Shown here piece by piece: positions 1 to 64,000 of a stretch of DNA of 64,000 nucleotides. A program made the position numbers and the translations under genes. Numbering within the stretch: position 1 is the stretch's first letter; each line of letters starts with the position of its first letter. Origin of the DNA: Sulfurimonas sp. (GTDB lineage Bacteria; Campylobacterota; Campylobacteria; Campylobacterales; Sulfurimonadaceae); assembly GCF_041583195.1 (NCBI RefSeq), contig NZ_JBFHGL010000012.1:1-64000 (forward strand), read 5' to 3'. The notes beneath the pieces are model-generated. The model saw only the letters and a list, made by a program, of their open reading frames with translations. It was not told where the DNA came from and did not search any database.

Positions 1-585
1 ACCTAATAACATGTTGTTAGAACCATTCATTACAGCATGTTTAACAGCAACTTCATCAATTCTTTTGTTTAAGTTAGCTGCTTTACCATCAATACCATCA
101 GCAGTAAGACCGTGACAAACTTTACACTCTGCTAAGAATACTGATTCACCCATCTCTACTAATCTATCACCAGTGATAGAAGCGTATTGAGCATTGTATT
201 TAGCGTTGTGTGCAGCTGCATCTTCATTATACTCACCGATTTGAGAGTAAGCATTTACTGGATAACCAGCTACAAAATACCAGATACCCCAAACAGTTAC
301 TAAGAAGAATGACACTGCCCAACCAAAAGGCAACTCATTGTTATACTCACCAACACCATCCCAGTTCTCTTCCATAAGATCACCAGTAGCTGTATCAGTT
401 TGCATTTGACGAACATACTTGATTACTACAAATACTGTAATAAGTACAAGCGCGATAGCACCAGCAACACCAAGTATATTAACGATATCACCATTTAAAC
501 CACCCTCAGAACCACCAATCGATAGATACGTTAGTAGTAACATTAGAGCCGTGAAGATAATACCACCAAGATAAAGCTTATTCAT
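1..585 (-). CDS. ccoP: cbb3-type cytochrome c oxidase, diheme subunit III (CcoP), N-terminal part
   Basis: This is the electron-entry subunit of the cbb3 oxidase, which passes electrons from soluble cytochrome c to the catalytic subunit. The gene is cut by the left edge of the window; 195 codons are visible. The ATG at 585 follows GGAGAG at a normal distance. The visible protein has an N-terminal membrane segment, a second membrane segment near residues 95-115 (the FGWAVSFFLVTVWG region) and then the first heme c motif, CKVCH, near residue 160. The order and the shared strand with ccoQ, ccoO and ccoN make the call firm. The second CxxCH expected in the family lies outside the window. Confidence 0.95.
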   Translation of the reverse strand, partial: MNKLYLGGIIFTALMLLLTYLSIGGSEGGLNGDIVNILGVAGAIALVLITVFVVIKYVRQMQTDTATGDLMEENWDGVGEYNNELPFGWAVSFFLVTVWGIWYFVAGYPVNAYSQIGEYNEDAAAHNAKYNAQYASITGDRLVEMGESVFLAECKVCHGLTADGIDGKAANLNKRIDEVAVKHAVMNGSNNMLLG

Positions 586-594
586 ATATCTCTC

Positions 595-798
595 CTATTT
601 CTCTTTATCATCTGATATAGCTGATACCGGAGTATCAGTTATATCGTCTTTAAGTGCTAAATTGCCATAGTCTTCATAATCATGCCCATCTGAATCTTTT
701 CTTTTTGTATATAGATGATAAATATATCCATATAAAACAACTACCAATAAAGTAGTTAAGATAAAGTAACCATAAGCTTGAAGTTGTGCAATATCCAC
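595..798 (-). CDS. ccoQ: cbb3-type cytochrome c oxidase small subunit (CcoQ)
   Basis: A 67-residue protein with one membrane segment (about residues 10-27) and a charged, acidic cytoplasmic tail. In the family CcoQ stabilises the cbb3 complex and has no redox centre, which fits the absence of any heme motif here. The start is a GTG at 798, supported by AAAGG six bases upstream. It sits between ccoO (12 bases upstream) and ccoP (9 bases downstream) in the usual operon order. The sequence itself is poorly conserved, so the call rests mainly on size, topology and position. Confidence 0.85.
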   Translation of the reverse strand: MDIAQLQAYGYFILTTLLVVVLYGYIYHLYTKRKDSDGHDYEDYGNLALKDDITDTPVSAISDDKEK

Positions 799-810
799 TT
801 TAAACCTTTA

Positions 811-1503
811 CTATTTTAGACTATTCATGTAAGCGATAATAGCTACAATTTCAGGAATTTTTCCTGCAGCAACCATATCTTTTACATTTTGATCTTTCAT
901 ATCAGCTGCAACTAATTTAGCTTCTTCTAAAGCCATAGCTCTAGCTTCATCTAAAGTAGCACCCATTTTAACAACTTCAGTAGACCCGTCTTTCATAGGT
1001 ACTGGTTTGTTATATGGAACTGAGAACACGTTTGCAACAGTTAACATCTCTGCATAAGCAGTATCAACGTCAGCTTCGTTTTTAAACATCCAAGCATAAC
1101 CTGGCATGATTGAACCTGGAACAACTGAAGCAGGATCTTTCATGTGGTTCTCGTGCCAGTCAGTAGTACGGTAGTTACCTACACGCATTAAATCCGGACC
1201 AGTTCTTTTAGAACCCCATAGGAAAGGACGATCATAAGCATACTCACCACTTAAAGAGTAGTGACCGTAACGGTCAGTTTCTGATTTAAACGGACGAATT
1301 AACTGTGAGTGACATGCATTACAAGAGTTCTTGATATACACGTGGCGTCCAGCTAACTCAAGAGTTGAATAAGGCTTAGTACCAACTAAAGGCTGTGACT
1401 GCTGTGCAAAGTTTGGAAGAATCTCTACTAAACCTGCAAAAGCGATTGTAACGAATACACCAACTGCGAAAAAGAACGGGTGTTTTTCTAACCAATGAAA
1501 CAT
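811..1503 (-). CDS. ccoO: cbb3-type cytochrome c oxidase, monoheme subunit II (CcoO)
   Basis: Membrane-anchored monoheme cytochrome c subunit of the cbb3 terminal oxidase. Residues about 12-30 form the membrane anchor. The heme c motif CNACH lies near residues 58-62, and the axial methionine is probably in the PGSIMPGY segment. At 230 residues it has the usual CcoO length. The start at 1503 has a strong GGAGG. It lies 18 bases downstream of ccoN and is certainly co-transcribed with it. It acts on the periplasmic side, relaying electrons between CcoP and CcoN during microaerobic respiration. Confidence 0.96.
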   Translation of the reverse strand: MFHWLEKHPFFFAVGVFVTIAFAGLVEILPNFAQQSQPLVGTKPYSTLELAGRHVYIKNSCNACHSQLIRPFKSETDRYGHYSLSGEYAYDRPFLWGSKRTGPDLMRVGNYRTTDWHENHMKDPASVVPGSIMPGYAWMFKNEADVDTAYAEMLTVANVFSVPYNKPVPMKDGSTEVVKMGATLDEARAMALEEAKLVAADMKDQNVKDMVAAGKIPEIVAIIAYMNSLK

Positions 1504-1521
1504 AATATAATCCTCCCTTTC

Positions 1522-3000
1522 TTAAGCGCCCATAGGCGAAGCGTTTTGTAGCTCAGACTCTTCAACAGGACGAGCAGACATAGTTTTGTAAATGTTATAA
1601 GCGAACATTAAGAAACCAACTAAGTATAGTAAACCACCGATTCCACGGATAGTATAGTATGGGTGTAATACAGTAACTGTATCGATGAATGAGTAAGCTA
1701 AGTTACCGAACTCATCGTGAGCACGCCACATCATACCTTGAGTGATACCTGCGATCCACATAGAAGTGAAGTATAAAACAACACCTACAGTTTGAATCCA
1801 GAATTGCGCAGCCATTAAAGACTTAGAGTAGATCTCACGTTTGAATACACGTGGAGCCATGTGGAAAAGTGAAGCCATAATCATGAATCCAACCCAACCA
1901 AGAACACCATCGTGAACGTGACCTACGATCCAGTCTGTAAAGTGTGCAATTGCATTAACTGATTTAATTGCTTGAATAGGACCTTCTAATGTTGAGAACA
2001 TATAGAAAGTAGAACCAAGAACCATAAACTTGATTAATGGAGATGCCGCAACTTGTTGCCACTCACCCTTCATTGTAAGAAGCATATTGATCGCTGAACC
2101 CCAAGACGGAAGAATTAAGATTACAGAGAAAATTGAACCCATAGTCTGCATCCAATCTGGAACAGTTGAATAAAGAAGGTGGTGACCACCAGCCCATAGG
2201 TAAACGAACATTAATCCCCAGAAAGAAAGTAATGATAATTTATAAGAATAGATAGCTTGACCTGATTCTTTTGGTAAGAAGTAGTAGATCATTGCAACGA
2301 TAGGCACTGTAAAACCAAATGCAACCGCATTGTGTCCATACCACCACTCAACTAATGCATCATTTGTACCAGCGTACATAGATACTGAGTGCCACCAGTT
2401 ACCAATTCCACCTGAAGCGAAATAAGTAGGTACTTCCATATTGTTAAATAAGTAAAGCATTGCTATACCTAAGAAACATGCAATGTAATACCAAACTGAA
2501 ATATATAATGATTTTTCACGACGGATACCGATAAGACCGAAGATGCTTAAACCAAATAAAACCCATACAACAACAACAGCGATGTCGATTGGCCATTCAA
2601 ACTCAGCATACTCTTTTGATGTAGTAACACCTGCGAATAGTGAAACAACAACTGCTACAACTACTAATAGGTATAACCAAAAGTGTAATTTTCCTAAAAA
2701 CATCAAAAAGCCTGACTCTGCCATTGATACTTTTAAAACACGCTGACCAACATAATACCAAGTAGCAAAAATACCACTTAGTGTAAAACCAAAGATTACT
2801 GCATCTGTGTGCAGTGGACGAAGACGACTGTAGTTAGTGTATTCCGCAAGACCCTCACCTAGAACTAAGTTTAGTTCAGGAAACGCTAGTTGAAATGCTA
2901 AGATTACACCGATTAACATACCAACAGCTCCTAAAAGAACTGTAGTTAGCATGAACATCTTTGCAACTGTATAGTCGTACTCTAATGGACGATTCTCCAT
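1522..3000 (-). CDS. ccoN: cbb3-type cytochrome c oxidase catalytic subunit I (CcoN)
   Basis: Catalytic heme-copper oxidase subunit that reduces oxygen to water and pumps protons in the inner membrane. The family ligands are visible: RPLH (low-spin heme), WWYGHNAVAFG (Cu-B histidine), GGHHLLYS (two Cu-B histidines) and IVGHVHDG (heme ligands). The reading frame stays open to 3051, but the ATG at 3000 follows a perfect AGGAGG and gives the usual N-terminus MENRPLEYDYT, so I place the start there. It is the first gene of ccoNOQP. The high oxygen affinity of this enzyme class fits a microaerophile. Confidence 0.97.
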   Translation of the reverse strand: MENRPLEYDYTVAKMFMLTTVLLGAVGMLIGVILAFQLAFPELNLVLGEGLAEYTNYSRLRPLHTDAVIFGFTLSGIFATWYYVGQRVLKVSMAESGFLMFLGKLHFWLYLLVVVAVVVSLFAGVTTSKEYAEFEWPIDIAVVVVWVLFGLSIFGLIGIRREKSLYISVWYYIACFLGIAMLYLFNNMEVPTYFASGGIGNWWHSVSMYAGTNDALVEWWYGHNAVAFGFTVPIVAMIYYFLPKESGQAIYSYKLSLLSFWGLMFVYLWAGGHHLLYSTVPDWMQTMGSIFSVILILPSWGSAINMLLTMKGEWQQVAASPLIKFMVLGSTFYMFSTLEGPIQAIKSVNAIAHFTDWIVGHVHDGVLGWVGFMIMASLFHMAPRVFKREIYSKSLMAAQFWIQTVGVVLYFTSMWIAGITQGMMWRAHDEFGNLAYSFIDTVTVLHPYYTIRGIGGLLYLVGFLMFAYNIYKTMSARPVEESELQNASPMGA

Positions 3001-3204
3001 ATATAGCCTCCTTAAAGATTCAAAGCAATTATGTCTAAAAATTTTCCACAAATATAATTAGACTAATTAACGACAATATACTATCAACTAAAAAATTCAA
3101 TAAATCTTAAATTCTATACTTTTTAGATATAAATTTGTAAATTTATTATCTTTTTGTTTACTTTTGTAATTTTATTTTATTTTAAGAAAAGAAGCAGAAT
3201 AAGA

Positions 3205-3228
3205 AGAACTTATCTTTTGATAAGTTCT
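3205..3228 (-). terminator. Intrinsic terminator at the end of carA
   Basis: A perfect 10-bp inverted repeat (AGAACTTATC / GATAAGTTCT) with a TTTT loop. On the minus strand it is followed by a T-rich, not purely T, stretch. It overlaps the last codons and stop of carA and would end the seven-gene operon running from 9152. The stem is strong; the T tract is interrupted. Confidence 0.6.
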
Positions 3229-4346
3229 AAGAAGCTTGAGAATATGTATCTACTCTCTTTAGGTCCTGGTGAAGACTCTGGGTGATGCTGTACTGAGAAT
3301 ATTGGAGAGTCATTATATTTTAAACCCTCTATTGTATTATCAAAAAGGTTAGAGTGTGTAACTTCTGCGATTTCAATAATATTATCCGGTACATTATAGT
3401 TATGGTTTTGTGCAGTGATCTCAACTAGACCTGTTTTTTCATTTTTAACAGGGTGATTACCACCGTGGTGACCAAATTTTAGTTTATATGTATCATATCC
3501 GTGTGAGATAGATAAAAGCTGGTGACCAAGACAAATACCAAACATAGGAACTTTTGCAGATATAAGCTTTTTAATCTGCTCTTGCTCTTTTTTTAGAACT
3601 AAAGGATCTCCTGGTCCGTTTGATAAAAACACACCGTCTATCTCTTTGTTTGTATACTTCTCTATTAAGTTGTCTGCAGAAAAGTCATTAGGTATTACTT
3701 CAACTTCCAAACCTGCACTAACTAATTCATTTAATATGTTTCTTTTAACACCAAAGTCAATTGCTACTATTTTTGCTTTTGCTTCAGGTGCAGTTTCGTA
3801 TTCAAATTCAACTTTTGAATACGTTGATTGCGTATGTTTATAAGCTGTTTTGGTACTAACTTGCTCGATGTAGTTTACGTCTTCAATTCTAGGACTAGAT
3901 TCAAGAACTTTTTTTAGCTCTTCTTTATCACTGATCTCAGTAGATGCAATCATCATCATAGCACCCTCTGCTCTTAGCATTTTAGTAAGATATCTAGTGT
4001 CTATATCACAAATACCCATAACACCGTGTTCTTTTAAAAATGCGTCAAGTGAGCCTTCTGAACGAAAACTTGAATGGCGTTTTTGATACTTACGAACTAT
4101 CATACCTTTAGCATGTGCTTTCGAGCTTTCCATATCCTGGCTATTTACACCTACATTTCCAATCTCAGGCATAGTAAAAGTTACAAATTGACCAGCGTAA
4201 GACGGATCACTCATAACCTCTTGATATCCTGTTAGTGATGTGTTAAAAACGATCTCACCTACTGATGTTGTATCTGCACCGAAACTGTTTGCCTCTAAAT
4301 AAGTGCCGTTTTCAAGATAAATATATACTTTTTTTATATCTACCAT
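3210..4346 (-). CDS. carA: Carbamoyl-phosphate synthase small (glutaminase) subunit
   Basis: Releases ammonia from glutamine for the large subunit CarB, feeding arginine and pyrimidine synthesis. The N-terminal CPSase small-chain domain (about 5-140; GYQEVMSDPSYAGQ) is followed by a class I glutamine amidotransferase domain. That domain carries the nucleophile motif FGICLGHQ and the His/Glu pair in QHHPESSPGP. At 378 residues it has the family length. The ATG overlaps the stop of the upstream DUF507 gene by one base (TAATG), which suggests translational coupling. carB is not in the window. Confidence 0.97.
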   Translation of the reverse strand: MVDIKKVYIYLENGTYLEANSFGADTTSVGEIVFNTSLTGYQEVMSDPSYAGQFVTFTMPEIGNVGVNSQDMESSKAHAKGMIVRKYQKRHSSFRSEGSLDAFLKEHGVMGICDIDTRYLTKMLRAEGAMMMIASTEISDKEELKKVLESSPRIEDVNYIEQVSTKTAYKHTQSTYSKVEFEYETAPEAKAKIVAIDFGVKRNILNELVSAGLEVEVIPNDFSADNLIEKYTNKEIDGVFLSNGPGDPLVLKKEQEQIKKLISAKVPMFGICLGHQLLSISHGYDTYKLKFGHHGGNHPVKNEKTGLVEITAQNHNYNVPDNIIEIAEVTHSNLFDNTIEGLKYNDSPIFSVQHHPESSPGPKESRYIFSSFLELIKR

Positions 4347-4897
4347 TATTGCATTCCTCTCTTAGCCATCTCTTCACGATAAATTTTTTCATAAAGGATC
4401 TCAAATTCATCGGTTCCTGGAATATAATGCTTTTTATATGAACGAATCTTGTCCATTACAGCATCATCAACTTCGCTAGCATCTGCAATAAATGAAGTTA
4501 TTGAGTTGAAAATGATATTTTTAATTCTGTTTTCTGAAACTTCAAAGTGAATCAAATCTTCTTCATACAACTCATCTAAAATTTTGTGCGATATATCAGA
4601 GTAACGCTCTTCATAATTTAGAATAACATCATATTCAGGTGCAAGCTTTTTCTTAATCATGAAGAAAAGTTGACGTTCATCAACAAGATTGAACTCTATC
4701 TCTTCTTCATTATCTTCACATATCTCGCGAACTTTTTCATCAAGTGCCATCTCTTTTTTAACACTTTCAGTTAATATTTTTTCAGCCTCACTGCTTACAG
4801 CTTCAAGCCCTTTGGTCATAGTAACTGCACCACTTTTATTTAAATCAACTGCTATTTTAGAACAAATATGGGGGATAGTTTTTAGCGAAATTTTCAT
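4346..4897 (-). CDS. DUF507 family protein
   Basis: A 183-residue, charged, helical protein of the DUF507 family, function unknown. It seems to contain two related halves: the segment beginning MKISLKTIPHICSK resembles the start of the domain, and a second copy follows after about residue 80. The frame is open to 4912 only through a TTG; the ATG at 4897 has TGAGG nine bases upstream and is preferred. The same gene lies between motE-like and carA genes in Campylobacter (the Cj1494-Cj1498 region, from memory). The neighbours do not explain its role. Confidence 0.8.
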   Translation of the reverse strand: MKISLKTIPHICSKIAVDLNKSGAVTMTKGLEAVSSEAEKILTESVKKEMALDEKVREICEDNEEEIEFNLVDERQLFFMIKKKLAPEYDVILNYEERYSDISHKILDELYEEDLIHFEVSENRIKNIIFNSITSFIADASEVDDAVMDKIRSYKKHYIPGTDEFEILYEKIYREEMAKRGMQ

Positions 4898-4969
4898 GAC
4901 GTTCAGCCTCAAAATAAATTAAATTCACGCATTTTACTATAATTTAGGTTAGAAAGTGTTTAGGCGAGA

Positions 4970-5479
4970 TTATTTTGCTAAAAGAAGAGTTAATTCACTA
5001 CCTTTTTTAGGATCCATTTTAGATAATATCTTCCCTACCGTTTTTGGTTTTAAAGATGATAATATGTCGGCTGCATCTTGCACTTCCATATCTGATAATA
5101 TACTTGCGGCTGAGGCTGCTTTCATTTTTGCAAATGTTTGAGCAACTTTATCCATTTTAATGCTTGTAAGTTTTTCTAAAATAGCCTTATTTTCATCTAA
5201 CATTTTTTTAATATTAGCTTCTTTTTCAGTGATCTCTTGTCTTTTTGCTTCAACTACTTCAGCTTCGTAATCGACTTTTCTTTTTTTATCTTTTAGCAGA
5301 TCTTCAGTAGCATTTTTTAAAGCTTCCAAAGCTTGTTTTTGCTCATCTATACGTTCTAATTCAATTAAAAGTTCACTTTTTCTAGCTTTAAAAATCTCGC
5401 TACATTCAAAAAGTTTTTCACTTGTTTCAATAGCAAAAACATGACTTACAATAACTAAAAAAACAACCAATAATCTCAT
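4970..5479 (-). CDS. MotE-like periplasmic/flagellar motor coiled-coil protein
   Basis: A 169-residue secreted or membrane-anchored protein: a hydrophobic signal segment (about 1-16), a long charged coiled coil (about 30-110), then a compact helical domain. That domain (AKMKAASAASILSDM...AADILSSLKPK) resembles the MgtE N-terminal fold. This architecture matches MotE, the chaperone of the flagellar stator protein MotC. Position next to fliJ supports a flagellar role. A Campylobacter homologue (Cj1496c) was reported as a glycoprotein affecting invasion. The second ATG (5479) is chosen because AGAGG lies six bases upstream; the ATG at 5485 would leave no spacer. Confidence 0.75.
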   Translation of the reverse strand: MRLLVVFLVIVSHVFAIETSEKLFECSEIFKARKSELLIELERIDEQKQALEALKNATEDLLKDKKRKVDYEAEVVEAKRQEITEKEANIKKMLDENKAILEKLTSIKMDKVAQTFAKMKAASAASILSDMEVQDAADILSSLKPKTVGKILSKMDPKKGSELTLLLAK

Positions 5480-5493
5480 AAACATCCTCTTCT

Positions 5494-5913
5494 TTATCTA
5501 TATTCTTTACCATAAGTCATAAGTGCAACTTCATCAAGATCTTTTGCCTCTTTAACTTTTAATTCTTTTTGATACTTCTTAATCTCTTCTAGATCTAAAT
5601 ATTTATACTTCTCGTACTCTATCATATCTTTTTTAAATTGGTTCTTAGCATCATCTAGTTGATCTCTTGCAAAATTAACCCAGTTTTTATTATTATCTAT
5701 TAGATCTCTTTGACTTGAAAGGAGCCTTCTTGAAGCTAGAAGGTCGTTAATATTTCCAGAACTAGGCTGTTCTATATCTTCTAAAAATTCATATGAATTT
5801 TTTAATGCCTCTATAGCATTATTTAATTCAGCATTTTTTTGCTGAACTAGACGCTCACTTCTGTCCATTGTACTCTTTTTAAGTTTTACAAGTGGAGAGT
5901 AGCGCGTTTTCAT
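5494..5913 (-). CDS. fliJ: FliJ-like flagellar export coiled-coil protein
   Basis: A 139-residue, almost wholly helical and charged protein without membrane segments. In flagellar type III export FliJ is the coiled-coil stalk in the FliI ATPase ring. The evidence is length, coiled-coil composition, the basic N-terminus (MKTRYSPLVKLKK, typical of FliJ), and the conserved neighbourhood purA-fliJ-motE. FliJ is poorly conserved, so this rests on architecture and context. It lies 18 bases after purA and 14 bases before the MotE-like gene. Confidence 0.7.
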   Translation of the reverse strand: MKTRYSPLVKLKKSTMDRSERLVQQKNAELNNAIEALKNSYEFLEDIEQPSSGNINDLLASRRLLSSQRDLIDNNKNWVNFARDQLDDAKNQFKKDMIEYEKYKYLDLEEIKKYQKELKVKEAKDLDEVALMTYGKEYR

Positions 5914-5931
5914 TGCATCTAGTCCTTTGTT

Positions 5932-8039
<2,108 letters not shown>

Positions 8040-8042
8040 ATC

Positions 8043-9152
8043 TTAATCCACACCTAAAAAACCGCTATTGAAAACTTTGTTTGCAGTTCCATCATATTCT
8101 CTTCTACCTAGCTTGTGAAGAGCCAACTCTACTGCATTAACAACCCATGCAATCTCATATGGTTGAATTAAACCCATTTGATTAATGCGGAAAATTTTAC
8201 CTTTTAAATGATCCTGACCACCTGCTACATTAACGCCGTAATCTTCTTTTAGGATCTTTCTGATCTCATTGGCATTTTCATCATCTATAGTTGTCATAGA
8301 TTTTGCAGCTTCTTTTGGATATATGTGAAGACCGATAGCTTCAAGTGCGCGTCTTACAGATTTTGCACGGCAAGCTGTCTCACCATAAAGTTTAGTTAAA
8401 CCGCCTCTAGCTTCAATAGTTTCTAAAATCTCTAATAAACCGATAATCAAAGTTGTAGCTGCAGTATATGCAGTAGTATTTTGACGCTGCTTTTTGATCT
8501 CGCTTGCTAGGTTTAAGTAATAACCTTTACCCTCACCAATCTTTTCAATCGCAGCATTTGATAAACCTATGATTGCAAGTCCCGGAGGAAGCATAAGAGC
8601 TTTTTGACTTCCTGCAATTAGTGCATCAATATTCGTAACATCGATCTTCTCAACACCAACAGCAGTAATACCATCAGCAATGATCATAATGTTTGGATTG
8701 ATCTCTTTTGCAGCTTTAGCTATCTCTTCTACCGGATGACGAAGTCCACCCGCAGACTCACTAATCTGAACAGCTATCGCATCGATCTCAGGATTAGCTT
8801 TTAAAACTTCCGTGATCTCTTCAACACTAACAGGAGTATCCCATTCATTTTTAATCTCTATAGAACCAAGTCCGTAAGCTTTTGCTATCTTTCCAAAACG
8901 CTCACCGAACTTACCGCTGTTTACATTTAAAAGCGTAGAGTGACACATGTTAATAACTGCTGCTTCCATAGCTCCTGTCCCGCTTGATGCGATCATAACT
9001 ACTTCATCAGTTTTAAAAAGATTAAAAAGATGCTTACGCGTCTTTTCAAAAATAGCTTCAAATTCAGGTGTACGGTGGTGCATTGTCTCATCAGACATAG
9101 CATTACGAACATTTTGTGGTACTGGAGTTGGTCCAGGTGTAAAAAGTAACAT
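8043..9152 (-). CDS. Class V aminotransferase (alanine-glyoxylate / serine-pyruvate type)
   Basis: A PLP-dependent aminotransferase of fold type I, class V, 369 residues. It starts with the typical MLLFTPGPTPVP and has the PLP-binding ASSGTGAME, the aspartate in IIADGITAVG, and the Schiff-base lysine in AGSQKALMLPPG. Nearest named relatives are alanine-glyoxylate and serine-pyruvate aminotransferases. Substrate cannot be settled from sequence; phosphoserine aminotransferase is less likely. It is the first gene of the operon that ends with carA; AGGA precedes the start. Confidence 0.85.
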   Translation of the reverse strand: MLLFTPGPTPVPQNVRNAMSDETMHHRTPEFEAIFEKTRKHLFNLFKTDEVVMIASSGTGAMEAAVINMCHSTLLNVNSGKFGERFGKIAKAYGLGSIEIKNEWDTPVSVEEITEVLKANPEIDAIAVQISESAGGLRHPVEEIAKAAKEINPNIMIIADGITAVGVEKIDVTNIDALIAGSQKALMLPPGLAIIGLSNAAIEKIGEGKGYYLNLASEIKKQRQNTTAYTAATTLIIGLLEILETIEARGGLTKLYGETACRAKSVRRALEAIGLHIYPKEAAKSMTTIDDENANEIRKILKEDYGVNVAGGQDHLKGKIFRINQMGLIQPYEIAWVVNAVELALHKLGRREYDGTANKVFNSGFLGVD

Positions 9153-9282
9153 TTAATTTCCTACTTACAAGTTTAATAAAAAAACCTCGTATTATATCAA
9201 AATATGTTTAAGTAACTATTATTAACCGCTTTTAGTTATGTTAAAATAGCAAAAAATTTAAGCCGTGAGTGTAAGGTTATAT

Positions 9283-10053
9283 ATGACAATATTAGATTCT
9301 ATTATTTTAGGTATTATAGAGGGTTTTACGGAATTTCTTCCAATCTCATCGACTGGACACTTAATTGTAGCCAGTGAATTTTTAGGGATAAATCAAACAA
9401 ATGTAACAAAAGCTTATGAGGTAATCATACAGTTTGCTGCCATTCTTGCCGTATTTTTTAACTACAGAGATAAATTCCATGTAAGTAAAATCCCACTTTG
9501 GACAAAAGTTTTTATAGCTTTTTTACCTATCGGAGCTATTGGTTATATATTTTCAGATCAGATAAAAGCAATGTTTAGCCTAGAAATAGTTGCTACAATG
9601 TTTATAGTTGGAGGAATTATATTTTTGCTTGTCGAGAAGTTTTTTATACCGCATGAGAAAACTATGCTTGATGATATAGAAAAAATAAGCATGAAACAAA
9701 CACTATGGATCGGTTTTGCACAGGTTTTTGCACTGATTCCAGGTACCAGTCGTGCTGGTTCTACCATTATCGGTGCGCTCCTTGTAGGTCTTAGTCGTCG
9801 TGCCAGTGCCGAGTTTAGTTTTTTACTTGCATTTCCTGTTATGTGTGCCGTTACTGGCTACGATCTGCTAAAGCACTATAAAGAGTTTACTGATGAGTCG
9901 CTTATCACTTTGGGAATAGGTTTTATAGTCTCTTTTATAGTGGCTTATCTAACCATAAAACTCTTCTTGGTTTTTTTAGAAAAATTCACGTTTGTAGCTT
10001 TTGGAGTTTATAGAATTTTATTCGGAATATCACTTTTAATATTTTTTAACTAA
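9283..10053 (+). CDS. uppP: Undecaprenyl-diphosphatase (UppP/BacA)
   Basis: An inner-membrane enzyme that recycles undecaprenyl diphosphate to the monophosphate carrier used in cell-wall synthesis. Both family motifs are visible: [18 protein letters not shown] near the N-terminus and [17 protein letters not shown] in the second half. It has about seven to eight hydrophobic segments and 256 residues. The frame is open from a GTG at 9265, but the ATG at 9283 has AAGG six bases upstream and gives the usual N-terminus. It is the only annotated long gene on this strand between divergent and convergent neighbours. Confidence 0.96.
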
Positions 10054-10107
10054 TGGAATATTTTTTGCTTGTTTATCCTTGACATTTGTCTATATTAGGA
10101 GGATATC

Positions 10108-10200
10108 ATGCAAACTTTAAGCAGATATAACAACCAAATACAAAGTATTATAGAGAGATTAGAAGAATCTTTTTATGATTTAAGTCGCAAATTTTTGTAA
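10108..10200 (+). CDS. Putative 30-residue small protein with heptad pattern
   Basis: A short open frame with a textbook ribosome-binding site (AGGAGG, five bases before ATG). It starts 54 bases after uppP and ends before the convergent rdgB. The peptide is one amphipathic helix candidate: Leu/Ile at positions 4, 11, 18 and 25 form a heptad register, with Ile14/15, Phe22 and Phe29 as the second hydrophobic position. No clear -10 box of its own was found, so it may be translated from the uppP transcript. No family recognised. It could be a small membrane-surface protein or a chance frame; the strong SD favours translation. Confidence 0.45.
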   Translation: MQTLSRYNNQIQSIIERLEESFYDLSRKFL

Positions 10201-10237
10201 AAAAAGCCTTATTTAAAATGGATTGATTATTGGCTAT

Positions 10238-10257
10238 AACTCCAAGGATGGAGTTTT
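10238..10257. terminator. Weak hairpin between convergent uppP region and rdgB
   Basis: A 6-bp inverted repeat (AACTCC / GGAGTT) with a 6-base loop, followed on the plus strand by TTATTA and lying four bases from the rdgB stop. Its place between convergent units suggests a terminator, but the T tract is short on both strands. Confidence 0.35.
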
Positions 10258-10258
10258 A

Positions 10259-10846
10259 TTATAATGTTTTTATAATTTTTTTTGCCAGTGCAAGTGCTTT
10301 TGAGCGGTGTGATAACTTTTTCTTTATCTCATCATCCAACTCACCTAAAGTTTTATCAAAACCTAACGGTATAAACATAGGATCATAACCAAAACCGCCA
10401 TCACCAATAGCTTTTGTTAAAGCTGTACCATACATCCAACCATGAACTGAATACTCTGCATCTTTTGTAACTATAGCTATTGCAGCAGTATAGTGAGCAG
10501 GACTTGAATCGAAACCTTTTTCTTTTATTGCTTCTATCAGTTTATACAGATTATCTTTATCGTTTGCATCTGCTCCAGCATATCTTGCACTATATATTCC
10601 AGGAGCACCATCAAGTACATCTACACTAATCCCACTATCATCTGCTATAACTATCACATCTTCATCATTCAGTGCTTTAAAAACAGCTCTTGCTTTTATA
10701 AGAGCATTTTCTTTGAAAGTATCTCCATCTTCAATTATTTCAAACTCATCTATAAGCTCACTGTACGGTACAACTTCATGATCTTCGCATAGTGCTTTGA
10801 TCTCTCTTACTTTACCTTTATTCCCCGTTGCCAAAACTAATTTCAA
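10259..10846 (-). CDS. rdgB: XTP/dITP (non-canonical purine NTP) pyrophosphatase
   Basis: Hydrolyses ITP, dITP and XTP to monophosphates so that deaminated purines are not built into nucleic acids. The Ham1/RdgB signatures are clear: LATGNKGKVREI at the start, ENALIKAR, IADDSGISVDVLDGAPGIYSARYAG in the middle and GGFGYDPMFIP near residue 150, then SHRSKALA at the end. At 195 residues it is the family length. It is divergent from the MFS transporter gene, with a 71-base region between the two starts. Confidence 0.96.
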   Translation of the reverse strand: MKLVLATGNKGKVREIKALCEDHEVVPYSELIDEFEIIEDGDTFKENALIKARAVFKALNDEDVIVIADDSGISVDVLDGAPGIYSARYAGADANDKDNLYKLIEAIKEKGFDSSPAHYTAAIAIVTKDAEYSVHGWMYGTALTKAIGDGGFGYDPMFIPLGFDKTLGELDDEIKKKLSHRSKALALAKKIIKTL

Positions 10847-10917
10847 AATAAAGCCTTTATTTATATCTTTTTATTATAATTTTGAAATTATACCAATCAC
10901 ATTTATATAGGATTCTT

Positions 10918-12234
10918 ATGTTTAAAAAAGTAATGCCTCTTTCAATTATTCTCTCACTTAGATTTTTAGGTCTGTTTTTAGTTTTACCAATCATCTCTGT
11001 GTACGCATTGACGCTTGAAGGTGCCACACCGTTACTTGTTGGAATAGTTGTTGGTGGATACGCTTTAACACAAGCAATTTTTCAAGTTCCTTTTGGAAAT
11101 ATGAGTGACAAGATAGGACGAAAACCTACACTTTTAGTCGGTCTTCTTATTTTCTTGATAGGTTCACTTATTGCTGCATACGCTACAGATATATATACAT
11201 TAATGTTAGGACGTTTCTTGCAAGGTGCAGGAGCTATCGGTGCTGTAATTACTGCTATGATATCTGATCTTGTTGAAGAGGAAAAACGTGCAAAAGCTAT
11301 GGCAGTTATGGGTGCAAGTATTGCTCTTAGTTTTGCGATAGCTATGGGTGCTGGTCCAATTCTAGGAGCTAAATATGGAGTTGACACTCTATTTATTATA
11401 ACTGCAGTATTATCAGTTCTAGCTATCATTTTACTTTTTACAAAAGTTCCTACACCACCTCGCATAAAACATACATATCATGAAAAAGCAAAAACATCAG
11501 ATATACTAAAAGATCCAAACCTTTTAAATATGATCATCATAAACGCTATGCAAAAAGGTCTTATGACTGTTGCATTTGTACTTATACCAATAATCTTAAC
11601 AAGTGATAGTTTTGGATGGGCTAAGTCAGATCTTTACATGGCATATCTACCAGCTATGGTATTTGGTCTTATCGCTATGGGACCAGCTGCCGTATTTGGT
11701 GAGAAGAAAAATAAACCACGCGAGATATTTTTAATCTCGATTGTATTATTTATAATCTCTTTTTTAATTATGGGACTTACAAATTCAAGTATGGTTTTTA
11801 TAGTTGGTGTTGTTGCATTTTTTATAGCTTTTAATATGATGGAGCCACTTGTACAGTCTATGATCTCCAAGTTTGCCAAAGTTCATCAAAAAGGTGCAGC
11901 TCTTGGTATGTCCAACTCTGCTGCATACTTTATGACTTTTATAGGTGGTACTAGTGCCGGATTATTATTAGATATATCAGACAGAGAAGTGCTTGGTGTA
12001 TCTATGGCTGTTCTTGCAGTCATTTGGTTACTTTGGACTTTTAAACTGCAAAACCCAACAAAACATTCCCATCTATTTATAAATCATGATCAAATTGATG
12101 AGACTAAATTAAATGCATTAGAGCATGAACATATCGCTGAGTGGTATATAAATGATACTGAAAATATTGTAGTTATTAAATATGTAAGCGATGCTATAAG
12201 CGAAGATGAACTAAAGTCTAAAATAATAATGTGA
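10918..12234 (+). CDS. MFS transporter with C-terminal cytoplasmic domain (YajR-like)
   Basis: A 12-helix major facilitator antiporter, 438 residues. The loop 2-3 signature GNMSDKIGRKP and GRFLQGAGAIGAV in helix 4 are present. After the last helix (about residue 375) comes a soluble tail of about 60 residues (EHIAEWYINDTENIVVIKY). This resembles the ferredoxin-like YAM domain of E. coli YajR in position and pattern. Substrate is unknown; efflux is likely. The frame is open from 10882, but the ATG at 10918 follows AGGA and starts the typical N-terminus. A TATAAT lies at 10875-10880. Confidence 0.88.
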   Translation: MFKKVMPLSIILSLRFLGLFLVLPIISVYALTLEGATPLLVGIVVGGYALTQAIFQVPFGNMSDKIGRKPTLLVGLLIFLIGSLIAAYATDIYTLMLGRFLQGAGAIGAVITAMISDLVEEEKRAKAMAVMGASIALSFAIAMGAGPILGAKYGVDTLFIITAVLSVLAIILLFTKVPTPPRIKHTYHEKAKTSDILKDPNLLNMIIINAMQKGLMTVAFVLIPIILTSDSFGWAKSDLYMAYLPAMVFGLIAMGPAAVFGEKKNKPREIFLISIVLFIISFLIMGLTNSSMVFIVGVVAFFIAFNMMEPLVQSMISKFAKVHQKGAALGMSNSAAYFMTFIGGTSAGLLLDISDREVLGVSMAVLAVIWLLWTFKLQNPTKHSHLFINHDQIDETKLNALEHEHIAEWYINDTENIVVIKYVSDAISEDELKSKIIM

Positions 12235-12330
12235 CAATTTAGTTACATTTTTTTTACATTTTTTTATTTTAAAGTTATCTAATCAGATTTATTTTTGTAC
12301 CGGTGTTTTAGGTATCAAAAGGAGTTAATC

Positions 12331-12513
12331 ATGGATTGGATAGAAAAACAAATACACTTTCCAAACGAAAAAGATAAATATGAAGATGAAAAAGCTAAGA
12401 CTTTTGACAGTCTTAGCATAACTTGTGAAGATGGCTTAGATTATCATTATCTAAGCGCGGAGACTACTTCTGTGGAGTTACATACATATTGTAGTAACGA
12501 CCCTCAAACTTAG
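12331..12513 (+). CDS. Small acidic hypothetical protein overlapping infC convergently
   Basis: A 60-residue frame ([20 protein letters not shown]) with AAAGGAG six bases before its ATG. No membrane segment and no family recognised. Its last 50 bases overlap the end of infC on the other strand, and its middle contains a strong hairpin plus T run that is best read as the infC terminator. Either the DNA has a double use or the frame is not a gene. The good SD keeps it in the list, at low confidence. Confidence 0.4.
12389..12417 (-). terminator. Intrinsic terminator of the thrS-infC operon
   Basis: A perfect 9-bp inverted repeat (GCTAAGACT / AGTCTTAGC, plus-strand 12394-12402 and 12409-12417) with a 6-base loop. 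On the minus strand it is followed at once by TTTTT. It lies about 47 bases beyond the infC stop. A second perfect 8-bp hairpin (12434-12441 / 12449-12456) without a T run lies between it and infC. The first is a classic rho-independent terminator. Confidence 0.75.
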
Positions 12514-12982
12514 GTTCTTTTTCCATTACTGCAATATCCTCAACCATTGGCCATACACGAAGTAAAACTTCTTTAGCTGCCTCTGGATGAGCCATCTCGC
12601 GACCTTTTAAAAATACACGGAACTTAACGTGTTTCCCTTTTTCTAAAAATTCACGAGCATGTTTAACTTTATAAGCTATATCGTTTTCAGCAATCTTAAC
12701 AGATAGTTTAATCTCTTTTACATCTATTTTAACTTGCTTTTTTCTTTGCTCTTTTAGTTGCTTCTCTTTTTGGTATTTAAATTTACCGTAGTCCATAATC
12801 TTTGCAACTGGCGGTTTAGCATCCGGTGCAATTAACACCAAGTCTAAATTCATCTCATTCGCTTTATCCATAGCTTCATCTGTTGATATTACACCTAAAG
12901 ACTCACCACCGTCTATATTACATCTTACCTCAGGAACCCTGATATCGTCATTCATTATGACACGGTCTTTTTTATTACTCAA
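12464..12982 (-). CDS. infC: Translation initiation factor IF-3
   Basis: Binds the 30S subunit, blocks premature 50S joining and checks start-codon pairing. The N-terminal domain (about 1-80) carries [11 protein letters not shown] and [18 protein letters not shown]; the C-terminal domain contains [16 protein letters not shown] and ends [11 protein letters not shown]. At 172 residues it is the family length. Its ATG overlaps the thrS stop by four bases (ATGA), so the two are translationally coupled, the usual thrS-infC order. Confidence 0.97.
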
Positions 12983-14787
12983 AAATTTACCTCATTAATT
13001 TTAGTTTTTATAAGAGTCAAGAACTCATCTTCACTCAAGTTATATTGTTCGCGAGAACGTCTGTCACGAACTGCCACAGTTTTACCCTCTACCTCTTCAT
13101 CACCAATAATGATTAGCATAGGTACACGGCTTTTTTCAGCTGTACGGATTCTTTTATTTAAAGAATCATTCTTATCGTATATACTACTATCGGCACCAAT
13201 GTCGATAAGTTTATCTGATAAATCCTTAGCATACTCTTTATGAGTGTCTGCTATAGGGATGATAGCTACCTGCGTAGGTGCTATGAACATTGGGAATTCA
13301 CCAGCGTAGTGTTCAGTTAAAATACCTACAAAACGCTCAAATGAACCAAGAATCGCACGGTGGATCATAACTGGCTGAATCTTTTCATTGTCATCTGCAT
13401 TATATTCAAGTGCAAAACGCTCAGGCAGGTTGAAGTCTAGCTGAACAGTACCACACTGCCATTCACGACCGATTGCATCCGTGATCTTAATATCGATCTT
13501 AGGACCGTAAAAAGCTCCACCACCCTCATCGATCTCATATGCTAATTCGTTTTTATCCATTGCAGCTTTAAGAGCATTTGTAGACACTTCCCAAACCTCA
13601 TCACTACCAACGGCTTTTTCAGGTTTAGTAGAGATCATCATCTTATAATCAAATTCAAAAGTTGTCATGATCTTATCAACAAAATCAACAACTTCAATGA
13701 TCTGCTCTTCGATCTGATCAGCTCTACAGAAAATGTGTGCATCATCTTGTGTAAATTCACGTACACGGAAAAGTCCGTGAAGTGCACCAGTGAACTCGTG
13801 GCGGTGAACTACACCGTACTCAAAGTACTTGATTGGTAAGTCACGGTAAGAGTGAAGCTCATCTTCATAAACTTTAATATGACCTACACAGTTCATTGGT
13901 TTTACACCAAACTCTACTTCATCGATTTCAGTGAAGTACATATTCTCACCGTAGTTTTGGTAGTGTCCAGATGTTTTCCATAGATCACTTCTTAACATCT
14001 CAGGACCACGAACAGGCTCATAACCGCGTTTACGGTGAGCTTTGAAAAGTAGGTCTTCTAGACGTGAACGTAAACGTGCACCAGCTGGAAGCCATAGTGG
14101 GAAACCTGCTCCGATCTCTTCACGGAATGTAAATAGTTTCATCTCATTACCGATCTTTCTGTGATCACGTTTTTCAGCTTCACGAAGCATATCCATGTGA
14201 GCCGTTAGAGATTCTTTATCTGCAAAAGCGATTCCGTAAATACGAGTTAACATCTCATTTTTAGAATCACCGCCAAGATAAGCTCCTGCTATTTTTAAAA
14301 GTTTAAAGTAGCGAATAAGCCCTACATTTGGCAAGTGTGGTCCACGACATAAGTCTTCAAATTCACCTTGTTTGTAAATACTTACAGTATCACCCGGGAT
14401 ACGTTTCATTACTTCAAGTTTCAGATAATCATCTTTGAACTTATTCTTCGCTTCGTCCATTGAGATCGAGTACTTTTCTATCTCTGCTTTTTTCTTAGCA
14501 AGTTTGATCATCTCTTTTTCAATGCGTTTTAGGTCAGCTTCACCTATCTCTTCGTTAGTTTTAAAGTCGTAGTAAAACCCCTCTTTTACTGTCGGTCCTA
14601 CGTAAAACATCGCGTCTGGATATAAGTTTTTAATAGCTTGAGCCATTAGGTGAGCAGTAGAGTGACGAAGTACGTCCAGAGATTCTGGAGAGTTGTCCAA
14701 CTCTATAGCTTCACCTTCGAAACCTATCTCTCTTGCTGTTTGAAGATCAATAATTTCGTCGTTGTGTCTTAGTGCAATAGCATCCAA
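12979..14787 (-). CDS. thrS: Threonyl-tRNA synthetase
   Basis: Charges tRNA-Thr. The class II core is complete: editing-domain motif [11 protein letters not shown], zinc and active-site segments around [14 protein letters not shown]-like [18 protein letters not shown], and [11 protein letters not shown], then an anticodon-binding C-terminal domain. At 602 residues it is shorter than the 640-residue E. coli enzyme because the N-terminal TGS domain is missing or reduced to about 35 residues. I recall the same short form in Campylobacter and Helicobacter, so this is a lineage trait and not a truncation. Confidence 0.97.
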
Positions 14788-14817
14788 ATTAATTTGTCCC
14801 TATATAAAAATTTTTGC

Positions 14818-14823
14818 TATAAT
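14818..14823 (+). promoter_or_regulatory. Candidate -10 box for the methyltransferase gene
   Basis: TATAAT preceded by TTTTTGC, 27 bases before the ATG at 14851, in the short region divergent from thrS. No convincing -35 box, which is common for campylobacterote sigma-70 promoters. Confidence 0.5.
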
Positions 14824-14850
14824 AACTAAAAATCACTTCAAAGTCGATAA

Positions 14851-15492
14851 ATGCTATGCAAACTCTGTAACCTTCCTGTATTAAATATTCAAGATAAGCG
14901 CAATAATTGGGAGTTTTTTCACTGTCAGAAATGTGAATTTATTTTTAAAAATTCGCTTGATTTTGTAAGCGATGAAGATGAGTTAAAACAATATAATAAT
15001 CACAATAACACTATGGACTCTCCGGGTTATGTTGAGATGTTTGAGAAGTTTATGAGTAATACATTTGAAGAGCACATTGATGATGTACAAACAGCATTAG
15101 AGTTTGGAAGCGGACCAGGACCTGTTTTAAGTGAACTTCTTAAAAGACGTGGATTAAAAGTAGATATTTATGATAAATATTTTTCACCAAATAAAGTATA
15201 TGAAGGTAAAAAATACGATTTAATCACTTCAACTGAGGTGATCGAACATATAGAAAATCCTTTAGAGATCTTTGAGTTTTTCTCAGAGCATGTAAAAAGC
15301 GGTGGCTATTTGGCTTTAATGACACAGTTTCATACAAACGTGCCAGAAGAGTTTAAAAAGTGGTGGTATAAAAATGATCCGACACATATATGTTTTTTTC
15401 GCCCTCGTACTTTTGAAGTCCTTGCACAAAAAAGTGGCTTTAAAATATTAAAGAATGATTCTAAAAAGAGTATACTTTTACAAAGGATATAG
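14851..15492 (+). CDS. Zinc-ribbon plus SAM-dependent methyltransferase
   Basis: A 213-residue class I methyltransferase. Residues 1-35 hold two CxxC pairs (CKLC and CQKC), likely a zinc ribbon. The Rossmann motif I is ALEFGSGPGPVLSELL near residue 90, followed by LITSTEVIEHIENP (post-motif II), typical of the Methyltransf_23 type. Substrate unknown; no biosynthetic neighbours help. The following DUF2721 gene begins directly after its stop, so the two form an operon. Confidence 0.8.
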   Translation: MLCKLCNLPVLNIQDKRNNWEFFHCQKCEFIFKNSLDFVSDEDELKQYNNHNNTMDSPGYVEMFEKFMSNTFEEHIDDVQTALEFGSGPGPVLSELLKRRGLKVDIYDKYFSPNKVYEGKKYDLITSTEVIEHIENPLEIFEFFSEHVKSGGYLALMTQFHTNVPEEFKKWWYKNDPTHICFFRPRTFEVLAQKSGFKILKNDSKKSILLQRI

Positions 15493-15972
15493 ATGTTTAT
15501 ACCAGAAGATTCAAGTGTTATCACTACAGTTTCATCTTTAATACAACTATCAGTTGCTCCTGTTTTCTTACTTGCTGGTGTTGCAGGACTTTTAAATGTA
15601 TTTACAAACAGACTGACAAGGATTATAGATAAGTTGGAAAGTTTAGATGATTATGTTCATCAAAAAGAGCTCAAAGATCCAAGTTATCATCCATCAGATG
15701 CTGTTTGTACAAGAAGAAAAAACCTTCTTAAACGTATGCAAAATACTAATTTGGCAATATTTTTCGCAACGGCAACAGGGCTTATGGTAGCTTTAGTAAT
15801 TATTAGTGTGTTTTCCAGCTCTTTGATGTCTTATCATGCAGAGACTTTTATATCTGTACTTTTTGTACTCGCTATGTTTTTTTTAATAATGTCTTTATTG
15901 GTATTTTTAAGAGAGATATCTTTTACAATCTCATATATAAAAGATAAAAAGGAACATATTTTTATAGAGTAA
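15493..15972 (+). CDS. DUF2721 family membrane protein
   Basis: A 159-residue inner-membrane protein with hydrophobic segments near residues 18-36, 90-112 and 120-142. The stretch QLSVAPVFLLAGVAGLLNVF followed by NRLTRIIDK is the signature of DUF2721, a family of unknown function. Its ATG starts on the base after the stop of the methyltransferase gene, and the pair ends at a hairpin terminator that overlaps the end of the convergent ilvD gene. Confidence 0.8.
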   Translation: MFIPEDSSVITTVSSLIQLSVAPVFLLAGVAGLLNVFTNRLTRIIDKLESLDDYVHQKELKDPSYHPSDAVCTRRKNLLKRMQNTNLAIFFATATGLMVALVIISVFSSSLMSYHAETFISVLFVLAMFFLIMSLLVFLREISFTISYIKDKKEHIFIE

Positions 15973-15997
15973 CGGAGGCTATTAAAGCTCCGTTTTT
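15972..15997 (+). terminator. Terminator of the methyltransferase-DUF2721 operon
   Basis: Inverted repeat ACGGAG(g)CT / AGCTCCGT (8 pairs, one bulged G, five-base loop) followed by TTTT. It starts on the last base of the DUF2721 gene and covers the last codons of the convergent ilvD. Confidence 0.6.
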
Positions 15998-17670
15998 AAA
16001 ACTGCACCGTTAGATGCATTAGATACTAGAAGTTGGTAACGTTTTAACCATTTAGATTTTACTTCGTTTTTGTAAGGCTTGAATTTAAGTCTTCTTTCTT
16101 CTAATACTTCATAATCAACATTTAACTGTAATAAGTGAGCATCAACATCTAACTCGATCTCATCACCATCTTCGATTAAAGCAATAAGTCCACCCTCAGC
16201 AGCTTCAGGTGAAACATGACCGATCGAAGCTCCACGAGTAGCACCAGAAAAACGTCCGTCTGTGATCAGTGCAACACTCTCACCAAGACCCATACCCATG
16301 ATAAGTGAAGTAGGAGCAAGCATCTCTTGCATACCTGGTCCACCTTTTGGTCCCTCGTAACGGATAACTACAACATCACCAGCTTTAACTTTGTGACCTA
16401 AAATACCAGCAAGTGCTTCAGGTTGAGAGTTAAAACATACCGCTTTACCTTTGAACTGACGCATACTTGGAGCAATACCTGCAGTTTTTACAACAGCACC
16501 CTCTTCTGCTAAGTTACCAAATAAAATTGAAAGACCGCCAACCGGTGAGTAAGCATTTTCATTTGTATGAATAATATTTTCATCTAAGATCTTGGCATCA
16601 GCTATACGCTCACCTATAGTCTCACCAGTTACAGTAGGATTATCTAAATGTAGCATACCACCACGCTTAGAAACCTCTTTCATAACTGCATTTACACCAC
16701 CTGCTTTGTTGATGTCATCCATGTGAACAGTTGATAGTGACGGTGAAATTTTTGCAATGTGAGCTACATTTTTAGCTATTTCGTTGATTTTTGTAATATC
16801 AAACTCAACTTCAGCCTCTCTAGCGATCGCTAACATATGTAATACAGTGTTTGAGCTTCCACCCATAGCCATATCTACAACAAATGCGTTGTGAACAGCT
16901 TTTTCATTTAATACATTACGGATATTATATTTTTCAGGTTTCTCAGCTTTTGCCATCTCAACTACACGACGAGCAGCTTTTTTAACCATCTCTATACGCT
17001 CTGGTGTCATAGCTAAAACAGTTCCGTTACCAGGAAGTGCAATACCCATAGCTTCACATAAAGTATTCATAGAGTTAGCCGTAAACATACCTGAACAGCT
17101 TCCGCCTGACGGACAAGCTTCACACTCGATCTCGTAAAGCTCTTCATCAGTCATTTTTCCTTCAGCATGTTGACCAACAGCCTCGAATGCAGTAGCTAAA
17201 TCAATAGGAGTTCCATCTTTTTTATGTCCGGCAGCCATTGGTCCACCTGATACAAATACAGTTGGAACATTTACACGAAGTGCCCCCATAATCATACCCG
17301 GAACGATCTTGTCACAGTTAGGAATACAAACCATAGCATCTAGTTTGTGAGCGTTCATAACAGTCTCCATAGTATCTGCGATCAGCTCACGTGAAGGAAG
17401 TGAATAAAGCATACCGTCATGCCCCATAGCTATACCATCATCAACACCTATAGTGTTGAAAACAAACGGTACACCGCCAGCTTCACGGATAGCTTCTTTT
17501 ACTATCTCGCCATACTCATGCAGGAAAAAGTGTCCAGGAATAATGTCTATGTATGAATTAGCAATCCCGATAAACGGCTTGTCAAAATCTTCATCTTTTA
17601 AACCTGTTGCACGAAGTAGTGAACGATGCGGTGCTTTGTCAAACCCTTTTTTTATGATGTCACTTCTCAT
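15982..17670 (-). CDS. ilvD: Dihydroxy-acid dehydratase
   Basis: Fe-S dehydratase of valine, leucine and isoleucine synthesis, turning 2,3-dihydroxy acids into 2-oxo acids. Cluster-binding cysteines are in [11 protein letters not shown] and [17 protein letters not shown]; the C-terminal [19 protein letters not shown] is the other signature. At 562 residues it has the usual length. It stands alone on the minus strand; its leader contains the TATA-like stretches between 17671 and 17710. Confidence 0.97.
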
Positions 17671-17749
17671 AATAATCCTTATAATGTATAAATAATTAAC
17701 GCGATTATAACATCATTTTGATTTTTTTTAAAATTTTTTACAAAAACTC

Positions 17750-17778
17750 TTTACATCGAAAAAAAAAACGGCTATAAT
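17750..17778 (+). promoter_or_regulatory. Promoter of the tRNA cluster
   Basis: -35 TTTACA (17750-17755), a 17-base spacer with a run of A, and -10 TATAAT (17773-17778). Transcription would start near 17785, about 25 bases before tRNA-Gly. Near-consensus strength fits a stable-RNA promoter. Confidence 0.75.
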
Positions 17779-17810
17779 TCCGTCTCACTTATGAAAATAA
17801 GCTGAAAATT

Positions 17811-17885
17811 GCGGGAATAGCTCAGTGGTAGAGCACAACCTTGCCAAGGTTGGGGTCGCGAGTTCGAACCTCGTTTCCCGCTCCA
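17811..17885 (+). tRNA. tRNA-Gly (GCC)
   Basis: 75-base cloverleaf: acceptor GCGGGAA / TTCCCGC, discriminator T, encoded CCA. The anticodon loop reads TTGCCAA, giving GCC. D arm GCTC...GAGC and T loop TTCGAAC are standard. First of four tRNAs. Confidence 0.97.
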
Positions 17886-17922
17886 TTATAAAACATTGTT
17901 AAACTGTGAAATCACTCACGAT

Positions 17923-18009
17923 GCCCAGGTGGCGAAATTGGTAGACGCAGGGGACTTAAAATCCCCCGGTAGCAATACTGTGCCGGTTCGAGTCCGGCCC
18001 TGGGCACCA
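17923..18009 (+). tRNA. tRNA-Leu (TAA)
   Basis: 87-base class II tRNA: acceptor GCCCAGG / CCTGGGC, discriminator A, encoded CCA, and a long variable arm. The anticodon stem GGGGA / TCCCC closes a loop with TAA. T loop TTCGAGT. Confidence 0.97.
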
Positions 18010-18028
18010 CTGATTGAAAATTGTGACT

Positions 18029-18102
18029 GGTGCCATCGCCAAGTGGTAAGGCCGCAGCCTGCAAAGCTGCTATCCCCAGTTCAAATCTGGGTGGCACCTC
18101 CA
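18029..18102 (+). tRNA. tRNA-Cys (GCA)
   Basis: 74-base tRNA: acceptor GGTGCCA / TGGCACC, discriminator T (U73 is the cysteine identity base), encoded CCA. The anticodon stem CAGC / GCTG encloses CTGCAAA with anticodon GCA. Confidence 0.97.
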
Positions 18103-18134
18103 GTTTATAATTTTTTATCGCTACAACAAAACGT

Positions 18135-18223
18135 GGATCTTTGGCAGAGTTGGTCGAATGCACCGGTCTTGAAAACCGGCGAGGGTCACACCTCCCTGAG
18201 TTCGAATCTCAGAGGGTCCACCA
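18135..18223 (+). tRNA. tRNA-Ser (TGA)
   Basis: 89-base class II tRNA: acceptor GGATCTT / AGGGTCC with two G-T pairs, encoded CCA, anticodon stem CCGGT / ACCGG around CTTGAAA (anticodon TGA), and a long variable arm (GAGGG...CCTCC). The discriminator base is A, where many bacterial serine tRNAs have G. Last in the cluster. Confidence 0.96.
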
Positions 18224-18457
18224 TTTTTCTTAAACACAATCCAATTATTTACAATACTTACAGAAATTTTTAACTAACTATTTCTATGTCTATATTTTTC
18301 ATATGCATCGGTCAGAAAACTGGAATATTTATCAACATCTTTCTATATGATTCTACACAGTTTTAATATTAAGTGTAATTTCAACACACTAATTCTCATA
18401 TAAAATAAACAGTCAATAAAAGTTCTCCTCTCAAAAAGAATCTTTTATTATTTAAGA

Positions 18458-18463
18458 TATAAT
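18458..18463 (+). promoter_or_regulatory. Candidate -10 box for the nuclease-like gene
   Basis: TATAAT 33 bases before the ATG at 18497, in a very AT-rich region, so chance is hard to exclude. The 266-base gap 18231-18496 otherwise shows no gene, repeat or att-like copy of the tRNA-Ser end. Confidence 0.3.
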
Positions 18464-18496
18464 AAAATTTAATTAAAAATCATACAAGGTATTGCC

Positions 18497-20350
18497 ATGA
18501 AATTAATTGATGTATTAAATGAAATGAATTCATTTGAAAAAAATCCTTTTTTAAAAATACTAGATAATATTATTTCTAGTGAACCTCAGGCTCAAAAAGA
18601 AATAGATAAAATTCTATCTTCATCAAATAAAGGTTTAAAAGATACTGATTTAAAAAATATTGTTGAAATTTTTTCACTTCTTCAAGATGAATTTTCAGAA
18701 CATATTGAAGATTCTTTATGCAATATGGAATCGCAAATAGATTTTATTTCTAATATTTTAATTCGTGATGGTAACGCTATTATGAGATACGATTGGTTAT
18801 CTAAACTATATGACCAAGAGATAAAATCTCATAAACAAAGTATCTCCAATCTACAAAAACAAATAGAAAATGACTCATCTGACTTAGATGAAAATCGTAA
18901 ACGAGATTATAAAATTTATAAATCGTGTGTACAAAGTGCTTATGAAAATGATTTACTTAATAATTTAGAACCTAAGATAAGTACAGATGAACAACATATT
19001 CTACAAACATTAGCAAATGAGCTTTCTCTTTCTCAAAACGAACAACAACTCGTAAACTACATGATTCTACCACTAGTTAAAAATAATTTAGATGATATTA
19101 TAAGTGACCTAAAAAATGCTGGTATTGTACTATTTTCAAAAAAAACAAATACAATGTATGTACCTAATGAAATAGTAGTATTACTACGCCATATTAAGGG
19201 TCGGGAAGTTGCAGATAAGCATTTAAGAAGAGTACTAAAACTTCTAAAAGATTCTCAAATAAATCTAGCATGTAAAAAACATAATATTACAATCAAAGAT
19301 ATCGGAATTGATGAAAAAATTAAAACTTTAATTGATAGTGGTATTTCATTTCGCCAACTATTATCTAATGATATCTATAAACCAAATACAAGCCTAACTG
19401 AACGTAAAGCAACTATCAATGAAATTGCTGAAAAGGGTCTAAAGTTTACTAAATCACCAAAAGGTTCCACTATTGACGATAAAATAAATAGTTTAATAGA
19501 GTATTTTGAAGAAATTAATAGTGCTGATACTATTGGTATTTCTGTAGGTGGTTATGAACATCTCTTACTTGACTTAGAAGAAGTCTTTAAGGCTAAAATA
19601 ACAAAAATAATAAAAGCTGTTTTTGAATTACAAGAAGAAAATGTGCTTGATGCGAGTATGTTATTAAATTACAATATTCGACCAAGAGATCTTCTTGAGT
19701 TACTAGATGACAACATGTTAAAAACTTTCTGTAACAAAAAAGATATAACAACAAGAGGCAATAATGTTCTTAATATTTTAGATGCTTATAAAAATACTGA
19801 CTATTTAGAGTTAGAAAATTACACAAGCATTGGCATGAGAGATTTAAACACTTTAAAATCCAATGGGATAGTTATCAAAGAAGCAGATTTAGGTATTAAA
19901 TTTGAAGAAATAACAAAAAATATCTTTATTCAACTTGGTTTGAATGTTGATGAAAACATGCGTAAAGAAATTAGTACAAATAAAGACAAAATTGATATCG
20001 TCATTAATTTAGATAACAATGACATAATTATTATTGAATGCAAATCAGTAAAAGAATCTGGCTATAATAAATTTAGTTCTGTTTCAAGACAAATTAAATC
20101 ATATGTTTCAGTGGCAGAAAAAAAAGGATATAAAGTTGTAAAGTCAATTCTGGTAGCACCAGACTTTACAGATGACTTTATAAAAGAATGCGAATTAGAT
20201 TTTGACCTTAATCTATCATTACTACAAGCAGAATCACTAAAAAACATCCTAGAAGCATTTAAAGATGCAAAAATTGAAAAATTCCCATATAAATTATTTA
20301 GAGATGTTGTTATTAAAGAAGACCGTATAGTTATGGCAATCAAAAAATAG
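18497..20350 (+). CDS. Uncharacterised protein with C-terminal PD-(D/E)XK nuclease-like domain
   Basis: A 617-residue protein with no membrane segment, not recognised as a whole. The long N-terminal part is helical and charged. Residues about 460-590 look like a restriction-endonuclease fold: a helix with FEEITKNIF (Glu near 468), KIDIVI (Asp near 498), IIIIECKSV (the E-x-K near 513) and then SSVSRQIKSYVSVAEKKG. This is the D...ExK pattern of Mrr and Holliday-junction-resolvase-like nucleases. The gene is visibly more AT-rich than its neighbours and sits directly after a tRNA cluster, as acquired genes often do. AAGG precedes the ATG. DNA defence or repair is a guess. Confidence 0.65.
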   Translation: MKLIDVLNEMNSFEKNPFLKILDNIISSEPQAQKEIDKILSSSNKGLKDTDLKNIVEIFSLLQDEFSEHIEDSLCNMESQIDFISNILIRDGNAIMRYDWLSKLYDQEIKSHKQSISNLQKQIENDSSDLDENRKRDYKIYKSCVQSAYENDLLNNLEPKISTDEQHILQTLANELSLSQNEQQLVNYMILPLVKNNLDDIISDLKNAGIVLFSKKTNTMYVPNEIVVLLRHIKGREVADKHLRRVLKLLKDSQINLACKKHNITIKDIGIDEKIKTLIDSGISFRQLLSNDIYKPNTSLTERKATINEIAEKGLKFTKSPKGSTIDDKINSLIEYFEEINSADTIGISVGGYEHLLLDLEEVFKAKITKIIKAVFELQEENVLDASMLLNYNIRPRDLLELLDDNMLKTFCNKKDITTRGNNVLNILDAYKNTDYLELENYTSIGMRDLNTLKSNGIVIKEADLGIKFEEITKNIFIQLGLNVDENMRKEISTNKDKIDIVINLDNNDIIIIECKSVKESGYNKFSSVSRQIKSYVSVAEKKGYKVVKSILVAPDFTDDFIKECELDFDLNLSLLQAESLKNILEAFKDAKIEKFPYKLFRDVVIKEDRIVMAIKK

Positions 20351-20378
20351 GTATATGCTAAAGAACAAACTATTAATC

Positions 20379-20876
20379 CTATTTTATAGCTTTAAGTACA
20401 TCCTCAAACCCACCCTCTATTATGCCATCGACAGAACACGCGATCATAAGGTTTATGGGGTGGTTAAAATCCTCAATTATTAATCCGTCTTTGTCGAGAG
20501 TATAATTCTCTTTGACACTTGTCTCATTTTTACTAAACCTGTCTATGTAGTCTGAACAATCTTCCATATAACCGTATACTTTTTTGCCAAGTCCCGTCGC
20601 ATATCCACATTCCCACACAGTCCCTGAATCTGGTTCGTACCCTCTAAAGCTGTTTAGGTTTGCAACCACTATGTCAGCTTCTTCGATCATCTTTCGATTG
20701 GCCTCAAATATATCTGAGGCTATTTTTCTCTTCTCTTGGTTAAAATCTACTTCATTATCAAGAGGGTACAGGCCTATAAATCCATAGTCCTGACACAGTT
20801 TGACATACTTTTTACCGATCTCTATAGAGTCTGTTTCAAATACGTCAAATCCAGCTATATATATTTTTTTAGACAT
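20379..20876 (-). CDS. Nucleoside 2-deoxyribosyltransferase family protein
   Basis: A 165-residue protein of the nucleoside 2-deoxyribosyltransferase fold: start KKIYIAGFDVF, the middle EADIVVANL, and the catalytic segment DSGTVWECGYATGLGKKVYGY with the family glutamate. These enzymes swap or hydrolyse the base of deoxynucleosides or nucleotides. The open frame runs up to 21002, but the ATG at 20876 with AAGG eight bases upstream fits the family N-terminus. It follows the small upstream gene by four bases. Role may be nucleotide salvage; a defence role beside the nuclease-like gene is speculation. Confidence 0.75.
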   Translation of the reverse strand: MSKKIYIAGFDVFETDSIEIGKKYVKLCQDYGFIGLYPLDNEVDFNQEKRKIASDIFEANRKMIEEADIVVANLNSFRGYEPDSGTVWECGYATGLGKKVYGYMEDCSDYIDRFSKNETSVKENYTLDKDGLIIEDFNHPINLMIACSVDGIIEGGFEDVLKAIK

Positions 20877-20880
20877 TATT

Positions 20881-21186
20881 TTAACCTTTGCGCTTAAAGT
20901 TTTTATCATGGAACTTATACCACTTACATTTTTTCTTATTCTTGATCGAGTATATATTGTAAGTAAATCTTCTGCCGCAGTCCTGACATTCAAATGTAGC
21001 ACGGTTTTTTGCTTTATTGTATTTTACAAATAAAAAATTACCTACCTGCTGACCTGCTTTGTAAATTATCTTTTCATTTTTTAGAAAAGCCTCCTCTGCA
21101 AACTTTGCATCTTCTCTCTGTTTCACTAACCAAGTAGGCTCTTCATCCTCTTCAAATGAGTCTATATCTACCGTATATTTATCCAT
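20881..21186 (-). CDS. Hypothetical protein with CxxC motif
   Basis: A 101-residue soluble protein, acidic at the N-terminus (DSFEEDEEP) and strongly basic at the C-terminus. It carries CQDCGRRFTY and a later KKKCKWYKFHD, so Cys-x2-Cys, a third Cys and a His could bind zinc. No family recognised. It lies just upstream of the deoxyribosyltransferase gene on the same strand, four bases apart, and is probably co-transcribed with it. The start has no strong SD. Confidence 0.55.
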   Translation of the reverse strand: MDKYTVDIDSFEEDEEPTWLVKQREDAKFAEEAFLKNEKIIYKAGQQVGNFLFVKYNKAKNRATFECQDCGRRFTYNIYSIKNKKKCKWYKFHDKNFKRKG

Positions 21187-21218
21187 TCTTAAAGAATATC
21201 CTATTTTTACTTAACATA

Positions 21219-21278
21219 TTGACTTCAAAAACCAATTGCTCTAAAATACGAATATTATTTAGAGTTTCTAAAAACTCT
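21219..21278 (+). promoter_or_regulatory. gapN promoter and leader hairpin
   Basis: -35 TTGACT (21219-21224), 17-base spacer, -10 TAAAAT (21242-21247). The leader then holds a 7-bp hairpin (AGAGTTT / AAACTCT, 21261-21278) that ends a few bases before the AAAAAGG SD, so it could modulate ribosome access. Confidence 0.55.
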
Positions 21279-21291
21279 CTAAAAAGGCTTA

Positions 21292-22866
21292 ATGGTGCAA
21301 GAGGATTTAAAAATATATTTAGAGCAAAATAGCTATCTCCAAGATGGAGAACTATTAGAGTGGAATGGAGAAATGCAAGAAGTTTTCTCTCCAGTTTGCA
21401 CTACTCAAAATGGTAAAGCTCAAAAAATTAAAATTGGTGCTTACCCGATGCTCTCATCAAAAGAGAGTTTAAAAGCATTAGAATCTGCAAAAAAAGCTTT
21501 TGACAATGGAAAAGGTCAGTGGCCTACTATGAGTATTGAACAAAGAATAGAGCATATGCATAAGTTTGTTCAAATGATGAAAGAACAGCAAGAGCTTATT
21601 GTAAAACTATTGATGTGGGAGATCGGCAAAAGCCTGCAGGACTCTCAAAAAGAGTTTGAGAGAACAGTTGATTATGTTTCAGATACTATTGAAGCCTTAA
21701 AAGATTTAGATAGAGACTCTTCAAAATTTACAAAAGAACAAGGTGTACTGGCTCAGATAAGACGCGCACCTTTGGGTGTGGTTTTATGTATGGGACCTTT
21801 TAACTACCCGTTAAATGAGACTTTTACAACACTTATACCTGCCTTACTTATGGGTAATACAGTTGTTTTCAAGCCGCCAAAATACGGTGTTTTACTTCAT
21901 CAACCGCTTTTAAAAGCTTTTCAAGAGTCGTTTCCAAAAGGTGTGATCAACACTGTTTACGGTTCAGGTGAAGAGGTTGTCCAACCAATTATAGAATCAG
22001 GTGATATAAACGTACTTGCTTTTATAGGTACATCAAAAGTTGCCAACATTTTAAAGCAGCACCATCCAAAACCAAACAGACTAAGATCGGTTTTGGGACT
22101 TGAAGCAAAAAATGCAGGGATCATTTTAGATCATGCTGATATGGATCTTGCAGTTGAAGAGTCAGTACAAGGCTCACTCTCTTTTAACGGACAGAGATGT
22201 ACAGCACTGAAGATCCTCTATGTAGATGAAAAAATTGTAGATGAGTTTTTAGATAAGTTTACAAAAAAAGTAAACATGCTAAAAGTTGGTATGCCTTGGG
22301 AAGAGGGAGTACAAATAACTCCTTTGCCTGAAGATCATAAAACAGACTACCTGAGTGATCTTATAGAAGATGCAAAAAAACACGGTGCGAAAGTTATAAA
22401 TGAAGGTGGCGGAGAAGTGGTTCAAACTCTTATGAAACCTGCTGTTTTATACCCAGTAAATGACAAGATGAAGATCTACTATGAAGAGCAGTTTGGTCCT
22501 GTTGTTCCTGTAGTTCCTTTTAAAAGTATAGAAGAGCCACTTTCATACATAGAAAATTCAAACTACGGTCAACAAGTAAGTGTTTTCGGAACAGACTATG
22601 AGGTAATTGCAAGCTTAATAGATCCTCTGGTAAATCAGGTTTGCCGTGTAAATATAAACTCTCTTTGTCAAAGAGGACCAGATTCATTTCCATTTACGGG
22701 AAGAAAAGATTCAGCTGAGGGGACACTCTCAGTCGGTGATGCACTTCGTGTTTTTTCAATAAGAACTCTTGTCTCAACAAAAGACAACGAGCAAAATACG
22801 CAGATCATCAAAAATATAATTAATGAAAGAAGTTCTAACTTTTTATCGACAGATTTTATATTATAA
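21292..22866 (+). CDS. gapN: Non-phosphorylating NADP-dependent glyceraldehyde-3-phosphate dehydrogenase (GapN-like)
   Basis: An aldehyde dehydrogenase-superfamily enzyme of 524 residues. GapN oxidises glyceraldehyde 3-phosphate directly to 3-phosphoglycerate and makes NADPH. Family landmarks: [11 protein letters not shown] (Asn of the oxyanion hole), [15 protein letters not shown], the general-base glutamate in LGLEAKN, and the nucleophile in [10 protein letters not shown]. The [10 protein letters not shown] and [22 protein letters not shown] segments resemble plant-type GapN more than generic aldehyde dehydrogenases. The AAAAAGG before ATG fixes the start. Another aldehyde substrate cannot be excluded. 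Confidence 0.82.
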
Positions 22867-22875
22867 AATATATGA

Positions 22876-24630
22876 CTAAATCTTTAGTTCATTCTCAAGA
22901 GAAAGAAAAGTACAAATCTCCTTTTCTTTTAAGTCTAAGCTTTTTAGAGTAATTTCAATTTTACTCTCTTTTAATTCAGAGAAGTTTTTGTAACTGATCT
23001 GAATATCTTTATGATATTTTTTATGTAAAACTATAAAGTCATCACCATGGACTCTAAAAACGATAGAATCTTCAAAAAACTCTTTTAGATATTTTGAAAA
23101 ATTACCAAGAAATACATTTCCCATCTGCCATCCATGTTTATCGTTATACTGAGAAAAATTATGCAGTAAAAAAGCGCTTACAAATCTATATTCATTTGTA
23201 TAACAATTTTTATTTAGTATGAACTCTAAGTAGTGATCATTATATACTCCGGAAAGCTGATCTTTGTAAAAATATGAAAAACGCTCCATCTCAATGGTAC
23301 TTTGAGGTATTTGTGAAATACTTCCGTCAATATATACATCTTTAAGTGCTTTTTGAGCAACTTCAGCTATATCTGGATGGAACTGTGTTCCAGAACATTC
23401 TTTTATCTCAATAAGAGCTTCCGATACACTTTTTCGCGGTTTATAAATTCTACTGGTTGTCATAGCATCAAATGCATCTGCCACAGACAATATATATGAT
23501 TCAACTGGTATATCTTCTTCTGATCTATGCGTAGGATAACCATTGCCATCGTAATGTTCATGATGGTATAAAATTATGTCAGCTAACTCATAATACATAG
23601 GAATCTGTTTTAAGAAATCATAACCGTTTTGAGCATGAGTTTGAATTAAATGGTACTCTTCTGCATCAAGTTTACCGGGCTTTAGTAAGATTGAATCTGG
23701 TATATTTATTTTACCTATATCGTGCAGTACACCTGCTTGGTGTATTATTTCTAACTCTGATTCAGAATATCCCATTTGTTTAGCGATCATTACGGCATAC
23801 GAAGCTACCCTTTGAGAGTGTCCGCCAGTATAAGTGTCTCTTTCCTCTATCATATTTACAAGTGCATGTAATGTTTTCTCATAATTATCTAATAATCTCT
23901 TATTTAAAAGTTCTTTGTCATTATTAGAGACTTTTAGTTCATCTAATGATGTTCTTAACTTATCTTCAGTTTTTGAGATTAAATGTACAACAAAGTATAG
24001 AGTCAGTATTGAAAGAACGGTTAAAATTGATACTAATATAAATGCCGTAGTTTTCGCATTTTTGGTTTGTTCAAAAATAACACCCTGTTGTTGACGTTTT
24101 ATATATTCTAACTCTTCAAGCAAAAAAACTGCATATTGTTTTATATGATCAATTGAGGTCTTTAAGTCACTTAAAGCTATATAATAGTCACTATCTTTAC
24201 TTTGATTTAGTCCTTCACCTAAACGCCTAAGGAGTGAACGCTCTTGTGTATTTTTTTTATCAAACAGTTCATTATTTAACTTATGTTCCACTTTTTCTGA
24301 TTCTTCAGAAACAACATGCCAAAAATCTTTAAAGTCCGCATTTTGATTTTTACTATTATTTTGAATCACCTTAAAATAACGATCAAATTTTCCTTTTGAT
24401 TCTATCCAGAGCAGAGTTTCTTTTTTAAGATCATACGTAGTTAAAAGTCTTTCTGTATAGTACTTAAACTCCATTAAAGAGCTATATGACTCTTCATAAA
24501 AATTATTTTTTTCTTCAAGTTTTTCAAAATGATTTAGGTAAAAAATTGCGACGAATACAGTAATAAAAAAAGTTGTAAATACAGTTCCGAATCCGTATAA
24601 TGCAATTTTTTTAATACTTTTTTGCTTCAT
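22876..24630 (-). CDS. Membrane HD-GYP c-di-GMP phosphodiesterase with C-terminal degenerate GGDEF-like domain
   Basis: A 584-residue inner-membrane sensor. A membrane segment (about 9-32), a helical periplasmic domain (about 33-192) and a second membrane segment (about 193-216) lead into an HD-GYP domain (about 255-430). That domain has HDIGK near 302 and HHEHYDGNGYP near 357-367, all metal and signature residues kept, so it should hydrolyse c-di-GMP. A further domain (about 440-575) resembles GGDEF, but the signature is RVHGDDF, so cyclase activity is unlikely. The gene starts three bases after a periplasmic sugar-binding lipoprotein gene, which suggests the binding protein is its ligand-sensing partner. 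Confidence 0.88.
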   Translation of the reverse strand: MKQKSIKKIALYGFGTVFTTFFITVFVAIFYLNHFEKLEEKNNFYEESYSSLMEFKYYTERLLTTYDLKKETLLWIESKGKFDRYFKVIQNNSKNQNADFKDFWHVVSEESEKVEHKLNNELFDKKNTQERSLLRRLGEGLNQSKDSDYYIALSDLKTSIDHIKQYAVFLLEELEYIKRQQQGVIFEQTKNAKTTAFILVSILTVLSILTLYFVVHLISKTEDKLRTSLDELKVSNNDKELLNKRLLDNYEKTLHALVNMIEERDTYTGGHSQRVASYAVMIAKQMGYSESELEIIHQAGVLHDIGKINIPDSILLKPGKLDAEEYHLIQTHAQNGYDFLKQIPMYYELADIILYHHEHYDGNGYPTHRSEEDIPVESYILSVADAFDAMTTSRIYKPRKSVSEALIEIKECSGTQFHPDIAEVAQKALKDVYIDGSISQIPQSTIEMERFSYFYKDQLSGVYNDHYLEFILNKNCYTNEYRFVSAFLLHNFSQYNDKHGWQMGNVFLGNFSKYLKEFFEDSIVFRVHGDDFIVLHKKYHKDIQISYKNFSELKESKIEITLKSLDLKEKEICTFLSLENELKI

Positions 24631-24633
24631 TTA

Positions 24634-26124
24634 TTACTCGTTTAAACTTTCTTTATAGTAGCTAATTTGAGCTTTTCTACCTATGCTATCAGTTATCTCA
24701 TCCCAACGTTTAGAAGCTTTTTTTAGAGCTTCTTTTGGAGTCACATTACCTTTTAATGCTTCATATACTGATTCATCAAGTGCCTGATAATATCTACCTG
24801 CCCCCGGCAGTGTAATATCATAAACAATATTATCGTTTGTCAAAGATTTCGAAATCTCATTCAAATAACGTTTAGCAGCTTCTTTGCTAAAACCGCTTTT
24901 AGTCCACGAATCGTAATCTTTAAAATGTGAGTATCTGGATGGATTTACTGCATTACCGCTGATAGCAACGTATTTTGTGGTCATTTTCTTAGAAGTCATA
25001 AATGCTGCAAAATCAAATGCCAATTTTTTATTTTTTGTATCTTTGTTTACAAAAAAACTCCAACTTCCACTAATTGATGAAACTTGGTTATATCTATCTT
25101 CCCACATTTTAGACTTATGATTATACACCTTTTCAGAGCCTGGAATCTGAGCATATCCAACCTGAGAATCGTTAAGAATTGATATATCGTTCTCAACTGA
25201 GTAAATACCCAAGTCTGCCCAGTCAAGAGCCATAGCTACCTCTCCGGTTACAAAACTGTTTCGTACATCGTGACCTGCATAGTTTACAACTCCTGGAGGT
25301 GCATAATTTACTAGTTCAATATAATCTTTTAATCCCTCTTCAAAAGCCGGTGAATCAATTCTAGGTTTCATACTATCTGGATCAAAAAAGTAAGCTTTGT
25401 CTTGAGGATGCTTTGCATAAGCGGCAGATGTTGCAAAGAACTGTAACATTGCGATATCACTTTTTTTACGCAATAAAGCATTACCATACTCTATTTTACC
25501 GTCGTTATCCCAGTCCCAACCGTTAAAAAATTTTGCAACCTGCTTATATTCACTCCAAGTTTTTGGGACACTTAACTCTTTACCTGTGACACTTTTAAAC
25601 TGCTGTTGAATTGACGGGTTTTCAAATATATCTTTTCTATAGTACAAGTTTATACAATCGCCATCATAAGGCATACCATAAGCTATATTGTTATACGATA
25701 AAACTGAGTTTCTATAAATAGGCAGTACATCTTCCCACTCTATCTTCTCTTTTACCCATTCCGGCACTGGAGCTACATTTTGATTTTGAAGCAAAGTACC
25801 AGTCCACATAGAGATAACAACAAAAATATCATAATTCAAATTTGGATCTGTCAACGACTGCTTTGTTTTTTGAATTGTTTCATCCCAGCTAGGAGTAACA
25901 ACTCTTATTCTGGCACCGGTCTTTTTTTCAAACTTTTCAGCTTCATCAATTATAGGCCCGCGAATTAAACCTGCATGAAGAGTCGGAACTATCACAATAA
26001 TAGACTGACCATCATATTTTTTTGAAGTCTTTATATTATCTTTTTTTTCACTGCTGCAACTACTTAAAAATAGTACGAATAAAAACAATGTAAAAACTCT
26101 AAATAGTAAAAAATAGTTAAACAT
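24634..26124 (-). CDS. Extracellular solute-binding lipoprotein, sugar-type (ABC SBP family 1), orphan
   Basis: A 496-residue periplasmic binding protein. The N-terminus is a lipoprotein signal with lipobox LSSC near residue 22. The mature part has the family 1 sugar-binding pattern: DEAEKFEKKTGARIRVV, a YDIFVV segment, YGMPYDGDCINLYYRKD, and WSFFVNKDTKNKKLAFDFAAFM near the end. No permease or ATPase gene is nearby, so uptake is unlikely to be its only job. It is the first gene of an operon with the HD-GYP sensor and diverges from a porin pseudogene. The ATG at 26124 has AAAGG seven bases upstream; a longer frame reaches 26139. Confidence 0.85.
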   Translation of the reverse strand: MFNYFLLFRVFTLFLFVLFLSSCSSEKKDNIKTSKKYDGQSIIVIVPTLHAGLIRGPIIDEAEKFEKKTGARIRVVTPSWDETIQKTKQSLTDPNLNYDIFVVISMWTGTLLQNQNVAPVPEWVKEKIEWEDVLPIYRNSVLSYNNIAYGMPYDGDCINLYYRKDIFENPSIQQQFKSVTGKELSVPKTWSEYKQVAKFFNGWDWDNDGKIEYGNALLRKKSDIAMLQFFATSAAYAKHPQDKAYFFDPDSMKPRIDSPAFEEGLKDYIELVNYAPPGVVNYAGHDVRNSFVTGEVAMALDWADLGIYSVENDISILNDSQVGYAQIPGSEKVYNHKSKMWEDRYNQVSSISGSWSFFVNKDTKNKKLAFDFAAFMTSKKMTTKYVAISGNAVNPSRYSHFKDYDSWTKSGFSKEAAKRYLNEISKSLTNDNIVYDITLPGAGRYYQALDESVYEALKGNVTPKEALKKASKRWDEITDSIGRKAQISYYKESLNE

Positions 26125-26259
26125 GACCAAACCTTTCACATTGATTCATATTACATCTAAATATATAAAAAATAGATAAAGCAGCTATATACTTTTCTAC
26201 TTTATAGTTAACATGACTTTAAGTCAATATAAATTAGGATTATCTGTAAAGGACAACTA

Positions 26260-27457
26260 ATGAAATATTCAAATTTTTTACGTTTAAGTACTATTTTTCT
26301 TATTACAAGCTCTTTACTTGAGGCTTCTTCTGCTTATGAGTCAATCAAAATAGGGGACTTTAGTTTAGGCGGAGCATTAAGAGCAAACTATGTACAAGAC
26401 AGTTCAAAAACAGATACCGCAAATGCCTCAAAGGGAAGTCAGGGTGTGTTCGATCTGGACATGGCTAGAATAAATGTAGACTACAAAAAAGATAATATTT
26501 TAGGTAAGTTTGAATACAGATGGTATCCTGGCTTTGGCAATACACAAAACGGTACAAACTACAGTTTCATCCATACTCTGTGGGTTGGTTATGATTTTGA
26601 TTCTACTACACAAATTCAAGTAGGAATAAACCGAGTGCCTTTTGGTGCAACTGCGTATGCTACATCTAACAGCTGGTTTTTTGATCAGCACCACTATGTC
26701 GGATTATCTGATGATATGGACTTGGGTATAAAGCTTACCGGAGAGTTTAATAATTTTAAATACGTTCTTGCATATTACCCTAAAAGTGAGCCTGACGGTA
26801 TAGGTGCAGGTGGAGAGAGTACGCGTTATGCCTACGATGTTGTTGATGATTTCCATGAAAAAGATCAACTCTCTGCACGCTTGATGTACGTTAGTGAAAT
26901 GTGGGTAAAAAACAAGAATACGGTGTATCGTTACTTTATTCAGATCTTGAAGCTCAGAATGTCGGTATAGATGACGGTTCAAGATTTGCCGCATCTCTTC
27001 ATATGATCAACCGTTATGATAATTTTACATTTATTACTCAGTTAACAAGATACGAAATAAGTGTTGATGGAAACAATGACACAGTTGATGATCTTCTGGT
27101 TAAAATGGGCGGTTTTAACTACGGCGAAGGTGTAGCTGCCAAAGCATGGCTGCCATCTGTTTCAATTAACTATAAAATAGATACTCCAAATATAGAAGGC
27201 TTGACTATGCACTTCCATACATAGAGTACAGCAACATAGTAAAAGATGAAGACAGTTTCAACGACAGCTACATGTGGGTTATTGGTAGTGCACTTGCAAG
27301 AGGAAACTGGTACATCAATGCAGATCTAGCTCTGGCAAACGGAAACTACTTTGTAGGACCATACACAAGTTCAGACGGCGGTACTAATAACTTTGCGGAA
27401 AATTCAAGTCACGATCTAGAGCATCGTCTGAATATCAACTTTGGATACTATTTTTAA
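26260..27457 (+). pseudogene. Outer-membrane porin, broken by two single-base frameshifts
   Basis: Three overlapping frames (26260-26970, about 26901-27224, about 27215-27457) together encode one beta-barrel protein of about 400 residues. It has a signal peptide (1-22) and a C-terminal FGYYF, the aromatic end of outer-membrane barrels. Adding one G near 26904 (GGG) gives a continuous MWGKKQEYGVSLLY; adding one T near 27216 gives HFPYIEYSNIV. Both breaks are one-base losses in short homopolymers, so they may be true mutations or assembly errors. It diverges from the sugar-binding protein gene; porin substrate is not clear. AAAGGA precedes the ATG. Confidence 0.8.
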
Positions 27458-28334
27458 ATGCTGTTGGAGATGAACCAAACATTCTTGAAAACTCTCTACT
27501 AAACTGTGAAGGTGACTCATACCCCACTTCAAATGCAGCTTCGCTTATCTCAATATTTTTTAGAAGTAAAAGCTGCTTGGCTTCTTCAAGTCTGAGATTC
27601 TTTTGAAACTGTAACGGCGACATCGTAGTGATCGTTTTAAAATGCTGATACAAAGATGATTCACTCATATCAACACTGTATGCCAGCTCTTTTATATTTA
27701 ACTTTTCATCAAACTTATCTTTGATCTGTGTAATTACATTTGTAATCTTGTTTGACACAGTACCGACTTGTGAGAACTTTCTTAAAAAATTTCCGCCCTT
27801 GCTTTTAACAAGGTTGTATAGGATCTCTTTTGTAAGCAGCGGATATAAATATTCTATATCTTCAGGTGATCTTTTAAGAAGCATTATAAGTCTGTGGATA
27901 GATTCGTACAACTGGGTATCCATCTCTCCAAAGTAAAGTCCCTGCTGGGCATTTTTGTCTAACTTCTCTTCCACAGGTTTGGTATTTTTTAAAAGATCAT
28001 ATATATCTTCAAGAGAAAATTTTATTCTTAACGACATATACGGATGGGCTTCTGATGCTTCTAAAATTTTCATTTTTGCAGGAAGGTGTGTAGAAGATAT
28101 AAGATACTCTTGTGTATTATAACTAAGAGTCTCATCACCGAAACCTACGGCTTTATGCCCTTGTAAAATTACACAAAGTGACGGCTCGTACATAATGTTG
28201 ATCAGCTCTGTAGGTGTTTTTGAGAAGAAAAAGTCCAAATTAGGTATATCACTTTGAACAGTACCTTCAAGCGGATACTTAGAACTTATAAAATCGATCA
28301 TCTCGGATCTTAGGTTTGATAAATTGCTATCCAT
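27435..28334 (-). CDS. AraC-family transcriptional regulator (AraC_N / YqhC-like)
   Basis: A 299-residue regulator. Residues about 22-175 match the AraC N-terminal domain seen in YqhC-type regulators (MYEPSLCVILQGHKAVGFGDE, YLISSTHLPAKM). Residues about 205-297 form the double helix-turn-helix (LNIKELAYSVDMSESSLYQHFK, ISEAAFEVGYESPSQFSREFSRMFG). SD GGAGGTG precedes the ATG and a TATAAT lies at 28359-28364 on this strand. It overlaps the porin pseudogene end by 23 bases. Neighbouring cupin, cyclophilin-like and alcohol dehydrogenase genes are plausible targets: E. coli YqhC controls the aldehyde reductase gene yqhD. Confidence 0.9.
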   Translation of the reverse strand: MDSNLSNLRSEMIDFISSKYPLEGTVQSDIPNLDFFFSKTPTELINIMYEPSLCVILQGHKAVGFGDETLSYNTQEYLISSTHLPAKMKILEASEAHPYMSLRIKFSLEDIYDLLKNTKPVEEKLDKNAQQGLYFGEMDTQLYESIHRLIMLLKRSPEDIEYLYPLLTKEILYNLVKSKGGNFLRKFSQVGTVSNKITNVITQIKDKFDEKLNIKELAYSVDMSESSLYQHFKTITTMSPLQFQKNLRLEEAKQLLLLKNIEISEAAFEVGYESPSQFSREFSRMFGSSPTAFKNSIQS

Positions 28335-28376
28335 TTTAACACCTCCGATATAACAAGTATTATATACTAAATTATT

Positions 28377-28871
28377 TTATTTAGCATTGTACTGCTCATC
28401 ACTCACTGCCTCTAGCCACTCTGCATTTTTACCATCTGTATCAGCACCAGTTATTACCAAATGAGTCATAGCAATATCTTTTGAAGCTCCATGCCAGTGT
28501 TTTACACCTATTGGGATCCAAATCACATCACCAGTTTTTATAACCTGAATAGGTTCACCCCAAACTTGAAAGTATCCTACCCCCGAAGTCACTATTATAT
28601 GTTGTCCTGCCGGATGTGCATGCCAATTCGTTCTAGCTTTTGGCTCAAAAGTAACATATGCCCCACCGTGTGTTTTAGCATCTGTTTGTGGATACAACAT
28701 ATCTAGTCTTACTTCACCGCCGCTAAAATAATTTTTATATTCAGTTTCACTAACTGCTATAGATTTTCTATCCTCAATTTTTGATATTGGTGTCATAGTC
28801 TTATTCTCCTTTGCTTGAGTTTGAGTTACTACAATAAGTAGACCTAAAATTATTAAAGATAACAACTTCAT
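28377..28871 (-). CDS. Secreted cupin-domain protein
   Basis: A 164-residue protein with a signal peptide (about 1-21) and one cupin domain. The first cupin motif supplies metal ligands in NWHAHPAGQHIIVTSG, the second in GDVIWIPIGVKHWHGAS. It resembles the small cupins annotated as (R)-mandelonitrile lyase-like. The reaction is not predictable. The ATG at 28871 has AAGGAG five bases upstream; the longer frame to 28889 is less likely. It diverges from the cyclophilin-like gene, and both promoters share a 16-base inverted repeat over the -10 box. Confidence 0.8.
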   Translation of the reverse strand: MKLLSLIILGLLIVVTQTQAKENKTMTPISKIEDRKSIAVSETEYKNYFSGGEVRLDMLYPQTDAKTHGGAYVTFEPKARTNWHAHPAGQHIIVTSGVGYFQVWGEPIQVIKTGDVIWIPIGVKHWHGASKDIAMTHLVITGADTDGKNAEWLEAVSDEQYNAK

Positions 28872-28889
28872 AACCACTCCTTCAACCAT

Positions 28890-29021
28890 ATACCAATATT
28901 ATAAATCAAAATTAAAAAAACTAATAGAACGATCATGCATATTACTTGCCTAATTCTACAAAATTTAAATATGGAATTTTATTCTATGCATATATTGTAA
29001 TTTAGTTTATAATATTGGTAT
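28890..29021. promoter_or_regulatory. Divergent promoters with a shared 16-bp inverted repeat
   Basis: ATACCAATATTATAAA (28890-28905) and its exact reverse complement (29006-29021) flank 100 bases. Each arm contains an outward TATAAT -10 box and the expected start point. One arm serves the cupin gene (minus), the other the cyclophilin-like gene (plus). Identical sequence over both start sites suggests one regulator acting on both, with the nearby AraC protein the first candidate. Perfect identity is seen; the regulator is inferred. Confidence 0.6.
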
Positions 29022-29085
29022 GTTTAAATTTATACTTATTATATTACTTACATTGAATTTAATTGCCGACATAAAAGGAGATATT

Positions 29086-29433
29086 ATGAAAATTTCTATT
29101 GAGTCAAATGGAGAGGTTACTATATTTGAACTAAATAATTCAAATGCTTCAAAAGATCTTCTGGCTCAGCTGCCTATGAATATTGAAGTTGAAAACTATA
29201 GCCATAATGAGAAGATCTTTTATCCTCCAAAAAAATTATCTACATCAAACACACCAATGGCTAATGCTAAAAATGGAACTCTAGCTTATTATGCACCTTG
29301 GGGAGATGTAGTTATGTTCTATAAAGATTTTGGTAGTGTAAGCGGACTGTACGAGCTTGGCAGATGTATTGAAAACTGTGAAAACATAAAAAATATGTCA
29401 GGTATTATAGAGATAAAGGTTCTTAAAAAATAA
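29086..29433 (+). CDS. Cyclophilin-like fold protein
   Basis: A 115-residue protein of the cyclophilin-like family (Cyclophil_like): IESNGEVTIFELNNSNASKDLLAQLP, then YYAPWGDVVMFYKDFG and GLYELGRCIENCENIKNMSG. Function is unknown; such genes often sit beside AraC regulators and oxidoreductases. The frame is open from an ATG at 29020, which would add a signal-like stretch, but that ATG lies at the predicted transcription start (-10 box at 29008-29013). The ATG at 29086 has AAAAGGAG five bases upstream and is preferred. A degraded copy of its 3' end lies at 30204-30274. Confidence 0.75.
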   Translation: MKISIESNGEVTIFELNNSNASKDLLAQLPMNIEVENYSHNEKIFYPPKKLSTSNTPMANAKNGTLAYYAPWGDVVMFYKDFGSVSGLYELGRCIENCENIKNMSGIIEIKVLKK

Positions 29434-29480
29434 GTAATATTTATATCTTTTAAAGCTTTATATATATAAAATTTCACACT

Positions 29481-29555
29481 TTAGCCAAACTTGTTGTGAA
29501 GCAAGGACGGAAAGCTATGGGTCTTTGACTAGATAAAGATTGCCAGGTTGCATAT
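29481..29555 (+). promoter_or_regulatory. GEMM-I type cyclic-dinucleotide riboswitch aptamer
   Basis: The segment has the ordered motifs of the c-di-GMP-I (GEMM) aptamer. CAAAC (29486-29490) leads into a 6-bp hairpin with a GTGA (GNRA) loop (29490-29505), then GGACGGAAAGC (29505-29515), GGGTCT (29519-29524), a second stem-loop (GGTCTTT / AAAGATTGCC), and GCCAGGTTGC (29542-29551). The family consensus has GACGCAAAGC and GCCxGGTT at these places. It lies between the cyclophilin-like gene and the coiled-coil membrane protein gene, which it should control. The ligand-choosing base (G20 versus A20 in Vc2 numbering) cannot be aligned safely by eye, so c-di-GMP and cGAMP both remain possible. Confidence 0.82.
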
Positions 29556-29634
29556 TTTACTTTCAAAATTAATTTGCTCCACCTAACAATTATTTATTAA
29601 GCCGATGAACTCAAAAATTACAGAAGGACATAAC

Positions 29635-30192
29635 TTGAGTTTGTTGCATCGTGTTGCTAATGTGGTATTTTCATTCTTATTAACTTTTTTATATATTTTA
29701 GTTTCAATCTTTGATCGTGGACGATTGAACTTTGATAAGTGGGATCAAAATGTTACTAGCATTTCCCTTGTGCTATTTTTCTTGCTATTGTTTATTTTAA
29801 ATTTAGATCTAAGACAAGATAAATTGGGTATTGATGATAAATTAGAAGATATAGATAAGAATAAAAATTTAAAAAAACAATGGACTGAGTTAATAGATCT
29901 AAAAAATAGTCTTGAAACATCTATAAAAAAAAGTGTTAGCAGAGAAAGCTATTTAAATGATAAAAGAGCAAGGCTTTTTGAAAAAATTGAAAAGGCTAAA
30001 AAAAACATATCAATAGGAATGCAAGCAAAAGCTAAAGCTAAAGCTATTCTAGAGCACTATAATTTAAGGTTAGAAAAAATAGATAAAGAAATAAACAGTC
30101 TTGGTCCTGAAATATCAGAAAAAAGAGCTCAACTAGATGTTGTATATAATAAAATAAACTTAATTGAAAGAGGCAACAACAGAATGAATTAG
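29635..30192 (+). CDS. Membrane-anchored coiled-coil protein under riboswitch control
   Basis: An unrecognised protein of 185 residues: two membrane segments (about residues 8-30 and 40-60 from this start), then a long, highly charged coiled coil (DDKLEDIDKNK to the end). No enzymatic motif. The ATG at 29605 lacks an SD; the in-frame TTG at 29635 has AGAAGGA six bases upstream, so I prefer TTG (the ATG form would add ten residues). It is the first gene after the GEMM-I aptamer and stands alone, so it is the likely cyclic-dinucleotide-regulated output. Such outputs often serve surface or motility functions, but nothing here shows which. Confidence 0.65.
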   Translation: MSLLHRVANVVFSFLLTFLYILVSIFDRGRLNFDKWDQNVTSISLVLFFLLLFILNLDLRQDKLGIDDKLEDIDKNKNLKKQWTELIDLKNSLETSIKKSVSRESYLNDKRARLFEKIEKAKKNISIGMQAKAKAKAILEHYNLRLEKIDKEINSLGPEISEKRAQLDVVYNKINLIERGNNRMN

Positions 30193-30203
30193 AACTCTAA
30201 GTG

Positions 30204-30274
30204 CTTGAAAATTGTATAGATGGTTGTGAGAGCATTAAAATATCTCTGGAATAATAGAGATTAAAGCAGATTAA
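30204..30274 (+). pseudogene. Remnant of the 3' end of a second cyclophilin-like gene
   Basis: Translation in two frames gives LENCIDGCESIK and then NISGIIEIKAD before a stop. This matches the C-terminus of the intact gene ending at 29433 (RCIENCENIKNMSGIIEIKVLKK). One frameshift and no start remain. The riboswitch and coiled-coil gene therefore lie between an intact copy and a 3' fragment of the same gene, as after a partial tandem duplication or insertion. Confidence 0.6.
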
Positions 30275-30711
30275 ATCTTATCAAGTGAGTTGTGTACTTT
30301 TTGAAGCAGTCTTAAGAACTCTTTTTCTTCATCTTTTTTTAGATCTTTAGCAAGCTCATTATTTATATATCCTGTATATTTGATGATCTCTGTCATCAAC
30401 TCTATTCCTTCATCAGTTAGGACAAGTTTTTTCTTTCGTTTGTCCTCTTCAGATCTAACTCTTTTTATATAACCTTTTGCTTCAAGTCTGTCTAAAATCC
30501 TTGTAATACTTGCTTCATCTCCGTATGTGTTTTTTAACATCTCTTTTTGAGTTGAAATATTGTTTTTATACATATTCATCAAAATACTAAACTGCAGGTG
30601 AGTTAAATTGTACGGTTTTAACAGCTGTTCTATTGATCTTTTTATAAATACGGTAATGCTTGTAAAGTGGAACCCTAATGATTCTTGTATATTAAATTCT
30701 TTATTTTCCAT
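30271..30711 (-). CDS. MarR-family transcriptional regulator
   Basis: A 146-residue winged-helix regulator. The DNA-binding part is THLQFSILMNMYKNNISTQKEMLKNTYGDEASITRILDRLEAKGYIKRVRSEEDKRKKKLVLTDEG, a standard MarR pattern with the wing at RSEEDKRKK. It acts as a dimer and usually represses its own gene and a divergent one. The divergent SDR gene lies 99 bases away, and two near-identical palindromes lie between, fitting autoregulation. Its stop region overlaps the cyclophilin-like remnant. Confidence 0.92.
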   Translation of the reverse strand: MENKEFNIQESLGFHFTSITVFIKRSIEQLLKPYNLTHLQFSILMNMYKNNISTQKEMLKNTYGDEASITRILDRLEAKGYIKRVRSEEDKRKKKLVLTDEGIELMTEIIKYTGYINNELAKDLKKDEEKEFLRLLQKVHNSLDKI

Positions 30712-30737
30712 GTCAAAATAATATCATAATAAACTAA

Positions 30738-30794
30738 TACTTGTCTTTAACAAGTATTTAAGTTGTATGCAAATATACTTGCATTTAACAAGTA
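30738..30794. promoter_or_regulatory. Twin MarR-type operators
   Basis: TACTTGTCTTTAACAAGTA (30738-30756) and TACTTGCATTTAACAAGTA (30776-30794) are 19-base palindromes that differ at two loop positions and are 38 bases apart start to start. They fill the region between the marR start (30711) and the SDR start (30811). The regulator encoded next door is the natural ligand protein. Confidence 0.75.
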
Positions 30795-30810
30795 ATTTCA
30801 AGGAATAAAA

Positions 30811-31554
30811 ATGTCTAAAAAGAATGTATTGATCACAGGTGGAGCAAGAGGTATTGGAGCTGCAACGGCAAAAGAACTTGGCAACCAAGGATATAGAGTA
30901 TTCATAAACTATGTAAATTCTACTGAGGTTGCTGAAGCTCTAGCTTCTGAAATCAACTCAAATGGCGGAGAAGCATATGCAATTCAAGCAGATATTAGAC
31001 AAGACACACAAGTAGAGAGTATGTTTGAAGAGATCCAAACTAAGCATGGCGGTGTTGATATTTTAGTATCAAACGCAAATATGAACTTTACTCAAAAACC
31101 TTTTGTAAACCAAACTTGGGATGAGTTTTCACAAAAGTTAAATGATGAGATGCATGCAGCTTATGTATGTGCTAAACACGCAACAAACTCAATGATCAAT
31201 AAAAAATTTGGTCGTTTGGTGTTTATATCTAGTACTTTGTCTGAGAGTCCAGCTCCAAGTTTTATAGCTCACGGATCTGCTAAAGGCGCACTAGATACTT
31301 TTAGTAAATATCTTGCTCAAGAGTTAGGTGCACACGGGATCACATCAAACATAATTGCACCTGGCTTAGTCTTGACAGATGCAACAAGTGAAGCTCCAGA
31401 GGAATTTAAAGAGTTTATACGCTCAATGACTCCGACACAAACAATCTCAAAGCCTGAAGACGTAGCTAATGCTATTAGTTTTCTTGTTAAAGATGAAAGT
31501 GCTCAAGTTACTGGTGCATACCTTTCGGTAAGCGGTGGGGCTTACCTTTCATAA
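30811..31554 (+). CDS. Short-chain dehydrogenase/reductase (FabG-like)
   Basis: A 247-residue SDR oxidoreductase using NAD(P)H. Cofactor motif TGGARGIGAA near the N-terminus, VSNANMNF (the NxAG position, changed to NAN), and a C-terminal SGGAYLS. The catalytic Ser is in FISSTLSES; the usual Tyr-x3-Lys reads HGSAKGALD, so the catalytic tyrosine appears replaced by histidine or glycine while Lys is kept. This is worth checking before calling it active. The divergent MarR regulator and the two palindromes suggest induction by a small molecule. Confidence 0.85.
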   Translation: MSKKNVLITGGARGIGAATAKELGNQGYRVFINYVNSTEVAEALASEINSNGGEAYAIQADIRQDTQVESMFEEIQTKHGGVDILVSNANMNFTQKPFVNQTWDEFSQKLNDEMHAAYVCAKHATNSMINKKFGRLVFISSTLSESPAPSFIAHGSAKGALDTFSKYLAQELGAHGITSNIIAPGLVLTDATSEAPEEFKEFIRSMTPTQTISKPEDVANAISFLVKDESAQVTGAYLSVSGGAYLS

Positions 31555-31560
31555 AAACTT

Positions 31561-31588
31561 TATACAATGAGGTTCTTCTCATTGTATA
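31561..31588 (-). terminator. Hairpin terminator between convergent genes
   Basis: A perfect 11-bp stem (TATACAATGAG / CTCATTGTATA) with a six-base loop. On the minus strand AAGTTTTTATG follows, so it suits the metal-handling operon ending at 31616; on the plus strand it ends the SDR transcript six bases after its stop. Confidence 0.65.
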
Positions 31589-31615
31589 GAACTTTAGTCA
31601 ATGTCTGAACGAGTT

Positions 31616-32119
31616 TTATCTATTACCCATCATGCCTTGACCACCCATCATGCCCATCATACCGTTACCCATTATTCCTTGTCTGTATTGTAAGAATCTC
31701 TCAATGAATTGGTCTTTTTGTTCAGGTGTCAACATATTTATAATACTTTGTCTATATTCTTTTTGACTTTTTTGCATCTTTGCAACGATCTTATCAAGTT
31801 TTTTTTGTTGTTCTTGTGTCAAATTAAATTTTTGAACCATCATCTGTTTCATCATACCTTGACCTCTGTTATTTATTCCATTATTGCCCATCATCCCCTG
31901 ATAGTTCATCATCATACCATTACCCATCATACCTTGATATCTTTGACGTTCATCTAGTGTCATACCTTGCATACGTTTTTGCATCTCTGTACGAAATTCT
32001 GCTCTTTGATCTACAGGAACATTACCTTGCATCTGCATCATATCATCTGTACTCATGTGTCCATAATCTGCCGCCATAGCTAATACTGCCATTAACATAA
32101 GTGTTACTAATGTTTTCAT
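31616..32119 (-). CDS. Secreted methionine-rich protein (Spy/CpxP-like)
   Basis: A 167-residue protein with a signal peptide (about 1-17) and many Met-Met-Gly and Gly-Met-Met repeats at 25-90 and 145-167. Between them lies a helical segment FNLTQEQQKKLDKIVAKMQK that recalls the LTxxQ motif of the Spy/CpxP periplasmic family. Methionine clusters often bind Cu(I), so periplasmic copper handling is plausible. It is the last of three minus-strand genes with SHOCT and DUF302 proteins. Confidence 0.7.
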   Translation of the reverse strand: MKTLVTLMLMAVLAMAADYGHMSTDDMMQMQGNVPVDQRAEFRTEMQKRMQGMTLDERQRYQGMMGNGMMMNYQGMMGNNGINNRGQGMMKQMMVQKFNLTQEQQKKLDKIVAKMQKSQKEYRQSIINMLTPEQKDQFIERFLQYRQGIMGNGMMGMMGGQGMMGNR

Positions 32120-32135
32120 AACTTATCCTTTATAT

Positions 32136-32345
32136 TTATTCTTCTAAATTTTTTTTACGTTCAAGATACTCTTTGGTATCTATCTTGCCATCTGCGTATC
32201 GTTTATCCAGCTTTTCTTTAGCTGAAAGCTCTGAACTATTATTGTCATTTTTCATAATATATATAATGAAAAAAACAATTACAAGTAATCCAATCCAGCC
32301 AAAGCCCATTCCTAAACCATGATATCCAAAATAATCATTCATCAT
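32136..32345 (-). CDS. Small membrane protein with SHOCT domain
   Basis: A 69-residue protein: a Gly- and aromatic-rich N-terminus, one membrane helix (about 15-32), and a short C-terminal SHOCT domain (LSAKEKLDKRYADGKIDTKEYLERKKNL). SHOCT modules are about 30 residues and occur at the ends of many membrane proteins; their function is not settled. The gene lies 16 bases upstream of the Met-rich protein and 10 bases downstream of DUF302. Confidence 0.85.
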   Translation of the reverse strand: MMNDYFGYHGLGMGFGWIGLLVIVFFIIYIMKNDNNSSELSAKEKLDKRYADGKIDTKEYLERKKNLEE

Positions 32346-32355
32346 AATACACCTC

Positions 32356-32736
32356 CTAGAAGCTATCTATCAAAGCTTTAATGCGTTCAAAGATTCCTTC
32401 CAACTTTACTTTTAACTCATCTTCTAACTCAAAGTTACTGATAATATCTTCCAGCCCAATCGTGCTAAGCACTACATCATTACCATCTTTATATAATGAT
32501 ATACGACAAGGTAAATACACAGAAATCTCTGGATGAGTAGAAAGTGCCTCTTGGGCTACTGCAGGATTACACAGTTCATAAACAGTTATATCACGTTCAA
32601 TCGGAAATCCTTTTTCTTCGAGTAAAGTTTTAAAACTATATTCTTTTAATACACCGAACCCTTGTTCTTTAGCATGGTCACTCAATTTTTCTTTTACAGT
32701 ATCTAGAGTTGCTGTTACATGTGTTGTGTAAATCAT
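32356..32736 (-). CDS. DUF302 domain protein
   Basis: A 126-residue cytoplasmic protein of the DUF302 family. The pattern TLDTVKEKLSDHAKEQGFGVLKEYSFKTLLEEKG, YELCNPAVAQEAL and VYLPCRISLYKDG is typical. Two cysteines (NPAVAQ region and LPCRI) are conserved in many members. Function unknown; members occur with copper or sulfur genes. It is the first gene of the small operon with SHOCT and the Met-rich secreted protein. Confidence 0.85.
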   Translation of the reverse strand: MIYTTHVTATLDTVKEKLSDHAKEQGFGVLKEYSFKTLLEEKGFPIERDITVYELCNPAVAQEALSTHPEISVYLPCRISLYKDGNDVVLSTIGLEDIISNFELEDELKVKLEGIFERIKALIDSF

Positions 32737-32910
32737 AACTACTCCTTTTTATATTAATAAGTTTATTATTTAAACGTGTAGTAAATGTGTAGCGGAAAAC
32801 CGAAATATTAAATTTGGAGAATTAGGCATTTCATATGGAGTATCTATCTATACGATTTTTCCATAAAGTTATACAATAATATAAGTAAAACCTTTAATAG
32901 GAGAAGACAG

Positions 32911-34068
32911 ATGCAAACATCAAACGATCAATCTCGAAGAGATTTTATAAAAACCTCAGCAGCAATCGGTGCGGGACTTATACTATGGAGTCCTGTAGAT
33001 ATTTTAGCTACAGATAAAGGATATAAAATGAACGCTATAGAAACAAAGGGATATGCAGCATTTGATGAGTCAGGAGTTATAAAACCTTGGACTTTTACAA
33101 GACGTCCTGTAGGAGATGACGATATTTTAATAGATATCAAGTTTGCTAGTATCTGTCACTCAGATATTCACCAACAAAAAGGTCACTGGGGGAAACAACA
33201 ATACCCACAAGTTCCTGGTCATGAGATCGCTGGTGTAGTAAGTGCAGTTGGTAAAAACGTAACTAAGTTCAAAGTTGGAGATCGCGCAGGTGTTGGTTGT
33301 ATGGTAGATGGCTGTACTACATGCGAAAATGAAGAACAATACCAACCAAATACTCTTTTTACTTATGGTTACCCTGACAAAAGAGAACCAACCGGTATAA
33401 CTCAAGGCGGGTACTCTAAACAGATAGTTGTAAGAGATCACTACGCTGTACATATTCCTGAGAGTCTTGATTTTAAAGAAGCAGCTCCCCTTTTATGTGC
33501 AGGGATCACTACTTACTCACCTATTATGAGAGCAGACTTTAAAAAAGGTGACAAAGTAGCAGTTGCAGGTATCGGTGGACTTGGACATATGGCTGTAAAA
33601 TTTGCAGTAAGTTTGGGTGCTGAAGTTTATGCATTTACTACAACTGCAGATAAGGTAGATGACATTAAAAGCTTTGGTGCAAAAGAGGTTATAGTAGTAG
33701 ATGACACTAAAAAACTTTACGAGTATGCAGGAGTGATGGACTATATGATCTGTACAATCCCTTACCAATACGATGTAGCAGCATATGCATCAGTTGTAAA
33801 ACCATATGGTTTTTATACACAAGTTGGTATGCCTGTAGGTTTTGAAGTTACTCTAAACGCACTAGGACTATCAGCTAGCAGAGTTAACTTTAACGCTTCA
33901 CTAATCGGTGGTATGAAAGAAACTCAAGAAGTAGTTGACTATTGTGCTGAGCATAAAATATACCCTCAGATAGAAGTTATTAAAGCTGAAGAGATCACTG
34001 AAGCCTGGAGAAAAGTAGAAAATAAACAAGCAAGATACAGATACGTAATAGATACGGCAACTATTTAA
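32911..34068 (+). CDS. Zinc-dependent alcohol dehydrogenase with Tat-like signal (YahK/CAD-like)
   Basis: A 385-residue medium-chain dehydrogenase. Residues 1-33 form a Tat-type signal (SRRDFIKTSAAIGAGLIL). The catalytic zinc ligands are in SICHSDIH and GHEIAGVV, and the Rossmann motif is GIGGLGHMAVKFA. The structural-zinc loop normally has four cysteines; here only GCTTCENEEQYQ remains, so that zinc site is probably lost. An NADP-dependent enzyme exported by Tat would be unusual because cofactor must be carried along. It precedes the Fe-ADH gene by 74 bases. AGGAG precedes the ATG. Confidence 0.88.
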   Translation: MQTSNDQSRRDFIKTSAAIGAGLILWSPVDILATDKGYKMNAIETKGYAAFDESGVIKPWTFTRRPVGDDDILIDIKFASICHSDIHQQKGHWGKQQYPQVPGHEIAGVVSAVGKNVTKFKVGDRAGVGCMVDGCTTCENEEQYQPNTLFTYGYPDKREPTGITQGGYSKQIVVRDHYAVHIPESLDFKEAAPLLCAGITTYSPIMRADFKKGDKVAVAGIGGLGHMAVKFAVSLGAEVYAFTTTADKVDDIKSFGAKEVIVVDDTKKLYEYAGVMDYMICTIPYQYDVAAYASVVKPYGFYTQVGMPVGFEVTLNALGLSASRVNFNASLIGGMKETQEVVDYCAEHKIYPQIEVIKAEEITEAWRKVENKQARYRYVIDTATI

Positions 34069-34142
34069 TATAAATCTGTTGTGCTTACATTAGGATTATT
34101 AAGTTTATAATTCAAATATGAAAAAAATTAGAGGATATTTTA

Positions 34143-35288
34143 ATGAATGACTTTACATACTATAACCCGACAAAAATAGAGTTTGGAAAAGGTAAAGAGA
34201 AAAATATAGGTAAATATATTAAAGACTCAGGGTATGAAAGCGTTCTGCTCGTGTATGGTACGGGAAGCATAAAAAAGAGTTCTCTTTATGATGACACTAT
34301 TGCTTCACTAAAAGAAGCAGGGTTAAAGTACGAAGAACTCTCAGGCATTGTTAGTAATCCTCTTATAAGTAAAGTAAGAGATGGTATAAAAATCGCAAAA
34401 GACAACAAGCTTCAAGCCGTGCTTGGAGTTGGCGGAGGTTCAGTTGCAGACTCCGTTAAAGCCATAGCTGCGGGAGCTAAGTATGATGGTGATGTATGGG
34501 ACTTTTTTATTCAAAAAGCCGTAATCAAAGAAGCTCTTCCTGTTTTTACTGTTATGACACTTGCTGCGACTGCCAGTGAGATGAACGGAAATGCAGTTAT
34601 TACAAATGAGCTGACACAACAAAAATTCTCAATCGGTACAGTATTGGTAAACCCTGTTTTATCGGTTATAAATCCTGAACTTATGGCAACGGTAAGCAAA
34701 GATTATCTTGCGTACTCTGCCGTTGATGCGATTGCACATACTATAGAGGTCTATTTTACAGCTACTGAGCACCCTAAATTTAATTCAAGACTTGTAGAAG
34801 CTATTATAAAAACCATAATGGAGACTACAGAGATCTTAATAAAAGATCCTAACGACTATGAAGCCAGAGGTGATTTTGCATGGGCGGCTACACAAGCACT
34901 AAACGGTCTTACTACATCAGGAACACATGGAGGTAACTTTCCAAACCATATGATAGAACATACTCTATCAGCTCTGTATAATGTACCTCACGGTGCTGGG
35001 TTATCTATAGTGATCCCTGCATGGATGAAATGGTATAAAGAACAAAACACAGCTCAGTTTGAACGTTTTGCAAAAGAGATTTTTGGTCTTAGTACAGCCG
35101 ATGAAGGTATCAATGAACTTGAGTCATGGTTTTCCAAAATAGGTTCACCTGTAACACTGGATCAAGCAGGAATTTCTAAAGATGATATAGACAAAATGGC
35201 TGAAAATGCAGTGCAGACTTCCAAACTTTGGGGTTTAGAAGAGAACTATAATGAACAAACTATAAAAGATATACTTCACAAAGCATAA
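34143..35288 (+). CDS. Iron-containing alcohol dehydrogenase (YqhD/BDH type)
   Basis: A 381-residue group III alcohol dehydrogenase, likely an NADPH-dependent aldehyde reductase. Motifs: VGGGSVADSVKAIAAG (nucleotide-binding), LAATASEMNGNAVI, DAIAHTIEVYF and MIEHTLSALYNVPHGAGLSIVIPAWM, which supply the metal ligands Asp and three His. It resembles YqhD and butanol dehydrogenases. With the Zn-ADH, SDR and YqhC-like regulator nearby, a role in aldehyde clearance is plausible. AGAGGA precedes the ATG. Confidence 0.88.
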   Translation: MNDFTYYNPTKIEFGKGKEKNIGKYIKDSGYESVLLVYGTGSIKKSSLYDDTIASLKEAGLKYEELSGIVSNPLISKVRDGIKIAKDNKLQAVLGVGGGSVADSVKAIAAGAKYDGDVWDFFIQKAVIKEALPVFTVMTLAATASEMNGNAVITNELTQQKFSIGTVLVNPVLSVINPELMATVSKDYLAYSAVDAIAHTIEVYFTATEHPKFNSRLVEAIIKTIMETTEILIKDPNDYEARGDFAWAATQALNGLTTSGTHGGNFPNHMIEHTLSALYNVPHGAGLSIVIPAWMKWYKEQNTAQFERFAKEIFGLSTADEGINELESWFSKIGSPVTLDQAGISKDDIDKMAENAVQTSKLWGLEENYNEQTIKDILHKA

Positions 35289-35297
35289 AAGAAGTAT

Positions 35298-36293
35298 TTA
35301 TCTTTTATAGCTTTGTAGTGCCTGCATATAGCTTGAACGTTCATATGCATCGCGGTTGCTTGTATGCTCTAGTGAGATACTCCCTATCATCTGCTCTACT
35401 GATGAATACTCTTTTTCTTCCATCCAGCGCTCTAAGTCTTGTAAGACTCTAGTAATGTGACCTTCACCGTCTTGAAGCAGTGCAGAAGCCATCTGAACAG
35501 CATTTGCCCCACTCATTAAAGCTTTTAATACATCTTCATACTCATGTACACCCGTAGATGCACAAAGTGAAGCGTCAAGTTTGTTATAAAGAATACTATT
35601 CCATCTTAAAGTCTCACTTAGTCTGCTGGAGTATGTCAAATTTGCACGTTGAATTGGACTTAGATTTTCCAAATCAATATCAACGCGCACAGGGTTATCA
35701 AAAAGCACCAAGCCCGATGCACCAGCTTCAACAAGCTGATAAGCCATATTTGCAGGCGCACTGAAATACGGATTCATCTTAACACTTACAGGCAGGGAAC
35801 AAGAACTGCATACATCTTTTACAACATCTACATACAACTGTTCTACCGCATCTGGTTTCATATTTAAGTCGGTAGGTATGTATGTAATGTTAAGCTCAAT
35901 CGCATCTGCACCAGCTTCTTCAAAACGTTTTACATACTTTATCCATCCACCGCTACTTACACCGTTTATACTGGCGATTACAGGAATATCTACACTTTTC
36001 TTTATACGAGAGAGCTCGTCTATATGTTGTTGTGCATCTATGTTGTTAAAACTTCCGGTTTCTGGTAAAAAATCTAACGCTTCTGCATAGCTTTCATTAT
36101 TTGCATAAAGGAAATGATCAAGCGCCAGACTCTCATGGTTTATCTGCTCTTCAAATAGTGAGTGCATAACAACTGCAGCCGCACCTGCATCTTCAAGTCT
36201 TAAAATGCTCTCTACACTTGTTGTCAAAGGAGATGCTCCCGCAATTATAGGGTTTTTCAAATCTAGATTCATATACTTTGTTTGTAAATTCAT
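35298..36293 (-). CDS. Dihydroorotate dehydrogenase-like flavoprotein
   Basis: A 331-residue TIM-barrel flavoprotein of the DHOD superfamily. It shows NPIIAGASPLT at the start, VIASINGVSSGGW, ELNITYIPTD, VSVKMNPY and GASGLVLFDNPV in order. It differs from true PyrD in having STGVHEYEDVLKALMSGANAVQMASALL at the phosphate site. Its ATG overlaps the nifJ stop by four bases (ATGA). The same pairing with pyruvate:ferredoxin oxidoreductase occurs in other bacteria, so it may take or give electrons in that pathway; that is inference. Confidence 0.85.
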   Translation of the reverse strand: MNLQTKYMNLDLKNPIIAGASPLTTSVESILRLEDAGAAAVVMHSLFEEQINHESLALDHFLYANNESYAEALDFLPETGSFNNIDAQQHIDELSRIKKSVDIPVIASINGVSSGGWIKYVKRFEEAGADAIELNITYIPTDLNMKPDAVEQLYVDVVKDVCSSCSLPVSVKMNPYFSAPANMAYQLVEAGASGLVLFDNPVRVDIDLENLSPIQRANLTYSSRLSETLRWNSILYNKLDASLCASTGVHEYEDVLKALMSGANAVQMASALLQDGEGHITRVLQDLERWMEEKEYSSVEQMIGSISLEHTSNRDAYERSSYMQALQSYKR

Positions 36294-39200
36294 ATCTCAT
36301 CTCCTGTTACATGTCTTTTTTCAAACTCGTTTACAAGGTTTGTATAACGATTATACTGTGCCTGAGCATGTGCACCTGCATCATGCAAGAACTGTTTTGC
36401 ATCATCTATATTCATCTTCTCAACCATTTTAAAGCGTGTCTCGTTGTACATAAACTCTTTTACACCTACTTTTGGCTCTTTATAGTCAAGTGTAAGCGGA
36501 TTTTTACCCTCATCACGTAGATCAGGGTTATATCTAAATATAGGCCAAATACCGCTATCTACTGCAAGCTTTTGCTGATTCATCCCATAGCGCAAGTCAT
36601 AACCGTGTGCAACACAGTGTGAATAAGCTATGATGATCGATGGTCCATCATAACTCTCCGCTTCCATAAAAGCTTTTACAGTCTGCTTATCACTTGCTCC
36701 CATAGCTACTTTAGCTACATACACGTTCTCATAAGCGATCGCCATCATTGCCAAGTCTTTTGGCATCTGAGCTTTTCCGTTTGCTGCAAATTTTGCAACA
36801 GCTCCAGTAAGTGTCGCTTTAGATTGTTGTCCGCCAGTGTTTGAATAAACCTGAGTATCAAGTACCAAAATGTTTACATTGCGTCCGCTTGCAAGCACAT
36901 GGTCAAGACCTCCGTAACCAATGTCATATGCCCAGCCGTCACCGCCCATGATCCAGACAGATTTTTTAACCAAGTAATCTGAGAGTTCCTCAAGACGTTT
37001 TGCTTCATCACCATCAATTGCTTTGAGGCTCTCTTTTAATTCTGCGACGAAATCGCGCTGTTTGTAGATATCACCCTCTTCTTTCTGTGGATTTTCAAGT
37101 ATATTATTAACAAGCTTTTCATCCAGTTTATCTTTAAGTGCTACAAGCAACTCTTTTGCCTGCTCACTATGCTTGTCTACCGTAAGCCTAAATCCCAGTC
37201 CAAACTCCGCATTGTCTTCAAAAAGTGAATTTGACCATGCAGGTCCACGACCTTCTTTGTCTTTTCTCCATGGAGTTGTTGGAAGATTACCGCCGTAAAT
37301 AGATGAACATCCTGTTGCATTTGCTATAAGCATTCGATCACCAAAAAGTTGAGAAGCAAGTTTCACATAAGGTGTTTCGCCACAACCAGGACACGCTCCT
37401 GAGAATTCAAAAAGAGGTTCTAAAAACTGACTCTCTTTAACCTTGGAGTGATCAAACTTACTTCTATCCATCTGAGGAAGATTTAAAAAATAATCCCACT
37501 GCTGTGCTCCACTCTCACGAAGAGGAAGTTGTGGGGCCATATTGATCGCTTTTAAATTCGTTTGCGATTTGTTTTTTGCCGGACACACCTCAACACAAAG
37601 CGCACATCCCGTACAATCTTCAACCGCTACTGAGATCATAAACTGATCATCATCTCCAAACTCTTTACCTTTGGCTTTAACAAACGAGAAAGCTTTTGGA
37701 GCATCTTGAAGCTGGGACGAATCTACAACTTTTGATCTAATTACAGAGTGTGGACATACAAGTACACACTTGTTACACTGAATACAAACATCACTGTCCC
37801 ATACAGGTACCTCTTGAGCGATATTTCGTTTTTCAAATTCAGTTGTTCCGGTTGGCCAGGTACCATCATCCGGCATTGCACTAACTGGAAGCTCATCACC
37901 TTTGTTTTCTATTATTTTTTTAGTTACGTTTTCTACAAACTCACTGTACTTACCTTTGATGATCGGCTGCATCTGAGTATTGCCTTGTGGTGACTGAGGC
38001 ACGTCAACTTCAAAAAGATTCTCTAAGGTATTCTCAACGGCTTGAAAGTTCATAGCGACTATCTGCTCACTTTTATGTCCGTATGTTTTTTTGATAGCAC
38101 CTTTTATTTTTTCAATAGCCTCATCTCGCTCCAATATGCCCGATATTGCGAAAAAACATGTCTGCATTATTGTGTTTATACGTGAACCCATACCTGACTT
38201 TTTGGCAACAGAATATGCATCTATGGCATAAAACTTTAATTTGTTCTCAATAATATGCTTTTGCGCATCTACAGGAAGTCTTGCAAACACTTCATCTTTT
38301 GCAAAAGGCGTGTTTAGTAAAAATGTACCTTCAGTTTTTATGTTTGAGAGAATGTCAAACTTCTCCATAAATACACTCTGATGGCACGCCACAAAATCAG
38401 CCTGTTGGATCAGATAAGTTGAATGTATGGGGCGTGGACCAAAACGCAGGTGCGATGTTGTCATTGAACCTGATTTTTTAGAATCGTACACAAAATAACC
38501 CTGCGCGAAATTATCTGTCTCTTCACCTATAATCTTAATCGAATTTTTATTCGCACCAACTGTTCCATCTGATCCAAGACCGTAAAAAAGTGCTTCAATA
38601 GTGTCGTCATCTTTTATGATAAAACTTTTATCATACTCTATACTCGTATTTGTCACATCATCATTTATACCGACTGTGAAATGTTTTTTAGGTGATTTTT
38701 TTGTAAGCTCATTAAAAAGCCCTCTAATCATTGCAGGTGTAAACTCTTTTGATGAAAGCCCAAAACGCCCCGCTGTAACGATCGGCATATTAAACGGCAG
38801 TTTGCCTTCACAATTGAGTTCAAATAATGCTGTAATAACATCATGGTATAAAGGCTCCGCTTGTGAACCTGATTCTTTTGTGCGATCAAGCACTGCAATG
38901 GCTTTAACACTTTTTGGAAGTGCATTTGCAAATGCCTCTTTAGCAAACGGCAGTGCCAGACGTACTTTAATTACGCCTACTTTTTCGCCTTGACTTGAGA
39001 GATGTTCACAATACTCATGTGCAGCTTCTGCACCCGAACCCATCAAAACTATAACTTTTTCAGCCTCAGAGTGACCTACATAATCAAACAAGTTGTATTG
39101 TCTGCCTGTAAGTGAAGCAAACAGATCCATCTGCTCTTGCAGTATAGCAGGAAGTGCTTTATAGTATTTGTTTACACTCTCACGCCCTTGAAAATATACA

Positions 39201-39865
39201 TCAGGGTTTTGTGATGTACCTCTGATTATTGGTTTATCAGGTGTCATCGCCCTGCTTCTATGGGCTGAGACAAGTTCATCTTTGATCATTGCTTTTAATA
39301 CGGTCTCATCAAGCAGTTCAACTTTTGACACCTCATGGGATGTGCGAAATCCGTCAAAAAAGTGTAAAAAAGGTATTCGCGAATGAAGTGAAGCAGCTTG
39401 AGAGATTAAAGCAAAATCGTGTGCCTCTTGAACGGAGTTTGAACTAAAAAGTGCGAAACCAGTTTGACGAACACCCATAACGTCTTGATGATCACCAAAA
39501 ATTGAAAGCGCCTGCGCAGCTAATGAACGGGCAGCTACATGAAAAACCGCAGGAGTAAGCTCACCTGCAATTTTATACATATTAGGGATCATTAACAAAA
39601 GACCTTGAGAAGCGGTAAATGTCGTAGTTAAAGCACCACTTTGGAGTGCACCATGCACAGCACCCGAAGCCCCACCCTCACTTTGCATCTCCATAACTTC
39701 AGGAATAGTTCCAAAAATATTTTTCTCATTCCTAGCAGAGTATATATCACTAAGTTCACCCATAGGAGAAGATGGAGTAATCGGATATATTGCAATAACT
39801 TCATTTATTTTATGGGCTACACGAGCAACAGCTTCATTTCCATCAATCATCACATATTTAGGCAT
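36290..39865 (-). CDS. nifJ: Pyruvate:ferredoxin (flavodoxin) oxidoreductase, single-chain
   Basis: A 1191-residue homodimeric-type PFOR. It links pyruvate and acetyl-CoA plus CO2 through low-potential ferredoxin. Domains in order: alpha/TPP pyrimidine-binding part (YPITPSSPMGE), the gamma domain, two [4Fe-4S] ferredoxin clusters (CIQCNKCVLVCP and CTGCALCVEVCP), and the beta/TPP domain (ACPGCGETPYVKL, GGDGWAYDIGYGG, SNTGGQQSK). In reductive-TCA organisms it would fix CO2, but many campylobacterotes use a four-subunit form. The ATG at 39865 has AAGGAG seven bases upstream; the frame is open to 39889. Confidence 0.97.
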   Translation of the reverse strand: MPKYVMIDGNEAVARVAHKINEVIAIYPITPSSPMGELSDIYSARNEKNIFGTIPEVMEMQSEGGASGAVHGALQSGALTTTFTASQGLLLMIPNMYKIAGELTPAVFHVAARSLAAQALSIFGDHQDVMGVRQTGFALFSSNSVQEAHDFALISQAASLHSRIPFLHFFDGFRTSHEVSKVELLDETVLKAMIKDELVSAHRSRAMTPDKPIIRGTSQNPDVYFQGRESVNKYYKALPAILQEQMDLFASLTGRQYNLFDYVGHSEAEKVIVLMGSGAEAAHEYCEHLSSQGEKVGVIKVRLALPFAKEAFANALPKSVKAIAVLDRTKESGSQAEPLYHDVITALFELNCEGKLPFNMPIVTAGRFGLSSKEFTPAMIRGLFNELTKKSPKKHFTVGINDDVTNTSIEYDKSFIIKDDDTIEALFYGLGSDGTVGANKNSIKIIGEETDNFAQGYFVYDSKKSGSMTTSHLRFGPRPIHSTYLIQQADFVACHQSVFMEKFDILSNIKTEGTFLLNTPFAKDEVFARLPVDAQKHIIENKLKFYAIDAYSVAKKSGMGSRINTIMQTCFFAISGILERDEAIEKIKGAIKKTYGHKSEQIVAMNFQAVENTLENLFEVDVPQSPQGNTQMQPIIKGKYSEFVENVTKKIIENKGDELPVSAMPDDGTWPTGTTEFEKRNIAQEVPVWDSDVCIQCNKCVLVCPHSVIRSKVVDSSQLQDAPKAFSFVKAKGKEFGDDDQFMISVAVEDCTGCALCVEVCPAKNKSQTNLKAINMAPQLPLRESGAQQWDYFLNLPQMDRSKFDHSKVKESQFLEPLFEFSGACPGCGETPYVKLASQLFGDRMLIANATGCSSIYGGNLPTTPWRKDKEGRGPAWSNSLFEDNAEFGLGFRLTVDKHSEQAKELLVALKDKLDEKLVNNILENPQKEEGDIYKQRDFVAELKESLKAIDGDEAKRLEELSDYLVKKSVWIMGGDGWAYDIGYGGLDHVLASGRNVNILVLDTQVYSNTGGQQSKATLTGAVAKFAANGKAQMPKDLAMMAIAYENVYVAKVAMGASDKQTVKAFMEAESYDGPSIIIAYSHCVAHGYDLRYGMNQQKLAVDSGIWPIFRYNPDLRDEGKNPLTLDYKEPKVGVKEFMYNETRFKMVEKMNIDDAKQFLHDAGAHAQAQYNRYTNLVNEFEKRHVTGDEI

Positions 39866-39984
39866 TGAACTACTCCTTGGTTTAAACAATAATACTTATA
39901 CACCATTATACATAAATCATCAGAAAATATTATAATTTATGATTTATACCCCATAAAGCCTATCTTTTATAGTACTTTTTCTAA

Positions 39985-40013
39985 CTTGCACTTATTAAAT
40001 AAATAGGTATAAT
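39985..40013 (+). promoter_or_regulatory. Candidate promoter of the maltoporin-binding protein-GGDEF operon
   Basis: -35-like CTTGCA (39985-39990), 17-base spacer, -10 TATAAT (40008-40013), 34 bases before the ATG at 40048. The rest of the 182-base gap between divergent nifJ and this gene shows no other feature. Confidence 0.5.
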
Positions 40014-40023
40014 GTTTATATAA

Positions 40024-41304
<1,281 letters not shown>

Positions 41305-41315
41305 AGGGGAAAGTG

Positions 41316-42299
41316 GTGTTAAGAACTTATTTTTTTAAGGTTTTAGTATTATTAAGTGTTGTTTTTTCATATAACTTACCAGCAGATCAGCCAATAAAAC
41401 ATAACAACAAAGAGATTGTTTACATTGTATCTGACACAAGAATACCTTTTTGGTCCATTATGGCTAAAGGTGTTGAGTCAAAAGCAAAAGAGCTAGGTTA
41501 TGGATTTTCACTTTACACAGCTGATAATATATTAAAAAAAGAGCTGCAAAACACGGTTAAAACCATTAAACAAAAACCTGCAGGAGTTATACTCTCACCG
41601 ACAAACTCTTCCTCAGCAGTAACTATTTTAAAACTTTTAAAAAATGCGAACATACCGGTTGTGATCTCAGACATCGGGACTGACAGCGGGGAATATGTAT
41701 CTTTTATCTCTTCAAACAATGAGCAGGGTGCCTATGATATAGGAAGAGTTTTAACAAAAGAGATGAAGAAACGCGGTCTTGATTACGGGACTGTAGGAAT
41801 TATATCTATCCCTCAAACACGTGAAAACGGTAAAGCAAGAACACAAGGATTTATGAGAGCTTTAAACGAAGCCGATATAAAAGCTTCAAATCTATACCAG
41901 CAAGTTGATTTTTCATATAAAGAAACATATGACTTTTCTATGGAACTGATACATAACGACCCAAATCTTCGTGCCATATGGCTTCAAGGATCTGACAGAT
42001 ATAAAGGTGCACTAGACGCTATTAAAAAAGCCGGGAAAAAAGGAAAAATTCTGCTTATATGTTTTGATGCAGAACCTATCTTTTTAGAACTTATTCCAAA
42101 TGGTGTACTTGTAGGTGCAGCGATGCAGCAACCGTTTTTAATGGGTGAGAAAGCTGTTGAGAGTCTAGATGCACATCTGAACTCACTAGATGTCGCGCGT
42201 AAACAACAGCTCCCTATTTTAGCTATATCTAAAGAGAATATAAAAGAAAACCTAAAAACAATACATAGAAATGTTTTAGGTTTGAATGCAAAAAAATGA
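41316..42299 (+). CDS. Periplasmic sugar-binding protein (RbsB-like), orphan
   Basis: A 327-residue class I periplasmic binding protein. A signal peptide (about 1-22) precedes EIVYIVSDTRIPFWSIMAKGVESKAKELGY, VILSPTNSSSAV, VVISDIGTDS and IWLQGSDRYKGALDAIKKAGK, the Peripla_BP_4/RbsB pattern. The frame opens at TTG 41295, inside lamB, but the GTG at 41316 has GAGGGG six bases upstream and gives a clean signal peptide. No ABC permease is nearby. It lies between the maltoporin-like gene and the GGDEF-EAL sensor, with 15 bases to the latter. This recalls the NspS-MbaA pair of Vibrio cholerae, where a binding protein controls a GGDEF-EAL enzyme. Confidence 0.85.
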   Translation: MLRTYFFKVLVLLSVVFSYNLPADQPIKHNNKEIVYIVSDTRIPFWSIMAKGVESKAKELGYGFSLYTADNILKKELQNTVKTIKQKPAGVILSPTNSSSAVTILKLLKNANIPVVISDIGTDSGEYVSFISSNNEQGAYDIGRVLTKEMKKRGLDYGTVGIISIPQTRENGKARTQGFMRALNEADIKASNLYQQVDFSYKETYDFSMELIHNDPNLRAIWLQGSDRYKGALDAIKKAGKKGKILLICFDAEPIFLELIPNGVLVGAAMQQPFLMGEKAVESLDAHLNSLDVARKQQLPILAISKENIKENLKTIHRNVLGLNAKK

Positions 42300-42314
42300 C
42301 AGGGATATTTGTAA

Positions 42315-45137
42315 ATGCCGTTTAAGTACAACACATCGATCTATTTAACTCTTGCACTAACCATAATGTTTACCGTTATGTTAGTATTGGCAGTTCATAC
42401 AAGAGCAAGTTATGTTGAACTTAAATCAAAAGCCGTAGTAGAGATGAAGAAGAACTCATCAAAAACTATAGAGCTTCTAACAAAAAATATCTCAGATGAT
42501 ATAGAATCTTATGCAGTTAACGATTACGATAAAATCGTAGGTAACGAGATGAAACTATCTCAACATCTTGCTATTATAGTTAAAGACTATAATATGGGTG
42601 AAATACTTGGAAGTAAAGTATACATAAGCGGGAAAATAAGAAAAAGTACGAACATAATTGTTGATTATGACCAAAACAACCTTGAACACACTGAGCTTGT
42701 AAGAAAAGCTTTCTTCAAACAAAGTAAAGATATACTCTCTTCACATGGAAAGGTCATAGGAAATATCACTGTTTATATATCTGATAGATATCTGCAAAGT
42801 AAATTAAACGAACTAATCAAAGATTCAATCTTAGAATTTTTCCTAATCGGTACAGTATTGGCTATAGCACTTTTTATAACTATGTATCTCTTTATCGTAA
42901 AACCGATATCAGACATCTCATATATCTTAACAAAACAAGACGAGGACGGAATTCCTACTGATCCTTTAAGTTTAAACGGACCAAAAGAGGTCTCAAGACT
43001 TGCACAAACAATAAACTATATGCTTGACTCTATAAAAAAATCAAGACTAAAAATTGATATGCAGAATAAAGAACTGATCAACGAGCGTGATAGGTTTGAG
43101 CTGGCAGTAGACGGTACGCAAGACGGTTTATGGGACTGGGATATGCAAAATGACATAGTCACTTTTTCAGATAGATTTTACGAAATGCTAGGATATGAAA
43201 AAAACGAGATTATACAGACGGCAGAAGGATGGAATAAACTTGTCCATCCTGAAGATCTAAAAGATTCAAATCAAGTATTAAGAGATTACTTAAATGACCA
43301 AGGCAGGTATAAATATGAAAATACTTTTAGAATGCTTACAAAAGATGGAGAATATATTTGGATAACAAGTAGAGGAAAAGCTTTATTTAACGATGATGGC
43401 ACCCCAGTACGTTTTGTAGGTTTTATAACAGATATAACTTCACAGGTTTTACATAATGAGGAACTTGATTATACAGCTAAACACGATATGCTTACAGACC
43501 TTCCAAACAGGTTCTTATTTACAGAATATATTCAAACACTCTTGAATAATACACAAGAAAATAAAACACATATGGCTTTATTATATATAGACCTGGACGG
43601 ATTTAAAGAGATCAACGATGAGTTCGGTCATGTTATAGGGGATTCTATACTTATACACGTAGCGCAAAAAATAAAAAATATTCTGCGTAAAGAGGATTTT
43701 GTCGCTAGACTCGGCGGAGATGAGTTTATTGTAGCTGTTTCAAATTTGGAGAGTACAAATAATGTAGTCCCTATGTTAAATAAGTTTCTAGATACTATTA
43801 GACAAAAAGTGGAAAACCCAAAAGATAAAAATGAATCTTTACATATGACTGCAAGTATCGGTGTTACATTTTACCCTCAAAATAAAGAGATAGGACCGGA
43901 AGCTCTTCTTCGTCAAGCAGATCAGGCAATGTATGATGCTAAAAACCTTGGTAAAAACCAGTATCACATCTTTAATATAGACAGTGACATGGCTAACAAA
44001 GAACATCTACACATAATACAAGATTTTGAACAATCTCTAATAAGTAACGATTTTATACTCTATTATCAACCAAAAGTAGATATGCGTACAAATAAAATTT
44101 ATGGGTTTGAAACTCTTTTAAGATGGCAGCATCCGACAAAAGGTCTTCTTTTCCCTGATGAGTTTTTACCGTATGTTAACCCTCAAAAAGAGTTGATGTT
44201 AAATTTGGGAGAGTGGGTGATCAGCAATGCCTTTGCTCAGTTTTCTAAATGGAAAGAAGCTGGCTATGATTTTGATCTGAGTATAAACATCAGTGCACAT
44301 GAATTTAAAGAGACAAAAACATTTGCACTTCTAAAATCATTACTTAAACAATATCCAAATATTTCACCTAAAGATGTGGAATTCGAAATACTAGAAACTC
44401 ATGCTTTTGATGACATTTCACAAGCAAACAAAATGATAAGCACTTTCCAAGAGTTAGGTTTTAACATAGCTTTAGATGATTTTGGTACCGGTTATTCGAC
44501 ACTTACTTACCTAAAAGATCTAAGCGTTAATACTCTCAAAATAGATAAAAGCTTTGTAATGGATATGCTTCATGATCGTGCAAGCCTCTCAATTCTCGAA
44601 GCTACAATAGCACTTGCGGAAGCTTTTAGATGCGATGTTATTGCTGAGGGTGTTGAGAGTGTAGAACACGGGAATGTTTTAATACAGCTTGGCTGTTACA
44701 AAGCTCAAGGTTACGTGCTTTCAAAACCTATGCCTTCATATGAAGTAGAAACTTGGCTTACATCTTTTCAAGGGCATGATATATGGGAGCAAAACTCTAA
44801 AAAACTCTTTCACGAGCACTCATCATTATATGCAATAGTTGAACATAAACAGTGGGTAAAAAACCTACAAGAACATATAAAAAATCCAGATATCTACCCT
44901 ACTATTCCTGAACTGGATGATCATAGATGTAACTTTCACGAATGGTTATACAATGACGCTAAAAAACATTTTTCAAAAAAAGTGATTGAAAAAATAGATA
45001 ATATGCATGTTAAACTTCATGCAGAGGCTAGAAATGCGCTAAGCGCTCATGGCAAAAAAAGAGAAGAACTTCTTAATGAGATGCTAAATACTCATAAAGA
45101 GATAATAGAAACTATACAATCACAAAACAGTATGTAA
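42315..45137 (+). CDS. Membrane PAS-GGDEF-EAL protein with C-terminal CZB zinc-binding domain
   Basis: A 940-residue inner-membrane c-di-GMP enzyme. Membrane segment about 10-30, small periplasmic domain to about 170, second segment about 172-194, HAMP-like linker, PAS (about 255-375; RFELAVDGTQDGLWDWD), GGDEF (about 385-550; RLGGDEF intact near 464), EAL (about 565-810). EAL reads FETLLRW with DDFGTGYS and AEGVES kept, so both activities are possible. The last 120 residues form a CZB domain (EHKQW, DDHRCNFHEWLY, MHVKLH), a zinc sensor also present in DgcZ, but there at the N-terminus. Its periplasmic partner is probably the RbsB-like protein upstream. Confidence 0.92.
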   Translation: MPFKYNTSIYLTLALTIMFTVMLVLAVHTRASYVELKSKAVVEMKKNSSKTIELLTKNISDDIESYAVNDYDKIVGNEMKLSQHLAIIVKDYNMGEILGSKVYISGKIRKSTNIIVDYDQNNLEHTELVRKAFFKQSKDILSSHGKVIGNITVYISDRYLQSKLNELIKDSILEFFLIGTVLAIALFITMYLFIVKPISDISYILTKQDEDGIPTDPLSLNGPKEVSRLAQTINYMLDSIKKSRLKIDMQNKELINERDRFELAVDGTQDGLWDWDMQNDIVTFSDRFYEMLGYEKNEIIQTAEGWNKLVHPEDLKDSNQVLRDYLNDQGRYKYENTFRMLTKDGEYIWITSRGKALFNDDGTPVRFVGFITDITSQVLHNEELDYTAKHDMLTDLPNRFLFTEYIQTLLNNTQENKTHMALLYIDLDGFKEINDEFGHVIGDSILIHVAQKIKNILRKEDFVARLGGDEFIVAVSNLESTNNVVPMLNKFLDTIRQKVENPKDKNESLHMTASIGVTFYPQNKEIGPEALLRQADQAMYDAKNLGKNQYHIFNIDSDMANKEHLHIIQDFEQSLISNDFILYYQPKVDMRTNKIYGFETLLRWQHPTKGLLFPDEFLPYVNPQKELMLNLGEWVISNAFAQFSKWKEAGYDFDLSINISAHEFKETKTFALLKSLLKQYPNISPKDVEFEILETHAFDDISQANKMISTFQELGFNIALDDFGTGYSTLTYLKDLSVNTLKIDKSFVMDMLHDRASLSILEATIALAEAFRCDVIAEGVESVEHGNVLIQLGCYKAQGYVLSKPMPSYEVETWLTSFQGHDIWEQNSKKLFHEHSSLYAIVEHKQWVKNLQEHIKNPDIYPTIPELDDHRCNFHEWLYNDAKKHFSKKVIEKIDNMHVKLHAEARNALSAHGKKREELLNEMLNTHKEIIETIQSQNSM

Positions 45138-45141
45138 AATA

Positions 45142-46647
45142 ATGAACATACTACTATCTACACTCAATTCAAGATATACTCACAGCTCTTTAGCTCTGAG
45201 ATATATCTATGCCAATTTAAAAGAGTTTCAAAAAAACTCTCAAATTTTAGAATTTAGCATAAACGATGCCCTTCAAAGTGTTGCGGAAAAACTGCTGGAT
45301 GAAAAACCTGATGTTATAGCGCTGGGGGTATATATTTGGAATGCTTCAGAGATCAAAGAGCTGGTCCATATTATTAAAAAAGTATCACCGGAGACGATCA
45401 TAGTTTTAGGCGGTCCGGAAGTATCTCACGAACCTTTTAGGGTTGACTTTTCAGATTCAGACTACATAGTTCAGGGCGAAGGTGAACTTGCTTTTTATGA
45501 GTTGTGTAAGGAGATAAAAAATTCTCCAAGTACTCTTGAAAAAACAAAAATCATAAAACAGAGTATGCCAAATCTAAAAGAGGTAAATCTGCCGTATGAA
45601 TATTACACTGATGAAGATATTCAAAACAGATATATATATGTTGAGATTTCACGCGGATGTCCTTTTGAATGTGAGTTTTGTTTATCTTCCATTGATGAGC
45701 GTGTACGAACATTTGATATAGAAAAAACACTGCAAGAGTTTCAAAAACTGTGGGACAGGGGTGCAAGAAACTTTAAATTCGTGGACAGAACTTTCAATAT
45801 AAACATAAAAACCGCAAATATAATACTCGACTTTTTTTTAGAGAAACAACCACCTTATTTTGCACACTTTGAAGTTATACCAGATCACTTTCCAAGTTCT
45901 ATAAAAGAGAAAATAAAAAGTTTTCCTCATGGAGCACTACAACTGGAAATTGGTATACAGACACTTAATCTGGATGTTGCAAAAAATATATCGAGAAATC
46001 TGAAGTTAGATAAGATCAAAGAGAATATAGCTTTTTTGGAAAATGATACAGATGCCCATATACACCTTGATCTTATTGTCGGTCTTCCGGGTGAGACGCT
46101 TGAGAGGTTTGGAAAGAATTTAGATGAGTTAGTGGGTCTTAGTTCTTGTGAGATCCAAATAGGTATATTAAAAAAACTCTCGGGTACATATATAAACAGA
46201 CACGATATAGAACATGGGATGATCTATAGTGAATACCCGCCCTACGATATATTAAAAAACAACCTTTTATCTTTTAAAGATATACAAATTATGAAACGAT
46301 TTGCCAGATTTTGGGACATTACCTATAACAGCGGAAACTTTAAAAATACTATGAAACTTTTATGGAAAAATGAGAGTGTTTATGAGAACTTTTACAAGTT
46401 TTCCTTATGGATATATGAGCAAACAGATTCAACATATAAGATCTCTTTAATTAGGATGGGTGAACTTTTGTTCATATATCTAAAAGATATTAAAAAACTC
46501 CCTGCAAAAGGCATTGCAGAGCACATGCTTGAAGATATGATGAAACTAAAAGGTCGCTCAATTCCAAGCTATTTAAAACCATATGCTGATGGTTTTAATG
46601 TCCAAGCAAAAAATGGTACATCAGGATTTAATAAACGACAACACTAA
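45142..46647 (+). CDS. B12-binding domain radical SAM protein (DUF4080 type)
   Basis: A 501-residue radical SAM enzyme. The N-terminal cobalamin-binding-like domain (about 1-140) has the DVIALGVYIWNASEI and LGGPEVSHEP segments. The radical SAM core (about 165-370) binds its cluster through CPFECEFC. The C-terminal part matches DUF4080 proteins. Substrate is unknown. A classical DxHxxG cobalamin motif is not visible, so B12 may not be bound. It starts four bases after the GGDEF-EAL gene, but its function shows no link to that operon. Confidence 0.85.
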   Translation: MNILLSTLNSRYTHSSLALRYIYANLKEFQKNSQILEFSINDALQSVAEKLLDEKPDVIALGVYIWNASEIKELVHIIKKVSPETIIVLGGPEVSHEPFRVDFSDSDYIVQGEGELAFYELCKEIKNSPSTLEKTKIIKQSMPNLKEVNLPYEYYTDEDIQNRYIYVEISRGCPFECEFCLSSIDERVRTFDIEKTLQEFQKLWDRGARNFKFVDRTFNINIKTANIILDFFLEKQPPYFAHFEVIPDHFPSSIKEKIKSFPHGALQLEIGIQTLNLDVAKNISRNLKLDKIKENIAFLENDTDAHIHLDLIVGLPGETLERFGKNLDELVGLSSCEIQIGILKKLSGTYINRHDIEHGMIYSEYPPYDILKNNLLSFKDIQIMKRFARFWDITYNSGNFKNTMKLLWKNESVYENFYKFSLWIYEQTDSTYKISLIRMGELLFIYLKDIKKLPAKGIAEHMLEDMMKLKGRSIPSYLKPYADGFNVQAKNGTSGFNKRQH

Positions 46648-46664
46648 ATCCGCTATAATTAAAT

Positions 46665-47303
46665 ATGATTTTGAGAAGTATAGTTTTAATATTTTTATTA
46701 TTTTCTATTACCTATGCTAAAGAGCCTTATGTTGATAACGTTACACTAAAAAAGATAGAACAAAAATACAAAATGTTTGCGAAAAAAAGATTTTTTTTCC
46801 AACAACAAACTTTTGACGGTGTTGAAAAAGCAACAGATATGGAAAAGCTTCACGCCGTAAATGAATTTTATAACGGCGTTAGGTATGCACCCGATATAAA
46901 GGTGTACAATACAAAAGACTATTGGGCTACTCCATATGAGTTTTTAGGCAAAGACAGAGGCGACTGTGAAGACTATGTTATTGCAAAATATTTTGCACTA
47001 AAATATCTTGGTGTTGATACAAAAAAAATGTTTTTTACCTATGTTAGATCAACTAAATTTAAAGCACCGCATATGGTTTTAACTTACTTTAAAACTCCAA
47101 GAAGCGAACCTTTGATTCTTGATAATACTAACCGTAGAATATTCCCTGCATCAAAAAGAAAAGACCTTATCCCGATCTACAACTTTAACGGAGATTCTTT
47201 GTATAAAGCGAGTACAACCGGAACGGGTAAAAAAGTGGAACAAAAAAAATCTCACAAAAAGTGGGATCAACTTCTAAAAAATATGAAAGAGAGAAAAATA
47301 TAA
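46665..47303 (+). CDS. lapG: LapG-like periplasmic transglutaminase-like cysteine protease
   Basis: A 212-residue secreted protease of the bacterial transglutaminase-like cysteine proteinase family (PF06035). A signal peptide (about 1-19) is followed by the catalytic GDCEDYVIAK (Cys), HMVLTY (His) and LDNTNRRIFP (Asp). In Pseudomonas LapG cuts large surface adhesins and is held inactive by the c-di-GMP receptor LapD. A LapD-like gene lies at 53178, which supports the call. A TATAAT at 46654-46659 lies so close to the ATG that translation may be nearly leaderless; no SD is visible. No giant adhesin gene is in the window. Confidence 0.85.
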   Translation: MILRSIVLIFLLFSITYAKEPYVDNVTLKKIEQKYKMFAKKRFFFQQQTFDGVEKATDMEKLHAVNEFYNGVRYAPDIKVYNTKDYWATPYEFLGKDRGDCEDYVIAKYFALKYLGVDTKKMFFTYVRSTKFKAPHMVLTYFKTPRSEPLILDNTNRRIFPASKRKDLIPIYNFNGDSLYKASTTGTGKKVEQKKSHKKWDQLLKNMKERKI

Positions 47304-47938
47304 TGAAAAAAAATATTCTAATATCTGGGCTTGTAGCCACTTCAATGGTTATTTTTAGCGGATGTGCTTCAAAAATGGAGGCTCCTCAAAACTCCGGCTT
47401 TTTTAACTGCTATGAAGCTTTTAACAATACTTCTAAGTTTATAGGCGATACGACAGAGTTGTCTAAGTATAAAAAAGTATACGTAGAAGATGTAATAGTT
47501 ATATCTGCCATAGATGATAAAGAACAAACTCAGTCACAAAAAAATCTTTACAAAGAGATCTCAAAATATGCTACTTCAAGACTAAAAGAAGCACTGGAGT
47601 TTAAAAACAGTGACAAAAAATCAAATAACACTCTTGTCTTAAGCGGTGCAATCTCTGCATCTGAGGTACATTTTGAAGATAAAAACTGGAACCAACTTTC
47701 ACCTTTAGCACTTGGAATTACTGTAGTCTCTTTAAATGCTTACTTGGATGAATCAGCACGTTTAGTCGGTGAGTACAGCTTAGATGCAGAAAATAAAACA
47801 TTAGCGAGATCACTAAAACTGATAAAAGAGATCCCTATATCTCTAAACGATGATTTTTTAACATTAGATGATCTAAAGAAACCTATTGATGCATGGGTAG
47901 AAAACGTGGCATCTGAGATCAACAAAGGAATTAAATAA
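47303..47938 (+). CDS. Putative lipoprotein (DUF3313-like)
   Basis: A 211-residue lipoprotein. The signal MKKNILISGLVATSMVIFSGC ends in lipobox FSGC. The mature part has KYKKVYVEDVIVISA, then a segment LVLSGAISASEVHFE, the pattern of DUF3313-type lipoproteins. Function unknown. The ATG overlaps the LapG stop by one base (TAATG), and the next gene's ATG overlaps this stop the same way, so three genes are translationally coupled. A role with LapG at the cell envelope is possible. Confidence 0.65.
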   Translation: MKKNILISGLVATSMVIFSGCASKMEAPQNSGFFNCYEAFNNTSKFIGDTTELSKYKKVYVEDVIVISAIDDKEQTQSQKNLYKEISKYATSRLKEALEFKNSDKKSNNTLVLSGAISASEVHFEDKNWNQLSPLALGITVVSLNAYLDESARLVGEYSLDAENKTLARSLKLIKEIPISLNDDFLTLDDLKKPIDAWVENVASEINKGIK

Positions 47939-48402
47939 TGAAAAAAATACTACTTCTTTTAATTACGTCTGTAATGATTCTATCTGCAGAGAGTTTAAAA
48001 ATAGGATCTGATATACAGATGTTAAACAGTTATGATTTTGAGACTCCAAAGTCGCGCAAGATGAAAGTGCCTCTAAATACAAAAATGGTACTTATAGCGT
48101 TTGATAAAGATACCGGTGCACTTGTAAATGAGTACCTATCTACTAAAAATAAATACTTTTTACAAAAACAAAAAGCTATTTTTATTGCAGATATCAACAG
48201 AATGCCCACAGTTATAACTAATATGTTCGCACTTCCGAAACTAAGAAAGTACAAACACCTGATCTATCTTCACTATGGTGAAAAATTTCAAAACGATGTC
48301 CCAAAACAGGATGAAAAAATCAGCGTAATAAAATTTGAAAACAACCAGGTAAAAAGTATCTCTTTCATCTCTACAGAAGATGAACTCTCGAAGGTATTTT
48401 AA
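47938..48402 (+). CDS. Secreted hypothetical protein
   Basis: A 154-residue protein with a signal peptide (about 1-17, ending in LSAES). The mature part, about 135 residues, has no cysteine and no membrane helix: FETPKSRKMKVPLNTKMVLIAFDKDTGALV, then a strand-rich end. The overall pattern faintly recalls thioredoxin-fold proteins such as YtfJ, without active-site cysteines; I do not assign a family. It is coupled to the lipoprotein gene upstream and lies two bases before the permease gene. Confidence 0.55.
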   Translation: MKKILLLLITSVMILSAESLKIGSDIQMLNSYDFETPKSRKMKVPLNTKMVLIAFDKDTGALVNEYLSTKNKYFLQKQKAIFIADINRMPTVITNMFALPKLRKYKHLIYLHYGEKFQNDVPKQDEKISVIKFENNQVKSISFISTEDELSKVF

Positions 48403-48404
48403 GG

Positions 48405-49478
48405 ATGATCGCACTTAGAGCTTTAAGTAAAAACAAATTCAAAAGTCTTTTAATCTTTTTATCAATAACTATAGCTGTAAGTGCTATTTTTTTAATATCT
48501 TCAATATCTCAAGGCGTAATCGGAATGTTCTCAAGCATGATCAAAACTGATGGGGATATCATTGTTACACAAAAAGGTATAGCCGATACTTTCTTTTCAA
48601 ACATAGATATAGATCTTAGAAAACAAATAGATGAGTTTGAAGATGCAAAATCAAGTTATGCAGTTATAGTAGGGGCTTCTCCAGTTGGAGCTATTCCAAT
48701 AGCCGGTATTTACGGTGTTACAAAGAATCATCTTGATTATTACAAACTTTATGAAGGAAAATACCCACAAGAGGGTGAAGTTATCATAGGGGAAAATATA
48801 GCTAAGCAAATCAAAGATGAGAGTGTAAAAATTGGGAATCAGCACTATAAGATATCCGGTAAATTCTCAAGTGAGATAGGGTTTGAGCAAGGCGGTGTTA
48901 TTATGAACATAGAAGATGCCGGAAAACTTTTTAACCGTTCAGCTTCATATATACTTGTCTCATCTAAAGACCCAAACAAAACAGAGACTCTGCAAGAACA
49001 GATCTCAAAACTAAGTGAAGATATCGAAGTAAAAACAACTCAAAGCTTTGTAGATGAATACAACCAGTTTAAGATCATAGAAAACTCATCGCTTGTTATC
49101 TCTACACTGGCATACGTTATGGGTCTAATGGGAATTGGTTCTGTAATGAGTATGATTGTAAACTCTCGAAAAGAGGAGTTTGGAATTATGCGTGCACTTG
49201 GAAAAAGCAGGTTTTTCATTGTTAAAAACCTCTTTTTTGAAGGTGTTATCATGGGTGTTGCTGCATATGTTTTTGCACTGCTTTTAAGTGTATCTATTTT
49301 GGAGATAATTCCACATATAGAGACACTTCAAGGTTATGTTGATGGCTCAATTGATCTAACAATGGCGCTTTATGTGTTTGCTTCGACTATAACTATGGCT
49401 ATCATGGGTTCAATTCTTCCTGCATATATAGCTGCTAAAACAGACCCAATAATTCTGATCAATCAAGGATGTGCATGA
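48405..49478 (+). CDS. FtsX/MacB-type ABC transporter permease
   Basis: A 357-residue permease with the FtsX topology: one membrane segment at about 14-36, a periplasmic domain (about 40-225; DGDIIVTQKG), then three segments at the C-terminus (about 230-255, 280-305, 325-347). This is the MacB/LolCE architecture, associated with export of lipoproteins or peptides and not with import. It overlaps the ATPase gene by four bases (ATGA). The lipoprotein gene just upstream could encode its cargo or partner; that is inference. Confidence 0.85.
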   Translation: MIALRALSKNKFKSLLIFLSITIAVSAIFLISSISQGVIGMFSSMIKTDGDIIVTQKGIADTFFSNIDIDLRKQIDEFEDAKSSYAVIVGASPVGAIPIAGIYGVTKNHLDYYKLYEGKYPQEGEVIIGENIAKQIKDESVKIGNQHYKISGKFSSEIGFEQGGVIMNIEDAGKLFNRSASYILVSSKDPNKTETLQEQISKLSEDIEVKTTQSFVDEYNQFKIIENSSLVISTLAYVMGLMGIGSVMSMIVNSRKEEFGIMRALGKSRFFIVKNLFFEGVIMGVAAYVFALLLSVSILEIIPHIETLQGYVDGSIDLTMALYVFASTITMAIMGSILPAYIAAKTDPIILINQGCA

Positions 49479-50098
49479 TTGAATTAAAAAACATATCTCA
49501 TTTTTATGAGCAAAACGAACAAGTCCTACACGACATCTCTCTTAAAATAGATGAGGGTGAATTTTTATTTTTATCTGGTGAGAGCGGAAGCGGTAAATCA
49601 ACTCTGCTCTCAATTCTTTCAACCCTTTTGAAACCAAGTGAAGGTGAGCTTTTTTTAGATAAAACAAATGTAAATGATATTCAAAACATAGATATTTTCA
49701 GATCAGATAAAATAGGTTTTGTATTTCAGTTTCATTTTCTTATAAACTATCTAAACGTTTATGAAAACATCGCTTTAGCTGCAAAAGATGAGTTTAAACA
49801 AGATATTAACTCTTTGTTGGAAAAGCTTGGTATACTTGAGTTATCAAAAAGATATCCAAATGAGATCTCAGGCGGTCAACGTCAACGCGTAGCACTTGCT
49901 CGCTCACTTATAAATAAACCCAAAATAATATTTGCGGATGAGCCTACTGGGAGTTTGGATTCTAAAAACTCTAAAATTGTTTACGAACTTCTAAAAAATG
50001 CTTCCGATGCAGGAACTACGGTTGTTGTAGCTTCCCATGATGCGGCCATTGAGAAATACGCAACAAGAACTATAAAGATGATTGATGGAAAAATTTAA
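49475..50098 (+). CDS. ABC transporter ATP-binding protein (LolD/MacB type)
   Basis: A 207-residue ATPase. Walker A is SGESGSGKSTLL, the Q-loop FVFQFHFLINYLNVYEN, the signature EISGGQRQRVALARSL, Walker B KIIFADEPTGSLDS and H-loop VASHD. The FQFHFL...NYLNVYEN region is typical of the LolD/MacB group. AAGGA precedes the ATG at 49475 by six bases; the ATG at 49469 is less likely. It partners the permease upstream, and its 3' end overlaps the next gene by 14 bases. Confidence 0.92.
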   Translation: MIELKNISHFYEQNEQVLHDISLKIDEGEFLFLSGESGSGKSTLLSILSTLLKPSEGELFLDKTNVNDIQNIDIFRSDKIGFVFQFHFLINYLNVYENIALAAKDEFKQDINSLLEKLGILELSKRYPNEISGGQRQRVALARSLINKPKIIFADEPTGSLDSKNSKIVYELLKNASDAGTTVVVASHDAAIEKYATRTIKMIDGKI

Positions 50099-51626
50099 TT
50101 CACTAGTAAATAAAATAATCCCTGTGTGGGTATGGATATTTTTCATATCCGTTCTTGTGGGTGCTGTATATGCGGCTCAGCTTCTAGGATTTGGAATTTT
50201 AAATGATACTCTGCTAAATCCTGTAACTACAAGAAGCCTTCATATTACACTTATGCTTTATGGGCCTATAATGCTAGGTCTTTCACTTCTTCCGTTTGCA
50301 CTTTTTGCAAAAGACGGCCTTAACCTAGACAATGCAGAGAAATACTTAAAAAACTACTTCTTTTTATGGCATCTATTTTTGTTTATGGCAGGTATATCAC
50401 TTCTTTTAGGAGCTCAGCGAGGACTCGCATTTTACGATTTTGCGTATGAGTTAAACTTTCTACTTGCATCCAGCGGTATTTTTTATATTATCGCTATTTT
50501 CAAAACTATTAAACAATACAAAATAGAGCCTCTTTGGGTAAAAGTATCAAAAGCTGTTCTTTTTGCAGCACCTGTTGCACTTGTAATACTTATGAATCCG
50601 GTTATCGGTCAAGTTGAAGCAACGATCAGCGGACCTCACGGGGACAATACTTTGGGAATGAGTTTTACTCTTATTCCACTCTTTTATCTTATGATTAAGC
50701 TTCATTCTAACGATGAGATAAAACCAAGACTGCACATACTATGGATAATTCCTCTAGTAGGCTATATAGCTTCTGTTGCACATAGAATTTTCATAGGTGA
50801 ACTTTCATATAACCAAGAGTGGTTTTTTCAGTGGCTGACATTTTTCTATGCACCTATTTTATATATATGGTATAAAGATGCAAAACTAAGTCTAAAATCA
50901 CATCCATACCTCATCATATCAATCTGGGCGTTTTTGTTTGTAATGATCGAAGGCAATATTCTGTTTGTACCTGAGCTAAGATGGTTGTTTCACAGAAATG
51001 ATCTAATTGTAGCTCATGCACACGTTGCCATAGGTCTTGGAATATTTTTTATGTCTTTAAGTATAATCAGCTATTTTTACAAATTTCCTAAAAAACTTAT
51101 ACATGCCTGGAGTTATGTAATAGCTCTGATCTTTTTCCCACTTAGTATTTCAGGTTTTGCACAAGCAGGTTTTATGGATATCTCTATTGATACTTTTTGG
51201 TGGCTAAGATTATCTGCCGGAATTTTGGCACTTGGAGCTATTTTATACTTTATATATAAAAAATTATCTCTAATAAAACCGGATCTACTACAGTTTTACC
51301 ATCTAGGTGGTTTTGCATCTGACGGGCTTGGTGCAGTTATACTTATTCTTTTTGCACCTCAATTGTTTGAATTTTTAGGGTTTAGCTTTTCGCCACATTA
51401 TTACTTAGTATTTGGTTTTATGGGCTTTGTAGGAATCCTGCATCTAATTGGAGCAACAAAACACTCTCACTTTCTAGGTGATATGACATCTCACGCACGT
51501 ATAATTACAGGGACAATATTTTTCTCGCTTTTTTATATCTCTAGTTTAGATGCATTAGCCCTACTTGTAGGATTTTATGATCTCTCATATGCACTTATCT
51601 ATATGTTATGGATCAAAAACAGATGA
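50085..51626 (+). CDS. Heme-copper oxidase subunit I-like membrane protein lacking the Cu-B site
   Basis: A 513-residue protein with about 12-13 membrane segments. It resembles CcoN: RSLHITLMLYGPIMLGLSLLPF matches the helix with the low-spin heme histidine, and DLIVAHAHVAIGLG matches CcoN DWIVGHVHDGVLG with its H-x-H heme ligands. The Cu-B positions look lost: CcoN EWWYGHNA aligns with EWFFQWLT, and GGHHLLYS with IEGNILFV. If so it may bind hemes but not reduce oxygen. Its ATG lies inside the ATPase gene (14-base overlap); the alternative TTG is one codon earlier. NnrS-like proteins are another possibility. Role unknown. Confidence 0.65.
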   Translation: MEKFNSLVNKIIPVWVWIFFISVLVGAVYAAQLLGFGILNDTLLNPVTTRSLHITLMLYGPIMLGLSLLPFALFAKDGLNLDNAEKYLKNYFFLWHLFLFMAGISLLLGAQRGLAFYDFAYELNFLLASSGIFYIIAIFKTIKQYKIEPLWVKVSKAVLFAAPVALVILMNPVIGQVEATISGPHGDNTLGMSFTLIPLFYLMIKLHSNDEIKPRLHILWIIPLVGYIASVAHRIFIGELSYNQEWFFQWLTFFYAPILYIWYKDAKLSLKSHPYLIISIWAFLFVMIEGNILFVPELRWLFHRNDLIVAHAHVAIGLGIFFMSLSIISYFYKFPKKLIHAWSYVIALIFFPLSISGFAQAGFMDISIDTFWWLRLSAGILALGAILYFIYKKLSLIKPDLLQFYHLGGFASDGLGAVILILFAPQLFEFLGFSFSPHYYLVFGFMGFVGILHLIGATKHSHFLGDMTSHARIITGTIFFSLFYISSLDALALLVGFYDLSYALIYMLWIKNR

Positions 51627-52528
51627 TAAACTCTATAGCACTTACTTTACTTTTAGGATTTGAACTTAGTTTTTATCTTTTGATCGTTCAAACCGGTATA
51701 ACGGAGCATTTTCACTCAGACTTAGTAGCTCTATCTCCACTTTTTATAGGTGGAGTATCCGGAACTATAATTGCCGGTATAGATTGGGGTAAATTAAACA
51801 ATCCAATACATAAGATTATAATAGCCCTGAGTTTCCAGCTTGTTTTATCATTTTTCTATCCGTTTTATAACCCTTTTACACTTTTTTTACTTGGCTTATC
51901 AATAGGTATGATGGCTCCACTTGGTATATATCTTTTTAAACAGCATCAACAGCGTGAACTCTTTTTCGCACTTGCTATAGCTTATATGATTGGAACATAT
52001 AACTTTACATCTATTGCAGAAGACAGGATGACTTTGGCGATTATTTTTTCAGCTATTGTGCTAATTAGTGCTCTGACACTTAGAAATTTTGAAATTGAAA
52101 AAGTAGCTGAAACACACTATAAAATTGCGACTTTTGTACCGTTGGTATTGTGGATCTTACTTGATTCAAACCTGTTTGAGACTCTATCAAGGCATGATTA
52201 TATAAATATTTGGGATAAATATACATATACAATTATGTTTTTTCATCTCCTGGGTCTTGTAGCTGCATACTTTGTCAAAATTAAAGAGAAGTGGCAACAT
52301 CTTATTATATTTCTACTATTCACTATAAGCTATACATTGTCTTATTTAGAGGTACCACTAATTCTAGCTATAGTTTACCCGTTTGTGATCTCTTATTACA
52401 ATGTTATTATCTTTACATCCCTTACAAAACTAACCAGTCTAAAAGAGTTGTCTTTAGTTATGGTATTTGTAGGATGGATAGCATCCGGAAGTGGTTTGGC
52501 ACTTGCACTATCTGGGTTACTACATTAG
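51623..52528 (+). CDS. Multi-pass inner-membrane protein of unknown function
   Basis: A 301-residue hydrophobic protein with about 9-10 membrane segments and few charged residues. No family recognised; no heme or metal motif is clear, although HFHSD occurs early. The ATG at 51623 overlaps the stop of the heme-copper-oxidase-like gene (ATGA); the in-frame ATG at 51608 is an alternative and neither has a strong SD. The overlap implies joint function with the upstream membrane protein, perhaps as a second subunit or assembly partner. Confidence 0.6.
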   Translation: MINSIALTLLLGFELSFYLLIVQTGITEHFHSDLVALSPLFIGGVSGTIIAGIDWGKLNNPIHKIIIALSFQLVLSFFYPFYNPFTLFLLGLSIGMMAPLGIYLFKQHQQRELFFALAIAYMIGTYNFTSIAEDRMTLAIIFSAIVLISALTLRNFEIEKVAETHYKIATFVPLVLWILLDSNLFETLSRHDYINIWDKYTYTIMFFHLLGLVAAYFVKIKEKWQHLIIFLLFTISYTLSYLEVPLILAIVYPFVISYYNVIIFTSLTKLTSLKELSLVMVFVGWIASGSGLALALSGLLH

Positions 52529-52531
52529 TGC

Positions 52532-52537
52532 TATAAT
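52532..52537 (+). promoter_or_regulatory. Candidate -10 box of the yceI gene
   Basis: TATAAT preceded by GTGC, 28 bases before the ATG at 52566. No -35 box at a normal distance. It suggests that the YceI gene can be transcribed apart from the upstream operon. Confidence 0.4.
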
Positions 52538-52565
52538 AATAAATTCTCATTCAAAAGGATATACC

Positions 52566-53105
52566 ATGAAGTTTTTAATTTTTTCAATGTTGCTTGGAGC
52601 CTCTCTAATTGCAGGAGATCTACAAGTAAAAAGCGGTTCTGTATCAGCATTAACAGGTGTTCTTGGAGACTCTAAAGTTGATCCAAAATTTGATTCAATA
52701 AATGCTAAGTTATCAATGGACGGTGATGATCTTAAATCTATTCGCGGGACTATAAGCGTAGAGATGGCTAAGTTTAAAAGCGAAAATGCAGATAGAGATG
52801 AAAATATGCATGAAACACTAGAGAGTGAAAAATTTGCGATGAGCAACTATACAATCAACGGTGTTGAAGCTACAGAATCTCCTGATACTTATGTATTAAA
52901 AGGTGAGCTTGAGCTTCATGGTGTCATAAGACCACTTGATTTTAATGCAAAGATCACACAAGATGATAGTACAGTCAGTATTGATGCAAAAACACAGATC
53001 AATGTTGAAGACTATAAGATCGACATGCCTTGTTTACTTGGCTTTACAATGTGTGTAGATGAAAACGTAAATATAGACGGTGTCGTTGTTTTAAATAAAA
53101 ACTGA
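52566..53105 (+). CDS. YceI-family secreted lipid-binding protein
   Basis: A 179-residue periplasmic protein with a signal peptide (about 1-16). The mature part is a lipocalin-like YceI domain: KSIRGTISVEMAKFKSENADRDENMHE, then LKGELELHGVIRPLDFNAKI. YceI proteins bind polyisoprenoids or similar amphiphiles. Two cysteines near the end (MPCLLGFTMCVDEN) could form a disulfide. A longer frame exists to 52491 but would overlap the upstream gene; AAAGGA before ATG 52566 fixes the start. Confidence 0.9.
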   Translation: MKFLIFSMLLGASLIAGDLQVKSGSVSALTGVLGDSKVDPKFDSINAKLSMDGDDLKSIRGTISVEMAKFKSENADRDENMHETLESEKFAMSNYTINGVEATESPDTYVLKGELELHGVIRPLDFNAKITQDDSTVSIDAKTQINVEDYKIDMPCLLGFTMCVDENVNIDGVVVLNKN

Positions 53106-53177
53106 TTATCAAACACTATTAAGCAAGATGTTGATAAAATGACTTCTAATATATAAAAAATTTACCAGGACTAGCGT

Positions 53178-55097
53178 ATGACACTCTTCAAACAAATAGC
53201 AATGATGTTATCGGTCTTTTTAATTATCCTACTATCGACTGTTTTAGTTCTAAATTTTCAAAGTGCTAATGACAGCGTGCAAAAAAGATTGTTTGAAGAT
53301 GCAAAAAATACGGCTAGCTCACTTAGTTTGTCACTTGGAAGTGCAAACGGTGATATCACTATGATGTCTACTATGATAAATGCGAACTTTGACAGTGGTA
53401 ATTATCAGTTTATATCTTTAGAAGATATTGATGGCAGTGTTTTGTTTAAACGCGAGGGTGATATAAGAGCTATTGATATTCCTGAGTGGTTCGTTAATCT
53501 TATAAACATAAAAGCTCCTGTTGCAAGTGCAAATGTTTCTGCAGGATGGAGTCCTATCGGTATTTTATATGTACAAAGCGACGTATCTTACGCTCAGGTT
53601 CAACTCTATTCTGTTCTTAAAAGCCTTCTAATATCTTTTATTATTTTAGCTACTATCGGTTTAGTAATTTTAAACCTGCTTATACACGCTGTGCTAAAAC
53701 CATTAAAACAAGTTCAACTACAAGCTGAGGCTGTTTCTAGAAACGAGTTTATTACACAAACTAATATCCCAAAAACAAAAGAGTTTAAAGATGTTGTGGT
53801 TGGAATGAACACTATGGTTCACAAAGTTAAAGTTATGTTTGATAAGGGTAATGAAGAGCTAAAGCGTCAAAAAGAGTTAGAATATATAGACCCTGCGACA
53901 AAATTAAGAAACAGAAAATACCTTATAGACAAACTGCCTGAATATTTAAAAATAGATGCTTCATCAAAAGGTGGAATCCATATGATGATCGCACTCTCTG
54001 GTGTAGTAGAAGCAAATGAAAAAATAGGACACAGAGATGTGGATGCACTCTTTATCTCTATGGCTGATATTTTTAAGGCTCATGCCAATAACTACTTTAA
54101 CTCAATTGTAGCTCGTATGAACGGTACGGAGTTTTCTATACTTTTACCTGATTGTGAAAGTGAAGACGGTTTAGACTTAGCTCAGGGTATAAGTGCCTCT
54201 GTTAATGAAGCTATAGAAGATGCAGGGCTTGATACGGCAGAAACTTATATCTCAATAGGACTTTACGAGTATAACTATACACAAAACACTGGTCAACTTC
54301 TATCTTTATCTGATAACGCTCTGGCAAAAGCAAAATTTAACGATTCTAAGATCCATTTAGAGCATGCTGAAGATGCTACAGAAGTTATGGGTAAAGATGC
54401 ATGGCGCGAGATCATCCATAAAGCTATAGAAGACAACGGCTTTGAATTTTTATCTTATAAAGCAGTTGATGCTAAAACAAAAAAAGATGTCCATAATGCT
54501 CTTAGTATCTCAATGAATTCCGATGGAAAAACTTACTATTTCGGTCAGTTTATGGCTCCGGCAAATCAAGCAGGTTTAGGAAATGATATATATAAAAAAA
54601 TCATGAGTATGATGTTTACACAACCGGATATGAGACTTAAAGGTTCTACTTGTTCGCTTAGACTTCCTTATGACTTTTTATATCCAAAAGATACATATGA
54701 TCATATGGTTGAACTATTTTCTAAATACGCTTCAAATCTTCCGTTTAAACTAATTATTGAGATGCCTGATAAATTAATAGCTCAAAATTCAGAATCAATA
54801 AAACTATACAAAGAACTACTTGAAAAATACGGTTTTGAAATGGCTGTATTTGAGTTTATCGGTGAGAGCAGTGATTATAAGTATTTACAAGACTTGCGCC
54901 CTGCATATATAAAAGGTGAAGCTGATTACTATATAAATCAAAGTGAACAAAGCTTATCTGCGCTTAGACTTATTACAGACTCTGTAGGGATTGAACTTAT
55001 CGCTACGGGAGTTATGAATATGGATACTTTAAAAGAATTAGAGAAAAAAGATATTCATATAATTCAGGGACGTGCTACAGAAGCACTTGAGCGTTAA
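53178..55097 (+). CDS. lapD: LapD-like c-di-GMP receptor (degenerate GGDEF-EAL)
   Basis: A 639-residue inner-membrane protein. The N-terminus MTLFKQIAMMLSVFLII and SANDSVQKRLFEDAKNTASSLSLSLG match the LapD/MoxY periplasmic domain. Membrane segments lie at about 7-26 and 150-174, followed by HAMP, a GGDEF-like domain (MNGTEF near 313 in place of GGDEF) and an EAL-like domain (about 405-639) without the EAL, DDFGTG and AEGVE motifs. In Pseudomonas such a protein binds c-di-GMP and sequesters LapG. The LapG-like gene at 46665 lies 5.9 kb upstream on the same strand. The stop overlaps the convergent CZB gene. Confidence 0.88.
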   Translation: MTLFKQIAMMLSVFLIILLSTVLVLNFQSANDSVQKRLFEDAKNTASSLSLSLGSANGDITMMSTMINANFDSGNYQFISLEDIDGSVLFKREGDIRAIDIPEWFVNLINIKAPVASANVSAGWSPIGILYVQSDVSYAQVQLYSVLKSLLISFIILATIGLVILNLLIHAVLKPLKQVQLQAEAVSRNEFITQTNIPKTKEFKDVVVGMNTMVHKVKVMFDKGNEELKRQKELEYIDPATKLRNRKYLIDKLPEYLKIDASSKGGIHMMIALSGVVEANEKIGHRDVDALFISMADIFKAHANNYFNSIVARMNGTEFSILLPDCESEDGLDLAQGISASVNEAIEDAGLDTAETYISIGLYEYNYTQNTGQLLSLSDNALAKAKFNDSKIHLEHAEDATEVMGKDAWREIIHKAIEDNGFEFLSYKAVDAKTKKDVHNALSISMNSDGKTYYFGQFMAPANQAGLGNDIYKKIMSMMFTQPDMRLKGSTCSLRLPYDFLYPKDTYDHMVELFSKYASNLPFKLIIEMPDKLIAQNSESIKLYKELLEKYGFEMAVFEFIGESSDYKYLQDLRPAYIKGEADYYINQSEQSLSALRLITDSVGIELIATGVMNMDTLKELEKKDIHIIQGRATEALER

Positions 55098-55537
55098 GTA
55101 AAGTACGACTCGTTTAGAGCATTTAGACGCCTATGAGATGCGTCTATTACCTTTATAAGCTCATTTGTAGTTGTTTGTAATTCACTAAAATACAGTTTTG
55201 CTTTATCTAACTCCATTTGTGATATTTTTTTATTACCTACCAACTTTGATAAAAGGCCTTTTTTATTCTCATGTTCATAAAATATTTCATATATTTTATG
55301 ATACTCCAGATGCCATTTTGAATGCAAGTTTTCTAGATTTTCAAAAAACTGAGTACCCAGCATACTTTTAAGCCTTTTATCGCCGTAAAACCATGTACCA
55401 AAACCACATTCCGTTCGTGATATAAGTAGTAATGCATCTTCAAAATTTCCATTTATGCGTCTGTTAACTTTATCCATTCTATCTAAGTGGGATTTTTTTG
55501 CTACAAGTATCGCTTCCAATGTTTCATTTTTATTCAT
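55094..55537 (-). CDS. Stand-alone CZB (chemoreceptor zinc-binding) domain protein
   Basis: A 147-residue soluble helical protein with the CZB ligand pattern: KKSHLDRM (His), RTECGFGTWFYG (Cys, the Cx[FG]GxW type), and LHSKWHLEYHKIYE (two His). CZB domains bind zinc tightly and report zinc or hypochlorous acid to chemoreceptors or cyclases. As a free domain it may work in trans, possibly with the convergent LapD-like protein or the CetB-like PAS protein on the other side. Its stop overlaps lapD's by three bases. Confidence 0.8.
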   Translation of the reverse strand: MNKNETLEAILVAKKSHLDRMDKVNRRINGNFEDALLLISRTECGFGTWFYGDKRLKSMLGTQFFENLENLHSKWHLEYHKIYEIFYEHENKKGLLSKLVGNKKISQMELDKAKLYFSELQTTTNELIKVIDASHRRLNALNESYFT

Positions 55538-55634
55538 CTTTAATAAACTTTAAAAAAAAATTTTATATCATATATATAATTATTACATAAAAACATTAAT
55601 TTTGTGTAACATAAATAAATATAGAGGAATTCGA

Positions 55635-56192
55635 ATGCCAACACCTACCAACAATGAGATTAAATTAGATCCTAAAAGATATATTGTTTCAAAAACTGAT
55701 ACCAAAGGTATTATAGAGTATGGAAACGACTATTTCGTAGAAGTAGCGGGATACAGTGAAACAGAACTTATAGGGAAACCTCATTCAATAGTACGACATC
55801 CGGATATGCCGAAAATTGTTTTTAAAATGATGTGGGATCGCATTCAAAAAGGTAGAAATATTTTAGCCGTAGTAAAAAACATGGCTAAAAGCGGTGACCA
55901 CTACTGGGTTGTTACAGAGTTTGAACCAAAGCGCGATACGATGAGTGATGAGATCATATCCCACACCGCATTCAGAAAAGCTGCACCTCAAAAAGCTATT
56001 GATACTATGATTCCGATATATGCAAAACTTATTGAGATAGAAAAAGACGGCGGTATGGAAGCAAGTGAAAAATACTTAAGAGGATACCTAGAAGAAAACA
56101 ACGTTACATATGATGAGTTTATAAATAAAGTCGTAGGTAATAGCGGTATTTTTAAAATATTTTTTAAAACTATGAAAAAAATATTTTCATAA
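55635..56192 (+). CDS. PAS-domain energy-taxis protein (CetB/Aer-like)
   Basis: A 185-residue soluble protein with one Aer-type PAS domain (about 15-125): YIVSKTDTKGIIEYGNDYFVEVAGYSETELIGKPHSIVRHPDMPKIVFKMMW. The NDYF...GYSE...HxxVRHPDMP pattern marks FAD-binding PAS domains of Aer and of Campylobacter CetB. In CetB a partner receptor, CetA, passes the redox signal to the chemotaxis pathway; no cetA-like gene is in the window. The ATG at 55635 has GAGG eight bases upstream, and an open frame extends to 55602. It overlaps the CitE-like gene end by six bases. Confidence 0.82.
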   Translation: MPTPTNNEIKLDPKRYIVSKTDTKGIIEYGNDYFVEVAGYSETELIGKPHSIVRHPDMPKIVFKMMWDRIQKGRNILAVVKNMAKSGDHYWVVTEFEPKRDTMSDEIISHTAFRKAAPQKAIDTMIPIYAKLIEIEKDGGMEASEKYLRGYLEENNVTYDEFINKVVGNSGIFKIFFKTMKKIFS

Positions 56193-57056
56193 GACTCCGT
56201 ATACATCAGCCCTTTGAATTATCTCTTTTGCATAAGGGCTCATTGTTTTAACTTCACCCATTGCACCACCAAGGTTTATAACTGCATCTGAAGCCTCTAG
56301 AAGGCTTTTAGCATCTTTATACTCCTCTTTAGTTACCTTATATATCTCATGTACTAAATCTATCTGTGATGGGTGTATGACAGTCTTTGTAAAAAGCCCC
56401 TCTTTAAGATCTCGTTTTAGATCTTTTATAAATCCATCTTTATCTTTAAAACAAGGATACACTCCTCCGCTAACTGCAAATCCTTTACTTTTAAATACAC
56501 AAAGGAAGTTGCCTATTACTGATGAACAAACGGCATAGTCAAATATACTATATTCACAAGTTCGTTTCATTCCAAGCTGTCTAAGCATATCTTCTAGTCC
56601 AAAACGAATCAGTATTACACGATCTTTATATTCTGTTATTTTTTTTCTCAGTACTTTGAGATCATCTGTTTCAAATAATTCTTTTCCTTCAATGGAAGGC
56701 ATAAAATTGTGTTTAGTGTTTTTTAGAAGATCTAAGTATTGATCTGCATTGTCTAGTGAAAATTTCGGAAGTATAAAACCATCAACTTTATCTATATTTT
56801 TATATGAAAGAAACTCTTTTAAAGTGTTTGGATCATTTGGGCGTATAAATACCGAAAGAGAATTTTTTTGATAGTTTTTAAGTGTATCTTTTATGATTTG
56901 TTTTGCATATAAAAGATCATCTTCACTGATCCCGTCTTCTGCATCAATAACTATACTTTTTAAATTTGGATATTTTTCTTGAGTTAAAATTTGTTGGAGA
57001 TTTTTATGGGTACTTGGTACAAAGAGTGTTGCACCAAGCTTAACATACTCAATCAT
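56187..57056 (-). CDS. HpcH/HpaI aldolase/citrate-lyase family protein (CitE-like)
   Basis: A 289-residue TIM-barrel lyase. CitE features: GATLFVPSTH, VIDAEDGISEDD (metal-binding), VFIRPNDP, and the KVDGFILPKF, SIEGKELFE and FGLEDMLRQLG segments, with KTVIHPSQIDLVHEIYK at the end. Family members split citramalyl-, malyl- or citryl-CoA. Without citD/citF genes it is not a classical citrate lyase. The open frame reaches 57149, but that would overlap nifU; the ATG at 57056, two bases from the nifU stop, gives a normal N-terminus. Confidence 0.82.
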   Translation of the reverse strand: MIEYVKLGATLFVPSTHKNLQQILTQEKYPNLKSIVIDAEDGISEDDLLYAKQIIKDTLKNYQKNSLSVFIRPNDPNTLKEFLSYKNIDKVDGFILPKFSLDNADQYLDLLKNTKHNFMPSIEGKELFETDDLKVLRKKITEYKDRVILIRFGLEDMLRQLGMKRTCEYSIFDYAVCSSVIGNFLCVFKSKGFAVSGGVYPCFKDKDGFIKDLKRDLKEGLFTKTVIHPSQIDLVHEIYKVTKEEYKDAKSLLEASDAVINLGGAMGEVKTMSPYAKEIIQRADVYGVL

Positions 57057-57058
57057 AA

Positions 57059-58033
57059 TTAGATTGGAAGTACTCTTATTTTTTGAGAAAGCTTCTCTTT
57101 TAGAGTTGATTCGATCGCATACAGTGTACCTGTAGTTGAACTTGAACAACCGTTACATGCACCAAGATAGCGAATATATACGTCTATATGTTCATCATTT
57201 GCTTTAATATCGATAACTTCCATATTACCGCCGTCCATAACTAGAAACTGACGTACACTCTCATCAATAACTGCATCGATCGCTTTGATCTGCTGAACAA
57301 GTGTCATAGTTTCAAAATCACCGCTTGTCCCTGCATCAGCAGCAGCTTTCATTTTCTCTTCATCCATCTCACGGCGTACATCTGCTAATATATCTACTAA
57401 GTAGTAATCTTTTGCCTCATGTCCACCTGGTTTAATACATGATTTACAAAAACCACCAGCTTTTGTATAGTCAGTTATCTGCTCAACAGTAGTAAGATCA
57501 TTAAGTTTAATAACCTCTTGAACAGTTTTAAGAGATACCCTTGCACATTCACAAATGATGATCTCTTCTTCAAAACTCTCAGAGTCTACACCAAGATACA
57601 TACCTGCTGCTTTTTTAATTACATCGTAAGCCATAACCGAACAGTGCATTTTTTGAGGCGGAACAGCAGGAACATCAGGAGTATCACGAAGTGCCATCTC
57701 AACATCAATGTTTGTAATTTTTACAGCTTCTTGTACTGTTTTACCGATACAAAGCTCAGTCATAACATCACTTGAAGCGATAGCAGTACCGCAACCGAAA
57801 GATTTAAATTTAGAATCTATAATCTTGTCTGTTTTTGGATCAACTTCCCAGTAAAGTCTTACGGCATCACCACAACTCTCAGCTCCAAAATCTGCAACTA
57901 TAAGTTTATTTCCGCGTTTATCAACATCTTCTTGAAAAATTTCACCCTGATGCTGAGGGTTGTTCATAAGTGTAGTTACTTTGTTTGAATATGCATCCCA
58001 AAGTGACTCACCAAATAGATCTGCTCTTGCCAT
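57059..58033 (-). CDS. nifU: NifU-type Fe-S cluster scaffold, three-domain
   Basis: A 324-residue scaffold on which Fe-S clusters are built. The N-terminal IscU-like domain has three cysteines (SCGDAV, GCGTAIASS, HCSVMA). The central [2Fe-2S] BFD-like domain has CECARVS and CKSC, and the C-terminal NifU domain has GACNGCSSST. It acts with NifS, whose gene is 30 bases upstream. Campylobacterotes such as Helicobacter use this NIF-type pair as the general Fe-S system, so this does not imply nitrogen fixation. Confidence 0.96.
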   Translation of the reverse strand: MARADLFGESLWDAYSNKVTTLMNNPQHQGEIFQEDVDKRGNKLIVADFGAESCGDAVRLYWEVDPKTDKIIDSKFKSFGCGTAIASSDVMTELCIGKTVQEAVKITNIDVEMALRDTPDVPAVPPQKMHCSVMAYDVIKKAAGMYLGVDSESFEEEIIICECARVSLKTVQEVIKLNDLTTVEQITDYTKAGGFCKSCIKPGGHEAKDYYLVDILADVRREMDEEKMKAAADAGTSGDFETMTLVQQIKAIDAVIDESVRQFLVMDGGNMEVIDIKANDEHIDVYIRYLGACNGCSSSTTGTLYAIESTLKEKLSQKIRVLPI

Positions 58034-58063
58034 AATTTTTTTCCTTTAATTTATTTCTTTATA

Positions 58064-59287
<1,224 letters not shown>

Positions 59288-59344
59288 TTACAGTAAAAAT
59301 TTAGCAATTTAATGTTCAAAATTTCTCTGTTTTCTTGATTAGAA

Positions 59345-59436
59345 ATTAATCGGACTAATTTTGTCCTCTTTTAATTTTGACATGATAATGCTTTTGTTAT
59401 TACGATACGCTTAAGTAAAACTGATCTGCTAGATCA
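59345..59436. promoter_or_regulatory. Palindromes upstream of nifS
   Basis: ATTAATCGGACTAAT (59345-59359) is symmetric at 12 of 15 bases, and TGATCTGCTAGATCA (59422-59436) is a perfect 6-bp inverted repeat with a 3-base centre. They lie about 70 and 145 bases upstream of the nifS start. An Rrf2/IscR-type or Fur-type regulator is possible. The rest of the 263-base gap 59279-59541 shows only AT-rich direct repeats (TTTATAA). Confidence 0.3.
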
Positions 59437-59541
59437 TTTAAACTTAAATTTATAATTTATAATTTATTATGCCAAAACTCTGTAAAATTCTTATACTACA
59501 ATAGATTAAAAACTAAACACCCATAAGGATAAACTACATAA

Positions 59542-60036
59542 ATGTGCAATTTTAATAACCATGATGATGAAGCAAAAGCATACATACACCTTTTTATGAC
59601 AAAAGCAAGCCAAAGTGTCGGAGGTGTAAATATTTTATTATCGCTTATCGAATCGCTTAAAGAGAAAAAACCAAATGCTCTTATACTTTCAGAAAAAAAA
59701 GTAAAATCTAAAGAAGCACAAATAGAGTGGAATAAAATAGTGTTTAAAGATAAGTTTGATACTCTTGAAGATGTTATCCGTTCACACAAAAGCTCTGAAG
59801 GTTATAACTTCAATATATTAGACACAGACAATTCAAAAACGGCAAAAAAAATATTAAATATGATAAAAACTTTAGCACCTATAGAGTTTGTAGTTAAAGC
59901 AAACAGCGGTGATGGATTCACTTTTAAAGTTTTTGACAAGGTAGAAGATGGTTATGCATCTATAAATCCAATATTTGTAGCAATCTTTTTTTGCTCAACG
60001 GAATTTACAAAAAAAGCATTAAAATACGAGATTTAA
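59542..60036 (+). CDS. Hypothetical soluble protein
   Basis: A 164-residue protein with no signal peptide or membrane helix. It starts MCNFNNHDDEAKAY, is Lys-rich in the middle (KEKKPNALILSEKKVKSKEAQ), and ends in a mixed strand region (GFTFKVFDKVEDGYASINPIF). No family recognised. The ATG has AAGGA at a long distance (about 13 bases). It lies 45 bases before the GGDEF-EAL sensor gene and may be co-transcribed, but there is no functional hint. Confidence 0.6.
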   Translation: MCNFNNHDDEAKAYIHLFMTKASQSVGGVNILLSLIESLKEKKPNALILSEKKVKSKEAQIEWNKIVFKDKFDTLEDVIRSHKSSEGYNFNILDTDNSKTAKKILNMIKTLAPIEFVVKANSGDGFTFKVFDKVEDGYASINPIFVAIFFCSTEFTKKALKYEI

Positions 60037-60081
60037 TTTTTTTTAACACATAAGTAACTTTTATTGGAGTATAATAATCGT

Positions 60082-62343
60082 ATGGTAAGAAGATTATCTC
60101 AATCAGCATCTTATGTGCTTGCTTTTGCAATCTTAGTATTATGGGCAAGTTTTGCATTTTATACTATGCATTCACTTATCGACTCACAAAAAAAGTTTGG
60201 TAAACTTATAAACTTGAGTGGGAAACAGAGAATGCTATCCCAAAAAACAACCCTGCATGTACATATGATAGAAGAGACCGGGACAGGTATAGAGAGACTC
60301 AAAGAGTTGATTGGAATAATGAAAGCTGATCACTCTTTTATTACTTCAAATCTGACTTCAGAAAAAATCAAAGAATATTATTTTAAAGAAAACGGCCTTG
60401 ATTCTCAGGTAAAAAATTATTTTAATTTATTAGATACTTTTTTAGCAGACAGAAATGATAAAAACATCATTCTTATAACCAACAATAGCTTTGCATTATT
60501 AAAAAACCTTGATAAAGCCGTAAAAATGTTTGAGCAAGAGTATGATCAAATTGTTGTCCATGCAAAAGAGCGTGAACTATATATCTATATAGGGACTATA
60601 CTTACGCTTATACTGGAAGCTATCTTTATCATCATACCTATGATTCGTGCAAATAAAAAATACGTAAACAATTTAGAAAAAGAGGTAAAAAAACGTACAA
60701 AAGATATTGAGATATTTGAAAAGATATTTAATAACTCTAAAGAGGGTATGGTGATTACCGATTCTGAAGAAAAGATTTTAAATGTCAACAAGGCCTTTAG
60801 CGAAATTACAGGGTATTCTAAAGATGAGGCTTTAGGTGAAACACCAAGGGTTCTTCAGTCTAAAAAACACAATAAAGAATTTTACGAAAAAATGTGGGAT
60901 GATATAGAATCAAAGAATATCTGGCAAGGTGAGATCGTAAATAAAAGGAAAAACGGTAAAGAGGTTAATGAACACCTTACAATTATGAAACTAAAAGATG
61001 AAAATTCACATAACTACGTAAGTGTGTTTTCAGATATAACTCTAGATAAACAAAATCAGGAAAAACTAAAATATTTAGCAACACATGACAGTTTAACAGG
61101 TCTTTTTAGCAGAAGTGAGATACTAAATAAAATAGAAAAAGCTATAAATGAGTCAAAAAAAGAGGATAAAACTTTTGCGCTTGTATTTATAGATTTAGAC
61201 AATTTTAAAGAGATAAACGATTCTATGGGACATAGCTTAGGAGACAAACTCTTAGTTAATGTTGCTAAACGCATTAAATCAATAAAAAATGAATCAGACT
61301 TCGTTGCCAGAATAGGCGGTGATGAGTTTGTTATATTGTTAGCTCCATCAACAAATCAAATACATACCAATATTTTTATAGATAAACTTCACAATATTTT
61401 CATTGAGCCTTTTGTAATAGACAATAAAGAATTGTACACAACTGTAAGTGCCGGTATAGTTTATTATGAGAAAGATGACTCTAGTGCTCTTTCCTTGCTT
61501 AGAAAAGCTGATTTGGCAATGTATAGTGCAAAAGACAAGGGCAAAAACAAAACTTTTTACTATACCAAAGATCTAGAAGAAAACCTGCAGTCTAAACTAA
61601 CGGTTGAAAAGAGACTAAGAGAAGCTATAGAGAAAGATGAACTTGAACTTTATTTCCAACCAAAAGTTAATTTCAGCACTGCAAAAATTTATGCTGCCGA
61701 AGTACTGCTTAGATGGATAAAAGATGGGGAGATAATTCCACCTGATACTTTTATATATATTGCCGAAGAGAGTAATCTAATTAAAAAAATAGACCAATGG
61801 GTTATGGAAAAAGCCATAGAAAGAGTTAGAGAAATACACTCCCTAGGATTTAATGATTTTTATTTGGCTGTTAATATATCAGGTCATACATTCTCAGATA
61901 TTAGATATATGAAAAATATACTAAATACTATAGAACAAAGCAATATGGCAAAATATATTGAAATAGAGTTAACAGAGGGCGCTTTAATAGAAAATATTGA
62001 TATTGCTACAAAACATCTTGAAGAGATTAAAAAGTTAGGAATATCTGTCAGTCTGGATGATTTTGGAACAGGTTATTCATCTTTTTCATACCTGAGCCAG
62101 ATGAATATAGATGTTCTTAAAATTGATCGCTCATTTATAATGAACTTAGAAGATAAAAAACAAGAGGTTATTGTAAAATCCATAATCTCATTTTCAAACA
62201 ACTTAGGTCTAAAGGTTGTAGCAGAAGGTGTTGAAACACAAACGCAGTCAGATTGGCTAAAAATGCACGGTTGTCACTACGGACAAGGTTATCTTTACGG
62301 TAAACCAATGCCTTTTGAAGAGTTCACAAAACACTTAGCTTAA
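60082..62343 (+). CDS. Membrane PilJ-type sensor with PAS, GGDEF and EAL domains
   Basis: A 753-residue bifunctional c-di-GMP protein. Two membrane segments (about 12-33 and 170-192) enclose a periplasmic domain with LSGKQRMLSQKTTLH, the pattern of the type IV pili methyl-accepting (PilJ N) domain, which in related proteins senses nitrate-like ligands. PAS follows (about 215-330), then GGDEF (about 340-510; RIGGDEF near 411) and EAL (about 520-753; AEVLLRW, ELTEGALIE, DDFGTGYSS, AEGVET). Both catalytic sets look intact. The frame opens at TTG 60064, but ATG 60082 is preferred; its GGAG is about 12 bases away. Confidence 0.92.
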   Translation: MVRRLSQSASYVLAFAILVLWASFAFYTMHSLIDSQKKFGKLINLSGKQRMLSQKTTLHVHMIEETGTGIERLKELIGIMKADHSFITSNLTSEKIKEYYFKENGLDSQVKNYFNLLDTFLADRNDKNIILITNNSFALLKNLDKAVKMFEQEYDQIVVHAKERELYIYIGTILTLILEAIFIIIPMIRANKKYVNNLEKEVKKRTKDIEIFEKIFNNSKEGMVITDSEEKILNVNKAFSEITGYSKDEALGETPRVLQSKKHNKEFYEKMWDDIESKNIWQGEIVNKRKNGKEVNEHLTIMKLKDENSHNYVSVFSDITLDKQNQEKLKYLATHDSLTGLFSRSEILNKIEKAINESKKEDKTFALVFIDLDNFKEINDSMGHSLGDKLLVNVAKRIKSIKNESDFVARIGGDEFVILLAPSTNQIHTNIFIDKLHNIFIEPFVIDNKELYTTVSAGIVYYEKDDSSALSLLRKADLAMYSAKDKGKNKTFYYTKDLEENLQSKLTVEKRLREAIEKDELELYFQPKVNFSTAKIYAAEVLLRWIKDGEIIPPDTFIYIAEESNLIKKIDQWVMEKAIERVREIHSLGFNDFYLAVNISGHTFSDIRYMKNILNTIEQSNMAKYIEIELTEGALIENIDIATKHLEEIKKLGISVSLDDFGTGYSSFSYLSQMNIDVLKIDRSFIMNLEDKKQEVIVKSIISFSNNLGLKVVAEGVETQTQSDWLKMHGCHYGQGYLYGKPMPFEEFTKHLA

Positions 62344-62374
62344 TCGTTTCACAAAAACTTCAAGTCTTAAATGG

Positions 62375-62380
62375 TATAAT
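62375..62380 (+). promoter_or_regulatory. Candidate -10 box of leuC
   Basis: TATAAT preceded by GG and followed by TCCG, 33 bases before the leuC ATG. Same shape as the tRNA-cluster promoter. No clear -35. Confidence 0.55.
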
Positions 62381-62413
62381 TCCGAAATTATTTAACTATT
62401 AAAGGTTATTCTT

Positions 62414-63673
62414 ATGGGTCAAACTATAACTGAAAAAATATTTTCCGAGCATGTTGGACGTGAAGTTTATGCTGGTGAGATAGTACGCTCGCCGATCGAC
62501 ATGGTTATTGGAAACGATATCACTACTCCTATATCGATAAAAGCTTTTGAAGATAGCGGTGCAGAAAAATTAGCAAATCCTGATGGATTTTCAATCGTTC
62601 TAGATCACTTTATCCCTGCAAAAGATATAGCTAGTGCAAACCAAGCAAGAATCAGCCGTGATTTTGCTAAAAAACATAAACTAAAAAACTTTTTTGATGA
62701 AAAAGACATGGGTATTGAGCACGCACTTTTACCTGAAAAAGGTCTTGTAGTTCCTGGTGATGTAATCATCGGTGCAGACAGCCACACTTGTACTCACGGT
62801 GCACTTGGCGCATTCTCAACCGGTATGGGTTCAACTGACTTAGCATTTGCTATGATCACAGGTGGTAACTGGTTCAAAGTTCCTGAATCTATCAAAGTAG
62901 TTCTTAGCGGTAAACCTGGTAAATTCACTACTGGTAAAGATATTATCTTAGAAGTTATCCGTATGATCGGAGTTGATGGTGCACTTTATAGAACTTTAGA
63001 GTTTGTTGGTAGCACGATTGAGCACTTAAGTATGGATGACAGATTTGCAATGTGTAACATGGCTATTGAAGCTGGTGCAAAAAACGGGATTGTAGCTTAT
63101 GATGATAAAACAAAAGCATTTTTGGATGAGAGAGAACTAGCACGTGAGCCTAAGATCCACTACTCTGATGAAGATGCTGAGTATGTTCAAACTTTAGAGA
63201 TTGATGTAGCTAATCTTGATCCGGTTATTGCGTACCCATTCTTACCATCAAATGGTCATTCAGTTAACCAAGCTGTAAAAGATCATATAAAAGTTGATCA
63301 GGCATTTATAGGTTCTTGTACGAATGGACGTTTAGAAGATCTAAAAGTAGCATCTGAAATTTTAGATGGAAAAAGAGTTCATGAAGATGTTCGTCTGATC
63401 GTAACTCCTGGTACTCAAAAGATCTTACGCGAAGCTACAAAACTTGGATATATCGATATCATAGTTGATGCTGGCGGGGTTGTTTCGAATCCTACTTGTG
63501 GTGCATGTCTTGGTGGATATATGGGTATTTTAGGTGACAACGAAGTAGCAATTTCAACTACTAACCGTAACTTCGTTGGACGTATGGGAAGTAGAAGTTC
63601 AAAAGTATACTTAGCAAACTCTGCAGTTGCGGCAGCTTCAGCTATTACGGGTTATATAACAGACCCTAGATAA
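62414..63673 (+). CDS. leuC: 3-isopropylmalate dehydratase large subunit
   Basis: Isomerises 2- to 3-isopropylmalate in leucine synthesis, with LeuD as small subunit and a [4Fe-4S] cluster. Aconitase-family motifs: [34 protein letters not shown] (first cluster Cys) and [10 protein letters not shown] (the other two). At 419 residues it belongs to the shorter bacterial/archaeal homoaconitase-like LeuC group. It is translationally coupled to mobA by a one-base TAATG overlap. No leuD in the window. Confidence 0.95.
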
Positions 63674-64000
63674 TGTTTGACATCCCTTGTGTCATCTTTG
63701 CAGGTGGCAAATCAAGCCGCATGGGAGAGGATAAAGCTCTTCTACCCTTTGGCGGTTTTGACACTCTTACACAGTATCAACTAAACAAACTCCAAAAACT
63801 TTTTAAAAATGTTTATATCTCTTGTAAAACAAAAGACAAGTTTGATTTTTCTGCAGAGTTTATAGAAGATGTAAAATCAGATAATACTTTCGCTCCGACA
63901 GCAGGTTTTATAGCTGTGTTTGAGACACTGCAATGCGAAAAATTCTTTGCTATTAGTGTAGATACCCCTTTTATAGATTCAGACATAATCTCTGCAATAA
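63673..64000 (+). CDS. mobA: Molybdenum cofactor guanylyltransferase MobA, N-terminal part
   Basis: The gene runs off the right edge; 109 codons are visible. The N-terminal nucleotide-binding loop [20 protein letters not shown] is the MobA signature, and SVDTPFID supplies the metal-binding aspartate. MobA links GMP to molybdopterin, giving the cofactor of DMSO reductase-family enzymes such as nitrate reductase. Its ATG overlaps the leuC stop (TAATG). Confidence 0.92.

Follow-up and report, generated by a model that had tools for sequence, protein, structure and literature searches.

The closest described systems to the locus examined here are Vc2 of Vibrio cholerae, the type aptamer of GEMM-Ia (RF01051), the pilM riboswitch of Geobacter metallireducens, a GEMM-Ib cGAMP ON switch whose terminator is formed by the aptamer's 3' strand and a downstream strand (PMC9262584), and Cd1 of Clostridioides difficile (PMC9262584). 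Selectivity for c-di-GMP versus cGAMP is guided by the base at position 20 (PMC9262584, PMC6274999). Here, we compare these with a riboswitch in a 64,000-nucleotide stretch of Sulfurimonas sp. DNA (the window, meaning the whole stretch analysed). We read it as a c-di-GMP-I riboswitch that controls a single gene, for a membrane coiled-coil protein, and most likely acts as an ON switch; for this reading we claim somewhat better than even confidence. The features concerned are the following:

29465-29470, plus strand: probable -10 element TATAAA, which places the predicted start of transcription near 29477, at the 5' edge of the aptamer
29474-29555, plus strand: c-di-GMP-I (GEMM-I) aptamer, Rfam RF01051, 57.8 bits, 22 of 22 consensus pairs
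29484, plus strand: G, the ligand-selecting base and equivalent of Vc2 G20, at Rfam model position 11 in the cmscan alignment
29511, plus strand: A, equivalent of A47 in the cmscan alignment, by the numbering of the Vc2 structure
29551, plus strand: C, equivalent of C92 in the cmscan alignment and expected partner of the ligand's second guanine
29532-29553, plus strand: A strand, made up of C92 and the 3' strands of P2 and P3; it pairs either within the aptamer or with the H strand
29574-29599, plus strand: H strand, the anti-aptamer strand of the expression platform, UUGCUCCACCUAACAAUUAUUUAUUA, with a U-rich end
29622-29628, plus strand: Shine-Dalgarno sequence AGAAGGA, from the sequence
29635-30192, plus strand: regulated gene with a TTG start, encoding 185 aa with two transmembrane helices followed by a long coiled-coil hairpin

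A cmscan search of the whole window returned a single riboswitch match, to RF01051 at 29474-29555 (+) with an E-value of 1.1e-8, which is complete over model positions 1-87 and lies above the family's curated gathering score of 35 bits. A first-pass annotation made from the letters alone had recognized ordered GEMM-I motifs upstream of a gene and proposed this covariance search as the check; the motifs are indeed present in that order, and the full-length match bears the assignment out. The left edge that it gave, 29481, falls 7 bases short of the 29474 given by cmscan. The free minimum-energy fold of 29474-29555 (-15.5 kcal/mol) is identical to the Rfam consensus structure, with all 22 pairs of P1b, P2, and P3 being standard. 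Judged by its sequence, 29474-29555 is a genuine c-di-GMP-I class RNA sensor that was correctly named at first reading. The likeness to Vc2 extends to the complete model match, the conserved junction, a GNRA-type P2 loop (GUGA in the window), and equivalents of G20, A47, and C92. It differs from Vc2 in its short P3, its weak P1, and its first P1b pair, which is C-G rather than G-C with a compensating change (CC/GG). The P1 pair nearest the pocket is A-A, and thus P1 is weak or absent in the window aptamer. With Cd1 it shares the lack of a clear P1 by the pocket as well as the c-di-GMP ligand, which is predicted here.

The first-pass annotation had left the ligand-choosing base unread. RF01051 model position 11 corresponds to G20 in the numbering of the Vc2 structure, which was checked against the consensus AAaGGCAAAc, and 29511 corresponds to A47 in the same numbering. 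The base at position 20 can now be read as G (29484), and therefore the aptamer is predicted from its sequence to bind c-di-GMP rather than 3',3'-cGAMP. The opposite assignment has some grounds, since one Rfam family takes in both kinds of GEMM-I ligand and cGAMP aptamers were at first annotated as c-di-GMP aptamers (PMC9262584). However, GEMM-Ib aptamers carry A20, where 29484 is G, and A20 occurs in only 3 of 168 Campylobacterota aptamers, all from other species, which makes cGAMP sensing at this locus highly improbable. G20 is found in 165 of the same 168 aptamers and C92 in 164. RF01051 aptamers with the cGAMP-type base are found in three genomes of the genus, ~360-465 nt ahead of rpsB, and the intervening DNA contains no long ORF:

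G421:C263:5958-6038, minus strand: A20 aptamer L195, RF01051
G472:C174:3116-3197, minus strand: A20 aptamer L196, RF01051
G437:C34:213-295, plus strand: A20 aptamer L198, RF01051

The G472 and G437 aptamers are followed by a strand that is complementary to the aptamer's 3' part and has a U tract at its end. GGDEF domains were readable in two of the A20 genomes, and at the position of the Ser of Hypr enzymes every one has the ordinary Asp.

The aptamer lies in the 5' leader of a gene of the same orientation, whose start is 80 nt further downstream. The true start is TTG at 29635, not ATG at 29605, because the paralogue described below aligns from the TTG in both protein and DNA, which gives a product of 185 residues. 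As the first-pass annotation had stated, the switch precedes a single gene, as the next one (MarR type, 30271-30711) lies on the opposite strand. The two-helix membrane coiled-coil product that it described is likewise supported by the sequence and by an AlphaFold2 model (two sequences; pLDDT 78.7, pTM 0.49), which shows two transmembrane helices and a long helical hairpin. No Pfam or NCBIfam match was found above cut-offs, Foldseek against the PDB returned only generic coiled coils (best E 0.1), a pattern scan of the genome contigs gave no relative, and among 134 other genomes of the genus there was no clear relative, only two generic coiled-coil matches. From the company that the c-di-GMP-I class keeps, we infer that the product would be an envelope-anchored coiled-coil protein made at high c-di-GMP. 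It should be noted that a cyclophilin-like gene lies at 29020-29433 and that 30194-30264 (+) is a decayed, frameshifted remnant of its 3' end (71% identity), and so the riboswitch-gene cassette is flanked by an intact and a broken cyclophilin-like copy.

The genome contains three c-di-GMP-I aptamers in total. The second (C1:330532-330613) stands before a paralogue of the window gene (G000:C1:330692-331282) whose protein is 60% identical to the window gene product over the aligned part. Homology between the two cassettes spans 29424-30211 at 74.6% identity overall, with 86% upstream (29424-29473), 91% in the aptamer, 66% in the leader, and 72% in the coding region. Because 29424-29473 is this similar between the two paralogous leaders, TATAAA at 29465-29470 is a probable -10 element; it was absent from the output of a consensus scan. 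The paralogues differ at 50% of their synonymous sites (dS 0.82, dN 0.25, dN/dS about 0.3). With the aptamer at 91% identity against this synonymous change, both the aptamer and the protein have been kept since the duplication. Judging from these alignments, the unit of promoter, aptamer, leader, and gene was duplicated and afterwards retained under selection. The A-A pair in P1, the decayed gene remnant adjoining the cassette, and the failure to find a relative of the gene outside its own genome are what one might expect of a degraded, non-functional relic, but a relic is hard to reconcile with the conservation of the aptamer beyond that of synonymous sites and with purifying selection on the gene, and we regard it as very unlikely. 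The third aptamer, L133 (G000:C4:165049-165130), lies upstream of a 129-aa secreted, outer-membrane-like protein, and look-alikes of this protein stand behind aptamers in G403 and G440.

For the window cassette, we propose a mechanism in which transcription would start just 5' of the aptamer, which would be the first structure to fold. c-di-GMP held between G20 (29484) and C92 (29551) would let the aptamer retain its own 3' strand. Without ligand, 29532-29553 would instead pair with the leader strand 29574-29599 once this is transcribed, and the resulting long hairpin with its U-rich end would terminate transcription ahead of 29635 or silence the leader in some other way. The predicted folds follow this order, as the aptamer is the best fold up to 29555, while in a transcript to 29600 the alternative fold is better by 6.7 kcal/mol. 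For the leader to 29615, the alternative fold lies 11.1 kcal/mol below the aptamer fold, compared with 4.9 +/- 2.9 for shuffled leaders, and the observed energy gap was reached by 2.75% of shuffles for the window, 8.75% for the C1 copy, and 2.5% for the C4 copy. By duplex energy alone, the window pairing is unremarkable for an A+T-rich leader (z -0.4). Because this score was not significant, we added the refolding test above and a leader-swap test over 164 leaders. Aptamer 3' strands pair better with their own leaders than with those of others (0 of 10000 permutations), and the window's own pairing ranks within the best 3%. When permuted within genera, the preference persists (p 0.008), and three controls in this test, namely reversed leaders, upstream flanks, and further downstream DNA, were flat. 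The mutually exclusive pairing is better than chance, with statistical support across the phylum and moderate support for the window. The H-strand pairing also has an equivalent in the C1 paralogue, where it is retained despite a different 3' strand (CAAUC AUCUAUU vs CAAUU AUUUAUU), which is consistent, if weak, evidence of constraint.

This arrangement resembles pilM, in that a downstream strand is complementary to the aptamer's 3' strand, including the ligand-pairing C, and the predicted hairpin excludes the aptamer. It differs from pilM in its predicted c-di-GMP ligand, and its hairpin is weaker, A+T-rich, and lacks a clear U tract. A terminator consensus scan found none in the window leader. 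The G-containing stem is followed by the 8 bases AUUUAUUA, and the U run, UUAUUUAUU, lies partly inside the stem, so that termination by the alternative hairpin is no more than plausible in the window. Over the whole leader set, U is slightly enriched after the H strand, counted from the junction base (3.7 vs 3.1 U in 8), and no clear enrichment of a U tract was seen at the far end of the duplex. In several relatives the pairing strand ends in U runs (e.g. G442:C16, G491:C17, G387:C11:91176). We also considered translational masking by the H strand and rejected it, as the aptamer-constrained fold contains no pairing of this strand with the Shine-Dalgarno sequence.

The output could run in the other direction, with ligand binding causing the ribosome site or start codon to be masked in an OFF or translational switch. 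There is precedent within the class, as Cd1 is an OFF switch and Vc2 has been described as one that acts on translation (PMC9262584), and the UUG start of the window gene sits in a hairpin (AACUCAA/UUGAGUU). However, this hairpin is present whether the leader takes the aptamer fold or the alternative one, and it is absent from the leader of the C1 paralogue. Cd1 also uses a separate terminator hairpin, unlike the platform predicted here. Thus, we consider an OFF or translational switch possible but rather unlikely and favor the ON switch, for which the two paralogous leaders provide a natural pair for testing the platform.

The first-pass annotation had named no well-studied GEMM-I example in this phylum. 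The assignment is supported by the RF01051 match and by our phylum survey, but such an aptamer is nothing exceptional: of 397 genomes sampled evenly from the Campylobacterota, 43 have the class (up to 10 per genome), as do 49 of 135 genomes of the genus, compared with 0 of 14 control genomes. Since the class is common and phylum-wide, the window switch is a further example of a known switch and no surprise in kind, and the c-di-GMP-I class is now firmly placed in the Campylobacterota. A simple pattern count of P1b pairs in the phylum gave CC/GG, the commonest form, in 106 aptamers, CT/AG in 15, and GC/GC in 2; this compensated variation supports the aptamer structure in the phylum. By exact pattern, the same subtype was also found in Desulfobacterota, gammaproteobacterial methanotrophs, and others. 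The first genes downstream, judged by eye from their sequences with profile scans covering some, mostly encode predicted lipoproteins, very large surface proteins, pilin, PAS/MCP-type sensors, and small outer-membrane-like proteins. Our search of the open-access literature, with most subscription papers outside its scope, found no paper on c-di-GMP riboswitches in Campylobacterota, and these may already be present in automatic annotations.

The genome encodes 62 GGDEF domains and has a single weak PilZ match. The first-pass annotation had viewed the coiled-coil protein as an output of the many c-di-GMP enzymes nearby, and this neighborhood argument carries little force: of the 62 GGDEF domains, 4 fall within the window, against an expectation of about 1.7 by length, and c-di-GMP diffuses, so closeness to the gene means little. 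We therefore dismissed such clustering as evidence. What the survey does offer is a list of candidate direct targets of c-di-GMP that can be put to the test, in a genus where GGDEF enzymes number in the dozens; the present genome is nearly devoid of PilZ receptors. As a tentative suggestion, more doubtful than not, riboswitches might be a main c-di-GMP read-out of Sulfurimonas-type Campylobacterota, with pilM-like ON platforms placed before fast-evolving, lineage-specific envelope proteins like the one described here and with the few A20 species perhaps reading another dinucleotide.

Two aptamers of the survey score at or below threshold, L048 (G191:C1:2211659-2211731, 35 bits) and G329:C46:26067-26139 (30.8 bits), and are possibly degenerate or variant. 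There were also two instances of tandem c-di-GMP-I aptamers in a single leader, L129 (G396:C1:96505-96724) and L109 (G225:C1:356375-356583), with the aptamers ~70 nt or less apart.
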